A DNA stretch of 64,000 nucleotides, from positions 67,646,158-67,710,157 of the forward strand of contig OV277864.1 of assembly GCA_922989275.2 (NCBI GenBank), read 5' to 3'. The stretch is from Gari tellinella. Its lineage: Eukaryota > Mollusca > Bivalvia > Cardiida > Psammobiidae. The notes beneath the pieces were generated by a model. That model did not search any database. It saw only the letters and a program-made list of their open reading frames with translations, and had not been told where the DNA came from. Positions 1-64,000 of the stretch are shown one piece after another. The translations under genes and the position numbers were made by a program. How positions within the stretch are numbered: the first letter of the stretch is position 1; each line of letters starts with the position of its first letter.

Positions 1-235
1 CCTTTTTGTGTTGATGGGCTGTAAAACACCATCCATTTATTCATTCACTCATATCACGATGTCCAGTTCATTACAGGTAGAGGAAGATCCCAGAAACCCA
101 TAATTTATATATACTGCTTCAGGCCATTCACAAGGGCTGAACCATCAACCTTCCAGACCAGGATTCGAACCTCTGCCGTGAGGAGCTAAGTGATTGTCAG
201 TCACAGTGACCTTGACCTGACTCTAACACTAAGGC
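1..235 (-). mobile_element. tRNA-derived SINE, partial copy
   Basis: It reads on the minus strand. A B-box-like GTTCGAATCC appears (complement at about 161-170), next to the AGCTCC...CACTGTGACT head shared with the copy at 32376-32655. The tail side is cut by the window edge. Confidence 0.7.
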
Positions 236-743
236 CCCAGCTAATCAGGCTATGTGGGTTTTCCCTAGGCACTTTCGTTTCAGTCATTTGCTCCCGTAGA
301 TCCTGGGACTTGATCGGGATTCAAACTGTTTATAATGGATATTATAACTTGTGTCCCAAATACAATGGATTAAACAGAAACTTTTCTTCAAATGAAAACG
401 AAAAAGCAATATAAGAGTCAAATTGTTTTCTTCAGAAATATTGTTAGAACTATTCTCTTAGCAAACGCAGCTGACTCAGATGAATGTTGTGTTTGGTAAC
501 AAAATAGTGATCAGGATCTACACTGTTGGTAACTTGACTTCATCATTGTATCCCGGGTAGATCTTAGTCTACCCTGTTTGAAATGTGCCAAAGCTGTAGT
601 TGTCTCATCATGTTGCTCTTGTAAATTACATCTACCCTTACAATGCTGAAATTTTAATCAATTTTTACTCATCCATTGCCTGATTAAAGTCCAGTTAAAG
701 CTGAATTTTTAAGAATTTGCTGCAAAAATATACAAGCTAATAA
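236..743. other. Unassigned intergenic stretch
   Basis: No coding segment, RNA gene or recognised repeat was seen here. The short open frame at 190-414 is unconvincing. Confidence 0.5.
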
Positions 744-811
744 CAAACAGAGTAGACCCAGATCTGAGGGCTCCTTCAGGAGCCCTCAGATCTGGATCTA
801 TTCTGTTTGCA
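744..811. repeat. Family D core hairpin
   Basis: This is an inverted repeat of CAAACAGAGTAGACCCAGAT...GGGCTCC with its complement, ending CTGTTTGC. It is the core of family D without clear outer ends. Confidence 0.7.
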
Positions 812-1105
812 TCAGACATGTTTATATCTATTTGGTTCCAGCATTATAAAGGTTAGCCACCAAGTATAGTTTTATTCTCTTATAAATAAACAATCCTTCC
901 TGAGGCATTTCAGAATTACACAGACACAATGGAAGCAAACACATTAACCTGCTCCCTACAACAAAACATGTATTTGAAGACCTTTTCCAGCCATACACCT
1001 AGGCACCGCTAAACATTAGAAGATCTCAAGATCAAAACTGTTTGATACTCACATTTAATTTCTGTCAAACAGTGGTTGAAAACAATACCTTACAACTCAA
1101 ACTCA

Positions 1106-1588
1106 CTTAACCCATTACTCCATTGCCTTTTTCTAATTTTGAACAAGAGGTCCATGCGGGCCTATATATCGCTCACATGGGAAATCCAAGACAAGGGTCA
1201 CATGATCCCTGGGGTGGAATCATTTTCACCCCAATGAAATATTTCAAAACTCTTGCTAGACTGCAAATGAAGTGTTCCATTCTGTCAAATATCTAAGCTC
1301 ATGAATTCGTCATTGGGGAAAAAACTATATTTAGCTAATGTGACCCAGATATTCAATGTACAGTCTGCTTTAAGATACTATCTGATAGGATATAGAAAAT
1401 ATTTCTTATTGTGCATATTCATGACTTTATAAAGGGATATATACTTTTTTCTTCGGTGGAGAATTAAATTAATAGAGTAATGTATAGAATAGGAAGGTTG
1501 TATTGAGAACAGAATTAGAAATAATTGCCTTTGGTGGAGAATTAAATTAATAGAACTAAATAGGTTGTTTCCAAGCTCAGGATTGGAC
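1106..1588. repeat. Composite of family A fragments and a CGCTCAC-type repeat
   Basis: It opens with a family A end (TTAACCCATTACTCC). At about 1142 it changes to a different repeat (AACAAGAGGTCCATG, TATATCGCTCAC), a style common in bivalve genomes. From 1366 a family A half resumes (ATATAGAAAATATTTCTTA). Confidence 0.55.
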
Positions 1589-1734
1589 ATTCTGATTTGT
1601 TTTTCATAACTCTGAGCTGTTATTTACCTGGTGTAATTTTCGGAGATCTCTCATCTCCTTCGAAGGAGATGAGAGATCTCCGAAAATTACACCAGGTAAA
1701 TAACAGCTCAGAGTTATGAAAAACAAATCAGAAT
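1589..1734. repeat. 146-bp spacerless perfect palindrome
   Basis: The arms are 73 bp each with no spacer, centred on TTCGAA at 1661/1662, and run from ATTCTGATTTG to CAAATCAGAAT. A direct repeat of about 65 bp flanks it loosely (1466-1528 and 1735-1800). Confidence 0.9.
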
Positions 1735-1910
1735 AAATTAATAGAGTAATGTATAGAATAGGAAGGTTGTATTGAGATCAGAGAATTAGAAATAATTGCC
1801 AATGATATCTTCAATATTATTAGGGTGTGTACATGTGCTTTACTTTCAACCTGCTTTAAGTGATCACCTGTCTTTTAAACTAGAAACAGGCAATGGGGTA
1901 ATGGTTTAAA
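1735..1910. repeat. Duplicated flank plus family A right end
   Basis: Positions 1735-1800 repeat 1466-1528 with few changes. Positions 1843-1910 match the family A right end (ACCTGCTTTAAGTGATCACC to GGGGTAATGG). Confidence 0.6.
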
Positions 1911-2320
1911 TAAAACAAAATACTTTCCTGTTTCCTGTTTAAACATAACAAACACACAAACGCATAGCACTATAACATTTAGAAAATATTAACTGACAAA
2001 TTCATACTTAAATGAATTTTTTTAAAAAAAATTGCTGTCAAAGCAAAGTTTTATTTACTGTCTCCAAGATGCCATCTTTCTGATCGTCAACCAATGAGAT
2101 CTTAAATTAGACACTTATGGTGCCTGATCAAGTCTATTTTAAGATATCTATGATTAGCAATGTCTCAAATTTGACACTAATTTTGACGATAGGTTTGCAT
2201 GCTTCTGCATCATTTTCCAGTATATTCCTGCAACTGTTGTTGTACAACATTTCTCCGCTGCCCACGTAAAGTGTAATTAAATCCTCCGTCTCCAATTAAA
2301 CATCAATTAATTACTTCTAG
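1911..2320. other. Unassigned stretch
   Basis: AT-rich sequence with no gene or recognisable repeat structure. Confidence 0.5.
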
Positions 2321-2547
2321 TTAACTCTTTGCACGTTAGCGACAGAATCGTGATTATCTATGCAAACAGTTTGGATCCTGATGAGACGCCACGTAACGCG
2401 GCGTCTCATCAGGATCCAAACTGTTTGACACTCTGACCCTGTTTTGAAAAGAAATTTTGAAAGGAAATTTTGAAAATTCTATTTTTAGAACAGTAGCAGA
2501 TGACAATTGTTGCAGATGAAAAAATTACCCAGCATGCAAAGAATAAA
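2321..2547. mobile_element. Family C MITE
   Basis: Its ends are TTAACTCTTTGCACG and CAGCATGCAAAGA. The core hairpin CAGTTTGGATCC...GAGACGCC pairs with its complement around ACGTAACGCGG. Confidence 0.85.
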
Positions 2548-2765
2548 AGAAAGTCACTAATTTCTCTTAACCCTTACTGTGAGGGGAAACAAGTATACAC
2601 ATAATTTGCAAACAGCGTAGACCCAGATCAGAGGGCTCCTAAATCACAGTCTGCACTTTTTGTCATAACAATTTTGGGGGAAAATCCCATCAGGAGTCAA
2701 TGTAAACTGATTTTTTATAAGGAAATAGAAGCGTCCATGTGAAAATTAAGCATTGCAAGAACTTT

Positions 2766-2974
2766 CAACTTTTTGCACGGTAGCAGCGAAATGATAATTA
2801 CCTTTGCAACCAGTTTGGATCCAGATGAGACGCCGCATAACGCGGCATCTCATCAGTATCCAAACTGTTTGACACTTTGACCCTGTTTGGAAAAGAAATC
2901 TTGAAAATATTTTTTAAACAAAAGTAGCAGATGACAATTAATGTTGCAGACGACAAAATTACCCAGCATGCAAA
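2766..2974. mobile_element. Family C MITE
   Basis: This copy resembles 2321-2547, with hairpin GATGAGACGCCGCATAACG and complement, and ends CCCAGCATGCAAAT. A family D fragment (2612-2640) precedes it. Confidence 0.8.
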
Positions 2975-3027
2975 TACTTAAATTGAGATGACAGCAAGCA
3001 CTAACCAACAGTCCTTTTTATCCTGTA

Positions 3028-3315
3028 TCAACCCATTATCCCATAAATACGCCTATAATTTATTCCTTCACTTAAAAAATAGTTCCAATTTATACAGTAA
3101 TGAATTATATCATAAGAAATATTTTCTATATTCTAACAGATCCTAGCTTAAAGCAGGTTGAAAGTAAAGCAGAATGCACCTTAAGGCACATTCTGCTTTA
3201 CTTTCAGCCTGCTTTAAGCTACCATCTGCTATAATAAAGACAATATTTCTTTCAACCTGCTTTAAGTGGTCACATGTCTTCCAAACTAGAAGCAGGCTAT
3301 GGGGTAATGAGTTAA
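3028..3315. mobile_element. Family A MITE
   Basis: It opens CAACCCATTATCCCATAAAT, carries the core hairpin TTAAAGCAGGTTGAAAG with complement at about 3150-3220, and closes ATGGGGTAATGAGTTAA. Confidence 0.85.
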
Positions 3316-3764
3316 AATGCTGACAATGAAACATTGAAAACAACACCAGAATAGCAAGGTAAAGGTTACCGTATTTTTTGCATAAAATTTATTCAAGACT
3401 TGTGAAATTTAAATCGGGAAACCATTAACTGTTTCTGTTTTTCCCTGGTTTCTTTTGGAACCGTAAATTTACAACTGTCACATTTGGCCTTCCCCCCCCC
3501 CCCAAAAAAGAGAAAAGAAACTGAAAGGAAAATGTGATAATAGAATTCTTTAAAACCCTCAACCAAAGCCATGTATGAAAATCACTCATGACAGCTATGT
3601 TTTGCCATATACATACACCTTTTTATGCCTTCAATTTATTCCTCCACTTAAGAAAATAGTTACACTTTACGGTTTATAGCTTTAATCGTCCTATATGGTG
3701 CAACTGTGGAGAATAAGTTAGGGTTTGCAGTTATGAAAAGAATTTTTTTAATGAAATAACTCAC
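3316..3764. other. Intron 3 start with poly-C tract and a family A fragment
   Basis: A run of C at about 3491-3504 is followed by a family A fragment at about 3608-3668. Beyond the SNX27 exon 3 donor no further exon is visible. Confidence 0.5.
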
Positions 3765-3913
3765 CACAAATTTTTCACCATTTTGACAGACCGTCTGATA
3801 GTCGGGTATTGAAATGGGAAGTGATCTTCGTTCGGAGTAATCTATATAGGAAGGACCTGACGAATCATCACTGGGCTCCAGCCGGTCAGCCACCTGGTCT
3901 GGTACTGATATAA
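3765..3913 (-). CDS. SNX27: SNX27 exon 3 (PDZ-PX linker and start of PX domain)
   Basis: This 149-bp exon has two bases completing a split valine, then 49 codons. It reads ISVPDQVADRLEPSDDS, a tyrosine-rich linker, then PISIPDYQTVCQNGEKFV, matching the SNX27 linker and the first strand of its phosphoinositide-binding PX domain. The acceptor is TTTTGTAG, preceded by a T-rich tract; a closer AG four codons in would lose residues conserved in vertebrates, so I chose the upstream one. The donor GTGAGT (3764-3759) leaves phase 0, and the next exon would continue the PX domain. That exon is not within 1-3764, so the gene runs off the left edge. Confidence 0.95.
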
Positions 3914-3970
3914 CTACAAAATATAACATAATCATATAACAACAAAATAGAGATATTCCATAGATATACA

Positions 3971-4181
3971 TAAAGTCAAAACTTGATACTTCAAACTCAC
4001 GTTAGTTCGAACATACCCATGTATCAAAGTTAAAACATGTGGCTAATAATTAATAGCCACGTTTTAACTTTGAAATATGGGTATGTCGACTTATTTAGCG
4101 AGATTGACTAATCGAAATTCAACTTATGAAATACTGGTACGATTTATTTAAGTTTGTTCCAAGTATCGAGTTTCGACTGCA
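3971..4181. mobile_element. Family F MITE, intact
   Basis: The inner hairpin contains AAAGTTAAAACATGTGGC and its complement near 4060-4090. The outer arms contain ACTTGATACTTC and GAAGTATCGAGT-like complements and end TTTCGACTG. It is the reference copy for the repeat interrupted by the palindromic element. Confidence 0.75.
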
Positions 4182-4420
4182 TGTATTTACACTTTTAAAT
4201 TATTCCTCCACTGAAGAAAATAGTTCCAAGTGATACAGTCATGAATATGTATTATAAGAAATATTTTCTATATTCTAGTACTGTAGATCGTAGCTTAATT
4301 TAACATGCAGGCTGAAAGTAAAGCAGAATGCACCGTAAGGGGCATTCTGCTTTACTTTCAACCTGCTTTAAGTTGTCGACTATTTTCAACTAGAAACAGG
4401 CTATTGGGTAAAGGGTTCAA
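4182..4420. mobile_element. Family A MITE, left end eroded
   Basis: It contains TTATTCCTCCACTGAAGAAA and the core hairpin, and ends CTATTGGGTAAAGGGTT. Confidence 0.7.
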
Positions 4421-4498
4421 GAGATATACAGTTAGATCTGTATATGGTGACAAAACAAACATACAGAACATGTCGTATTTAAGAAATAATAAATTCAT

Positions 4499-4633
4499 AA
4501 GTGTATTATCGTGCAATAGAACACGGATAGTAGTTGAGATGCGTAGCAATTATATCACAAGGCTGTTACTAGGCTGAGTGATTTATTTACCAGCATCTCA
4601 ACGACTACCAGTGTGCTATTGCACGACAATACA
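4499..4633. repeat. Inverted repeat, 43-bp arms
   Basis: The arms 4499-4541 and 4591-4633 are near-complementary (AGTGTATTATCGTGCAATAG against its partner) around a 49-bp loop. It belongs to none of the families above. Confidence 0.7.
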
Positions 4634-5014
4634 CTGGTATGCATTTATTATTTCGATTCTTACACATCAATTTAACTACAATTTGCACAGACACAATGGC
4701 GCTCCATTTCAAGGTGCACAAATTATCGAAGCCATACAACTGAATGTAGGGGAGTGCCCAAGGTGTGTTAGAATTAGAGATATATGTATATGGTTAGAAC
4801 AGTCTTTTTTTCGAATGTGACTTAGTAACTCAAGAGGACATGTTCCTTGAAGATAATTCTAAGTTTGAGTTACAATGCAGGGTTTGGTGGAGCCATAAGG
4901 AGTCTAGTATTGAAATATATAGTCGAAACACGATATTAGTTCGAACTTACCCATTTTTCAAAGTTAAAACTTGCCTTAGCCACATTTTAACTTTGAAATA
5001 CAGGTATGTTCACC

Positions 5015-5254
5015 TTAACCCTTTACCCTATATCCTGTTTCAAAATTTGAAGAAAGGTGACCGCTCAGAGCAGGTTGAAAGTAAAGCAGAATGTGCCTTA
5101 AGGCACATTCTGCTTTACTTTCAGCCTGCTTTAGGCTACCATCTGCTAGGATATAGAACATATTTCTATTGGTACATGTTTATGTCTGTCTACATTGGAA
5201 CTATTTTCTTCAATTTAGGAATAAATTAAATGCGTTAAAAGGGGTAAAGGGTTA
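5015..5254. mobile_element. Family A MITE inside family F
   Basis: It starts TTAACCCTTTACCC, carries the perfect core hairpin (AGCAGGTTGAAAGTAAAGC and its complement) and ends GGGTAAAGGGTTA. It lies just left of the palindromic element. Confidence 0.85.
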
Positions 5255-5264
5255 TTAATCGAGA

Positions 5265-5270
5265 TCGACT
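5265..5270. repeat. Target-site duplication TCGACT, left
   Basis: The 6-bp TCGACT directly abuts the 5'-AG end of the palindromic element and is identical to the copy at 14860-14865. The interrupted family F repeat has a single such site in its other copies (for example near 4102-4115). Confidence 0.85.
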
Positions 5271-7511
5271 AGTAGTAATGCTGGTTCCATAGCGTCAATT
5301 AGCCCCGAGGGCGTGATGATGTTGACAGGCTGACCTCGTGGGCCTTGACAGGCTGACCTCGTAATGACCGTATACTGCGGTAAGCGAGTAACTCGGCGTA
5401 TCAGCTGAACTCGTTTTCTTTCATAGAACGTCCGGTAGAAATACCAAAGACACCGTAAATTAAGCAGGTGACACTTTACTCCGAAACGTTTAAAATTAAG
5501 ATATATAGCCCGAGAGAGATAAAAACACAGTTTAACGAATAACCAATAGTATGCAACGTCAAAAAGTCTCGTATGCATCAAGACGGCGGCAAAGACCTAA
5601 AAGGCTCGACCTCACTATTCGTTCGTAATGACAAAACTGGATACTTTTTGCGCTGCATATCTGCCTATCTTATAAAACGCCTCAATTGAAAAATACTTCA
5701 TTTGCAATAGCCTATAAAGAACTATTCTAAAAATAATGCGTTCATTCGCGCTATGTTTTGGGGACACATTTGCAGAACGTTATAAGGCGGCGCTTAACGT
5801 AAACACCCGAGCTACAAAAAAGCGCTGAATTGGGTCTTTTCCTAATACGATCGCGTTGAATTAACCCTTTATACGTGTGAAACGAAAATTAGTCTTACGC
5901 AGGTAACTCGGCGTTTCACCTGAACACGTTTTCTTCATAGGACGTCCGGTAGAAATACCAAAGACACCGTAAATTAAGCAGGTGACACTTTACTCCGAAA
6001 CGTTTAAAATTAAGATATATAGCCCGAGAGAGATAAACACACAGTTTAACGAATAACCAATAGTTTGCAACGTCCTACTACCGAATACGTGCACGTACAG
6101 TTTATAAAAGTTTAATATAGCCATCACACTGCGAATTCAATTCTGAAAACGAAACCTTTATAAACTGACCACGACGTTTGTTCAGAACATGACCTGAGTA
6201 TAGCGCGCTCATTAATTTGCACGAACCCTCGTTGCAGAAACCACCTAAGTGCCTAAACACCGTGAAATGTAAAACATACGCCTGTCGCTAAACCGGCTTC
6301 ATTCGTGGTACATAGATAGCACGCTTTGGCGTTAGTTAAACTCATTTACCTGTAGGCATTCGTTTTGACCGTACGGAACACAGAAAATGTATCTTGCCTA
6401 CGAAATGTGACTATTTATTAGATGAGCAGATATGCAGCGTACAAAGTGTCGATTAAGGACGTCCAGTAGAAATACCAAAGACACCGTAGATTAAGCAGGT
6501 GACACTTTCGTCACTCTGAAACGTTTGGTATAAAATTAAGATATATAGCCCAAGAGAATTGAAGTTAATATTGCGGAATGTATGCAATCATGATGTATAG
6601 GCAGCTGATTACTTTAGTCCTTATTTAAGCTACACCTTTATCTCGTAAATCAATTACATGTATGCCTAAACACTAAATAAAATGTAAACTCATTATAATA
6701 CATTGAAAAGTCTCCCTATTTGGTCAAAGTTTTATTTTATTTGGACAAAGCGGCATCAATTGCATATATCACGGAGTAAATACGCGTCTTTTGACATTAC
6801 TATATATTGCCTTTTTGACGAGTTTACACTTTGACGAATCGTCCGTAAGTCGGGGTTAAAAGTTCTCTAGAGTTTATGTTATATTGTTTATATGTCCCGA
6901 CAGTAAATAAAGCGTTTCTACTGTATTGTAATGAGGTATAGTTGTCACATTTACGATACTATTATATAAAAGCAATTTAAAAAACAACAATTATAGTAGT
7001 CCTAATTGGTGCGCGATATTACCAGTTTGACGAAACCACCATATGTTAGGGTACAGTACACTATAAGATTGTCGAATTGGCTCCAGGGGGCAGTACACAA
7101 TGATAAATTTTTCGATTTCCTTAAATTTAGGTGCGGAAAGAATTCTATTGTACTCCTTAAACATTAATTTAAATGTATTATAGACTACTGCTGCTTCTGC
7201 TACTACTACTTTTGCTATTTTATCGTTATAATTTCATACAATGACAACTACTACTACTACTGTTTCTACTACTACTACAACAACTTCTCCTATTGCTAGC
7301 TTTATTATCATTATGACACTCTCAGTTTCACCTCTAGCGAGGTTACTCACGTTCTGAGCCAACGAGAAGGCGGTGTCTTATTTCAGAACATCCCCACACA
7401 GTCTATTTACAGTTATGTACACTATTTTGTCCAATATTTCTCGCATTATGTTCTCTTAATTCTCACGCTCTGGCGCTAACTTTTCGTTTAGGTTCAGCTT
7501 CGTTATTCGCG
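5271..7511. repeat. Left terminal non-coding zone with three subterminal repeats
   Basis: This zone of about 2.2 kb carries no credible gene. A unit of about 172 bp occurs at 5388-5560 and 5903-6074, and a partial third (about 108 bp) at 6456-6563; all share GTCCGGTAGAAATACC or a near variant and a GATATATAGCCC stretch. An inverted pair related to GCTGCATATCTGC lies near 5650 and 6430. An ACTACT-rich microsatellite sits at 7183-7290. Repeated subterminal blocks may bind a replication or packaging factor (inference). Confidence 0.7.
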
Positions 7512-7883
7512 TTAGTAGTTGTACCAGTTCAAAGGGTCACTTCCCTTCCTACCCTGCTCGTGAATAGCAGTTCTGTCCTCCCTATGGTTCTTAGCATTTT
7601 GTCTGATTTCCGACTTTACCATTTCGATCGCTTGAGCCACCGGAGTGATTAACTTGACTGTAGGCCCGCGTTTCAATTTCGCTTCCGCTTCTTCCAATTT
7701 CCGTTCCGTCTCTTTCAATTTTTCTTCCATGTCGCGTAGCTTTTTAGACATATACCCTGGTCCATGTTTCTTCGCTTCCATCCGGTCTAATATCTTTTGA
7801 TAATAACGTTCGGCGTCTTCGGGGGTATCCAGAAAAGGTACCCATTTGAGCAGGTCGTTATCGAAAACTTCTATGGATCCCAT
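7512..7883 (-). CDS. Small coiled-coil protein, left arm
   Basis: The protein has 123 residues from the ATG at 7883. A longer reading would need a TTG start, which is unlikely in an animal. The N-terminus (GSIEVFDNDLLKWVPFLDT) has a W-containing conserved look; residues around 40-75 are a charged coiled coil (repeated KLKE/KLEE heptads). The basic tail ends in DPLNWYNY. It starts within the end of the capsid-like gene, so the two are probably co-expressed. Similar small coiled-coil proteins sit next to the capsid-like gene in related elements (recollection, not checked); function unknown. Confidence 0.6.
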   Translation of the reverse strand: MGSIEVFDNDLLKWVPFLDTPEDAERYYQKILDRMEAKKHGPGYMSKKLRDMEEKLKETERKLEEAEAKLKRGPTVKLITPVAQAIEMVKSEIRQNAKNHREDRTAIHEQGRKGSDPLNWYNY

Positions 7884-8347
7884 GTCTTTTTCAAATGCAA
7901 CACGCAATGTAAGTGGTTGGTGTTAAATATCACGGGCTTCAGATTTTCGTCAAGCAACTGCAACTTCAACGTATGTAACCGAGTCGTTTTCAAAGGTACA
8001 TAGAAAGGGTTGATGTAAATTTCAGTTTTGAGTTTCTTGTAACTATGCACTTCGATATTTCTCAGCACCGGAAGTAGGGTGTCTCTGACGCAGGACTCTT
8101 GTACGAGGTCACAACACAAGTACAGTCGGGAACTTCTCGGTGTAAAATCGCAATCGAGGGTTATGTCAATGAGCGCACAGGACCATTGACCTTCCAAACT
8201 ATAGGGTTTAGGCAGTTGGATCCAGCACTCTGCGGGGTTGTTTTTCTTATAGAGAACGAGAGAATCTCGACTAGTCACAAATAAATGCAAGTCTTTCATT
8301 TTTATAGACGCGGTAACGCTTCTCCGAGTCGGGTTAACTCTTCTCAT
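7871..8347 (-). CDS. Minor-capsid (penton-type) like protein, left arm
   Basis: The protein has 158 residues and no signal peptide or membrane segment. The middle holds a WSCALIDITLDCDF stretch. It is followed by RLYLCCDLVQ, a D-x(4)-LLR-like segment (DTLLPVLRNI), FYVPL, and a closing LHCVLHLKK. I recognise this order (GQW-x-ALxxI, LYVYCDIV, VGD-LLR, YVPL, LHFR) from a large family encoded by Polinton/adintovirus-like elements in cnidarians and molluscs, thought to be a jelly-roll minor capsid or penton-type protein. The capsid role is inference. A second ATG at codon 17 is an alternative start. Its last 13 bases overlap the start of the next gene. Confidence 0.65.
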   Translation of the reverse strand: MRRVNPTRRSVTASIKMKDLHLFVTSRDSLVLYKKNNPAECWIQLPKPYSLEGQWSCALIDITLDCDFTPRSSRLYLCCDLVQESCVRDTLLPVLRNIEVHSYKKLKTEIYINPFYVPLKTTRLHTLKLQLLDENLKPVIFNTNHLHCVLHLKKTWDP

Positions 8348-8427
8348 GTGGTCATGATTTCATCTAGAATCGCTCGGTATTAATAATGCGGGTACTACAG
8401 AATGGTGACGTTTGAAGAGAGTTATTC

Positions 8428-9751
8428 TTATACTGTGTCTTCGGTCGATGATTTATCTTCATTATCGGTCATCGCATCCTCTTCTGGAATGGCCTGATCA
8501 GGCCATACCTCATAAAACAAATCTTTTCTCAGTTTAACCGCTTGACGTATAGACTCTTCGACATTCATTGAATGCTGTCGCCTGAGCATTTTGGCCGACT
8601 CTAAAACATGTCGTTGTATCGGATCGCCTCTTAACTCGTGGAAATCGATAAGAAATCTGGTGTACATATTTCTCAATGCCTTTCTTAGCGAGGGAAGCTC
8701 ATCATTGACAGCTCTGGGGAACGCTTTATCTAGTGCGTAACCTCGCTTTACATAGTCGTTCGCTGTAGCTTTTAATTGATCAGCGTGATATTCTCTCAGT
8801 GGAATTTTAAACCTGTTGTTCCATATGTCAGGACGTGAACGCTCCTCGCTCAGCTCTACCTGTTTACGATGACCAGGTGGTCCCGTATCGTCACTCCAAA
8901 CATCATTGGAGTCGTGTTGACTGTCATTGTCTTCCTCACTTTCTATTTCAACTCCATATGGCAACGCATTATAGGAGTCAGTCGCTTCTTCGTATTCATC
9001 GTCCAATCGCTTTCTCTTGTTTACTCCAAAAATGTTATCTCGTAAACGGTCTGGTTCCGGGGTATTCGGTTTCAAGTCTATTACCAAGTAGCCGTGAGGG
9101 TAGGACGTCGTCTGTTCAAATCGCTTCATGAAAACTGCATGGGATGAAGGGTAAATCCGTCGTGCCAAAGTGGCTACTTGTTGTCTGTCGATGGGATTAT
9201 TAAATAATACCAAATACTGCGTGTTTAAGGCGATGTCCCTGCAAGCTTTGCCTTGAGGAAATAAATTTTTGAGTCAGATATACGATCGAGATATTTCTGT
9301 GGTGGCTGCCTTTAGTAAAGAGATCTGCTATTCTCTGGTCACACTTAGCTTCAGTCATTAAGTCGTCAAACACAAGAAGGGTCCTTTTACTTCCATCGAT
9401 ATACTGGGAATCGTCCAGATGCTCTGGGATACCTCGTATAAATTCCATCGATGGTTTGATACGCTTCAGTGTGTCATAAAGAGGTTGCCATTGTCCGTAG
9501 CACCAGATAATTCTCTGAGGGGAAGGCTGAATGAGGGAGGAATTCAACAGTTGTCTAGTCCAATGAGTTTTCCCGCTACCGCTGGGTCCCGACACTACCA
9601 TAGAAAAGGGATGTTGAAAGGTTATTTGTTTAGACGTTGGTGGTAGAGCTAGTGTATGATCGATTGTATCGGTTCCGTGGACATTACGTTGATGTCTCAC
9701 CATGTTGTCATATCTAGAGAAAGTAACGGAACATTGACTGCAGCGCTTCAT
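8428..9751 (-). CDS. Packaging ATPase (A32/FtsK-like) with N-terminal C2H2 finger; frameshifted; left arm
   Basis: This is a putative genome-packaging NTPase of Polintons/adintoviruses. The first part (9751 to 9200, 183 residues) starts with a C2H2 finger (C4, C7, H20, H25), then Walker A GPSGSGKT at 55-62, Walker B LLVFDD around 125-130, and the HHRNISIVYLTQ sensor region near 150-161. The expected downstream family motif, including LVLFNNPIDRQQ and LARRIYP, lies in the next frame (to 8428). That frame has no ATG before it, only a TTG. One extra base in a T5 run (9266-9270 on the plus strand) accounts for the shift. The remainder holds a conserved-looking PHGYLVIDLK segment, an acidic linker and a helical C-terminal extension of about 130 residues that I do not recognise. 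Either the gene is inactive, or it uses frameshifting or slippage, or the run length is a sequencing error. It is identical to the right-arm copy. Confidence 0.85.
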
Positions 9752-10378
9752 GATTACAAATACTAAGCTGTAAAGCCATTCTTATGTGCTTTGCAAGTGT
9801 ATTCTTCCTCCTCCTCCCTCCTTACCCTCCTCCTCCCCTCCTCCTCCCTCCTCCTCCAACCTCAATCCATCTTATGTTGTTAAAACAGATGCTGGTTGTG
9901 GAGGTGGTGGTGTTGTCCTGTGTACATCTTGTGGGTTTGTTTTTTTTTTTGCTAAAAGAAAGATTCGAGTCAAGCTTAAAACATGCTGTTTACAATAGCA
10001 ACATGGCCTCTGTCGGAGAAATATGGCTCCACACGATGAACATAGAGTATGTCCGCATGCTTAAACCCTGCATGCGGACATACTCTATGTTCATCGTGTG
10101 GAGCCATATTTCTCCGACAGAGGCCATGTTGCTATTGTAAACAGCATGTTTTAAGTTTGACTCGAATCTTTCTTTTAGCAAAAAAAAAAACAAACCCACA
10201 AGATGTACACAGGACAACACCACCACCTCCACAACCAGCATCTGTTTTAACAACATAAGATGGATTGAGGTTGGAGGAGGAGGGAGGAGGAGGGGAGGAG
10301 GAGGGTAAGGAGGGAGGAGGAGGAAGAATACACTTGCAAAGCACATAAGAATGGCTTTACAGCTTAGTATTTGTAATC
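9752..10378. promoter_or_regulatory. Central divergent intergenic region of the palindrome
   Basis: This 627-bp mirror-symmetric stretch lies between the two divergent ATPase starts, so any promoter here must act both ways. It contains a long C/T-rich tract at 9806-9858 (purine-rich at 10272-10324), an 11-base T/A run on each side, and the symmetry centre TTAAACCCT flanked by GCATGC. Low-complexity open frames crossing it (9784-10140 and mirror) are not credible genes. No clear TATA box was identified. Confidence 0.6.
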
Positions 10379-11702
10379 ATGAAGCGCTGCAGTCAATGTT
10401 CCGTTACTTTCTCTAGATATGACAACATGGTGAGACATCAACGTAATGTCCACGGAACCGATACAATCGATCATACACTAGCTCTACCACCAACGTCTAA
10501 ACAAATAACCTTTCAACATCCCTTTTCTATGGTAGTGTCGGGACCCAGCGGTAGCGGGAAAACTCATTGGACTAGACAACTGTTGAATTCCTCCCTCATT
10601 CAGCCTTCCCCTCAGAGAATTATCTGGTGCTACGGACAATGGCAACCTCTTTATGACACACTGAAGCGTATCAAACCATCGATGGAATTTATACGAGGTA
10701 TCCCAGAGCATCTGGACGATTCCCAGTATATCGATGGAAGTAAAAGGACCCTTCTTGTGTTTGACGACTTAATGACTGAAGCTAAGTGTGACCAGAGAAT
10801 AGCAGATCTCTTTACTAAAGGCAGCCACCACAGAAATATCTCGATCGTATATCTGACTCAAAAATTTATTTCCTCAAGGCAAAGCTTGCAGGGACATCGC
10901 CTTAAACACGCAGTATTTGGTATTATTTAATAATCCCATCGACAGACAACAAGTAGCCACTTTGGCACGACGGATTTACCCTTCATCCCATGCAGTTTTC
11001 ATGAAGCGATTTGAACAGACGACGTCCTACCCTCACGGCTACTTGGTAATAGACTTGAAACCGAATACCCCGGAACCAGACCGTTTACGAGATAACATTT
11101 TTGGAGTAAACAAGAGAAAGCGATTGGACGATGAATACGAAGAAGCGACTGACTCCTATAATGCGTTGCCATATGGAGTTGAAATAGAAAGTGAGGAAGA
11201 CAATGACAGTCAACACGACTCCAATGATGTTTGGAGTGACGATACGGGACCACCTGGTCATCGTAAACAGGTAGAGCTGAGCGAGGAGCGTTCACGTCCT
11301 GACATATGGAACAACAGGTTTAAAATTCCACTGAGAGAATATCACGCTGATCAATTAAAAGCTACAGCGAACGACTATGTAAAGCGAGGTTACGCACTAG
11401 ATAAAGCGTTCCCCAGAGCTGTCAATGATGAGCTTCCCTCGCTAAGAAAGGCATTGAGAAATATGTACACCAGATTTCTTATCGATTTCCACGAGTTAAG
11501 AGGCGATCCGATACAACGACATGTTTTAGAGTCGGCCAAAATGCTCAGGCGACAGCATTCAATGAATGTCGAAGAGTCTATACGTCAAGCGGTTAAACTG
11601 AGAAAAGATTTGTTTTATGAGGTATGGCCTGATCAGGCCATTCCAGAAGAGGATGCGATGACCGATAATGAAGATAAATCATCGACCGAAGACACAGTAT
11701 AA
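10379..11702 (+). CDS. Packaging ATPase (A32/FtsK-like) with N-terminal C2H2 finger; frameshifted; right arm
   Basis: This is the mirror copy of the left-arm gene, protein-identical in both frames. The first frame runs 10379-10930; the second, carrying the C-terminal half of the ATPase fold and the extension, is open from 10857 to 11702. The two frames can exchange only between the TGA at 10854 and the TAA at 10928, and family homology places the exchange in the A5 run at 10860-10864. A short upstream ATG at 10351 opens a 22-codon frame that overlaps the main start. The next gene starts 80 bp downstream, on the same strand. The ATPase assignment is secure from the motifs; the role in packaging is inferred from the family. 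Confidence 0.85.
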
Positions 11703-11782
11703 GAATAACTCTCTTCAAACGTCACCATTCTGTAGTACCCGCATTATTAATACCGAGCGATTCTAGATGAAATCATGACCAC

Positions 11783-12259
11783 ATGAGAAGAGTTAACCCG
11801 ACTCGGAGAAGCGTTACCGCGTCTATAAAAATGAAAGACTTGCATTTATTTGTGACTAGTCGAGATTCTCTCGTTCTCTATAAGAAAAACAACCCCGCAG
11901 AGTGCTGGATCCAACTGCCTAAACCCTATAGTTTGGAAGGTCAATGGTCCTGTGCGCTCATTGACATAACCCTCGATTGCGATTTTACACCGAGAAGTTC
12001 CCGACTGTACTTGTGTTGTGACCTCGTACAAGAGTCCTGCGTCAGAGACACCCTACTTCCGGTGCTGAGAAATATCGAAGTGCATAGTTACAAGAAACTC
12101 AAAACTGAAATTTACATCAACCCTTTCTATGTACCTTTGAAAACGACTCGGTTACATACGTTGAAGTTGCAGTTGCTTGACGAAAATCTGAAGCCCGTGA
12201 TATTTAACACCAACCACTTACATTGCGTGTTGCATTTGAAAAAGACATGGGATCCATAG
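11783..12259 (+). CDS. Minor-capsid (penton-type) like protein, right arm
   Basis: This is an identical copy of the 158-residue left-arm protein, with ATG at 11783 and an alternative ATG at 11831. It lies 80 bp after the ATPase gene and overlaps the following gene through ATGGGATCCATAG. Many related family members are longer at the N-terminus, so it may be a shortened form; the C-terminal beta-rich half is the best preserved. Penton or minor-capsid assignment rests on motif order only. Confidence 0.65.
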   Translation: MRRVNPTRRSVTASIKMKDLHLFVTSRDSLVLYKKNNPAECWIQLPKPYSLEGQWSCALIDITLDCDFTPRSSRLYLCCDLVQESCVRDTLLPVLRNIEVHSYKKLKTEIYINPFYVPLKTTRLHTLKLQLLDENLKPVIFNTNHLHCVLHLKKTWDP

Positions 12260-12618
12260 AAGTTTTCGATAACGACCTGCTCAAATGGGTACCTTTTCTG
12301 GATACCCCCGAAGACGCCGAACGTTATTATCAAAAGATATTAGACCGGATGGAAGCGAAGAAACATGGACCAGGGTATATGTCTAAAAAGCTACGCGACA
12401 TGGAAGAAAAATTGAAAGAGACGGAACGGAAATTGGAAGAAGCGGAAGCGAAATTGAAACGCGGGCCTACAGTCAAGTTAATCACTCCGGTGGCTCAAGC
12501 GATCGAAATGGTAAAGTCGGAAATCAGACAAAATGCTAAGAACCATAGGGAGGACAGAACTGCTATTCACGAGCAGGGTAGGAAGGGAAGTGACCCTTTG
12601 AACTGGTACAACTACTAA
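12247..12618 (+). CDS. Small coiled-coil protein, right arm
   Basis: This is the mirror copy of the left-arm protein, from the ATG at 12247. It is the last gene of the right arm; beyond it about 2.2 kb without convincing genes leads to the element end. The amino-acid sequence is identical to the left copy. It may be a structural or scaffold component, but nothing in the sequence fixes the role. Confidence 0.6.
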   Translation: MGSIEVFDNDLLKWVPFLDTPEDAERYYQKILDRMEAKKHGPGYMSKKLRDMEEKLKETERKLEEAEAKLKRGPTVKLITPVAQAIEMVKSEIRQNAKNHREDRTAIHEQGRKGSDPLNWYNY

Positions 12619-14859
12619 CGCGAATAACGAAGCTGAACCTAAACGAAAAGTTAGCGCCAGAGCGTGAGAATTAAGAGAACATAATGCGAGAAATATTGGA
12701 CAAAATAGTGTACATAACTGTAAATAGACTGTGTGGGGATGTTCTGAAATAAGACACCGCCTTCTCGTTGGCTCAGAACGTGAGTAACCTCGCTAGAGGT
12801 GAAACTGAGAGTGTCATAATGATAATAAAGCTAGCAATAGGAGAAGTTGTTGTAGTAGTAGTAGAAACAGTAGTAGTAGTAGTTGTCATTGTATGAAATT
12901 ATAACGATAAAATAGCAAAAGTAGTAGTAGCAGAAGCAGCAGTAGTCTATAATACATTTAAATTAATGTTTAAGGAGTACGATAGAATTCTTTCCGCACC
13001 TAAATTTAAGGAAATCGAAAAATTTATCATTGTGTACTGCCCCCTGGAGCCAATTCGACAATCTTATAGTGTACTGTACCCTAACATATGGTGGTTTCGT
13101 CAAACTGGTAATATCGCGCACCAATTAGGACTACTATAATTGTTGTTTTTTAAATTGCTTTTATATAATAGTATCGTAAATGTGACAACTATACCTCATT
13201 ACAATACAGTAGAAACGCTTTATTTACTGTCGGGACATATAAACAATATAACATAAACTCTAGAGAACTTTTAACCCCGACTTACGGACGATTCGTCAAA
13301 GTGTAAACTCGTCAAAAAGGCAATATATAGTAATGTCAAAAGACGCGTATTTACTCCGTGATATATGCAATTGATGCCGCTTTGTCCAAATAAAATAAAA
13401 CTTTGACCAAATAGGGAGACTTTTCAATGTATTATAATGAGTTTACATTTTATTTAGTGTTTAGGCATACATGTAATTGATTTACGAGATAAAGGTGTAG
13501 CTTAAATAAGGACTAAAGTAATCAGCTGCCTATACATCATGATTGCATACATTCCGCAATATTAACTTCAATTCTCTTGGGCTATATATCTTAATTTTAT
13601 ACCAAACGTTTCAGAGTGACGAAAGTGTCACCTGCTTAATCTACGGTGTCTTTGGTATTTCTACTGGACGTCCTTAATCGACACTTTGTACGCTGCATAT
13701 CTGCTCATCTAATAAATAGTCACATTTCGTAGGCAAGATACATTTTCTGTGTTCCGTACGGTCAAAACGAATGCCTACAGGTAAATGAGTTTAACTAACG
13801 CCAAAGCGTGCTATCTATGTACCACGAATGAAGCCGGTTTAGCGACAGGCGTATGTTTTACATTTCACGGTGTTTAGGCACTTAGGTGGTTTCTGCAACG
13901 AGGGTTCGTGCAAATTAATGAGCGCGCTATACTCAGGTCATGTTCTGAACAAACGTCGTGGTCAGTTTATAAAGGTTTCGTTTTCAGAATTGAATTCGCA
14001 GTGTGATGGCTATATTAAACTTTTATAAACTGTACGTGCACGTATTCGGTAGTAGGACGTTGCAAACTATTGGTTATTCGTTAAACTGTGTGTTTATCTC
14101 TCTCGGGCTATATATCTTAATTTTAAACGTTTCGGAGTAAAGTGTCACCTGCTTAATTTACGGTGTCTTTGGTATTTCTACCGGACGTCCTATGAAGAAA
14201 ACGTGTTCAGGTGAAACGCCGAGTTACCTGCGTAAGACTAATTTTCGTTTCACACGTATAAAGGGTTAATTCAACGCGATCGTATTAGGAAAAGACCCAA
14301 TTCAGCGCTTTTTTGTAGCTCGGGTGTTTACGTTAAGCGCCGCCTTATAACGTTCTGCAAATGTGTCCCCAAAACATAGCGCGAATGAACGCATTATTTT
14401 TAGAATAGTTCTTTATAGGCTATTGCAAATGAAGTATTTTTCAATTGAGGCGTTTTATAAGATAGGCAGATATGCAGCGCAAAAAGTATCCAGTTTTGTC
14501 ATTACGAACGAATAGTGAGGTCGAGCCTTTTAGGTCTTTGCCGCCGTCTTGATGCATACGAGACTTTTTGACGTTGCATACTATTGGTTATTCGTTAAAC
14601 TGTGTTTTTATCTCTCTCGGGCTATATATCTTAATTTTAAACGTTTCGGAGTAAAGTGTCACCTGCTTAATTTACGGTGTCTTTGGTATTTCTACCGGAC
14701 GTTCTATGAAAGAAAACGAGTTCAGCTGATACGCCGAGTTACTCGCTTACCGCAGTATACGGTCATTACGAGGTCAGCCTGTCAAGGCCCACGAGGTCAG
14801 CCTGTCAACATCATCACGCCCTCGGGGCTAATTGACGCTATGGAACCAGCATTACTACT
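12619..14859. repeat. Right terminal non-coding zone with three subterminal repeats
   Basis: This is the mirror of the left terminal zone: units at 14570-14742, 14056-14227 and partial 13567-13674, plus a GTAGTA-rich microsatellite at 12840-12947. The open frame starting at 14549 only reads through the first repeat unit and out into flanking DNA, so I do not call it a gene. Confidence 0.7.
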
Positions 14860-14865
14860 TCGACT
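14860..14865. repeat. Target-site duplication TCGACT, right
   Basis: This is the right copy of the 6-bp duplication. The interrupted family F repeat resumes directly after it, which shows that the flanks are real genomic sequence and not a mirrored read. Confidence 0.85.
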
Positions 14866-15310
14866 TATCAAAATTCAACTTAAGAAATACTGGTATGATG
14901 GATTTAAGCAAGTTCGAAGTATCCAGTTTCGACTGTATCTCCTTTATCAAAAGCTGTGCTCACATTTCTATTTGCATCAGAAGTCATCATTCAATCTAAA
15001 CAACGACTGTATAAATGGCCGAGCTGACATAATGTCTGCGAGTTGTGACAGAAATGTCAATTTCAGTAGTTCTTGTGCTATGTAGACTTGTACAATAGCT
15101 AGCACGTATTGGGTGACAAATGCAGTGTGAAAGCTACAATAACTATCTATGTATCATCAAATCCCAGCCCTATCTGAAAATGAAATATGAAATTCAGCAA
15201 TACATTCCCTGGAGGTCTCACAGCTATGATTTGTATATTAACCCTTACAATGCTGAGTTTACGAATAGACTCGGCTATTTTCTGGTAACATTACCAGTTT
15301 ACAGTGACTC

Positions 15311-15600
15311 CTAACCTATGCCTTTTTACACATTTCATATAATTATTCCTCAATCATGTAAAAATAGTTCCACTTTAGTTTATACAGTCATGAATATGCA
15401 CCACAAGAAATATTTCCTATATCCTTAGCCACCCTAGCAGATGGCACCTTAAAGTAGGCTGGAAGTGAAGCAGAATGTGCCTTAATTATAACAAATAGTT
15501 TCTATATTCTTGCATTAAGGTGCATTCTGCTTTACTTTCAACTTGCTTTAAGTAATCATCTGTCATCAAAACTAGAAACATGTTATGAGGTAATGGGTTA
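15311..15600. mobile_element. Family A MITE, diverged
   Basis: It keeps the body (TTATTCCTCAATCATG, ATATTTCCTATATCC) and an imperfect core hairpin split by a short insertion. It ends TGAGGTAATGGGTTAA. Confidence 0.7.
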
Positions 15601-15872
15601 AAATTTTAATGAAAGGCATAATATTGGTTAAAATATAATCCTTGTATTAACAATTATCTGTCTTTAGACTTATACAATGAGATCCTAGATCTGACATTTG
15701 CAAATAATTTAGAACTCGACCAGATACCAAGTAATTAAATGTCTGATAGGATAAAAACTGTTAGACAATCCAATGCGTGATAGGTTTTTCTTTACTGATA
15801 TAGACATTAACTCTGAAAATATTGCACAAGAAACAAACCCGACAATATTAACCCTTTTTCTGCTGCATTATT

Positions 15873-16458
15873 GTTTGCTCAACTCTATGCATGCTAGGTA
15901 TTTTTTTGCTCTGCAACAATTTGTTGTCTGCTATTGTTCTAAAAATAGTATTTTATAAACTTCTTTTCAAAACAGGTCAGGTGTCAAACAGTAAGGCAGT
16001 GTCTGATCTGAATTCAAGTTGTTTGTCCCTAGTCATTATTTTACTTGTCAAAATGTAAACTAGTACGTAACTTTGAGAAAAACAGCAGACGAAAATTTTA
16101 AGCAGAGGATATTGCAGCAGTGACATTATTGTCTTGTTTGGGAAGCAGTGGCAAGCGTTGTTGTAAGGAGGGAATCATTGTTTGGAGCTAGTAGTGCCGT
16201 TGTCGAGAGGGAGTACTGTAGCATGCAAAAAGTTACCAATTTTGTCCATAGAGAATTTAGTTGTTTGATATTTTTAATTTTTGAAACCTTTAAATGACTT
16301 TCAAATATTTTTTATCTTGATATGTGCCAAGTTAATGGCATTCTGATTAGGTTCCAAACTGTTTGCAGTTATGTATTTGAAAAAATTCTATTTTTAGAAC
16401 GGTAGCAGACGACAATTGTTGCAGACGTAAAATATTACCCAGCATGCAAAGAGTTAAA
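15873..16458. mobile_element. Family C MITE pieces flanking unassigned DNA
   Basis: The left piece has ATGCATGCTAGG and TGTCTGCTATTGTTC; the right piece ends TTACCCAGCATGCAAAGAG. The 300-bp middle (16031-16339) shows no known core, so this may be one interrupted copy or two remnants. Confidence 0.5.
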
Positions 16459-16925
16459 GCAAGGGTTAAGTGTCAGACACACTTACTCGTATAATAATTC
16501 AGATTAGCACATGGCTTGGAGCTCTCGGCCAATCAGAGGCCTCAAAAACCTGTGAATATATCGTTTATTTTACAAAACCATGAAATAACTAACACACTGT
16601 TCACTTATTCCAAGCTTTTGTCATATCAAGGCAAAATGACGTCACAACCCTAGATCGGAGGGGTACTGCACTCGCTTGATGACGTCATATTATGTACAGT
16701 GAGACCTAAACTTTAAAGGCAATTAATAATGAATTGTGCTTACATATAGAGCTTCAATAAGCGTTATTTATGTTGGTGTTAAAGCATGCTTAATGTCTCA
16801 AACTGCACATTGAAATAACCTTTCAATTTAAGTAAAGTATTACAAATAAAATGACTTTTTCGTCTAAAACAAAAAGTAGAAACGTAGGGTCTTCTTGTTT
16901 TCCTCGAGCCCAAGCCAGTGCTAAA

Positions 16926-17026
16926 TAGGTTAGACCACGGTTGCGCGCGAATAAACGACATAGTTCTCGGGGGCTACGCCCCCTCGAACTATATCGTTTA
17001 TTCGCTTGCAACCATGGTCTAACCTA
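16926..17026. repeat. 101-bp near-perfect hairpin with GGGGGC loop arms
   Basis: The arms TAGGTTAGACCACGGTTGC... and complement are separated by only a few bases at GGGGGCTACGCCCCC. A few mismatches lie in the middle of the arms. Confidence 0.85.
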
Positions 17027-17028
17027 TA

Positions 17029-17245
17029 CATATACAGTTAAATCTCTCTATAACAACCACTGAAAAAAGACTAATAAATGATGCTTAAGAAAAGTGACTG
17101 CTTAAAACAAGATGAAAGTAAAGCAGAAACTCCTATAGGAGCTTTCTGCTTTACTTTCATCTTGCTTTAAGCAACCACTTGTTTTAAACATTGTAAAACT
17201 GAACCTCATTTAGGTCATAGAAAGGGTTTCTATTGTAGATCATCA
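17029..17245. mobile_element. Family B MITE
   Basis: It starts TACAGTTAAATCTCTCTA and its core hairpin contains GATGAAAGTAAAGCAGAA with the complement at about 17105-17170. The right end is eroded. Confidence 0.75.
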
Positions 17246-17475
17246 TATCAAGCACAGCTCTTGAAAGTATAAGATTTTATCCACTCTTATTATCCTTAAC
17301 CCATTAACCTCTATTGACAGCGTATCATGGCTTATCATGCATCATTTACAAGCAGTGTGTTAGTGAGGTTTATATTATTACTACATGTATACAGCCCTAG
17401 CTGTGATCAGGGTCTGTACTGCATGTCAGTTTTAAATATACATGTACATAATCAATCAACTCTTGAACGTAAATA

Positions 17476-17990
17476 CAGTAAAACCTCGCTATTACAACCA
17501 CTAAAACTAAGACTAATTGATTGCATATGAGACAGCTGACAGCTTAAAGCAAGGTGACATTGAAACAGAAAGCTCCTAAAGAAGCTTTCTGTTTCACTGT
17601 CACCTTACTTTAAAGACATCTCCTGACGACCTTTTGGTCATAACGCCTTGCCAGACAATTTCCTTGCAAAAAGCAAAGCATGGGTCTTGTGCATATTGAA
17701 CCATTGAAACGTCTTATGCGAGACCCTACCTTTATATTAAATTTTGATAGTTAGGTTAGAAATAACCATTGAAAATTAAAATTAAGCGCTAGAGCATGAG
17801 TATAATCTGGGCATCACCAGGTAAACTGAGATTGGTATAACCGCTTGCAGCATTAGCTGCATGCTTTTTCTCACCTATCCAGGACAATGGGGGGGGGGGG
17901 GGGTGTTAGTAGTCCATCAATGGACTGAGGAAAAGTCTTTAAGCAGTCACTTGTTGTATAGTGGTCGTAATAGAGAGGTTTTACTGTATT
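17476..17990. mobile_element. Family B MITE interrupted by family I element
   Basis: It starts TACAGTAAAACCTCGC and ends GAGAGGTTTTACTGTA. The core hairpin is intact up to TTAA, where a 325-bp family I element is inserted (17611-17941). Confidence 0.85.
17611..17941. mobile_element. Family I element (TTAA-flanked)
   Basis: It begins after TTAA with AGACATCTCCTGACGACC and ends GGAAAAGTCT before TTAA. A run of G lies at about 17889-17904. A second, inverted copy is at 41395-41692. Confidence 0.75.
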
Positions 17991-18167
17991 ATGGAATTGT
18001 CTGTTTCATACAGAGAAAGTGAGATTTTTTTACAAATCTAAAACTGGAACTGTCCATTTAAAGTTTCAAACGTCAATGAGGAGCTTTCTGCATTAAATCT
18101 GTAGTCCATCATCAACCTATAAACTGTGTTCTTAGATTAGCTCTTTACTTCTTCAAACACTGACTGC

Positions 18168-18410
18168 TTAACCCTTTCCTCCCTGAAACCTCAAATGGAC
18201 AATTCTAATTTTCAATTTAGTCTAGTCCATTTTTGACATTTTAGGGTTGGTTTTTACAATATATGACAAATAGTGTAGACCCTGATCAGAGGGCTCCCTA
18301 AGGAGCCCTCTGATCAGGGTCTACACTGTTTGCATTGTACACGTGTACTCTTCAAAGGTATGCTGTTTGCAAATGATGCATATATGCGTGACTAGGGTTC
18401 AAAGAGTTAT
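18168..18410. mobile_element. Family D MITE
   Basis: It starts TTAACCCTTTCCTCCCTGAA, carries hairpin GTGTAGACCCTGATCAGAGG with complement, and ends CTAGGGTTCAAAGAGTTA. Confidence 0.85.
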
Positions 18411-18581
18411 AACCCTTTCCTCCATGAACAGAAGTGCTTAGTCTCCTATATCAGACTGTATTCTAAAGGCAGGTTACTACTTAAAGCAAGCTCTTTCTGC
18501 TTTACTTTCATCTTGCTATAAAGCTGAAACCCATCACCATCAATGAATATCAGCATGTTGAGTTTGTTGAGTTAACTCATT

Positions 18582-18794
18582 ATCCCCTGAAACTTAATTC
18601 CAATGGACAATTCAAGTTTGGTCCATTTTCGACTATCTCTAAGGGTTGTTTTTTATATGATTACAAAATGACAAACAGTGTGTTAATTAGCCCTCTGATC
18701 AGGGACTTCACTGTTTGCATAGGACAAGTGTACTTTTCAAAGGTACATTTTGGTAAAGGACACATATATGCGTCACTAGGGCTCAATGAGTTAA
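18582..18794. mobile_element. Family D MITE, one hairpin arm reduced
   Basis: It starts TTAACTCATTATCCCC and ends GGGCTCAATGAGTTAA. Most of the left hairpin arm is missing. A family B/D fragment lies between it and the previous copy. Confidence 0.75.
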
Positions 18795-18908
18795 TGCAGA
18801 GAACGGGGACCCAAGTTGACCTATGGCATTTACATGGATGAAAGGGTTAACACACATTTGACTAACTTCAATTAGCTTGGATAAAATATATACAAATTCA
18901 CTGTTTCT

Positions 18909-19330
18909 TTAACTCTTTGCATGCTGGGTAATGTTTGTCGTCTGCAACCATTGTCGTCTGCTATTGTTCTAAAATAAGAATTTTCAAATTTTCTTTTCAA
19001 AAAAAGGGTCAAAGTGTCAAACAGTTTGGATCCTGACGAGACGCCACGGTACTATTTGCAAAGGCAATCACTGTCGCTAGCATGCAAATTAAGTGTTACT
19101 AACTCTTTGCATGCTAGTGGCGGTAATATCAGCCACAGTGTTTGCAATTTAAGCCTTTGCAAAACAGTCTGGATCCAGATGAGACGCCGCATAATGCGGC
19201 GTCTCATCAGGATTCAAACTGTTTGTCACTTTGACCATGTTTAGAAAAGAAATTTAGAAAATTCTTTTTTTAGAACAATAGCAGACGACAAATGTTGAAA
19301 ACAAAATAAATTACCCAGCATGCAAAGAGC
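18909..19330. mobile_element. Two overlapping family C MITEs
   Basis: Two TAACTCTTTGCATGCT ends (18909 and about 19095) share one terminus with CAGCATGCAAAGAG. The second copy has the full GAGACGCCGCATAATGCGG hairpin; the first has only the left arm. Confidence 0.75.
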
Positions 19331-19507
19331 AAAACATTTGTCTTCACTCAATAAGCTGGCTCAAGGTAAACAGTTTTCTTGATCAGAGATGGATTATTCA
19401 TGTAGTACAAAATCTTTATCTACAAAACCTGAGATTACATCCAAATTAATAGGATGATAGATCAAAGATGTGTACAGTTAGTCTGCAGTCAGCAATCTCA
19501 AAACGAA

Positions 19508-19715
19508 GAACTATGGTTTAATGCCTGTTTCTAGTTTTGAAGACATGTGACCACTTAAAGCAGGATTAAAGTAAAGCAGAATGTGCCTTAAGGCACATTC
19601 TGCTTTACTTTCATCCTGCTTTAAGCTACCATCTGCTAGAATATAAAAAACAGTTTTTGGGTACATATTCATAAATTGGAGCAATTTTCTTCAGTGGAGG
19701 AATAAATTAAATAGG
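19508..19715. mobile_element. Family A MITE
   Basis: It has the AAAGTAAAGCAGAATGTGCC core hairpin and the body TGGAGGAATAAATTAAATAG. The outer ends are eroded. Confidence 0.75.
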
Positions 19716-19908
19716 TTAGACAGGCATAATTTAGGCAGCATAATGCTGAACTGAAGTAAAGCAGAAAGTTCCTTAGAGTTTAAAGCAGAAAGTTCCTTTG
19801 AGTTTTTTCCATTGTTCTTATTCTAAATTATGCAATCCTACAGTATGCTTCCTGCATATTTTTTTTTCTAGAAAAGAAGTACAAAGATTTAAACAGACAT
19901 GTGGCAGC

Positions 19909-20159
19909 TTAACTCTTTGAACCCTAGTCCCGCATATAGGCGTGCTTTTCAAACAGTGTACATGTGAATAGTACACTTGTCCTATGCAAACAGTGAAGAC
20001 CCTGATCAGAGGGCTCCGAAAGGAGCCCTCTGATCAGGTTCTTCACTGTTTGTCACAATGCCAAACATTGACAAAAACAACCCTTAAAAGTCAGAAATGG
20101 ACTAGACTAAAATGAAAACTGGAATTTTCCATTTAAAGTTTCAGGGAGGAAAGAGTTAA
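19909..20159. mobile_element. Family D MITE, complete
   Basis: It runs from TTAACTCTTTGAACCCTAGT to CAGGGAGGAAAGAGTTAA, with the core GCAAACAGTGAAGACCCTGA and complement. It is very similar to the copy at 57241-57491. Confidence 0.9.
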
Positions 20160-20584
20160 TCATACAGAACTAAAGCAATGCAGAAAGCTCCAAAAGGAGC
20201 TGTTGTAGAGGATGAGCACTGTATTGATATTATAAGCGAGTTGTACTCTTGGCTAAGGAGAAAATTTAGGGTTAACACCAAAGTCCACTTCACAATCCCA
20301 CACATTACAAAGGTTAATATTCCTTCTCATGACACCAATAACACGTACTATATCAATGACTTTTCCATACAGTTTGGATCTGGATGAAATAACTGATAAC
20401 TGTACCACCTGGATTTTACTTCAGAAAGAGATGAAGCAAGTAAATTTCAGATATGTTTACTATAAAGAGACAGTAGTTGTCATGAAGACTCGTTTAAATT
20501 GAACAATAATTTAGACAAAAACTTGTGCACCATAAAATGTCAAACCTTCTGCAAGATAGGGTCATTTTTTTTTTATAACTATTG
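20160..20584. other. Unassigned stretch
   Basis: A short B-like AAAGCTCC fragment occurs near 20185; otherwise no gene or repeat was identified. Confidence 0.45.
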
Positions 20585-20869
20585 CAAATTATATACAAGT
20601 ATATTGGATCCAGATGAGACGCTGAGTAGCCCAATGTTTCATCTTGATCCAAACTATTCGACACATTGGTGAATTTTTCTGAGAGAAAATGGTGATTAAT
20701 AAACTTGGAGAGCTGTTGAAGGCGCCAAATAAATTTTGAAGATGTCAATCGCAGCATGTTAAAGATTATTAATGGGTTATCTACATTATATATAGGTCAC
20801 ATTGTCTTGTCTCTATTGTAGAAATTAATCAAACCTACATTAAGCTACCAACCACAATAAGATGAATAT

Positions 20870-21000
20870 AAGCAATCTTAATTACAGGTGGTAGCTTAAT
20901 GCAGAACAAAAGTAAAGCAGAAAGCTCCTTCAGGAGCTTTCTGCTTTACTTCTGTTCTGCATTAAGCAGTAACCTGCCTTTAGAGATCAATACATGCTTC
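20870..21000. repeat. Family B-like core hairpin
   Basis: GGTAGCTTAATGCAGAACAA, an AAAGTAAAGCAGAAAGCTCC arm and its complement. The terminal sequences are absent or diverged. Confidence 0.7.
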
Positions 21001-21430
21001 TTCTAAGAGTGTTGATAGACACAAGTCTATCTGTAATGTTCCGAGATACTTATCAGATATAGAAAATATTCTCATCTATTTTCATTCAGGCAGACACTCG
21101 GGTTAAGCTATAACCCTTTTTCTGGTGAACTTTTCAAATGGACAATTCCACTTTTGAAAAATGACCAGATTGCGTTGAATTTAGGAACTGTTATTTCGAA
21201 AATATTTCAGGAAAATTAAAGTATTACAAAGCACTCTGATCAGAGCTATACAGTCATACTAGTATACCAGTTTCTAGTGGAGAAATAGTTACGCTTTATT
21301 TAACCTTTATAGTGATCACCGGTGCAAACTTGAATTGCATTGACAATTTATTTGTATCCAGATCAGGTGTGAAATTTGATCTGGATATATTTTGTCCAAT
21401 GCCTGTATTAGTTCTCTGTCTAAAATGACA

Positions 21431-21812
21431 TTAACCCATTACTCCACAAATACACCTTTTTACACCTTTAATGTATTCATCTACTGAAAAAAAATAGTTC
21501 CACTTTCAAATATATAGTCATGAATATATGCACCATTAGACATATTTCAATATCCTAACTGATGGTAGCTTTAACCCATTACCCCATAAATATGCCTTTA
21601 ATTTATTTCTCCACTGAAGTAAATAGCTCAAATTTATTCAGTCGTGAATATGAACCATCAGAAATATCTTCTATACCCTAGCTGATTGTAGCTTAAAGCA
21701 AACTGGAAGTAAAGCAGAATGTGCCTTCACACATTCTGCTTTACTTTCAACCTGCTTTTAGTGGTCATATGTCTTCAAAACTAGAAAGACTCTATGGGGT
21801 AATGGGTTAAGC
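21431..21812. mobile_element. Family A fragment followed by a complete family A MITE
   Basis: The fragment 21431-21572 ends at GATGGTAGCT, where a second copy starts (TTAACCCATTACCCC) and runs to GGGGTAATGGGTTAA at 21812. The second copy therefore landed in the TTAA of the first. Confidence 0.8.
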
Positions 21813-22524
21813 AGGCGGAAAGTACATTCTACATTTCTGTCAATTTGCTTTATGTGGTCACCTGTTTTCCAAAACCAGGCAATTGGTTAAATTAATTGGT
21901 GAAATATTTACATTTTGTCAAACCACATTTGCAGGGAAATATCATAAGCACGAAAAAGGTTAATAATTATTACCGTTATATTGAAGTCATTTGCTAAAAG
22001 AGGGGGAAAAACAGCTTCAATTTCTGGAAAGTGATTCTCTAATGATACTCTGGAACTATTAGGACCAGAGCGTCAGAGAATTTACAACAAAATGATTTTA
22101 CCAGGAAATAAAGTCAAGCCATTATGACCACTGAAACTAAACTCAGTAATGGTGTGTTTTAAAGACAAGTGGCAGCTCAATGCAGGGTGATAGAAAAAAT
22201 TACTTTCAACTTACAAAAGAAACGTTCTGCTTTACTGTCATGTAGCATTCATTTAAGCAGTTAACCGCTTTTTGCTTACATAATGCTGACTGTCTAAGAC
22301 AGGTAACTGCTTAAATTAGGCTAAAAGCAAATAATTTCTCTTGGGACTAGCACAAAACACGAATGGTTGCTTTAAACAGTCAAAAAATAAAGCCACTAGC
22401 TCTTGATTCAAGTCATCACTCGATGAAGGCACAGAAATAATTCTAATAGAAGCTTCTTGCATTACTTTTATTCTGTTTTGTTTAAGCTTCAACTATGCTT
22501 AACCTTTTGGTAGTACAGTCAAAC

Positions 22525-22783
22525 TTCTGTTAATCCATTACCCCATAAATACGCCTTTTTACACCTTTAATTTATTCCTCTCCAGAAGATAATAAATACA
22601 ATTTATACTGTTACAAATAAGAATCTTAAGAAATATTTTCTATATTCAAGCAGATGAAAGCTTAAAGCAGACTGAAAGTAAAGCAGAATGCGCCTCAAGG
22701 CGCATTTTGCTTTACTTTTAGCCTGCTTTAAGTAGTCACCTACTTTCAAAACTAGAAACAGACCATGGGGTAATGGGTTAAAT
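22525..22783. mobile_element. Family A MITE
   Basis: It starts GTTAATCCATTACCCC, has a perfect core hairpin around GCGCCTCAAGGCGC, and ends ATGGGGTAATGGGTTAA. Confidence 0.85.
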
Positions 22784-23159
22784 CTAATCAACCACACAAA
22801 AGAATGACTAAATTAAGTTCAAAATGCAGGTAGCAGGTTTATTGAAGACATCAGCTTAATTCAACACAAAAAGTAAACCAGAAAGCTGCTGTTGCTTTAC
22901 TTTTGTCTTGCATTAAGCGGTCAACCTAATTTCCTCTTCAAAGAATGGTCGCTTTGAACCATGTTGACTGTAATACGTACTTGTATAAGATTGTGTCAGT
23001 CATATATATTATTATGTCAGGTGTAATGAATAATTGTATATAATTAGCGAACATTATTCAGGGTCATAGCTGGCCAGAGCTGTTAACTGACCATCCCTAT
23101 GGATATATATAGTCTTCTGCATGCTGTGGGTGATACATGAATTTGTGGTAACTATGGCA

Positions 23160-23230
23160 AACAGCTTGGATCCAGATGAGACGCCGAGTAACTCGGCGTC
23201 TCATCTGGGTCCAAACTTTTTGACACTCTA
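23160..23230. repeat. Family C core hairpin
   Basis: CAGCTTGGATCCAGATGAGA and complement around GCCGAGTAACTCGGC. A variant core (CAGTTTGGATCCAGATC) is at about 23500-23570. Confidence 0.75.
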
Positions 23231-23631
23231 ATGATTTTTTTAAAGAAAATGCATTTAAATTAAAACTTTTAGAATTGTTGCAGACGACAATTACATAGTG
23301 TGCAGATCAAGATTTAACATAATTGCAGCCAGTAACTGCATTGATTTTTATGTTCATTTTATTATCCTTTTCCCTCATAGTAATTAACACTTTATCATGC
23401 TGAATTGACACCCGCTTCAAATATGTCTCCTGCGAACAAAAAATCAAAGATAGTTTTATGCCTTTTTTAAACTGAAGAAAAGTTGAATATGAGTTATAAA
23501 CAGTTTGGATCCAGATCATTTAATGCCATGTTACACACATCTGATCTGGATCCAAACTGTTTGTAAATGTTAGCCATGTCACGCTTAGCACGATAAGGAT
23601 TAACACCTTTATATGTTATATATTCTTTATA

Positions 23632-23883
23632 TTAACCCGTTACCCCTTAAAAATGCCTTTTTACGCCTCTATTTATTCCTCCACTGAAGAAAATAGTTCC
23701 AATATATACAGCCAAGAATATGTACCAGAAGATATATTTTCTATATCCTTGCAGATGGTAGCTTAAAGCAGGCTGAAAGTAAAGCAGAATGTGCCTTAAG
23801 GCACATTCTGCTTTACTCTCAACCTGCTTTAAGTGGTCAACTGTTTTTCAAAGCTAGAAACAGGCTAAGAGGTAATGGGTTAA
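23632..23883. mobile_element. Family A MITE, complete 252 bp
   Basis: It runs from TTAACCCGTTACCCC to AGAGGTAATGGGTTAA with the full core hairpin (AGCAGGCTGAAAGTAAAGC). It is a good reference copy. Confidence 0.9.
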
Positions 23884-24125
23884 TTGCTTCAGTATTGTCC
23901 TGGTTAATTAAAGAGCCATACAGTAAAACCTGTGCTAGTGGTCACCTGGTATAAGCAGTCACCTGGCTTAAGTAGCCAGGTCGATTTCCCACAATTGAAT
24001 TCGTTCTACCATACACCTGCATTAAACAGTCACCTGGTCAACACAGTCAGTAAACAGAAAGCATTTAAATTTGGCACCATACTGGAATTTACCACCTCAT
24101 AATGTTTTAAAAGTTTTAAACCCAA

Positions 24126-24212
24126 GAATAATCTCCAACCCTTGCTATGGCTCCCAGCTTCTGCAAGAATGGTAGAGGCTGGGAGCCAAGCCAAAGGGTT
24201 AGAGATTACTCT
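24126..24212. repeat. Imperfect inverted repeat
   Basis: AATCTCCAACCCTTGC...GGCTCCCAGC pairs with GCTGGGAGCC...GGGTTAGAGATT over arms of about 33 bp. Confidence 0.7.
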
Positions 24213-24529
24213 TGAATCTAAAGCTTAGAAATCAGCTGGAGAATTTTAGCTATAAACACACTGACAGTTTTCAAATCTCCACAGAAAATAACCACCTGCA
24301 GAGAGTATCACTTTCACATTGTTTGAACTCTGTGAATGCTGGGTATTTTTTTTCCGTCTGCAACAATAATTGTCGTCTGCTACTGTTATAACAATTTTTT
24401 CAGCGGAGCTGTCTCGTTTCTATTTAGCCACACTTTCTATTTGGCCACACATTTCAACCAATTATATTTGATCAGAAATTTAGAATTAAGAGCACCTGTT
24501 GAAACTGAATAGTCTAATTGGATAGTAGC

Positions 24530-24720
24530 CAGGGCTCCAGATAAGTGAATTATTTCAAAACTTAAAATCTTTATTTGTGCATTAAACCCTGTGGTGTCAC
24601 TATAAATTTGAATTGTCTCTTCGAGACAATCAAAATGAGTGGTAACACCATAGGATTTGGTGCTGAAAGGAGTGAAAAAATGTGATTTGTTTAGTTTACT
24701 CCCTCTTATCTGGAGCCCTG
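24530..24720. mobile_element. Family E MITE
   Basis: Terminal CAGGGCTCCAGATAAG and CTTATCTGGAGCCCTG enclose a central hairpin GTCTCTTCGAGAC. The open frame across it is incidental. Confidence 0.85.
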
Positions 24721-25401
24721 TAGGCTGGTCTATGTCCAATTACAGTTTTACAAGATATGGACTGTGAGTGTAAAATTTAGAGACACAGACAGACACACAC
24801 TGCCTGTTTACTACACTGGGCTGATGCAATTATGCTTCTATTTTAAGATATGACATCTGAAATCTTTTTATAGATATACAGAGGAAGCTAGGGGTTTTGT
24901 AATTGTTTACTACCAATTTGTTTTAATTGTTAACTATTTGTACACATTTACCATACATTAAAAGCAATACTATATATAAATGGCCTCAAGTGAGTTAAAC
25001 ACAATCGTGTGGTTTCATCATTATTTACAAGAGTGAAGTACAGCAGACTGTTGTATCTGTACATTTGTGTATGCTATAGTTTGTTTCAAGAAACTCTATG
25101 AATGAAGTTTGATATATAGAACAATAGATTAATGTGAGGATCTCCTACCAGTAGCTAGGATATGAGTTAAATTATTGTTTTGTTTTGCATTTCTGTACAT
25201 GATAGTTTTGCATGTTAAATAAAAGTTACTGTTTCAATTGTATACTTGTATTTTTTGCTTTTCAATCCAAGATATTACAATTCTTTGAAAACCTCAATTT
25301 CATTCAATTTTGCACACCCATCTATATAGCCTTAGTTCAACCACTCATTCCGCTGAATATCTTTGTTAAAGATATTTCTTGTTTCTATATTCCTTTTCAA
25401 G
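24721..25401. other. Unassigned AT-rich stretch
   Basis: No conserved coding segment or repeat family was recognised. Confidence 0.5.
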
Positions 25402-25404
25402 ACA

Positions 25405-25515
25405 GTTTCAGTATGTCAAATAGTTTAAATCCTGATGAGACGCTGCGTAATGCAGCGTCTCATCAGGATCCAAACTGTTTGCAAACGTAATCATGAGTTT
25501 AGCCACTAGCGTACA
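25405..25515. repeat. Family C core hairpin, diverged
   Basis: AGTTTAAATCCTGATGAGAC and complement around GCTGCGTAATGCAGC. Confidence 0.7.
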
Positions 25516-26154
25516 AAGAATTAAACTGATATTCTCTCGAAACAGTGCTACCTCTCTTAAACAACTGCCCATTAAGGAAGAATGGAGATCTTTAAAATGC
25601 AGGTGAATGATTTAATGCAGGATAAAAGTAATGTAGAGCTTTCTGCATTACTTTTATCCAGCATTAAGCTACCACCCATATTGATAGACAGATTTTGGAA
25701 CTTAAATTGTGCATCATTGAAGAGATTATACGGTAACTATAAGATATCAATGTCTATGAAAAATAGGATGCGTTAGCTTAACTTTTCCAATCGCCATGGC
25801 AACTCATATCATCCATACCTGAGAAAATAAGATATTGGGCAACATTTGAAATATAAGTTCAAAGCAAATACACTTGATTACTTGTAACCCTTTGCATGCC
25901 AAAAACAGACAATAGCAAACAGTGCTGAGTCAGACCAGATACCTAGTAACTTAGTTCTCGATGAGAAGCAAAGGTGTATGTCACTTGAAATTGAATCATA
26001 TTTCTATTTACAATTGTGGCAAAGGTAGAAAAGATTTCATTAATTCCTTAATTTGGGCTAACAATATTCTTCAAACAATCTATTTATTTGGCATTCAATG
26101 ATTTAATGGTGCAGGAATTTAAGAACCTTCTCTTCTCAGCATGAACAGACCACG

Positions 26155-26562
26155 TAATATCCAAACTATTACAACCACTAAATCATGTTAACTATTAAGT
26201 GTTCTTTTTTAACGACAGGTGGCTGCTTAAAGCATGGTACGTGACATTAAAGAGTTTTCTGTTTTACTGTCACCATGCTTTAAGCTGTCACCTGTCTTTT
26301 ATACAATCATTTAGCATTTGTTTTAGTGGTTGTAATAGAGATCAAGCTCGAGGTTTCAGGGCTCCAGATAAGGGGAGTATTTCAAAAATTAAAATCTTTA
26401 TTTCTGCTTTAAACCCTATGGTGTCACTACTTATTAGAATCGTCTCGAAGAGACGATTCTAATGAGTAGTAACACCATAGGATTTGGTGCTGAAATAAGT
26501 GAGAAAATGTTGGTTTTGTTCAGTTTACTCCCCCTTATCTGGAGCCCTGGGTTTTACTGTAC
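26155..26562. mobile_element. Family B MITE holding a family E MITE
   Basis: Its core hairpin GGTGGCTGCTTAAAGC with complement is at about 26217-26300. The right end is split by a family E copy and finishes GGTTTTACTGTA. Confidence 0.75.
26357..26549. mobile_element. Family E MITE in family B
   Basis: It runs from CAGGGCTCCAGATAAG to CTTATCTGGAGCCCTG and is flanked by the 5-bp direct repeat GGTTT (26352-26356, 26550-26554). Confidence 0.9.
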
Positions 26563-26623
26563 ATTCAAACTTGTGTTAAACAGGCATACATTGAAGAAAA
26601 TGTATAAACCTCTAAAAACATGT

Positions 26624-26710
26624 GAGTGCTTAATGCTGGTTAAAAATAATGCAGAAAGCTCCTATAGGAGCTTTCTGCATTATTTTTTATCCTGCATTAA
26701 GCACTCACAT
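26624..26710. repeat. Family B-like core hairpin
   Basis: GAGTGCTTAATGCTGG and complement around AGCTCCTATAGGAGCT, without recognisable termini. Confidence 0.75.
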
Positions 26711-27124
26711 AAAATACAAGACTAACTGCCATTAGATCTTCTATTGCATAGCCTCTAAATAACTCAAGTCTGATTACACTGGAATGGAATTCACATAATT
26801 ATAATGATTTGCAAACTCTGTTTGTAATTTTCCCAAAATACATGGTGCAGACAGCCGGGCTCTCGCAGAAAGTCTTTGATCTGAACGTCCACTTTGTCAA
26901 TTAAACGCTGATGTTAGAACTTAGAACAGCTGATTCAGCAGTTTTGTATACTTATTGTATTTTGACAGTGTTTTTAATTAGCACACCTAGGCTTAATTAC
27001 CTGTTATTATATACAATATGTGGGTTTTCTTTGAAATATAAACTTCCAAGATTGCATGAAAGACAGTGACGCAAAGGTTTAAAAGAAATACTGATAGACA
27101 TAATATATAACAAACACTGATAGC

Positions 27125-27385
27125 TGCCAGACAAGACAGATGGACAGCAGAATGGACAGACAAACAGACAGAAGAACAGTTTTCTGTCATACAAACAGAC
27201 AGAATGTACAGACAGATGGACAGACAAAACAGATGGATGGATGGATGGACATAGACATACAGACAGATGAATTGTTAGACCGACAGGCAAACAAGACAGA
27301 AAGACAAAGGAATGGACAGACAGACAATACACATTGAGAGACAGACAGATGGACAGACAGCCAGACAAATAAATAGACAGACAGA
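27125..27385. repeat. GACA/GATG-rich microsatellite
   Basis: Degenerate repeats of AGACAGACAGATGGACAGAC. Open frames here, rich in Thr/Asp/Arg or Ser/Cys/Leu, are artefacts of the simple repeat. Confidence 0.9.
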
Positions 27386-27857
27386 GCTTATGCTGAAATA
27401 GTTTATATCTTTTTGACTAAATGAGATAATCATTAAATAACATAAGAGTCTCGGCAAATTTCAATTTGACCTTCATGTTTAATGTTTTATAAAGCCAAGC
27501 CTGAACATAGGACAGACAGATGAATGTTTCTCCCGCTGAATATAAAACTACACCCACTATGAATATCAATCATCTTAACAAGTACATTGACTAATAAAAT
27601 AAGAAAAAATTTCCCCAGGAAAGAGTGCAGACTCCTGTCAGACATATTCTATAAAATAGTGCAAACCCTGATCAGACAGCTCCTTCAGGATCAGGGTATA
27701 CACTGTTTTTTTGTAATATTTCCTAATGTATGTCATAAGGGTTTTAGTCATAACAGTGGAACCTTGATAACTCAAACTCCCTTAACTTCAGGAGCTGTCT
27801 GATCTGGGTCTACACTGTTTTTATAAATATGCCAATATATATTTATAGCAGGAGAAG

Positions 27858-28110
27858 GGTTTAACCAATTCCTCCATAGCCTATGTCTTGTTTTGAAGAC
27901 ATGTGTCCACTTAAAGCATGTTGAAAGTAAAGCAGAATGCGCCCTAAGGCACATTCTGCTTTACTTTCAACCTGTTTTATTAGCCACCATTTGTTAGAAT
28001 ATAGAAAATATTTCTTATGATACAGATTCTTGACTGTATAAGTTATTTTCTTCAGAGGAGGAATAAATTTATGGCGTAAAAAGGTGTATCTAAGGGGGAA
28101 AGGGTTAAGA
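27858..28110. mobile_element. Family A MITE
   Basis: It starts TTTAACCAATTCCTCC and ends GGGGGAAAGGGTTAA, with the AAAGTAAAGCAGAATGCGCC core. Family D half-hairpins lie at 27655-27715 and 27787-27823. Confidence 0.8.
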
Positions 28111-28242
28111 GTGTAAATCTTTGACAGACATGTTACTAGAAGGAGCACTCATGTTGGTGAGATATGATGATGCTTCAAGCCTCCATACAGAGAGGAAGTA
28201 AAGAGTTACATCCTGGTATTTCCTCGAGTATGTCATAAGGGT

Positions 28243-28455
28243 GTAACTCTTTGCATGCTAGCACTGATATGTGCCGCGGTTATTACCTTTGCAAACAGAT
28301 TGGATCCTGATGAGACGCCGCATAATGCGGCGTCTCATCAGGATCCAAACTGTTTGAAACTCTGATCCTGTTTTGAAAGAAATTTAGAAATTCTATTTTT
28401 AGAACAATAGCAGACAACAATTGTTGGAGACAAAATAATTACCCAGCATCCAAAA
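28243..28455. mobile_element. Family C MITE, complete
   Basis: It runs from GTAACTCTTTGCATGCTAG to TTACCCAGCATCCAAA, with a perfect GAGACGCCGCATAATGCGG hairpin. Confidence 0.85.
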
Positions 28456-28564
28456 CGTTTGGTGTGGTTAGTGAATCTCGATACATTCTCATCTCAAACT
28501 TCTTTACCCCCCGGTATGTTGCACGAGTTGAATTTCTTTGTTTTGTACTCGTTCAAGTCAAATC

Positions 28565-28660
28565 ATCATACCCATATTTTGAAGTTAAAATGTGACTTCG
28601 ACATGTTTTAACAACGAAATACGGAAATGTTTGACATTCACAAGTTGGAGACATAGAGGT
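28565..28660. repeat. Family F remnant
   Basis: Diverged CATACCCATATTTTGAAG and GAAATACGGAAATG arms around GTGACTTCGACATG. Confidence 0.5.
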
Positions 28661-29239
28661 TCGAATGTATTTGAATAATCCCTGCACCTTCTATAATCTA
28701 CCATATTGCCACAATGTCTGTATAAGGCACATAATATGATGTCCCCTAGCTGTATGAACGGTATATGCCATTTTGTTTTTACTAAGTTCAACTTGCCATA
28801 ATTCTTTAAAATTTGATGCATATTAAAATCCTGACCACATGCGCATCTGTAGTGCATGTGCAATCATCCTGTAAAATTATAAGACTGTAGCTTGAAAACT
28901 TTAGGGGAAGTTAGACAGCCAAAGTATGTATCACATACATGTATGTGGACGGACTGACAGACAAACAAATAGAACAACAGACTTTTAGTTTATAATATTT
29001 TGGGGACAGACCCTCGAGGGTCATTACAGTAAACTCAAAGTTACAATTTAAGTTATTTATCAGAAAAGAGATGAGCGCCATTTCAAAGTTCAGCCTGGTA
29101 AGGGTTAAAGCTTTCTATAATGATGCCAATAGTTGAAATGGCATTGTGCCACTGTTTGCCATTTTTAATTCTTTTCAGCTGAACCCATCCTGTAAGAATG
29201 AAGGGCTATAACCATTTTACCATTGCTCCCGATTTAAAC
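28661..29239. other. Unassigned stretch
   Basis: No gene or recognised repeat was seen apart from a short GACAGAC run near 28958. Confidence 0.45.
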
Positions 29240-29415
29240 AGCCACTAATTGAGGCGCATTCTGCTTTACTTTAAGCCTGCTTAAGCTACCCTCTGCTAGG
29301 AATTATAAAATATTTTTTACCATACATGTTCAAAACTGTCAAATTGAAACTATTTTCTTCAGCAGAGGAATAAATAAAATGCGATTAAAGTTGCTCCTAT
29401 TGGGGAAAGGGTTAA
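29240..29415. mobile_element. Family A MITE, half copy
   Basis: The right hairpin arm and body are preserved (GCATTCTGCTTTACTTTAAG) with the end GGGGAAAGGGTTAA; the left arm is mostly missing. Confidence 0.7.
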
Positions 29416-29521
29416 GCAGTCACCTGTATTTAAGAATATTGATGGGCCTTCTATTGAGTGGTTGCTGAATACAATATTGAATTTACAGTAAAACCTATCT
29501 TCAACCATGTTCAAATAACTC

Positions 29522-29773
29522 TTAACCCTTTACCCCATAGCTTATTTCTGGTTTGGAAGATAGGTTACCACTTAAAGTAGGTTGAAAGTAAAGCAGAATG
29601 CGCCTTAAGGCGCATTCTGCTTTACTTTCAACCTGCTTTAAGCTACCATTTTCTAGAAAATAGAAATTGTTTCTTATGATATATATTCATAACTGTATAA
29701 ATTAGAACTATTTTCTTCAGTGGAGAAATAAATTATAGGCGAAAAAAGGCGTATTTATGGGTTAATGGGTTAA
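29522..29773. mobile_element. Family A MITE, complete
   Basis: It runs from TTAACCCTTTACCCC to GGGTTAATGGGTTAA, with a perfect core around GCGCCTTAAGGCGC. Confidence 0.9.
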
Positions 29774-30146
29774 AGACCGAGGTGACAGCTTGCTGCTGGA
29801 CAAAAGTAATGCAACATGCGCAAGCTCCATCTGGAAGCTTTTACCATTTTTGTCCTGCATTAAGTAACTATTTAACTGTATTGTAAAGCTTCCCATGATT
29901 CTGTAGTTGGTCCCTCAAGGGAGAATACGATGTATAATGATAACATACTCAAACTTTTGAACAAATCAGCTAGAAATGGTATAAAAAATCCTGAACTATG
30001 GGTCATAACCTGACAAACACTTGTAACAAATCTGAAACTCAAACTGACAGGTTTATGTGTAAAACAATGTAAACTTTGAAGAAATGTTGAACTTATTTTT
30101 ATATAGGTGAATGTTAACCCATTACTAAATACAAAAACGCCTTTAT

Positions 30147-30281
30147 CAGGGATTCAGATAAGAGGGAGTAAACTCGACAAATCCAACATTTTCTCCATCA
30201 TTTCAGCACCAAATCCTTCGGTGTTACTACTCATTCGAATCACCTCAAAGAGACTATTCCAATGAGTATTTACACCATATG
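30147..30281. mobile_element. Family E MITE cut by a SINE
   Basis: CAGGGATTCAGATAAGAGGG through the central hairpin to ACACCATATG, where the SINE starts. Confidence 0.75.
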
Positions 30282-30572
30282 AATGTTTTTGATTTGTTTT
30301 GATTTTACGTCGCTTTCATTAGTATTTCAGTCATATCGCGACGTCCAGCTAATTACAGGTGGAGAAAGACCCCCAGAAATCATTTATGCACAGTTTCATG
30401 CACAAATTGGCAACTGGGTAGAACCACCAACCTTCCGCAAGCCAAAAGGAAGGCTTCCCCACATGAAAAATCGGAACAACCCTACTGGGATTCGAACTCA
30501 CAGAGGTAAGGAGCTTAGTGATGTAAGTCACAGTGACTATACCACTAGGCCACGGAGGGGGGCCCTCCCCCC
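30282..30572 (-). mobile_element. tRNA-derived SINE
   Basis: It reads on the minus strand: A box TGGCCTAGTGG and B box GAGTTCGAATCCC, an internal core, and the tail GACGTAAAATCAAAACAAAT. It is flanked by the 9-bp duplication CACCATATG (30273-30281, 30573-30581). Confidence 0.88.
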
Positions 30573-30707
30573 CACCATATGGTTGTATGCTTTATACCCC
30601 TCTTATTGCCACACGGAGGAAAGTGGTCCCAACCTAGAAAGTATTGAACATAAAAGCACAGAAGGCATTTCCATTATCTTTTCAGATAGTAGCTTTATGC
30701 TAAAATA

Positions 30708-30974
30708 ACCCTCTTTCCCATATAAGCTAGTGCCTTTTAGCACATTTAATTTATTCCTCTTCTGAAGTAAACAATTCCAATTTATACAGTCATGAACATG
30801 TACCGAAAGACAGCAGCAAATCTATCATCTATATCCTAGCTAGCAGATGGTAGCTTAAAGCAGGCTGAAAGAAAAGCAGAATGTGCCTTAAGGCACATTC
30901 TGCTTTACTTTCAACCTGCTTTATGTGGTTACCTGTCTACAAAACTAGAAACAGGCTATGGGATAAAGTGTTAA
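30708..30974. mobile_element. Family A MITE
   Basis: It starts ATAACCCTCTTTCCC and ends ATGGGATAAAGTGTTAA; the core hairpin is intact. A decayed family A right half follows to about 31185. Confidence 0.8.
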
Positions 30975-31254
30975 AGCATGTTGAAAGTAAAGCATAATCA
31001 TACTCCTGCTTATTACATCTACCATCTGCTAGGACATGGGAACTGTTTTCATATGGTGCATATTCAGTGACTGCATTAAAGCGGAGCTATTTATTTAGTG
31101 GATGAATAAATCAAATGCATAAAATGGCATTGGATGAATAAATTAAATGCATAAAATTGCATATCTACTGAGTAATGGGTTAAACTGTAGGATGCAAAAT
31201 TAAGTTTTATGTAAGACTAAATAAGCATTGCTTTCAACTTCAAATTACTTTTCC

Positions 31255-31451
31255 CAGGGCTCCAGGTAAGAGGGGGTAAATTGAACAAATACAGCATTTT
31301 CTCACTTGTTTTAACCCCAAATCCTATGGTGTGACTACTCATTTGAATCGTCTCGAAGAGACGATTCTAATGAGTAGTGACATCATAGGGTTTATTTCAG
31401 AAATTAAGATTTTAGTTTTTGAAATACTCCTTTTATCTGGATAGAGCCCAG
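31255..31451. mobile_element. Family E MITE
   Basis: It starts CAGGGCTCCAGGTAAG, has hairpin GAATCGTCTCGAAGAGACG, and ends ATAGAGCCCA. Confidence 0.85.
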
Positions 31452-31699
31452 TATAATTTTCCGCGATATATCAGAGAATGACAGCTGCAATGGTAGACAA
31501 ATTATAGACATTTTCAATACAATAAGCAGTTGTAAAGAAAATTACATATATCCTGTACGTAACATCACTAAAACATAATATTCTATAGACAAAACCACCA
31601 AAATCAATTTTCTTTTGAGTTGCCAATATTACGGCTATTCTGGGATAATTATCATTTAGAACAGTGATACCTGACTTTCTACATAACTTCTGTTCTGCA

Positions 31700-31945
31700 T
31701 TAACCCTTTCCCTTATAGAAGCGCCTTTTAGCACATTCACATTATTCCTCCGCTGAAAATATAGTTCCAAATGATACAGTCATGAATATGCACCATAAGA
31801 AATATGTCCTACATCTGCGGAAATGGTAGCTTAAAGCAGGCTGAAAGTAAAGCAGAATGCGCCTAATTCTGCTAAATACTTTCAACTTGCTTTAAGAGGT
31901 CACCTTTTTTCAAAACTAGAAAAAGGCTATGGGGTAAAGGGTTAA
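31700..31945. mobile_element. Family A MITE
   Basis: It runs from TTAACCCTTTCCCTTATAG to ATGGGGTAAAGGGTTAA. The right hairpin arm has lost a few bases. Confidence 0.85.
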
Positions 31946-32129
31946 GAAGACAGATGTCTTTAAAGGTCTCAATACTTTTGTATGGAATGATGCTTAAATT
32001 TTTTACCACATAGTAATGCTTTTTTTTATTACTTTTACTGTGGTGCAAAAAAAACTGTCTATATCCTGATGATGGTTGCAAAAAATTAAAGGTTGACTCA
32101 TAGATCCCTAAAATGTCAAATGAAGTTCC

Positions 32130-32343
32130 AAGTTTGCAATAAAGTTCAGTGCATTTTTGACTATGTATGGTTCTGTTAACCTTGTTTTACAAAATGGCAA
32201 ACAGTGTACACCCAGATCAGAGGGCTCCTATAGGAGCCCTCTGATCTGGGTGTACACTGTTTGCAATTAGAGCACATGTACTCTTCATATGTACACTGTT
32301 TGTAAAGAATGAATGCCTGTATACAGATCACTAGGGAGTCAAA
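32130..32343. mobile_element. Family D MITE
   Basis: It has hairpin GCAAACAGTGTACACCCAGA with complement at 32196-32262 and ends GATCACTAGGGAGTCAA. Confidence 0.75.
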
Positions 32344-32375
32344 TTCAATTTAAGTTAAGATCTCCGAAGCTATCT

Positions 32376-32655
32376 AGGGGGCCTCCGTGGCCTAGTGGTA
32401 TAGTCACTGTGACTAACAACACTAAGCTCCTCACCGCTGTGAGTTCGAATCCCAGCAGGGTCGTTCGGATTTTTCATGTGAGGAAGCCTTCCAGCTGGCT
32501 TGCGGAAGGTCTATGGTTCTACCCAGTTGCCGATTTGTGCCTGACACAGTGCATAAAAGACTTCTGGGGTCTTCCTCCACCTGTAATTAGCTGGACGTCG
32601 CGATATGACTGAAATACTGTTGAAAGCGACGTAAAATCAAAACAAATCAAATCAA
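32376..32655 (+). mobile_element. tRNA-derived SINE, intact and young
   Basis: It is 280 bp, with A box TGGCCTAGTGG at 32388-32398, B box GAGTTCGAATCC at 32441-32452, and 3' tail AAAGCGACGTAAAATCAAAA. A perfect 12-bp duplication CCGAAGCTATCT flanks it (32364-32375 and 32656-32667). It is antisense to SNX27 and lies next to the exon 2 donor. Confidence 0.93.
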
Positions 32656-32701
32656 CCGAAGCTATCTCTTTCAGCTTCAGACTATTTGCACAGAGACTTA
32701 C

Positions 32702-32784
32702 CTGTGAGTATTAGAGTGTCTCCCCCTGACTTTATCAGATCCACAACCTGTTTATGTGTAGCACCCTCTACATTCACATTGTTC
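32702..32784 (-). CDS. SNX27: SNX27 exon 2 (C-terminal PDZ segment)
   Basis: This 83-bp exon holds one base completing the split valine, 27 full codons and one base of the next split valine. It encodes [17 protein letters not shown] and then a short acidic/glycine turn, matching the vertebrate SNX27 PDZ end. The histidine of ATHKQVV is the alpha-B residue that makes this a class I PDZ pocket. The acceptor is TTTTCCAG just right of 32784; the donor is GTAAGT at 32701-32696. Phases fit exon 1 and exon 3 exactly. It is too short to appear as an open frame on its own and was found by looking for the missing PDZ tail. A young SINE ends only about 34 bp downstream of the donor. Confidence 0.95.
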
Positions 32785-32929
32785 CTGGAAAAGATTTAAA
32801 AGTCAACATTAACATACAGTTTGAGTCCTGTCACAAAAGAGCTGGTGACCAGCATAGATCACCAATTTCAAATATTTCTCAACATAATATGTATGCATCT
32901 TTCCTTAACCCGATGAGTTGCATCAGTCT

Positions 32930-33182
32930 ATACCTCAATCCGTTATTGCATAAATTATATGCCTATTAAAATTCTATGATTCTGATTATTTCTACACTAA
33001 GAACAGAAGTCCCTACTTAGGAAGTCTTGAATATGAACCACAGAAAGCATTCAGGTGGTAGCTTAAAGCATGTTGAAAGTAAAGCAGAATGTGCCTTAGG
33101 GCACATTCTGCTTTACTTCCAACCTTCTTTAAGCAGATATCTGTTTTCAAAACGAAACAGACTATATTGGGTAATGGGTTAA
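32930..33182. mobile_element. Family A MITE, left part diverged
   Basis: The core hairpin AGCATGTTGAAAGTAAAGC is intact and the right end is GGGTAATGGGTTAA. The left end is only weakly recognisable. Confidence 0.75.
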
Positions 33183-33574
33183 AAGGTCAAATACGGAAAA
33201 TTGAAATAAATTCAAGCTTATCATGCTGTTTATATACATGTTTGCTATTTATTTTTACTGAGACAGTAAGACCAGATTTATGTCTCATAATCTTGTTAAT
33301 GCAGAAAATTTTAAGTCGTTAAAACATGCAACATTTTTTTAAACTACTGCAGAACTGGAATACATATATATAATTTCCTTAACAAATTCTTTTCAAATCC
33401 AGGGTGTAATAACCTATAAAACATTTCCAACACAGTTATAAATATATGTCATAAAACTCAATGTGATACAGGATTTTCCTATACATTATTCATAAATCAT
33501 TTGACTGAGTTGACAACTTTGTTATGTCTGCAATATAGTCTCTGTAACACTTCTGCTCTTACTAGTATTAGTGT
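33183..33574. other. Unassigned AT-rich stretch
   Basis: No gene or recognised repeat. Confidence 0.5.
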
Positions 33575-33579
33575 ATACT

Positions 33580-33778
33580 GAGGCTTTTTAAGTTTAAGGA
33601 GTATTTCAAAAACTTAAATATTTATTTCTGCATTAAAACCTACGGTGTCACTACTCATTAGAATCGTCTCTTTGAGACAATTCTAATGAGTAGTCACACC
33701 ATGCATAGGATTTGGTGCTGAAATGAGTGAGAAATTGTTGGATTTGTTCATTTTACTCCCTCTTCTCTGGAACCCTGT
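33580..33778. mobile_element. Family E MITE, left end worn
   Basis: AAGGAGTATTTCAAAAAC, the central CGTCTCTTTGAGAC hairpin, and right end TCTCTGGAACCCTG. Confidence 0.75.
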
Positions 33779-34273
33779 CCTGAAACTAGTAGTGTTATCA
33801 ATTTTGTAGGACTTTACCTTTTACTCAATATGTACCCCTTTTAACACATTTATTTTATTCCTCCACTGACGAAAATAGTTCAAATTAATATAGTTATGAA
33901 TAGGTTTCATAAGAAATATTTTCTATAACCTAGCCGTGTTATTAAGGGACATAAGTATTATATCCTCAAGCACTGTGCATGAAATGAGTAATTAATAAAC
34001 TTCATTTTGTACATAGTACACCCAGATCAGACGGGTCTTGAAGATGCTCTCTGATCAAGGTCTGTGCTATTTGCCATAACTGTTCTAAAGTCATGCTGTA
34101 CTATTATTTCAGACTGAAAATAAAAGATAACATTTAGAAGATCATGCAGCAATATGGGTTAATACTCTGCTGATGTAACAAAATTATGTTGTCTTGAAAT
34201 TCTGAAAAATGATAGAATGTGCTCAGGTTATAAGTTTGCCATAAAATGTCTGTCATTCCCTGTGAATCAAAAT

Positions 34274-34640
34274 ACAGTAAAACCCGATATTACGACCACC
34301 CAAAAGTGGACTACTAGTATATAATGGTATTCAAAACAGGTGACAGCTTAACCAGACATTTGTAATTACCCCACAAACACACCTTTTTACACCTTAATTT
34401 ATTCCTCCACTAAAGAAAAAAGTTCCACTTTATAATTATATAGTCATGGATATGAACCATAAGAAATACTTTCTACATAATAGCAGATGGTAGCTGAAAG
34501 GTTGAAAGTAAAGCCTATTATATAGAAAATATTTCTCATATGATTTTTATTTGTGACAGTATAAATTGGAACTATTTTCTTCAGTAGAGTAATTAATTAA
34601 GGGTGTAAAAAGGCATATTTATGGGGTAATGGGTTAAGGT
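34274..34640. mobile_element. Family B left end followed by family A MITE
   Basis: TACAGTAAAACCCGATATTA begins a family B copy. At about 34350 a family A copy takes over (AATTACCCCACAAACAC) and ends GGGGTAATGGGTTAA. Most of the family A core is deleted. Confidence 0.6.
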
Positions 34641-35040
34641 GCAGTCAGCTTAAGAGTGTATATTTTATGTACACTGTTCGTCGTTATAGGTGAATATAGG
34701 AGATAAGTGTGAGGTTGGGCGCCCCTAAACCCAGGTTTAACCCCCCAGTGGTTTTTAATGGTTAATTAATTTATAATTGATTATTGATTGCTACTGACCG
34801 TACCAAGGCGGGCTCCTATGTTCACTTAGCTTTATGTTTGTCTTGCGTGTTGTTTTCTATTTAGTGTGTATATGTAGGAATGGTATTGCGTGTGTGTGTG
34901 TGTGTTTGTTATGGTATGGCTGTGTGTGTGTTCTGCTTTAGAGATGGGTGTATTGTTTGTGTTGCGTTTCCTGCTTGAGTCTTCTTTCGTATTTATTTAC
35001 CTGATTTACGTACATAATATTATAATTTAATAACCTATCT
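34641..35040. other. Unassigned stretch with a GT microsatellite
   Basis: TG repeats at about 34889-34935. The preceding GGCGCCCCTAAACCCAGG stretch looks repeat-derived, but I cannot name the family. Confidence 0.45.
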
Positions 35041-35044
35041 TCAA

Positions 35045-35575
35045 TACTATAAATAAGCTTTGGTGGGTTAAGCTGAAAGCAAAACACAAAACTCCTATGG
35101 AAGCTTTCTGCTTTACTTTCATCTTACTTTAAGCAATTACCTATCTTAGACACAGAAAAAAACACCTTATTTAGTGGTCATAATAAAGGGATCTCGCAGT
35201 AATCTGTCTGAAAATGGATTTTTTGAAAGCTGACCGATATTATAGCACAGGTTAAGGGGATAAAAATGGCTTAATTTATGAGTTTGTCCATGGAATACTC
35301 TGCATGAAATCTCTATAAAACAAGTCTTGATTCCCCCCAAAAACAAATTGACAGATTGATGATGAGAATTTCTCATAGTCTTAAGCAGCCACTGTGACCT
35401 TAAGGCAATAATGCTTTTACCATAATAATCAGCTGTTACTGGGCCGACCTATCTAAAGTTTTCCAGTTTACAAATAGCTGCTTGAAGCAAGATGAAAGTA
35501 AAGCAGAAAGCTCCTGAAGGAGCTTTCTGCTTTACTTTGATCTTGCTTTAAGCAGTTATCTATCTAAAGATGAAG
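35045..35575. repeat. Two family B core hairpins
   Basis: The cores are at about 35070-35145 and 35465-35560 (AAGATGAAAGTAAAGCAGAA with complement). A GTGGTCATAATAAAGGGA end lies between them. Confidence 0.65.
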
Positions 35576-35779
35576 AAACAACCAAAAATGAACAGACAAG
35601 GGGTGTAACTTAAGTATGCCTGCCAGACTTATAATCCTTGTTGCATGGGCAAAAAAACTGTTACCATTTTTAGACACATCCAAAGAATCTATTTACTCAA
35701 TTTTGGATAGTTCTAGGAAGAGCTAGGTATATGTTTATCAGAGCTCAAGGAAACATTATTATTTCAAATTAAAAGTAAC

Positions 35780-36040
35780 CTTCTTATCACATTACCCCAT
35801 AAATAGACCTTTTTTACAACTTTTACTTCCACTGAAGAAAATAATTTTAATTTATACAGTCAAGAATATGTACCATAAGAAATAGTTATTATGTCCTAGC
35901 AGAAGGTAGCTTAAAGAAGGCTGAAGTAAAGCAGAATGTGCCTTAAGGCACATTCTGCTTTACTTTCAACCTGCTTTAAGTGGACACCTATCTTCAAAAC
36001 TAGAATTTTGTTATACTAGGCTATGGAGTAATTAAGGGTT
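35780..36040. mobile_element. Family A MITE
   Basis: CACATTACCCCATAAATAG, the core hairpin around GTGCCTTAAGGCAC, and right end CTATGGAGTAATTAAGGG. Confidence 0.8.
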
Positions 36041-36078
36041 GATTATGGCTCACCCATCTTCTATACCGTATCTGCTCA

Positions 36079-36343
36079 TTAACCCATTACTCCATAGCCT
36101 GTTTCTAATTTTAAAGACAGGTGACCACTTAAAGCAGGTTGAAAGTAAAGCAGAATACACCTTTAGGTGCATTCTGCTTTACTTTAAACCTGCTTTAAGT
36201 CACTGTCTACTAGAAGAAAGAAAATATTTCTTAAGGTATACCAGTTTAAATTATTATCCATGACTTTATAAAGTGGAACTATTTTCTTGATGGAAGAATA
36301 AATTAGTGGCATAAAAAGGCGTATTTATGGGGTAATGGGTTAA
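36079..36343. mobile_element. Family A MITE, complete
   Basis: It runs from TTAACCCATTACTCC to ATGGGGTAATGGGTTAA, with a full core. Confidence 0.9.
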
Positions 36344-36794
36344 GATTATCTAAAAGGGGTTTAAACGTGGAGAAGTAAAGTAGAAAGTGCTGGAAACATT
36401 CAGCTTACTCTGTGACTCTTACCTGAGGCCAATTAATATTTGGCATAAATTTTCTATTGTCATTCTCTAAGCCTTAAGTATCTTGCTCATGTTACATTTA
36501 AGAACAAATATATGATACAATCTATAAATATTGCCTAAAACACCTGTGACTTATAGACCGTTTCATACTTAACCTTTTTGTACTGAATTTTTCTATATTG
36601 TCTTTTCCTCTATTGATCAAGACTGCATTAATTCAGTAAACACTTCTTAGTGGTTGAAATTATTTTTTGACCAATTTGAGTATTTTTGTATTTTTGAAAA
36701 AATTTCGAGGATTAATTTTTGTAAGTCAGTACTATCAAACACTAATCAACGACTAAAAAATTTAATCCTGCGCATGCATATTTGGGTTGATTCG
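36344..36794. other. Unassigned stretch
   Basis: AT-rich; no gene or repeat family recognised. Confidence 0.45.
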
Positions 36795-36980
36795 CAGGGA
36801 TAAGAGGGAGTAAACTGAACAAATGGAACATTTTGTCACTCATTTCAGCTCCAAGTCCTATGGTGTTACTACATATTAGAATCGTCTCGAAGAGACGATT
36901 CTAATGAGTAGTGGCAAATAGGGTTTAATGCAGAAATAAAGATTTTAGTTTTTGAAATACTCCCCTCATCTGGAGCTGTG
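36795..36980. mobile_element. Family E MITE
   Basis: Worn left end CAGGGATAAGAGGG, hairpin GAATCGTCTCGAAGAGACG, right end CATCTGGAGCTGTG. Confidence 0.8.
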
Positions 36981-37354
36981 TCTATTTTTGTGGATGATAG
37001 GCTGCCACTTTCATAGTAGACGGTACATTCATTTATTTTCTGAGTACCTGCTGAATTAACTGAATGGTTTTATATCTGTGAGTGATTACTGGAAATTTTC
37101 TTTCTCTCCCATTACTGAAATTGTAGACAATACAAACTTTCCAACTATGGAATAGTGATGAATACAATCTAAACAATTCTAAATGTTTTTTGATCAACTG
37201 AGAAATTGTTTTCTGTTGAATATTCTGAAATTGACCCAGCCTTTATGATTTTAGTGACAAGCCGTTTGGATTCTGATTATAGGCCTCACTAAAATGGGTC
37301 TGATCTTGATCGTATCTATACGCATTGGCCTTAAATACAGGTTGTCAGTGTTGT

Positions 37355-37537
37355 CAACCTTTTTTACCCAATAGCCTGTTTCTAGTATTGAAGATAGGCG
37401 ACCACTTAAAGCAGGTTGAAAGTAAAGAAAAATGTGCCTTACCGTATTAGGCACAGTCTGCTTTACTTTCAACCTTCTTTAAGTGGAAAACTGTTTTCCA
37501 AACTAGAAACAGGCTATACTGTAATTTAGTGTTAATC
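37355..37537. mobile_element. Family A MITE, shortened
   Basis: TTTACCCAATAGCCTG to CTGTAATTTAGTGTTAA; the core hairpin arms have a small loop insertion. Confidence 0.75.
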
Positions 37538-37749
37538 TATTTCTATGGTAATTCAAAACAACTGGGAAAACATCAGACCAGATATGTTTGCAAGAATCAA
37601 GCACTTGTTTTGTTTCCATTATTTTCTGGAAAATTATGCCATGTAGAGAAATAATGTCACTTTGCAAAACTGTCCACCTGTATTAAATGGTACAGTCAGT
37701 TCAAGAACCATACAAATACCTTCTCCTGCTGACTATTCATATACATTTG

Positions 37750-37949
37750 CAGGGCTCCAGATAAGGGGAGAATTTCAAAATCTAAAATTTTTATTTCTGT
37801 TCTAAATCCTGTTGTCACTACTCATTTCTAAGAATCGTCTCGGAGAGACGATTCTAATGAGTAGTAACACCATAGGATTTTGTGCTAAAATAAGTTCGAA
37901 AATGTTGGATTTGTGCAGTTTACTCCCCCTTATCTGCCATAGAGCCCTT
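37750..37949. mobile_element. Family E MITE
   Basis: CAGGGCTCCAGATAAGGGG, hairpin GAATCGTCTCGGAGAGACG, right end TATCTGCCATAGAGCCCT. Confidence 0.85.
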
Positions 37950-38369
37950 CATTTGTATAAAACTCTATATAAAACCCACTGACTATGAATATCTATTATC
38001 TAAACTATTACACTGGCTAATTCTAGAGGCCCTAGGGTCTGAATACCATACCCACATACCGTAATTACATAGGCACCTGAGACCAATTGAGCTAAAAGTT
38101 AGTCTACCATTTTGGAGAACCATTTGTTCTGATGAGTCGAAACAAGGATGAAACTAGTCAACGATATCTGACATCAAAATTCCTGCCGGGTTGACCGCTT
38201 GGCAGTATTCTAAATTTTTTATCATTTTTGGGATAATCAGCATTGAAGTCGAAGTTTGATGTGTCCAATTAACACCTTGACCTTTGACCCCATTTTACCT
38301 TGACATTTGCTTCAAAATGACCCTTGCATCAATGCCTACGATAGTCTAAAACTGTGAGTAAAACATAGG

Positions 38370-38566
38370 TACAGTTAAACTTTGATATTTCGAACTCAGT
38401 TAGGTCGAAAATACCCGTATTTCAAAGTTAAAACGTGGCTAAGCCACGTTTTAACTTTGAAATACGGGTATGTTCCACTTAACCCAGCATGGAATAATGC
38501 AATTCATGTGTGGACAAATCGGATATTTCGAATTAAGCGAGTTCAAGATATCAAAGTTCGACTGTA
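38370..38566. mobile_element. Family F MITE, complete
   Basis: It starts TACAGTTAAACTTTGATA and ends ATCAAAGTTCGACTGTA. The inner perfect hairpin AAAGTTAAAACGTGGC closes at TAAGCCACG. The terminal TA suggests TA target sites. Confidence 0.9.
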
Positions 38567-39140
38567 TATCAAAGCTAGGGCTAGCTGATAGATATTTAAA
38601 ACAGATTTTCAAGATGGCAGTCATGACGGCCATATTGGATTTCGGACAGGAAAGTAACAATAGTAATTTTCTGCATTACTTTTATCAGGGTTCAAGGTTA
38701 TAACTTTGTATAACTACAATTTTGACTGTGCCTGGATAAACCAAGTCTAAGAACCCTTCTCCTATAAAAAAACTCCGCCCCATTACAAACATCTGTCATC
38801 TGAACTAATAATCAAGGTAAAGTTTCACCCAGGAAATAGAGCAGAATGAATGAATAGTGTTTTACGGCCCATCAACACAAAAAGGTCATTAAGAGCCGAA
38901 TAAATAATGAATATATCAAATTTAAAACAATATATCAACTGATAGATTACTTCAATGTCGACCCTGATCAACGGGGAAAGAGAGCAGACTCATGTCATGA
39001 AGGTCCTATAAGAAAACAGTGTAGACCCTGATCAGACATCTCCTTCAGGACAACACCACATACTAACAGCAAAAGGGTTAAGCTTTTTGATGTATCTGCC
39101 TTTTCTTTTCACCAGGTTCTACCATATCCTTATACAGACT
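38567..39140. other. Mostly unassigned, with family D scraps
   Basis: A D half-hairpin (GTGTAGACCCTGATCAGAC) lies at about 39018. TGAATAGTGTTTTACGGCCC near 38858 resembles the tail-like start of the window. No gene. Confidence 0.45.
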
Positions 39141-39169
39141 AATAGATATTTGTCTGCATCCTTTTAGGC

Positions 39170-39290
39170 GGCTGATTAAAGCAGGCTGAAAGTAAAACAG
39201 AAAGCTCCAAAGGAGCTTTCTGTTTTACTTCCAGCCTGCTTCAACCAATCACATACCTGTTTCGAACAAAGAAAACAACTATGTAATGTA
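39170..39290. repeat. Family B-like core hairpin
   Basis: AAGCAGGCTGAAAGTAAAAC and complement around AGCTCCAAAGGAGCT. It is intermediate between the family A and family B cores. Confidence 0.7.
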
Positions 39291-39548
39291 TGGGAAAACA
39301 CCTTGGGATAACTAGAGTTAAATAATTTATTCGGTAACACATCTTTTGTTACATGTATATGTATATGGCTGCATACAGGAATGACTAATAGTTCATGGTG
39401 GCTTGTATACTCTCAAACCCGTATTAATCCATTAGCCCATAAATATGCCTTGATATGTACTGAATTCATTCCTTCACTGAAGGAAGTAGTTCTACTTTAT
39501 ACAATTCAATACAACACCCATTAGCAGTGCCAGTCTCTTAAATGAGTC

Positions 39549-39801
39549 TTAACCCTTTACCCCATAGAAGCGACTTTTAGCGAATATGATTTATACCTCC
39601 GCTGAAGAAAATAGTTCCAATTTAATCAGTCATGAATATATATTATAGGAATTTTTTTCTATATATTCTAGAACAGGATAGCTTAAAGCAGGTTGAAAGT
39701 AAAGCAGAATGCGCCTTAAGCGCATTCTGCTTTACTTTCAACCTGCTTTAAGTAGTAACCTATTTTCAATTCTAGAAATAGGCTATCAGGTAAAGGGTTA
39801 A
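39549..39801. mobile_element. Family A MITE, complete
   Basis: It runs from TTAACCCTTTACCCC to CAGGTAAAGGGTTAA with a perfect core. Confidence 0.9.
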
Positions 39802-39894
39802 ACAGGTGGTTGCTAAATGTAGGATAACATATAATGCAGAAAGTTTTCTGTATTATTTTTATCCTGTATTTAGCAATCTGCATTATTTCTATCC

Positions 39895-40133
39895 TGCATT
39901 TAGCAGTCAGATAAGTGACCACTTCAAGCAGGTTGAAAGTAAAGCAGAATGCGCCTTCAGGCACATTCTGCATTACTTTCAGCCTGCTTTAAGCTACCAT
40001 GTGCTAGAATATAGAAAATATTCCCTATAATATATATAATATTCATGACTGATCGAATTGAACTAATTTCTTCAGCGGAGGAATTAAATCATAGGCGCTA
40101 AAAGGCGCTTCTATAATGGGGGGAAAGAGTTAA
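39895..40133. mobile_element. Family A MITE
   Basis: The core AAGCAGGTTGAAAGTAAAGC is followed by the body to GGGGGGAAAGAGTTAA. The left end is replaced by B-like sequence. Confidence 0.75.
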
Positions 40134-40327
40134 ATTGCAGTTGAGTTTTATACATGAATTATCAATATGAAGCTGGAGGATTAAGTCATTCCAAGACAGC
40201 GACGGAGGTGTTTAAAATGTCTGCTAGCCTGCATGCTTTTGCCTATCATATGCTATTGTAAGTTAATTGATTACTCAGTGGAATAAACTCACAGACAATA
40301 AGAACCTGCTATATCACAGATACAAGT

Positions 40328-40720
40328 ACAGTAAAACTTCTCCATCATGACCCAGAGCCTCAGATAAAGGAGTGATCTGAACAAATCCAACATTTTCTCA
40401 CTTATACAGCACCAAATCCAATGGTGTTACTACTCATTAGAACCGTCTCTTCGAGACAATTCTAATAAGTAGTGACACCATAGGGTTTAATGCAGACATA
40501 AAGATTTTACTTTTTGAAATACCCCTCTTATCTGGAGCTCTGTGAAAATAAGACTAATTGATTGCATTCAAGACAGATGGCCGCTTAAAGCAACATGAAA
40601 GTAAAGCAGAAAGCTTCAATTGGAGTTTTCTGCTAAATACTGTCATCTTGCTATAAGCAACCAACTGTCTGAATCACTGAAAATTGAGTCATATTAGGTG
40701 GACATAATGGAGAGATATTA
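40328..40720. mobile_element. Family B MITE holding a family E MITE
   Basis: TACAGTAAAACTTCTCCATC begins it. Family E occupies 40353-40542. The B core hairpin (GCCGCTTAAAGCAACATG) and right part follow. Confidence 0.75.
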
Positions 40721-40894
40721 CTGTTTCTTGCACTTTAATCTTCCCTCAACGAAACATTATTTCATGCATAAAACCTTTTCTGTCTGGTAATGTTTTGGCT
40801 AATTTTTGTTTCTCTAAGGAACATCATTCTTTTAACACCATTATCTAAGGGTATTCTTTAACCCATTCCACCACAGAAGCACTTTTTGACACAT

Positions 40895-41255
40895 TACAGA
40901 AAAACCTCTCTGTTATGACCAGGGCTCCAGATAAGTGGGAGTTTTCCGAACATTTTCTCACTTATTTCAGCATCAAATCCTATGGTGTTACTACTTATTA
41001 GAATTGTCTTGAAGAGATGATTCTAATGAGTAGTGACACCATAGGGTTTCATGGAGAAATAAAGATTTTAGTTTCTGAAATACTCCCCTTATCTGGAGCT
41101 CTGATGACCACTATAAATGAAGGCTAATTGATGTTTAAAAGACAGGTGACAGATTAAAGCAAGGTGACAGTAAAACAGAAAGCTCCTTAAAGAGCTTTTT
41201 GTTTTTACTATCACCATGCTTTAAGCAGTCAGCTGTTTTTACCACAAAACAATGT
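40895..41255. mobile_element. Family B MITE holding a family E MITE
   Basis: ACAGAAAAACCTCTCTGTTA begins it. Family E lies at 40920-41103 with 5-bp repeat ATGAC (40915-40919, 41104-41108). The B core hairpin follows at about 41145-41235. Confidence 0.85.
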
Positions 41256-41264
41256 ACTGGGCTT

Positions 41265-41760
41265 CTTGAGTTGAGTACACATGCCAAATATAAACTTTAA
41301 AGTCTCTATTACATGTTTGAAAGTTATGGCAAAGATTAAATTCTGCCTCTTTGTTGTGCATGACCAACATTGTACTGAGCCAAAGAGCTTCTTAAGGACT
41401 TTTCCTCAGTCCACTGAGGGACCACCAGCATATTGTTCTGGAGGTGTCAATGTAACTGTAAAGCACGCGCAACACAATCTCAGTTTACCTGCTGAGGTCC
41501 AGATTATACTCATGCTCTAATGATTTTCAATGGTTATTTCTAACCAAACTATCACATATAAAGGTCGGTCTCACATAAGACGATTCAATGGTTCAATATG
41601 CACAAGACCCATGTTTTTTGCAAGGAAATTGACAGTAAATAATCTGGCAAGGCCAAAAGGTTGTCAGGAGATGTCTTTAAGTTGAGTACAAGTCTCTGTC
41701 ACATGTAGTTCTAAAGTTATGGCCAATGCCGCCAATGTTAAAGTTGTGGACAGACAGACA
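41265..41760. mobile_element. Degenerate repeat split by family I element
   Basis: A GAGTACACATGCCAAAT-type repeat (also at 62700-63000) is split at TTAA by a family I element (41395-41692), inverted relative to the copy at 17611-17941. Confidence 0.7.
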
Positions 41761-42230
41761 AACAGAGGGCAATTTTTTTTATAAATGCCCTTAACTATGT
41801 TGTGTGAGAGCATAAAACTGCATATCTATGGGGTAATGGGTTAAACCCTACTATCAGGGTCACACCTTTTGTCAACTGCTGGAAGTATTCTAGAATATTA
41901 GTAAATTGCTTCTTTTGTTGGATGAAGAGAAAGCATGGATGTGAACATGAACATGTCTAGACTTTGGTTTGTAAAGTCAATATTGCATTCAGCAACTACT
42001 TAATAGAATTACATGTGTATACCTATCATTCAGTCTTAAATTCAGGTGATTGCTTAATGCAGAATACAAATAACACAGAAAGCTTCTATTGGAGCCGGCC
42101 TGCAGTCACCTGTCTATAGAAATGCTCACATTGCTTCAACTAGTGGTAGCTCAATGCAAAATTTGCAGTAATTAAAGGCAGCTAACAGGGCTGGTAAATC
42201 TGAATGATCTAATGTCTAAGGCTCCGATAT

Positions 42231-42439
42231 ACAGTAAAACTTGTATATAGCGGCCACATAGAATACATGCATCAACTAGCTTATATACATGCAGCTGCTT
42301 AATGCAGGACAAAGCAACACAGAAAGCTCCTAAAGATGCCCACTGTCTTACTCAATTGCCCTGTATGAAGCAATAAACTGTCTTTGGGGATCTCAATGTC
42401 TTATAGCTGTGCTGCCGCTTAACACAGGTTTTACTGTAT
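42231..42439. mobile_element. Family B MITE, degraded
   Basis: TACAGTAAAACTTGTATATA and ACAGGTTTTACTGTA ends enclose a worn core. Further B scraps lie at 42040-42130. Confidence 0.65.
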
Positions 42440-42565
42440 GTAAATTTCAGCGGTACTAAGTATAATTTACATCTTTTGGGGCTCCTTTGCCCATACCAAT
42501 GGCCAACAAGTTTAACCCTTTACTCCATAGATCTGCATATTTGCGCAATTAATTTATTAATATCC

Positions 42566-43013
42566 TTAACCCATTAATTACCCAATAAAAATACACCTTT
42601 TTACCCTTAATTTATTTTTCCACTGAGGAAAATAGCTCCAATTTATACAGTTATGAATATGTATGATAAGAAATATTTTCTATATTCTAGAAGATGGTAG
42701 CTTAAAGCAGGCTGAGAGTAAAGCAGAATGCGCTTTAAGCGCATTCTGCTTTACTTTCAACCTGCTTAAAGAAGTTACCTATCTTCAAAACTAGAAACAA
42801 GCTATGGGGTAATGGGTTAAGAAAATAATTCCAGTTTATACAGTCATGAGTATGAATCATAAGAAAACTTTCTATATTCAAGCAAATTGTAGCTTAAAAC
42901 AGGCTGAAAGTAAAGCAGAATGTGCCTTAAGGCACATTCTGCTTTACTTTCAACCTGTTTAAAGAAGTTGCCTATTTTCAATACTAGAAACAGGCTATGG
43001 AGTAATGGGTTAA
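42566..43013. mobile_element. Two family A MITEs in tandem
   Basis: A complete copy (42566-42820) is inserted at the TTAA side of a partial one (42821-43013). Both keep perfect core hairpins and GGGTTAA ends. Confidence 0.85.
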
Positions 43014-43307
43014 GCATTAAAATGTTTTTCCAAGAGGACAATTCAATGAAAGATTAAATGACTGACACTGTTTCAGAATATTCTCTGAAGATGAAAATTA
43101 TACGAGATTGTCACAACACAAAAAGCTGTCGCTGAAAAAAACTGGTGAAATTCTATATGATATTCTTCTGATAAAATGCATGTCGGACTACATGCATGCC
43201 TCTTAATCAGCAGTCATCCAGTCTGGTTAAATCTTTCCTTTATTAGAGATATTCAAATTTATTTTTTAACCCATCTCCTGCTATTACCAAAAATAAATGT
43301 ACACTTT

Positions 43308-43378
43308 TGAAAACAGTGTAGACCAAGATCAGACAGCTCCTGGGGGAGCTTCTGATCTTGGTCTACACTGTTTTCTTA
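43308..43378. repeat. Family D-like core hairpin
   Basis: AAAACAGTGTAGACCAAGAT and complement around AGCTCCTGGGGGAGCT. A CAT trinucleotide run is at about 43452-43467. Confidence 0.75.
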
Positions 43379-43614
43379 CAGAATCAGTCTGACATGGGTC
43401 TTTACTTTTTCTTGTCGTGTAATACTGTTCCGATTATAGACATTCATAGTCATCATCATCATCATCTGCGGATAAAGTTTACGGTAATACATTAATGTTC
43501 AGTAGGTGGGTTTAACCAAGTTTTAACTTTGAAATCAGGGTATATTGTTTGACTTGAGCAAGCTCAAGTTATCATCTTTTTGCTTTAGAAATATCGGGTA
43601 GTTTGACTTTTAAC

Positions 43615-43742
43615 CCCTTACCCCATAGAATCACCTTTTAGCTTATTTATTTTATCCTCAAAGAGTTTTTATCATGCTTAATGTACCATATGCTCTGTTT
43701 AAAGATGCATAGAAAATTTCTTCTGCATCATAAAGGGTTAAG
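43615..43742. mobile_element. Family A remnant
   Basis: TAACCCCTTACCCCATAG to ATAAAGGGTTAA with the core deleted. Confidence 0.6.
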
Positions 43743-44184
43743 TGTCCAGTACCGAGTATGAGTTATCGCAGTTTAGTTGTATGTCAGTAATGACGATTTA
43801 TAACATAACAGACGGCGCGAGCGTTGAATAACACCCGTTGTTTAAATGTCATATATAACTAGTTATATAACTATGCAAATGAGGTACGCCACGACCTTGT
43901 TTACTTGTGACGTTGTTAAATGCGTTCTATGCGCGTTCAATTTCCAACGTCTTCATTCCATCATGTAGATTCAAATTATAGATTTTTGGTGTAATTAATC
44001 AATATCAGATCTACATGAAAGTGTTTATTAATACATTATAACAACATAAACATTATGCTAGTGAACGGGGTTAATTTGGAACAACTTTTTTCCTGTATAG
44101 ATCAACTTATATCGCGCTTAGCATTCACTTGACCTCAAAGGCTGCGATAAATAACATTTCTAGTAGGTTTTGTTATAAAAAGAA
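43743..44184. other. Unassigned stretch
   Basis: No gene or repeat recognised; composition differs slightly, with more CG dinucleotides than the MITE-rich flanks. Confidence 0.4.
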
Positions 44185-44325
44185 TATAACATTCGTGTTA
44201 ATAATTTATTGGATTTATCAAACTCGTCGTTTTAGAAAACGATAAAAACTCGGCAAAGCCTCGTTTTTATCGTTTTCTAAAAGACTCGTTTAAAAAATCC
44301 AATAAATTATCAACACTCATGTAAT
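44185..44325. repeat. Imperfect palindrome, about 140 bp
   Basis: The arms include TTAGAAAACGATAAAAACTC and its complement around GGCAAAGCC, extended outward by AATTTATTGGATTT/AAATCCAATAAATT. A second small hairpin GGAAAAAAGGC/GCCTTTTTCC follows at 44329-44352. Confidence 0.8.
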
Positions 44326-44902
44326 ACGGAAAAAAGGCTTGCCTTTTTCCGTTCTTAAGTAATGCATGATAAAATCAAAGGTATTCCAATTCTATTCAAT
44401 CACTGACAGACTTTGAAAAGTGTTTGATTTGCGCGTGAATAATTTCCTCAAAACTAGGCAACTACAAAACATGGGGGCTGACATCTTGGATGATGACGTC
44501 ACTGCTTTTACGAAGAGTTGTGTGTGACGTTTCGGAATTCAGGATTTCGGTGCTATTTTCAAACCATTTTAAGCATGAATAACCAACAACACTCACTTGT
44601 AATGGTTTCCTCTAAAGGACAAACAAGTCAATTCATACCCTTAAACGCTTAAATGAACGTTATTTGCAAAAAGCTACTTCTCAATCGAACCGATAAAAAT
44701 AACGAATTATCAATACGTCATCAATATAAATAATGACGTCATTATTGGTGGTCATATGACTTCCAAAAATAGTTTCAGATTGCATAATAGGTGTACGGAG
44801 GAGTTTTAACTTTTAACATTGTATACACGAGTGCTTATAAATCTATTTGATTATTTGGTTTAACAACATATAGATCTTGTCCCAAACAATTTATGTATAT
44901 AA

Positions 44903-46118
44903 CAAGAGCTGTCGGAGAACAGCAAAGCTCGCCTAATTAAACCTTTCTTAAATAGGTAACTATCAAAAGAAAAGTGTATCAGTACATTGATATTCAAGCC
45001 ACAGGGAACCTCCATTCAAAATATCAACTTCCTAATGCAAATATGTCATGTAGTATAAGACTTAGTGCATTCCAACACTTACTCCTTAACTAACTTTGAA
45101 ATTTCAGCCCCAAAACTCTAAGTCCACAAAAGGTGTAATTTTGACTAAATTTAAACTTTTTAAAAAAAAATAACTACGCAACTTCAATGTTCAACCCAAG
45201 GGCACCTCCATTCCAAATATCAGCTTCCTAATACAAATATTTCATGTAGTATTAGAACTCTTACCCCAAAACTTTAACCATGAGAAATCAGCCGAAAAAC
45301 CTAAGTCCTAAACAGGTGAAATTCTGACTAAATTTAAACTTTTTTTTAAATTTTAACTACGTAACATCAATGTTCAACCCACAGAGCACCTTGATTCCCA
45401 ATATCAGCTTCTTAATACAATTATTTCAAGTAGTATTAGAGCATCACAACACTTACCCCAAAACTTTAACAATGAGAAATCAGCCGAAAAACCTAAGTCC
45501 ACAAAAGGTGAAATTTTGACTAAATTTTAACTTTTTTTTAAATTCAAACTACGAAACATCAATGTTCAACCCACAGGGCACCTCCAATCCAAATATCAGC
45601 TTTCTAATACAAATATTTCATGTAGTATAAGTGCATAATAACACTTACCCCAAAACTTTAACCATGAGAAATCAGCCGAAAAACCTAAGTCAACAAAAGG
45701 TGAAATTCTGACTAAATTTAAACTTTTTTTTTAATTCTAACTAAACAACATCAATGTTCAACCCACAGGGCACCTCCAATCCAAATATCAGCTTCCTAAT
45801 ACAAATATTTCATGTAGTATTAGTGCATAACAACACTTACCCCAAAACTTTAACCATGAGAAATCAGCCGAAAAACCTAAGTCCACAAAAGGTAAAATTT
45901 TGACTAAATTTTAACTTTTTTTTTAATTCTAACTACACAACATCAATGTCCAACCCACAGGGCACCTCCAATCCAAATATCAGCTTCCTAATGCAAATAT
46001 TTCATGATGTATTAGTGCATAACAACACTTACCCCGAAACTTTAACCATGAAAAACCAACGCCGACGCCGACGTGATTCCATAAGCCCCCACATTCTCCG
46101 AATAGGCGAGCTAATAAA
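44903..46118. mobile_element. 1.2-kb element with six internal tandem repeats
   Basis: The short inverted ends are TCGGAGAA...AGCTCGCCTA (about 44912-44934) and TTCTCCGAATAGGCGAGCT (46094-46112). Inside are about six units of roughly 190 bp (anchors at about 45003, 45199, 45384, 45576, 45768, 45960), each with GGCACCTCC and AATCAGCCGAAAAACC. A CGCCGACGCCGACG motif precedes the right end. Confidence 0.8.
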
Positions 46119-46125
46119 AGTCTGA

Positions 46126-46195
46126 GTTGGTTGTGTAATCCAGATCTCAATCACGAGAGGCGTAGCCTCGAGTGTGATCTGGAATACACAACGAA
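46126..46195. repeat. Hairpin
   Basis: TTGTGTAATCCAGATC and GATCTGGAATACACAA arms around GAGGCGTAGCCTC. Confidence 0.75.
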
Positions 46196-46882
46196 TTGAT
46201 ACAAGAGCGCTGATCACACACTGGTGATAGATCTATTCCGTTTTCATTAGTACAATTTTGCTTTTTTTCGTCCATAGGCAAAGCCTAAATACATATTATC
46301 CTATATTTCTCTTTATGGGACATCTATAGCCATGAAATAGGAAGAAGTCTGACCATGAGACATTGTAGAGTATTGACTGATCACAGCATAAACCAGTTTC
46401 TTCATTACATATAACCAAATTATCTATACTTCGGTTACTCTAACACTTAACTCTCATGCTGCCATAATATTATCTGCTTTTGAAATTGCTGTCTATAACA
46501 ATTGTCAGTTTAGGATTCATGCATTTTTTAATTAAAGAAACCTAAAGACAAATACATGTAACGAAACAGTTTGGATCCAGATTAGAGGCCATGTTAAGTG
46601 GTGTCTGATCTGGGTCCCAAATGTTTGCAAAAACCTGGGTCAAGTTAAAGTGTTATTCTCATAATCTCAACTTCACTGTATCACGGGCATTTGGAAAAAC
46701 ATTGCATGGAACCCCAGTCATATTCATGATTCAAACTGGTAGTTTTTGATTTTCAATATTTCAAGGATGAAGACATAACATCTGGTAAACTTGGAAAAAC
46801 TGCAGATATATTTTTGACAGGAGATTAGGATTAGGTCATCAGCTTATTGACTTCCCATTATACATTCAAAATTGTACATGTA

Positions 46883-47133
46883 TTAACCCTTTCCCCCATA
46901 GAAGCGTCTTTTAGCGCATTCAGTTTATTCTTGCCCTGAAGAAAATAGTTCCATTTTATACATTCATAAATATGTATAATACAAAATATTTTCTATATTC
47001 TAGCAGATGATACCTTAAAGCAGGCTGAAAGTAAAGCAGAATGCGCTTAAAGCGCATTCTGCTTTACTTTCAACCTGCTTTAAGTGAACACCTATATTCA
47101 ATACTAGAGATATGCTATGTGGGAAAGGGTTAA
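46883..47133. mobile_element. Family A MITE, complete
   Basis: It runs from TTAACCCTTTCCCCCATAG to TGGGAAAGGGTTAA with a perfect core. Confidence 0.9.
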
Positions 47134-47496
47134 CACATTGAACCCCTGTGGCCATGAGTAGAAACTCATCATTTACAAACAGAGTACGGTACCTGTAAAG
47201 TATACATTTGTGCTATGAAATCAGTGTAGACCCAGACCAGTGTGCTAAGGTCTCCACTGTTTGTCATATTTTGCAATTCATTACAGAAAACCTTAAAAGA
47301 GTCGGTCATAATTTGGACTAGACTTACTTGGAAACTAGAATTGCCCATTAAAAGTTTCAGAGGTGAATGAATTAAGTCACCACTTAACAGATGACCCATT
47401 TTCAGTCTTAAATGCATGTGGTTGATAAATAAAGGATGAATATAATGCAGAAAGCTTTCTGAATTACAATTATCTTGCATTAAGTAGCCACCTTTC

Positions 47497-47736
47497 TTAA
47501 CCCATTACCCGATAGCCTGTTTTTGCTATTGAAGATAGCGGTGAACTTACAGCAGGTTGAAAGTAAAGCAGAATGTGCCTTAAGGAACATTCTGCTTTAC
47601 TTTCAGCCTGCTTTAAGCTACCATCTGCTATGATACAGAAAATATTTCTTATGGTCATATTCATAATCATATAAAGTGGAACTATTTTTTTCAAAAGAGA
47701 AATAAATTACAGGCATATTTATGGGGTAATGGGCAA
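47497..47736. mobile_element. Family A MITE
   Basis: TTAACCCATTACCCGATAG, core hairpin, right end ATGGGGTAATGGGC. A worn family D copy lies at about 47140-47380. Confidence 0.8.
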
Positions 47737-47766
47737 AGAGGTCTCCATCCTCCTATTAGCTGCTGC

Positions 47767-47978
47767 TTAACCCTTAGCCCGCCAAATAAATTGTCGTCTG
47801 CTATATTTCTCGTCTGCTTCAAGTTTCAAAGTGCTTCAAAGTTGCTCAAAATTGCTGAAAATGTTGTCCGAGTGTCAAACAGCTTGGATCCGGATGAGAC
47901 GCCGAGTTACTCGGCGTCTCATCCGGATCCAAGCTGTTTGCATATGGAGCTAGTCGTGACTGGCAGGCTAAGGGTTAA
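47767..47978. mobile_element. Family C2 MITE
   Basis: It runs from TTAACCCTTAGCCCGCCA to TGGCAGGCTAAGGGTTAA, with the hairpin CAGCTTGGATCCGGATGAG perfect around GCCGAGTTACTCGGC. It is nearly identical to 57903-58106. Confidence 0.92.
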
Positions 47979-48489
47979 TACAATATTGGCTGTACAGTAA
48001 CGCAATAAAGAGAAACATGGTTATTTCTTTAGACAAATGACTGCAATAATAGTAGAACAAGAGTAATGCTGATACATGTAGCTCCTATAGGAGCTTTCTG
48101 AATTACTTTTTCCCTGTATTAAACTGCTTGTATATAAGACAGACATTTTATACATGTATTTTGTGTATAATGACTGTTATACACGGATTTTACAGTATTT
48201 TCCAATAGCCGGATTTGTCTACGATAATTTCAAATCAATTACATATCAAATATACCTTAGGGAAAGTTTAGCAGAATGGAAACCCACAATTTTACAGTTA
48301 ATATGGGAATGTGGTTTCTGTTAGAGTAATATTGTACTTTCAGTCCTCGACGGACATATTGTAGTCTAACAGATGATGAGCAACCAGTTGCAAGAAGACT
48401 TCTGGGTAAGTTTGATGCTAAAGTTGGGAAGATGTTATTCTTTCCAAATTAACCCAATACCCCATATAATACATGTAGTCTGTTTCTAG

Positions 48490-48698
48490 TACAGTAGAAT
48501 CTCTCTATTACTACCACTAAAAAGAAGGCTAATTGTCGGTATAAAGGACAGGTGACAGCTTAAAGCAATGTGAAAGTGGAACAGAAAGCTCCTGTAGGAG
48601 CTTTCTGTTTCACTTTCACATTGCTTTAAGCAGTCACCTGTCTTAAACGGCTAATATTTGACACAACCTAGTGGTCGTAATAGAGAGGTTCTACTGTA
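48490..48698. mobile_element. Family B MITE, complete
   Basis: It runs from TACAGTAGAATCTCTCTATT to GAGAGGTTCTACTGTA, with a perfect core hairpin around CTCCTGTAGGAG. A duplicated TA in the interrupted family A sequence defines the target site. Confidence 0.9.
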
Positions 48699-48852
48699 TT
48701 GAAGATTATAGTTGACCACTTAAAGCAGATTGAGAGTAAAGCAGAATGTGCATTAAGACACAGTCTGCTTTACTTTCAGCCTGCTTTAAGCTACCAATCT
48801 GTTAGAATTAAGCTACCATCTGCTAGAATATTGAATATATTTGTTCTGATAC

Positions 48853-49250
48853 CAGCGTTTTTTTTCCTTCTTTGGACGGTACCCCAAAAAGGACCCGTTC
48901 CCAATTGGTACAGGACCCGTTCCCAATTGGAACAGGACCCGTTCCCAATTCAAAGAAGGGACCTGGCAAAATGGTAAAAATAGTATTTTCAGTGAAAAAA
49001 TGAATTTCTGTTACTAGTGTTAGCATTGCCTGTTGATATGAACTGCATAATTGCTACTTGACAAGTTAGATCAATATAGGCCTACATATATTATGAAATA
49101 AACTTCCCAATTTCTTTTTTGTCATCATTTCACGACTCGTTTTTTCCCAATTTGAAGTTTTCGCGACAAGAAAAATTCCCAATCGGACAAGAAAAATTCC
49201 CAATCTGAGGGGTACCGGACCCGTTCCCAATTGGGTGAAAAAAAACGCTG
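48853..49250. mobile_element. 398-bp TIR element with GATAC target duplication
   Basis: The termini are CAGCGTTTTTTTTC and GAAAAAAAACGCTG; GATAC is duplicated at 48848-48852 and 49251-49255. Inside, GGACCCGTTCCCAATTGG occurs repeatedly near both ends. No coding capacity. Confidence 0.9.
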
Positions 49251-49360
49251 GATACAATATTCCTGACTGTATAAATTGGAAATCTTTTCTTCACTGAAGG
49301 AATAAATAAAAGGCATAAAAATGTATACAAGTATAGATCTATAGAGTAAAGGGGTAAGTC

Positions 49361-49740
49361 ATTGTAAACAGAACAGAACAGAACAGAACATATCCTTTAT
49401 TCACCCAGGTATTTGTAGTACAACATGGGGTTTTTAACAATAACATGTATACAAATTAACGTGGTTCCGGTATGGTACGAAAAACAACAACAGCAATAAC
49501 AAAAGGCAACGAAGAACTGAACGGATATTAAGCCTTGAGATGGTGTGATTTTGGGAAAAAAGGGGGGGATTAATGTTTTCTGAAACGTTTGGAACCAGAC
49601 AAGATGTTAAGAAGCTCAACATCTCATCGGATACCAAACACATCGCTGCGTTGCAGAGATTGTTATTACAATGCATAATTATACAAGTACATATTATTGT
49701 GTTGATGTAAATCATGTACGGCATTTGTAAATAAGCAACT
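49361..49740 (-). mobile_element. Probable LINE 3' end
   Basis: On the minus strand it finishes with a GAATAAAGGATATGTTCTG stretch and a TTCTG microsatellite, a typical non-LTR 3' tail. No reverse transcriptase sequence is present here. Confidence 0.5.
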
Positions 49741-49789
49741 AGTATAGATTATCCCATTGCTCCCTAGTGACGCATGTATGCGTCCTTTA

Positions 49790-50060
49790 CCAAAAGTGTA
49801 TCTGTGAAGAGTACACTTGTCCTATGCAAACAGTGAAGCCCCCGATCAGCGGGCTCCTGCAGGAGCCATTTGATCGGCGTCTTCACTGGTTGACATTTGT
49901 AATATATTATAACAGTCATTAAGAGTCGAAAATGGACTAGCCTTTATTGCGATATGCGTCATTTGCAAACAGCATACTTGTAAGTCATATGCAAACAGTG
50001 TATACCCTGATCAGAGGGCTCCTTAAGGAGTCCTCTGATCAGAGCCTGCACTGTTTGTTA
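49790..50060. repeat. Two family D copies
   Basis: Core hairpins at about 49825-49890 (GCAAACAGTGAAGCCCCCGA) and 49994-50060 (GCAAACAGTGTATACCCTGA) with partial shells. Confidence 0.75.
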
Positions 50061-50605
50061 TTTTGAAAAATATTGTATAGGTCAACCCTAAAAGTTGATT
50101 CAACTTTTAGAGACAGGTGTTAGGGTTACACTGCGGATAGATAGCTTATTAGTAGATATGTAAGTTAGGTTGATCATTTATACAATGAATAGTACTTTAC
50201 AAGCATTCTATTTTTGTAAAATACTCAGTAGTAGTCTGCAAACTCTACATAGATGCTATGTCAGCTATAACAATTATATAGTAGATTCAATCAGACCTGT
50301 TGCTGTACATAGCAGATACGTATAGTAAATATTTTACTATTAGATAAAATTGGTAGTTGAAAATTATAAACTGTAAGTATAGATACTATAGACGATACAG
50401 TAGTACTTCTTTATGTAGCACTATTTCTCTAAGCCATCTGCTAGCTCGTGTGACAGCTTGGTGTAAGGAGAAGACAGTACAGACAGCTCCTTCAGGATCT
50501 GTCTGCATTTCCTTCGCCCCGCAACAAGCAGTCATCTGCATTGAATATCTAATTCAATATTAGCAAAGCAATGCTAGGTTTGACAAGTTTAGATTTACAC
50601 GTTGG

Positions 50606-51814
50606 TTAAAATTTTGCCATAATTATTCTTACAAATGAACTAAGGTTTCTTTGGCTCTCTGTTGTGGTTGTGTTCATAGTGCGTTTGAAGTTGTGTTCTG
50701 TGTTTTGATTAGCGTTTAATTGAAAGAATTCTTCTCTTTTTTGCTGAAAGTACGGACATTCTAATAAAAAATGTTTTTCAGACCCTATAGACATTGTGTT
50801 ACAGAGTGGGCATATTCTATTTTCGATAAAAGTTCCATCGTATCTTCCAGTTTCAATTGGTAATCGATTATTAGCAGTTCTAAATTTGAAAAGTTGTAAA
50901 TATTCTGGTTTCTTTAAGTTTTTAAAGTAGCTTTCTATTTCCAGTTTGTTTTTAAAAGTTTTGTATATATGTCCCTTGTTTGAGTTTTCCATTTGTGCGT
51001 TCCAATGTTGAAGATTCTGATCGATTAGTGTTTGTTTTATTTGTTTATGGAGAGTAAGGTTATTAAGAAAGGGTTGGTGAGTCCATATATCTGATCGACC
51101 TGTTAAATTAAGTATCTCTTTTATTTTCTTTATCCATTTACTTTCTATATTCTGGTTGAGCATGTATTTATATATAGTGTGTGATATTTTTTCTTCTTTG
51201 CTGTTTACCAAACGGTTCCAAAATGAGATCATTCGAGTCTGAATTGTAATATGTATTGGGTGCCGACCAAGTTCGCCATATAACATGTATAGTGGGGTGC
51301 TTTTTCGTGCGTTGGTTAATTTTCGCATGAACACATTATGTACTTTTTCTAGCATATCTATGTTTTCAAAACCGAATATTTCGGAGCCATACGTGAGTAT
51401 TGGAAGAACGGTGTGGTCAAACAATTTGATGACTAAGTCAGGAGCAAGACCTGCTTCATTTGCTTTAGCTAAGAGAATATATAAAGCCTTCTTTGCCTGT
51501 GCAGCGACATGTTTCCGTGCATGAATGAAAGACCCGTTGCTTGAAAATGAGAGGCCAAGATAATGATATGTGTTTGTGATCTCTAAGTCAATGTCTCCCA
51601 GTTTGAAATTAAAATTTGTGTTATTTCTAGATCCAAATATAATTATTTTTGTTTTAGCTGTGTTAACTTTTAGTTTCCATGTATCGCAATATGATTTAAA
51701 TGAATTCAACGCTCTTTGGAAGTCATCTTTACTATCCGATAATATTATTGTATCATCCGCATAAAGCAGTAACAAAAGTTTAAGCCATACAGTATCATCG
51801 GTTTGGCGCAACAT
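50606..51814 (-). pseudogene. Non-LTR retrotransposon reverse transcriptase, C-terminal half
   Basis: This frame of 402 codons starts close to the catalytic motif YADD (LLYADDTIIL, residues about 16-25). It continues through the thumb and a connector (TVLPILTYGSEIF) to a C-terminal zf-RVT finger (CPLCN...H-x4-C, about residues 334-353). Palm motifs upstream of YADD and any endonuclease are missing. The frame stays open to about 51900, where a family A-like sequence (TTAACACTTTACTCC) begins, so the copy is 5'-truncated. The frame itself has no internal stop, so it decayed or inserted fairly recently. The clade (CR1/Jockey-like) is not resolved by eye. Confidence 0.88.
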
Positions 51815-51900
51815 TAAATGCTGAGATACTTGACGGCTATGGAGAAAAGGTTCTATATGGCTATTTATATCATTATGGGTATGATTGCAGAGCCATGAAA

Positions 51901-53546
51901 ACTTAACACTTTACTCCACAGATATGCATGCATTTCAGGCACATTCTCCTTTATTTTCACATGTAATTGTTTTAAGTAGTCATCTGGCTTCAAAACTATT
52001 CCCCTGCGAAACCAAGTTCTTGATTTTAAGAACTGTTCTTGAACAGTTCAAGAACATCAAGAACTGTTCTTGAACTGTTCTTAACTAAAAATGTACTGTG
52101 TTCTTGAACTTCAGTTATTGAACTGTTCTTGAAACTGTTCTTGAACTACATGTATTTAAGAACAGGTCAAGAACTGCTAAAGTTCTTAAACTGTTCTTGA
52201 AAAGTTCAAGAACAGTTTCAAGAGCACTTCAAGAACAAAAGTGTTCTTAAAATATTCTTAATGTGTTCTTGAAAAGATTTAAGAACGTTTTAAGGACAGT
52301 TCAAGAACAGATGTGTTCTTAAAATGCTCTTAATGTGTTCTTGACAAGATTTAAGAACATTTTAAGAACAGATCAAGAACAGATGTGTTCTTAAAATGCT
52401 CTTAATGTGTTCTTGATTATATTAAAGAACATTTTAAGAACAGTTCAAGAACAGACAAAGGGGAATAACTCGCAACATGTTGATGCCAATTAGTAATAAC
52501 CCTTTTAAATGGCACTTTCTCTCATCAAACTCTGTTCATAATTATATGAAATTTCATTCTATTAGCATCAGTAGAACTTGAGTTATCTGCAGGCTAAGAA
52601 CAAATGACAAAGGGAAATAACTCCCTAAATATTGATACAAGAGTTTTGACCCTTGCAAATGGCACTTCCTCTGATCAAGTTCTTTCCAAACATGAAATTT
52701 CATTTCCCTAGCATCAGCTAAGAATTGGAGATATCTTCTGGACAAAAAGTGTGACAGACAGACTATCAGTTATATGTGCTATAATTGTAAGTTTCACAAA
52801 ACAGTGAATATTATGATACACACAGGACACCTGATATTCACAGTCATCAAGGGCACAGATTCAAAGTTTTCTGTTTATCTATACTTTAAAATGTGAATAT
52901 GGCAAATCTTAAAGACTCCAAACCAGTTCAAACTCCTGAAAACAGGTTTATGGTAAGTTACATAACTTACATTAATACATTTTTATCATGAGCATAATAT
53001 ATTTTTGATATTTACATGACACAACTAAAAGCATGTGGTACCCCACCCACTAGTAGTCTACTATGAAACAAGTATTATTACACATGATTTGTATGCCTTT
53101 GCAAGCAAAGTACTAATGCCAGTTTAGAAAACAGTTAAAATTATTTCTGTTATTTGAGCTTATTAATTTTTTTTGAACGTTAAATGAGACAATGTTCTTG
53201 AATTCCTCATGCTCAAGAACAGTTCTTAAACCGTATGAATCAAGAACTGTTCTTGAAATAACAGTTGTTGAACCTTTCATGAACAAACAGTTGTTGAACT
53301 GTTCATGAACAAACAGTTGTTGAACTGTTCATGAACAAATAGTTATTGAACTGTTCTTAAATAAATGGTTCTTGGACTGTTCTTGAACAAAAAGTTCTTA
53401 AAAATTTGTCTCATTTAACGTTCAAGAACAGTTCCTGAACTGTTTAAGCACAGTTCAAGAACAATTCTTGAACATAATTCCAGAACAGTTCAGGAACATT
53501 TCTTGAACTGTTCTTGAAATTTTCGCAGGGGTTAACAGGCTATGTA

Positions 53547-53550
<4 letters not shown>
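51901..53550. mobile_element. Diverged family A MITE split by a 1.5-kb element
   Basis: The left part is 51901-51998 (TTAACACTTTACTCC to GGCTTCAAAACTA) and the right part starts at 53534 (AACAGGCTATG). Joined across TT the spacing matches family A exactly. Confidence 0.75.
52001..53531. mobile_element. 1,531-bp TIR element full of GTTCTTGAAC repeats
   Basis: The 11-bp termini are CCCCTGCGAAA and TTTCGCAGGGG, flanked by TT on both sides. Zones 52010-52455 and 53195-53520 are dense in TTCTTGAA/TTCAAGAA palindromes. A duplicated unit of about 150 bp lies at 52455-52745. Inverted copies of GAACGTTAAATGAGACA are at about 53176 and 53409. No coding capacity. Confidence 0.82.
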
Positions 53551-53577
<27 letters not shown>

Positions 53578-53578
53578 C
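53550..53578. repeat. TG/poly-G tract
   Basis: A TG repeat runs into about 18 consecutive G. Confidence 0.95.
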
Positions 53579-54259
53579 CTTTCACTATGTCAGAAAAGTG
53601 TTTGTAAGGGTTAGAACTTTAAACTTAGTGGGAAACAAGTACATCATTAATTTTGCAAATAGTGCAGATCTAGATCAGAGCGCTCATGACGGACCCTCTG
53701 ATCAGGGTCTGCGCTGTGCAGTCTGTTTGCCATAATTCTAAATCTGTTTGTGTTTGGAGAAAATTGACGAGTCCATTTGGAAAGTCCTCAATATGTGGGA
53801 AAAGGTGGCAAAACAGACCAGCAATAGTAAGGTTAATGTGTGCTTGCATTTGCATCGTCTTGTCTAAAAATATCATTGGAGCCTGTTTTTGTGGAACAAA
53901 CCTCATTTATTAGTGTGTTTTTAAAACAGAATGATTTTGGATGCCAACAACTCGCAGGCGGCCATCAGGGAAAAGACTTGTGTCACGCTTTCTCCTATTT
54001 ATTGACTTGAATTCTCAGTGCAAAGAGACATGAAGGTCTTCTTTTTAACCTGTTAATGCCTAAGCTTCCTCTATAAAATGGAACATTTACAAACTGGAAA
54101 TTGTGACACAGAATGCTTTGTAGCGACTATAAACCATTTTAAATGCAAACACTTGACTAGTCCATACATGTAACTGACCTACACAACTAACCCAAGGTCA
54201 GTGGTCAAAGTTATCAAAGTTGCAATGCAACATGCTGTACTCAGAGAGGTGTGGTGCAT
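53579..54259. other. Mostly unassigned stretch
   Basis: A family D-like hairpin (GCAGATCTAGATCAGAGCGC) lies at about 53655-53715. Otherwise no gene or repeat. Confidence 0.45.
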
Positions 54260-54511
54260 TTAACCCAGTCCCCAATAACTACGCCTTTTTACACCTATAA
54301 TTTATTCCTTCATTGAAGAAAATAGTTCCTTTTTAAGCAGTTATGAATACCTTTTATAATAAATATTTGCTATTTATCCAACAGATGATTGCTTAAAGCA
54401 GGCTGAAAGTAAAGCAGAATGTGCCTAAGGCCCATTCTGCTTTACTTTCAACCTGCTTTAAGTGGTAACCTGTTTTCAAAACTAGAAGCTGGCTATGGGG
54501 TAATGGGTTAA
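54260..54511. mobile_element. Family A MITE, complete
   Basis: It runs from TTAACCCAGTCCCCAATAAC to ATGGGGTAATGGGTTAA with a near-perfect core. Confidence 0.9.
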
Positions 54512-54604
54512 AGAATTTCACAACCTGTGTTGCAGAACTTTGTCCATATTTGACCTAAATGCAAAAACTTCCCCAGTGGACGTACCGGTACAATCAGGGC
54601 CTTG

Positions 54605-54769
54605 CAGTGCTCCAGATAACGGGAATATTTCAAAATCTCCAATCCTTATGCATTAAACCCTAAGGTGTCTTGAAGTTGAAAGACAATTCTAATGAGTAGT
54701 AACACCATAGGAGTTGGTGCTGACATAGTGAGAAGATGCTGGATTTGTTCAGTTTACTCTGGAGCCCTG
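54605..54769. mobile_element. Family E MITE, shortened
   Basis: CAGTGCTCCAGATAAC to TCTGGAGCCCTG; the left hairpin arm is largely deleted. Confidence 0.75.
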
Positions 54770-54893
54770 GAAAGACTGTTTAAAATTCAAAAGCATTTAG
54801 GCCTACTAACAAGTGACGTTCAAATACAACCAACAACCTGTAGCATAAAACTAAAAGCTAATCCCAGCACATCAAAAAACGTACCAGTATAAT

Positions 54894-55086
54894 CAGGGCT
54901 CCAGATAAGAGGGAGCAAACTGCACAAATCCAACATTTCCTCACTTATTTCAGCATCAAATCCTATGATGTTACTACTCATTAAAATCGTCTTGAAGAGG
55001 CGATTCTTATGAGTAGTGAAACTATAGGGTTTCAAGCAGAAATAAAGATTTTAGTTTTTGAAATACCCCCCTTATCTGGAGCTCTG
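54894..55086. mobile_element. Family E MITE
   Basis: CAGGGCTCCAGATAAGAGGG to TTATCTGGAGCTCTG with a central hairpin. Confidence 0.85.
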
Positions 55087-55353
55087 ATAATTGAACATTT
55101 TAACAGCACAACCAGAAAGTTTTAAACTGACATATTGTCTCGCAAACATTTAGTTGTGTTTTATTTTCTGGCAGCCAAAATTCAATTGTTAGAAAGTGCA
55201 CAATCAACGGTTTATACATTATACATTAGAATCTAGAAATTAAATGTAAATTTGTGTCTAATAATTAATGTGTTGTCAGTTAAATAACTGCACAATCAAT
55301 ACCTAGAAGCTGCTGTAGATCTTATAAATGAGGAAATACAATAAAACTTCTAT

Positions 55354-55521
55354 CAGGGCTCCAGATACCAGGGAGTAAACTGAACAAATCATACATTTTC
55401 TCACTTGTTTCAGTACCAAATCCTATGGTGTTACTACTCATTAGAATCGTCTCGAAGATTAGGGTTTTGTACAGAAATAATGATTTTACATTTTGAAATA
55501 CTCCCATTATCTGGAGCCCTG
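55354..55521. mobile_element. Family E MITE lacking one hairpin arm
   Basis: CAGGGCTCCAGATACC, deletion after CGTCTCGAAGA, right end TATCTGGAGCCCTG. A further half copy is at 55585-55668. Confidence 0.8.
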
Positions 55522-55840
55522 TAATATGCAGACAGTAACAGAGCTCAAGATAACGATATAAAGAATTTGAATTTGAATTTGGTAAGGGGAGTATTTCAAA
55601 AACTAAAATATTTATTTCTGCATTAAACCCTATGGTGTCACTACTCATTAGAAATGTCTCGAAGACTGTTAGTGTAATTGAAAATGATGTTTTGAATTGG
55701 AAATCAGATACAAAACTTTACATAGATTTATCATATATCCATGGGTGTGTTGTTTCGGGGGACAATATCTTTTACATTTAAAACACATGTACTAGCATAC
55801 AATTAACAAAGGTGCATGTACTTGTATTAACGTTGTAGAC

Positions 55841-56033
55841 CAGGACTCCAGATAAGAGGGAGTAAACTGCACAAATCCAACATTTTCTCACTCATTTCAG
55901 CACCAAATCCTATGGTGTTTCTACTAATTAAAATCGTCTCAAAGAGACGATTCTAGTGAGTAGTGACACCATAGGGTTTAAAGCAGAAATAAAGATTTTA
56001 GTTTTTGAAATACTCCCCTTATCTGGAGCCCTG
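55841..56033. mobile_element. Family E MITE with 8-bp duplication
   Basis: CAGGACTCCAGATAAGAGGG to CTTATCTGGAGCCCTG, flanked by TTGTAGAC on both sides. Confidence 0.9.
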
Positions 56034-56069
56034 TTGTAGACCCTCCTTTACAGTTGCAATCTATATTTT

Positions 56070-56318
56070 ATAACCTATTACCCCATACGGCTAAGCCTGT
56101 TTCTAGTTACCGGTAATTACTTTTAAAAGGCATTATAAATGAAAGTAAAGTAGAACATGCCTTAAGGCCAACTTTAAGCTACTATCTGCTAGGATATCAA
56201 AAATATTTTGTGAGTCCCATAATATTATATATTCATGACTGAATGAAGTGGAACTATTTTCTTCGGTGTTGGAATAAATTGAAGGTGTAAAAAGATGTAT
56301 TTATGGAGAAATGGGTTA
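56070..56318. mobile_element. Family A MITE, degraded
   Basis: TAACCTATTACCCCATACGG to GGAGAAATGGGTTAG; the right core arm is deleted. Confidence 0.7.
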
Positions 56319-56494
56319 GAGCACAATATTTTTCCCCTGCAAAAGAAAATTGCCATAATTTCAAAGTATGAACCAAACAAAAACCACTGATCTTATCTAT
56401 AACAAATTAACATGTGAGTAAACTGACTTATTGGAACGGAATGGACTTTTCCACATATCATAAGTATAACAACATGTTGATATTGCCGCTGCAA

Positions 56495-56718
56495 ATAGAT
56501 GATGTAGACCCTGATCTGAGGGCTCCTGAGTGAGCTCTTTGAACTGTGTCTATACTGTTTGACATTGGTGAATACAGTATCTGTGATTCCTACACAGCAA
56601 GGGTTATACCAGAAATATTTGAAGAGACGGTTCTAATGAGTAGTAACCCCATAGGGTTTGGAAATAAGTTAGAAAATGTTCGATTTGTTCAGTTTACTCC
56701 CTCTTATCTGGAGCCCTG
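56495..56718. repeat. Family D core joined to a family E half
   Basis: GATGTAGACCCTGATCTGAGG is a D half-hairpin. GAAGAGACGGTTCTAATGAG to TATCTGGAGCCCTG is a right half of family E. Confidence 0.65.
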
Positions 56719-57108
56719 GTTACCTTAAAAATTCTTCTTGCTGTTCAGCTAGAAAATTGGATCAAGTGTCATTGGATAAATATTTTCAATGTAAAACAAG
56801 GCTGTAGGTATATATTGGTATTTGTTGATCTACACAGAATTAGAACTACTTCATGAACCAAATCAACAAGCTTAACATTTCTCTGGCAGTTGAGAAAACG
56901 TTATTCTTTCTTGGTGAAATGAAACTAGATTGTACATGTAAATGCAATGCAATAAAATGGTGAAAATGACAATTTGAAAATTCTTACAATTTATCGTTAG
57001 TGTGTGGCAAACAGTTTGGAGCATGATCAAGATGCTGGTTACCTGTGTCAGATCTGGCTCCAGACTGTTTACAAATGGAAATATTTGTTTTCGCATCAAT
57101 TAACACAG

Positions 57109-57618
57109 TTAACCCTTTCCCCCATAGAAGCGACTTTTAGCGTATTTAATTTATTCCTCTGCTGAAGAAAATAGTTCCAATTTAATCAGTCATGATTATA
57201 TAGTATAGGAAAATTTTTCAATATTCTAGCACATGGAAGCTTAACCCTTTGAACCCTAGTCCCGCATATAGGCGTCCTTTTCAAACAGTGAACATGTGAA
57301 CAGTACACTTGTCCTGTGCAACCAGTGAAGACCCAGATCAGAGGGCTCCGAAAGGAGCCCTCTGATCAGGGTCTTCACTGTTTGTCATAAAGCCAAACAT
57401 TGACAAAAACAATCCTTAAAAGTCAGAAATTGACTAGACTAAAATGGAAACTGGAATTGTCCATTTAAAGTTTCAGGGAGGAAAGAGTTAAAGCAGGCTG
57501 AAAGTAAAGCAGAATGGGCCTTAGGGCGCATTCCCCTTTACTTTCAACCTGCTTTAAGTAGTCACCTATCTTGAATACTAGAAATAGGCTATCAGGTATA
57601 CATATAATGCATGGGTTA
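57109..57618. mobile_element. Family A MITE interrupted by family D
   Basis: TTAACCCTTTCCCCCATAG to GCATGGGTTAA. A complete family D element sits in the TTAA of its core arm. Confidence 0.88.
57241..57491. mobile_element. Family D MITE, complete, in family A
   Basis: TTAACCCTTTGAACCCTAGT to CAGGGAGGAAAGAGTTAA; the TTAA on each side is a target duplication. It is very similar to 19909-20159. Confidence 0.92.
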
Positions 57619-57902
57619 AAGGGAAAGAATAACGTCTTCTCCATTGTACAATCTAGGATCAAATTGTCAGAAGTAATCCATCTCACAAACAAATACAAAG
57701 TAAATGTCAAGAACATCAATATGCTAGAGTGATCGTTTCAAGTAACAGAGCTCCAGATATGAGGGGTACACAAGTATTCCACCATTTTCTCATTCATGCC
57801 TGCATTAAATTCCTATGACGTGATTACACAAATTTGATGAAACGTTAACTTAATAGATATCAAGCTGGTCAAAACAACCTTATATAGACAGTTTAAGCTA
57901 AA

Positions 57903-58106
57903 TTAATCCTTAGCCCGCCAAATAAATTGTCGTCTGCGATATTTCTTGTCTGCTTCAAGTTTCAAAGTTGCTCAAAATTGCTGAAAATGTTGTCCGAGTG
58001 TCAAACAGCTTGGATCCGGATGAGACGCCGAGTTACTCGGCGTCTCATCCGGATCCAAGCTGTTTGCATATGGAGCTATAGTTGTGAGTGGCAGGCTAAG
58101 GGTTAA
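57903..58106. mobile_element. Family C2 MITE
   Basis: TTAATCCTTAGCCCGCCA to GGCAGGCTAAGGGTTAA; it is nearly the same as 47767-47978, with a perfect hairpin. Confidence 0.92.
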
Positions 58107-58109
58107 TGA

Positions 58110-58560
58110 AAATGTGATAGGGTTGTGGAGGGAAAACTTCGGGAAACAATGAATTTCTAATACTTCAAATTCAAAAAGGGGCACAACTCAAGAAAATTTT
58201 GATGCAATAAATTTTGATGATATGTAAACTTGATATGGAGTTCATCGAAACATTCTCAGTGACTCATATACAAAATTTCAGCTTAATGTGCAAAAAAGCA
58301 TGTAGGGGAAAAAATGTGGAAAATGCCAAGTTTCTAATATTTTATTTTCATACAGCGGCATAACTCATGAAAAGCTTGACAAATTTTGACAACACGTAAT
58401 CTTAATGTGAAATTTATGAATACAACATCACATACCAAAGTTCAGCTTCATATGTTAAAGCATGTATGAGATAATGAAGACCCAGATGGAGGGATGGAGA
58501 GACAGATGGAGGACATTGCAATATATATACCATAACATGTAACGTCTGAAGACGGGTGTA
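58110..58560. repeat. Degenerate direct repeat, about 170-bp units
   Basis: Two units share GGCATAACTCATGAAAA-type starts, ATTTTGA-rich middles and CAAAATTTCAGCTTAATG-type ends. No coding. Confidence 0.55.
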
Positions 58561-58873
58561 TAAAAAAGATGGATGTATAATAAACAGTATTCAGTTCCAT
58601 GTATGCAACATGTCATCCGTTACTCTGTATGACCCAAATTTAATACGAAATGATTTTTAAATAAGAGTCTCAGTAAAGAAACTTAATAAGGGGAGTATTT
58701 CAGATATCAGCCTTTGTTTTGACAACTCAACTCCTCATGCAGTTCTCTCATCTGCAACCCTGTACAAAGAGCAGGCTTGGCAGAAAGGTTCTTTTATATA
58801 ATACTACGTAGTTTTGTATCATATATCAACTTTGATCAAAGACTATAAATGGGAACAGCTTTAGACTCATGCA

Positions 58874-59073
58874 CAGGGCTCCAGATAAGGGGGGTATTTC
58901 AAAAACTGAAATCTTTATTTCTACTGTAAACCCTATGATGTCACTACTCATTAGAATCGTCTCGAAGAGTCGATTCTGATCGAGTAGTAACATCATGGGA
59001 TTTTATGCTAAAATAAGTGAGAAAATGTTGAACTTGTGCAGTTTACTCCCTCTTAATCTTATCTGGAGCTCTG
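58874..59073. mobile_element. Family E MITE
   Basis: CAGGGCTCCAGATAAGGGGG to TATCTGGAGCTCTG, flanked by the 6-bp repeat CATGCA. Confidence 0.88.
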
Positions 59074-59156
59074 CATGCAGCATCAGGCAGGTAGGCATAG
59101 AGTGGAAGACTGAGACTGCTGGATAATCAACCGTCTTGTTGATGCCTCTGCTCATT

Positions 59157-59330
59157 AACCCATCACTCCACAGCCTGTTTCTAGTTTTGAAGTCAGGTGA
59201 CCACTTAAACAAGTTAAAGCAGGTTGAAAGTTAAGCAGAATGTGCCTGCAGGCTAAAAGGTGCATTCTGCTTTACTTTTCAGCCTGCTTTGAGCTACCAT
59301 CTGCTATGACATACAGTGTTCCCATAGTTC
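59157..59330. mobile_element. Family A MITE, partial
   Basis: TTAACCCATCACTCCACAG, core hairpin with small loop insertion, truncated after ACCATCTGCTATGACAT. Confidence 0.75.
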
Positions 59331-59851
59331 GTGGAACCCTTTAGGAATCACCAATTTCAAAATTAGGGGGTTCCATGTGAAATATTGGGAGTGCCAACAT
59401 AAACATTGTTTATGGATTAAACGCTTTCTAAATATTCATTTCGGCATGAGTGTAGGTCAAGAAATGAAAATAAAGTAACTTTGTATTCAATTTCAACTGG
59501 GGCTGCATCCTTGATTGTACGACAATGCATGGTTGAAATGTATTAGTTTCCTCGTATTGCAGCCACGGAACATTGAAAACTGGTTTGAAAAGTTTTTATT
59601 TTACAAGTTTTCAACTTGAAACTGACTTCGGAACTGGTGTTTACCGGTGCCAGACTGTCTTCTAAAGTCTCTGTTTGACTTTGAGCATTTTCAGGTTCTG
59701 ATGTGGATGTGCCAAACGGTGAAGCCGTTGACTTTTTTTACAATGCAATTAAAGTTTTCTGCTTTTATCCCTGACATGATGAATTACATTGGAGCAATGT
59801 ATAATTGTATTTGACCAGTACATTTGGAACACTAGTACACTGTCGTTTGAT
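59331..59851. other. Unassigned stretch
   Basis: No gene or recognised repeat. Confidence 0.5.
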
Positions 59852-60132
59852 TACAGTGGTAAATACGCCACTCCTACCCACTTTACGCGTTTCTTACGCG
59901 TTTATTATCTGTTTCGTTAAACGCGTTTCCTAGCCGTTTTTTACGCGTTTCTTTATGCGTTTAAAAGAGTTATCACTTAGCCGACGGATCCCTTAGCGGA
60001 GACTGCATTGGTATAATCGTTTATAAACGCGTTAAAATCGTTAGGCGTTAACCATTCGTTAACCTTCACTATGCGTTTCTTACGCATAGATTAACGCGTA
60101 AATGGGTAGGAATTAGCGTATTCACCACTGTA
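59852..60132. mobile_element. 281-bp TIR element rich in ACGCGTT
   Basis: Terminal inverted repeats of about 33 bp start TACAGTGGTAAATACGCC and end TATTCACCACTGTA, with TA at both edges. The inside has many ACGCGTT or AACGCGT motifs in both orientations. Confidence 0.85.
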
Positions 60133-60303
60133 ACTGTGCAGAGTTCCTTTCTTAAAAGACAGCGTCAATAATTAGACCGGATGCGTATTCACTCAACCAT
60201 TTAACCTCATAGAATGAAGAACGAGTCATATGCAGTGTAAGGTTTGTTTTCCTCAAGTCATGCTTATATAAATCGTATGATTAACTGCATAAAAATATCC
60301 ACC

Positions 60304-60674
60304 CAGTGTTCATTCTGGCATGGGTTTTGTGGGGGATCCCCCACTAGAATGGCAAAATCCCCCATCAAAAGTTCTGACAGTGGGCCAATATCCCCCATTA
60401 GAATTGTAAATCCCCCATCAAACATTCTGACAGTGGGCCAATCTTGTGCATTTTTTGTCCCAAACATGGCTGCAACAGGCAATTTTAGTTGCCCTGTCTG
60501 TCCATAAGACCATGCAGGAAAGAAACTACTTGACTCTTAAGAAAAAAAACCTTTTATTGATGTATGTTTCAAGCTATTAAAAAATGGTTGGCCCTCCAAA
60601 ATGTCAAATGGCCCACCACTTTTGTGGTCGATGGGCCAATGGCCCGCCAGCAACTCAATCCAGAATGATCACTG
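60304..60674. mobile_element. 371-bp TIR element with TCCACC duplication
   Basis: The termini are CAGTGTTCATTCTGG and CCAGAATGATCACTG; TCCACC is at 60298-60303 and 60675-60680. It holds a near-duplicate of ATCCCCCAT...TTCTGACAGTGGGCCAA. Confidence 0.82.
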
Positions 60675-60954
60675 TCCACCAATTCATTTTGACATAAGAC
60701 GCTTTCACAATGCCTCAATTTTGCGTCACAATTAATGTGAGCAAACATTCCTTTGCATGTAATCACACGATTTCTACAACCCCGACTTTAGGAAATACCA
60801 GTTTATGTGCAGATAAACGTTACACCTTGTGGGAATCCTGTCTATCATAGTAACACATTTTCACACTTTTCACAGACTATTAAAGAGATGTCTTTTCCTG
60901 CATCTATTATTCTATATACCCTATAAAGTTATACTTAAAGCTTTATTTAACGTC

Positions 60955-61219
60955 CTATATAGTAAACAATCAACATAAGCTCTGCAGAGCTTTTATTGCA
61001 ATAAACAAGGTATCCATTAACATGCACACTTAAGTTACCTGGGCATTACAGTCACCTTCCTAGCCACTAAAATACGGACTACCCTTATTAATGCCGAGCA
61101 TCAGGCAAAGGAGCTACAACCTTTTTTATAATGGTCTTAGGTATGACCCGGCCGGGTATCAAACCAACAACCTCCCGTCTCGAAAGCGGACGCTCTATCA
61201 ACAGAGCTATTGAGGCGGT
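60955..61219 (-). mobile_element. tRNA-headed SINE of a second type
   Basis: On the minus strand a tRNA-like head (AGCTCTGTTGATAGAGCG, TTGGTTTGATACCCGGCC) is followed by a unique body and tail GACGTTAAATAAAGC. It is not a functional tRNA: no acceptor stem pairing is visible. Confidence 0.7.
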
Positions 61220-61259
61220 ATATAGATAGAGTGGGCCACTGTCATGGAAACTGTTCCGA

Positions 61260-61360
61260 GATCTTGACAGGTGACAGTTTAAAGCAGGCTAAAAGTAAAG
61301 TACGTAGCTTTCTGCTTTAAATTTAGCCTGCTTTATACAGCACCTTTCAGACTTATTTAA
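61260..61360. repeat. Family A/B core hairpin remnant
   Basis: GACAGGTGACAGTTTAAAGC with a worn complement, 60 bp left of SNX27 exon 1. Confidence 0.65.
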
Positions 61361-61421
61361 GCAAATACCTAGATGACACTAGATTAAACCTACAAGGGAG
61401 AGGGTCAATAGGAATACTTAC

Positions 61422-61672
61422 ACCTCTAATATCCGGTCTCCCTTCCGAATTCCTGCTCTTTGGGCTGCCCCTCCTTCCAAAACAGCACTGACATGTTGCA
61501 ACGGTGCATACAGTACGCCATTGATAGATTTCAGCACCCCGCCTTCACTAACCTGACCCCTGACGTTAAATCCAAATCCTGTTTCCGATTTTGTGATTGT
61601 CACTACGCGAGGACCTATGGAATTGTCTTGAATTTGCTCTGGAGGGGAGGGACTTTCATCACTCTCCGCCAT
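61422..61672 (-). CDS. SNX27: SNX27 exon 1 (start codon and most of the PDZ domain)
   Basis: SNX27 is an endosomal adaptor: its PDZ domain binds C-terminal PDZ ligands of membrane cargo and works with retromer and the WASH complex to return cargo to the plasma membrane. This exon gives 83 codons plus two bases. A poorly conserved N-terminus (residues 1-19) is followed by the PDZ domain, beginning [11 protein letters not shown], with the carboxylate-binding loop GFGF at 32-35 and the signature [20 protein letters not shown], close to vertebrate SNX27. The ATG has A at -3 and G at +4. The exon stops at a consensus donor GTAAGT (61421 to 61416) after GAG-GT, so valine 84 is split and completed by exon 2. 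The preceding sequence to the right is 5' UTR or promoter. Orthology is recognised by eye and is very secure. Confidence 0.96.
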
Positions 61673-62029
61673 ACTGGGTCATGTGACCAAACTAATTCCC
61701 GGTTGGAAGTGACTTTACGAAGCACAGAATTTAACGAAAATCTAGTTAATCAGATGTATTTGATAATTACACGGTTCTGAACTTTTAAATGAAGATATTT
61801 TCCCTGTTTATAATTATCGCGTAAGCCATTTTGCTTTAAACAGCTGTTACGGAAATAGATTAATTGGGTTAAAAGAGAACTCTTGGTGCATCCTGAAAGC
61901 TGTAAGAACAAGTTGTCTCCCTTACTATACAGCAGTTTAGCCTAAATCCATTTTGTTTGGCAGTTCACTAACTATACATTGAACTGAAGAAGATATTTTA
62001 CCATTCTTGGCACTCTCAACCCTAGCAAT
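61673..62029 (-). promoter_or_regulatory. SNX27: SNX27 5' UTR / proximal promoter region
   Basis: This is the sequence immediately upstream of the SNX27 start codon. It lacks the recognised repeats that fill the rest of the window, which fits a 5' UTR and core promoter. I see no convincing TATA box and cannot place the transcription start. Confidence 0.5.
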
Positions 62030-62094
62030 AAGTATACTAGTCATTTACAGACAGTGTACCTGTAAATAGTACATTTGTCCAAGTGTGGTTTGGT

Positions 62095-62352
62095 TGGTTT
62101 GTTTGTTAGCAACCATCACTGCTATCAGTATGGGCTAAATTAATTGGACGTCCAAGAGAGAGGAGAATGGATACAGAAAACCCTGGTGTGATGCTCTAGT
62201 CTTGTTATCAACAGAGTTCTCTGGTTCTCCTGGATGCCCAGTGTAAAGCACTGATAAATCGGACCTCGGTTTATAAAGTCTCACCCGAAGGACTTAAAAT
62301 TGGTCCGGCAGGGGATCAAACTTGCAACTACCACTGGACCACATCCCCCAGT
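62095..62352 (-). mobile_element. Third tRNA-headed SINE-like repeat
   Basis: The minus strand begins near GATGTGGTCCAGTGGTAG and has CAAGTTTGATCCCC, resembling A and B boxes. The tail side is an AACAAACAAACCAACC run, typical of molluscan SINE tails. Confidence 0.65.
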
Positions 62353-62559
62353 ACATTTTTCCTATATGCATAAACGTTTCACAAGAGGGGTTTTACGGCA
62401 GACTGAATATATAACAGAAAATTCCACACAGATAGATAATTTCTGCATAGGACAGCACGAATGAAGAACGACCGTTCTTCATTTGTGAGGACAGGCAGGG
62501 CTTCCATAAGTTGATCATGAAAAATCCAGAAGTTTCCAAAGTTTCTATTTTTCAAGCAT

Positions 62560-62700
62560 GTCTTAAAGCAGGTTGAAAGTAAAGCAGAATGCACTTTAAG
62601 GCCCAATCTGCTTTACTTTCAGCCTGCATGCTAGCGGCAGATATATCCGCCACATTGATTGCCTTTGCGAACAGTTAATTAGGATCCAAACTGTTTGACA
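62560..62700. repeat. Family A core and family C fragment
   Basis: AAGCAGGTTGAAAGTAAAGC with complement, then CATGCTAGCGGCAGATAT and GGATCCAAACTGTTTG. Confidence 0.65.
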
Positions 62701-63000
62701 AGCTGTTCCAACATTATGACCAATGTTAAAATCAACCTACATGTATTTGACCTCTAAATGACCTTGACCTTCATTGTACATGACCCAGGTTGTACTAGGC
62801 CAAGGGCTTCTAGAGTTGAGTAAGCATGCCAAATGTGAAGTTTCTATCACATGTAGTTCTAAAATAATGGCCTATGTTAAATTCAGCTTATTTGACCTCT
62901 GAATGACCTTGACCTTTGTCGGACATACCCAAGTTGTATTGAACTCAAGAGCTTTTAGAGTTGAGTAGACATGCCAATTATGAAGTTTTTAACACATGTA
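62700..63000. repeat. Degenerate direct repeat, about 140-bp units
   Basis: Two units, each with TTTGACCTCT, ATGACCTTGACCTT and GAGTTGAGTA. The same repeat occurs at 41265-41760. Confidence 0.65.
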
Positions 63001-63002
63001 CA

Positions 63003-64000
63003 AGGGGTGATCAGAAAGTTCGCTGAAAAGTGTTCTAACTTCCCCTTTTACATTGAACAGCCATGAACCTTTTACATGCTTAAAACTCTTTCTTTGCTAT
63101 CAAAATATGAAATTTCAATCTACAGTATTCTGGATAAATCTTTATGGTCTCCATAGTAACGTCATCATGACGCATGCGGCCACCGTGATGCGGCCACCGT
63201 GATTTACCACCGTGATGTTCAAACTTGGTGAAGTCTAGTTCATGCGGTTTTCAAAATTTGTCAACAACGTTAACAGTAGATGTTGCTATGAATATTAACC
63301 CATTAACCCATAGCTTGTTTGTAGTTTTGAAAACAGGTGATCACTTAAAGCAGGTTGAAAGTAAAGCAAAATGCGCCTTAAGTCGTATTCTGCTTTACTT
63401 TCAGCCTGCTTTAAGTCATAATCTGCTAGAATATAGAAAATATTTCTTATGAAACATATTTATGACTGTATAAATTGGAATCATTTACTTCGGAGAATGA
63501 GTTTTAAGGCGTTAAAAGGCGTATTTATGGGATAATGGGTTAAGAATGATGTTAGTGACATTATTTCCGTTGCAGGACGTCATTTCCGTATTTGAGCCAT
63601 GTTTCCAGATATCAGGATAAATGATGAACAACAAGTTGCTATCAAGTTTTGTGTCAAATATTGATATTTCATGATAACGTTATAGAATATATGAAGAATG
63701 CCTATGGGGATGCTGCTCTGTAAAAGACTGCAATCTACAAGTGGTTTATAATGCTTTGAAGAAGGAAGGGAAACCTTGAATGATGATGAGCGTAGCGGCT
63801 GCCCAGTAACGTTAACGTCGTCCGACGTCAGTCATCAAGGAGCTGCTCGACAATGATAGACGGACCCTACTTCGAGAACTGACAGCGACAACTGACTGTA
63901 GTTATGGGAAAGTGTTTAATATTATTTATGAACAGATGAACAACACAGAAGGCACTCTATCAGCTTGGGTTTGAGATTTTAGACAATCATCCCTATAGCC
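63003..64000 (+). pseudogene. Mariner transposon, decayed, with a family A MITE inside
   Basis: A terminal repeat-like CAAGGGGTGATCAGAAAGTT starts at 63001. From about 63608 fragments in shifting frames match the mariner transposase N-terminal helix-turn-helix region: INDEQQVAIKFCVKY, then GRETLNDDERSG, then ELLDNDRRTLLREL. Stops and frameshifts show it is inactive, and the catalytic DD(34)D part lies beyond the window. A family A MITE (63296-63542) interrupts the 5' UTR. Confidence 0.75.
63296..63542. mobile_element. Family A MITE in mariner
   Basis: TTAACCCATTAACCCATAG to ATGGGATAATGGGTTAA with core hairpin; TTAA at both edges. Confidence 0.88.

What the first reader, a model, noticed from the sequence alone, without database searches (positions are those of the whole stretch)
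5271..14859. A 9.6-kb palindromic, virus-like element integrated in an SNX27 intron
Seen: two 4,790-bp reverse-complement arms around a 9-bp centre, each with the same outward gene set. Known: Polintons/adintoviruses have inverted termini of hundreds of bases and unique interiors with polymerase, integrase and capsid genes. A fully self-complementary member would be a different life form of the element. Inference: it arose as a snap-back genome during protein-primed replication, as for symmetric defective adenovirus genomes, and was then integrated.
Basis: partly seen in the sequence, partly recalled or inferred. Interest (0 to 1): 0.95.

Follow-up and report, generated by a model that had tools for sequence, protein, structure and literature searches.

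The report
Palindromic virus-like jumping DNA family
A 9.6-kb stretch of animal DNA that reads as its own mirror image is one of at least 17 such mirror-image copies in this genome, and their mutations suggest that each copy's two halves are made from one another by folding back, which would be an unusual way of life for virus-like DNA.

Summary
The palindrome is real: arms 5271-10060 and 10070-14859, 4,790 nt, 2 mismatches, 9-nt centre, 6-bp target duplication. It is no one-off: its centre has 17 intact palindromic matches in the genome, and 14 of 15 of these with located ends have a 6-bp duplication. The same ends occur on non-palindromic 'AB' elements with 1.3-3.5 kb inverted repeats and on a 17-kb element with family-B DNA polymerase and chromodomain integrase: probably helper-dependent Polinton/adintovirus derivatives. 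In ten full copies, arms of one copy differ by 0-11 substitutions, arms of different copies by 10-95; 120 of 141 variable columns and 132 of 133 gaps are mirrored. Stems end at one fixed point while loops vary (10 kinds in 15 read); AB cousins read on into unique DNA there. Best explanation: a fold-back made the palindrome, which now propagates through a hairpin in which one arm templates the other. Arm-to-arm gene conversion on the chromosome is the main rival. A one-off defective genome is not supported; the SNX27-intron placement is not established.

The parts
5265..5270 (.). target-site duplication TCGACT, left
14860..14865 (.). target-site duplication TCGACT, right
5271..10060 (.). left arm, 4,790 nt, reverse complement of the right arm with 2 mismatches
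10061..10069 (.). centre TTAAACCCT, hypervariable among copies; predicted hairpin loop
10070..14859 (.). right arm
5271..7182 (.). terminal about 1.9 kb of the left arm, shared with the PolB-side end of the 17-kb element and with both ends of AB elements
12948..14859 (.). terminal about 1.9 kb of the right arm, same as the left
9200..9781 (-). zinc-finger packaging-type ATPase, first part (Pox_A32 2.4e-8, Adeno_IVa2 2.9e-6, weak C2H2); frame broken in this copy, in both arms
8428..9273 (-). same ATPase, second part, in another frame in this copy
7871..8359 (-). p162, 162-aa conserved protein of unassigned function (minor-capsid candidate by my recall only)
7512..7922 (-). p136, coiled-coil-like 136-aa protein of unassigned function
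10349..10930 (+). mirror copy of the ATPase, first part
10857..11702 (+). mirror copy of the ATPase, second part
11771..12259 (+). mirror copy of p162
12208..12618 (+). mirror copy of p136
5415..5560 (.). 146-nt direct repeat, first copy (partner 5929-6074; mirrored in the right arm); copies C11 and C13 have about 500 bp lost or gained in this part of both arms
4091..4182 (.). empty-site paralogue: aligns across the joined flanks without the element

Best explanation
The window holds one copy of a mobile, fully palindromic, helper-dependent derivative of a Polinton/adintovirus-type element. SHOWN: palindromic copies integrate as units with 6-bp target duplications; no polymerase or integrase is recognisable in the window copy; a 17-kb element with the same terminal sequence encodes PolB, an integrase with chromodomain and a packaging-type ATPase; AB relatives run past the turning point into unique DNA; within a copy the arms are nearly identical while copies differ, and substitutions, indels and 500-bp changes are mirrored; stems end at one fixed point but loops differ. 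INFERRED: (1) the palindrome arose when a strand of an AB-like genome folded back near ...GCATG/GGTTTAAA... and copied its own half. (2) It now replicates with the helper's PolB: the displaced strand folds into a 4.8-kb hairpin whose blunt end looks like a normal terminus; fold-back synthesis, or mismatch repair in the hairpin, makes the arms identical in each round, and the turn-around rewrites the loop. (3) The helper's integrase inserts the 9.6-kb duplex, whose two ends are both PolB-side ends. Its own ATPase, p162 and p136 may serve packaging.
For: 17 of 31 places matched by the centre query (31 of 31 candidates scored) are intact palindromes. 6-bp duplications in 23 of 25 located end pairs, palindromic or not (window; 16 of 18; 5 of 5 located out of 7 tried; the 17-kb element). 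Arms within a copy: 0, 0, 1, 1, 1, 1, 2, 3, 4, 11 substitutions in ten full copies; left arms of different copies 10-95 substitutions and 2-13 gap openings in 45 comparisons. 120 of 141 variable columns mirrored in every copy; 132 of 133 gap runs mirrored; 18 of 21 discordances private to one arm; both arms sisters in 10 of 10 copies, support 0.91-1.0 in nine, 0.76 on a near-zero branch for C6. C11 lacks and C13 has an extra 500 bp or so in both arms. Loops: 10 kinds in 15 centres read, mean pairwise difference 0.38 against 0.020 for stems; one copy (L008) holds the loop plus its own complement, as a second fold-back 2 nt further on would leave. AB elements continue into unique DNA at that point and fall on one side of a single split from the palindromes (support 0.99). 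Two more palindromic elements, C3a and C9c, with other centres, made from the other (NADAR-side) half; C3a's centre is intact at one place only. Long inverted repeats of AB elements are mostly more alike within a copy (1, 2, 4 differences in 1,290 nt) than between copies (4-12).
Against: No free hairpin, virion or replication intermediate was looked for or seen. Protein priming was not tested. Arm-to-arm gene conversion on the chromosome would also give mirrored variants. Not everything is mirrored: C13 has 11 unmirrored substitutions, C16b 13 in 1,056 nt, and C3a 17 plus a stretch of about 690 nt in one arm only. AB elements are not the direct parents: about 230 nt of the inner arm have no match in them and the last 200 nt are 81-82% identical, while a 2.3-kb piece of that half is 98% identical; the tree is unrooted, so that AB came first is not shown. 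In that shorter piece five close copies (C6, C2b, C7b, C7a, C1) do not resolve as arm pairs. In AB element C12 the two ends differ as much (4) as its right end does from the 17-kb element (4). The proposed fold-back stem in today's AB elements is weak (GCAT...ATGC, 4 bp, by eye). PolB elements at 96% or more were found at 4 places (40 of 47 candidates scored) and whether they are active was not tested. Hexon and protease of the 17-kb element were not confirmed. pN/pS of p136 against AB elements is about 1 or undefined, on very few changes.
Confidence: 0.6

Rival explanations
1. The palindrome was amplified by ordinary duplex transposition, and gene conversion between the two arms on the chromosome keeps them alike afterwards, as in large chromosomal palindromes.
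For: It would mirror substitutions and indels just as seen; the arms lie 9 nt apart.
Against: It does not explain loops that differ about twenty times more than stems while the stem end stays fixed, nor the loop-plus-complement centre of L008. C13, C16b and C3a keep unmirrored differences, so conversion, if any, is incomplete. Separated inverted repeats of AB elements show a similar pattern.
Confidence: 0.22
2. Each palindrome is an independent snap-back product of an AB-type or 17-kb element and a dead end.
For: AB elements exist and continue past the turning point; C3a looks like a single such event; there are 10 kinds of loop.
Against: All 15 centres read end at the same stem base, and seven of 17 share one loop; the palindromes fall on the other side of one split from the three AB elements tested.
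Confidence: 0.07
3. Two half-genomes were joined head to head by end joining, the variable spacer being junction filler.
For: Spacers of 8-20 nt at one fixed stem end.
Against: Most spacers resemble one another and the GGTTTAAA that AB elements carry at that place (by eye), so they are not random filler; joining two different molecules would not make arms identical within each copy.
Confidence: 0.07
4. Assembly artefact (hairpin reads or false duplication).
For: Perfect palindromes are a known failure of long-read data (recalled).
Against: Distinct flanks and 6-bp duplications on both sides of copies in many places; two palindromes of another half with other spacers.
Confidence: 0.02

Closest known systems
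Polintons/Mavericks and adintoviruses
   Same: The 17-kb relative with the same ends has PolB (PF03175, 6.5e-50), rve integrase (1.3e-13) with C-terminal chromodomain, A32-type ATPase, inverted ends, 6-bp target duplication. PMC11071296 (passages) defines adintoviruses by PolB with an OTU-like N-terminus, a recognisable hexon and an rve integrase with C-terminal chromodomain; PMC12220804 (passages) gives inverted repeats of hundreds to thousands of bases and 5-6 bp duplications.
   Different: The window element has no recognisable PolB or integrase and no unique interior; both ends are the PolB-side end; it is all inverted repeat.
Hairpin and palindromic-dimer derivatives of yeast linear plasmid pGKL1 (recalled, not read)
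   Same: Protein-primed linear DNA giving a perfect hairpin and its inverted dimer.
   Different: As I recall, those are cytoplasmic plasmid derivatives; here chromosomal copies have multiplied by integration. My search listed no paper whose title or abstract start is about it.
Symmetric defective adenovirus genomes
   Same: End duplication and snap-back in protein-primed replication.
   Different: As I recall, defective and transient; no integrated, propagating family.
Foldback-like elements such as Galileo (PMC3573991, passages)
   Same: Inverted repeats that vary in length, non-autonomous copies with expanded repeats, repeats inside them.
   Different: P-superfamily transposase; inverted repeats of 18 to about 1,260 bp there, against 4.8-kb arms with viral-type genes here.
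Hairpin-capped inverted dimers of the ODIRA model (PMC10766183, passages)
   Same: Template switching or hairpins at short inverted repeats yield inverted dimers that can reinsert.
   Different: Host chromosomal segments in yeast; no recurring mobile family in the passages seen.

Membership tests
Polinton/adintovirus (window element itself) | family-B DNA polymerase | tested here: not met
   None seen among the ORFs of 80 aa or more in the arms; six of them, one arm, were scanned with Pfam; it is on the 17-kb relative
Polinton/adintovirus (window element itself) | rve integrase with chromodomain | tested here: not met
   present on the 17-kb relative
Polinton/adintovirus (window element itself) | A32-type packaging ATPase | tested here: met
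   Pox_A32 2.4e-8; frame split in this copy, one ORF in both arms of the other nine full palindromes
Polinton/adintovirus (window element itself) | inverted ends and 5-6 bp target duplication | tested here: met
Polinton/adintovirus (17-kb relative) | PolB and rve integrase with C-terminal chromodomain | tested here: met
Polinton/adintovirus (17-kb relative) | major capsid (hexon) and protease | tested here: inconclusive
   451-aa and 173-aa ORFs in place; no Pfam or PHROG match for either; no PDB match for the 451-aa ORF
Polinton/adintovirus (17-kb relative) | OTU-like N-terminus of PolB | tested here: inconclusive
   the 617-aa N-terminal ORF of a sister copy (L046) gave no Pfam family
Polinton/adintovirus | protein-primed replication | not testable with these tools
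   inferred from the PolB class only
Non-autonomous derivative of that kind | same termini as a PolB/integrase element in the same genome | tested here: met
Foldback/Galileo-like | P-superfamily transposase and its ends | not tested
   no relation sought; the ends match the PolB element
MITE | short, non-coding | tested here: not met
   9.6 kb with three genes per arm

The most novel reading that the evidence does not exclude
A class of animal mobile DNA whose genome is functionally a 4.8-kb hairpin: an integrating, helper-dependent satellite of an adintovirus-like element that keeps two identical gene sets by copying one arm from the other in each replication round, rewrites its loop as it goes, brings its own packaging-type ATPase, and now outnumbers (17 palindromic centres to 4 places at 96% or more) its closest PolB-bearing relatives; the same process makes palindromes from the other, NADAR-side half.
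Probability: 0.4. Interest if true: 0.93.

Novelty: new variant of a known kind. Interest (0 to 1): 0.82.

Why it matters
Mirror-image genomes of protein-primed replicons are, as far as I recall, treated as short-lived accidents. Here one seems to have become a mobile family, with non-palindromic cousins and a PolB/integrase element in the same genome, so the steps from short inverted ends to a complete palindrome can be studied side by side. Mirrored mutations inside each copy are a sequence record of how the DNA was copied, which makes the replication route of Polintons/adintoviruses in animals testable from genomes. It also warns that integrated 'defective' viral DNA may be a propagating parasite of a virus-like element.

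Tried and rejected
Rejected: assembly artefact (distinct flanks, target duplications, 17 places); one-off defective genome (seven of 17 copies share a loop); orientation of the centre as evidence of hairpin resolution (in a symmetric element an asymmetric centre is trivially seen either way); MITE.

Led nowhere: IMG/VR scans with p162, the ATPase and their alignments found no relatives; p162 and the 451-aa ORF have no PDB match and no PHROG match; Rfam none in the window. Structure prediction of p162 was never accepted. NADAR and CARD-RING copy counts were not obtained. Other genome-search runs unanswered because the machine was busy: 10, 12, 25, 27, 29, 31, 33, 35, 37, 40, 43, 46, 50, 53, 57, 61, 66, 68, 71, 74, 77, 80, 83, 85, 87, 89, 91, 94, 100. 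One search ended in a script error after 12 of 18 rows; one search covered the rest except C16b, which gave no row. The adintovirus paper PMC8502044 is not held. Rows left out: the arm statistics use ten full palindromes; left out are C16a, C3c, C2a, C16b (near-palindromic or rearranged), C3a and C9c (other half), the three AB elements, and the seven palindromes of which only ends or centres were fetched. One search leaves out C16b, C3a, C9c and one arm of C2a (28 of the 29 pieces looked for were used). In one search the p162 of AB element C17 was missed by my motif; its ORF is.
Full report
OBSERVATION. The arms 5271-10060 and 10070-14859 are reverse complements over 4,790 nt with two mismatches, around TTAAACCCT; the next longest inverted pair found in the window has 252 nt. 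The insertion has a perfect 6-bp duplication, and the joined flanks match another stretch of the window, 4091-4182, across the junction (92 nt, 84%). Each arm carries, transcribed from the centre outward, a zinc-finger ATPase (Pox_A32 2.4e-8; Adeno_IVa2 2.9e-6), p162 and p136. In this copy the ATPase frame is broken in both arms; it is one ORF of 450 aa in both arms of the other nine full palindromes.

A FAMILY, NOT AN ACCIDENT. The window lies in a 1.6-Gb genome of 80 contigs. An ATPase piece gave 40 scored matches of 71 candidates, of which 34 fall into 17 close inverted pairs. A 160-nt centre query gave 31 candidates, all scored: 17 places match over the full length (intact palindromic centre), 14 on one side only; these 17 are not quite the same copies as the 17 pairs. 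A terminal piece gave 40 scored of 91 candidates: 18 pairs, the window's among them, 5.9-11.9 kb apart, and 4 single ends. I fetched the 17 other pairs, and C7b known, as halves, and about 5.5-6 kb at each single end. Of these 18 elements nine are full palindromes like the window, four are near-palindromic or rearranged (C16a, C16b, C3c, C2a), three are AB elements (C12, C17, C3b), and two (C3a, C9c) are palindromic but made of another half. A 6-bp duplication is present in 16 of these 18 (not in C9b and C3c), in the window, in five of five further palindromes whose ends I could place (seven tried), and at the 17-kb element: 23 of 25 located pairs.

THE RELATIVES. AB elements share both ends with the window, have inverted repeats of 1,326 (C3b), 2,586 (C12) and 3,514 bp (C17) with 2, 6 and 3 mismatches, and a unique interior: on one side the window's ATPase, p162 and p136, on the other a CARD-RING protein (CARD 1.8e-14; C12; a like ORF in C17) or a NADAR protein (3.1e-46; C3b). 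A 17,036-bp element on C17 has the same end on one side, an inverted repeat of only about 100 bp, a 6-bp duplication, and encodes PolB (6.5e-50), an A32-type ATPase of another kind, rve integrase with chromodomain, a TATA-binding-protein homologue (9.8e-28), and p162 and p136 homologues. The ends of AB elements and of palindromes resemble its PolB-side end on both sides. PolB copies at 96% or more were found at four places, others at 71-90% (40 of 47 candidates scored). The ATPase family occurs in many contigs of other assemblies (309 proteins at E <= 0.001, 120 listed), but the IMG/VR scans found none.

HOW IT COPIES ITSELF. Ten full palindromes gave these arm-to-arm substitution counts: window 2, C7a 1, C11 0, C9b 0 (one 8-nt gap), C6 1, C13 11, C5 3, C1 1, C2b 4, C7b 1; left arms of different copies differ by 10-95 substitutions and 2-13 gap openings (45 comparisons). 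In the 20-arm alignment 141 ungapped columns vary: 120 are mirrored in every copy and 21 hold one discordant copy each (18 private to one arm, 3 shared); 132 of 133 gap runs are mirrored; both arms are sisters in 10 of 10 copies, weakly so for C6. C11 and C13 have a loss and a gain of about 500 bp in both arms, where the window has the 146-nt direct repeats. So before, or since, each insertion one arm was copied from the other. Against this, C13, C16b (13 differences in 1,056 nt) and C3a (17 substitutions and about 690 nt in one arm only) keep unmirrored changes; on the reading here these arose after insertion.

THE CENTRE. Stems of the 15 centres read end at the same GCATGC; left and right 60-nt stems are identical in 14 and differ once in one. 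Loops come in 10 kinds of 8-20 nt; mean pairwise difference is 0.38 for loops and 0.020 for stems. Two further centres match the window's 160 nt at 100%, so seven of 17 share its loop. AB elements at that point read GTCCGCATGGGTTTAAAGC... and go on into unique DNA; most loops resemble GGTTTAAA, by eye. L008 has AGGGTTTAA-GC-TTAAACCCT as its centre: the old loop, two more bases, then its complement, as a second fold-back would leave. C3a has another 8-nt centre, found intact once (7 of 7 candidates scored), and C9c an 84-nt one, both in NADAR-side sequence.

ORDER OF EVENTS. In a 2.3-kb piece of the shared half the three AB elements form one side of a split from all palindromic copies used (support 0.99), next to C13 and C5; the tree is unrooted and does not say which form came first. 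Between arm positions 4353 and 4587 the palindromes have no counterpart in AB elements, and from 4587 to 4789 they are 81-82% identical, against 98% in the 2.3-kb piece. So AB elements are cousins of the palindromes' source, not the source.

READING. Shown: a mobile palindromic family with the ends of a PolB/integrase element, arms alike within copies, variable loops at a fixed stem end, AB relatives that run past the turning point. Inferred: fold-back origin, propagation through a hairpin with the helper's enzymes, arm identity by self-templating or repair in the hairpin. The strongest rival is gene conversion between arms on the chromosome; it explains the arms but not the loops. Both can be told apart by orthologous insertions. 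Genes seem to have been kept working: p162 and p136 ORFs are open in both arms of all ten copies, the ATPase in nine; pN/pS is 0 to 0.55 for p162 and 0.11-0.80 for the ATPase in the pairs tried, 0.47 for p136 against the 17-kb element, and for p136 within the family scattered from 0 to undefined on at most five changes per pair.

PRINT. Searches that looked for palindromic Polintons or adintoviruses, or for hairpin forms of their kin, were (56, 62 and 116 listed 15 of 39, 15 of 22 and 25 of 34 papers); no title or abstract start that I saw describes one. In PMC11071308, PMC6431247, PMC11071296 and PMC12220804 words beginning 'palindrom' occur 0 times (passages only). The library lacks most subscription papers, so this is not proof of absence. 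Hairpin plasmids of pGKL1 and symmetric adenovirus genomes are recalled, not read.

Noticed in passing
L050:1112-1636 (G000:C17, 17-kb element): A TATA-binding-protein homologue (PF00352, 9.8e-28) lies between the integrase and p162 genes of the PolB-bearing element; one paper search listed a single paper, a review of vertebrate transposable elements, with no sign of TBP in Polintons in title or abstract start.
   Followed up: partly
L012:923-1510, L034:881-1435, L037:2633-3160: AB elements carry a CARD-RING or a NADAR gene on the half opposite the ATPase; in C3b the NADAR gene sits where PolB begins in the 17-kb element, behind the same upstream region.
   Followed up: partly
L049:4866-5228, L050:1624-2022, L012:420-956: A small protein family of unknown function seems to appear twice in the 17-kb element and once in AB element C12, by eye.
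   Followed up: no
window 44993-46055: Tandem array of a 192-nt unit, 5.6 copies, with strong GC skew (-0.41).
   Followed up: no
window 5014-5246 and many other places: A dispersed repeat family fills the host DNA (27 copies of a 133-nt unit at 60% or more); the element sits next to one copy.
   Followed up: no
window 61421-61678 (-): SNX27 PDZ exon (PDB sorting nexin-27, 2.3e-30).
   Followed up: partly
L021/L022 (C16b), L039/L040 (C3c), L019/L020 (C16a): Palindromes with one-sided loss or rearrangement at or near the centre.
   Followed up: partly
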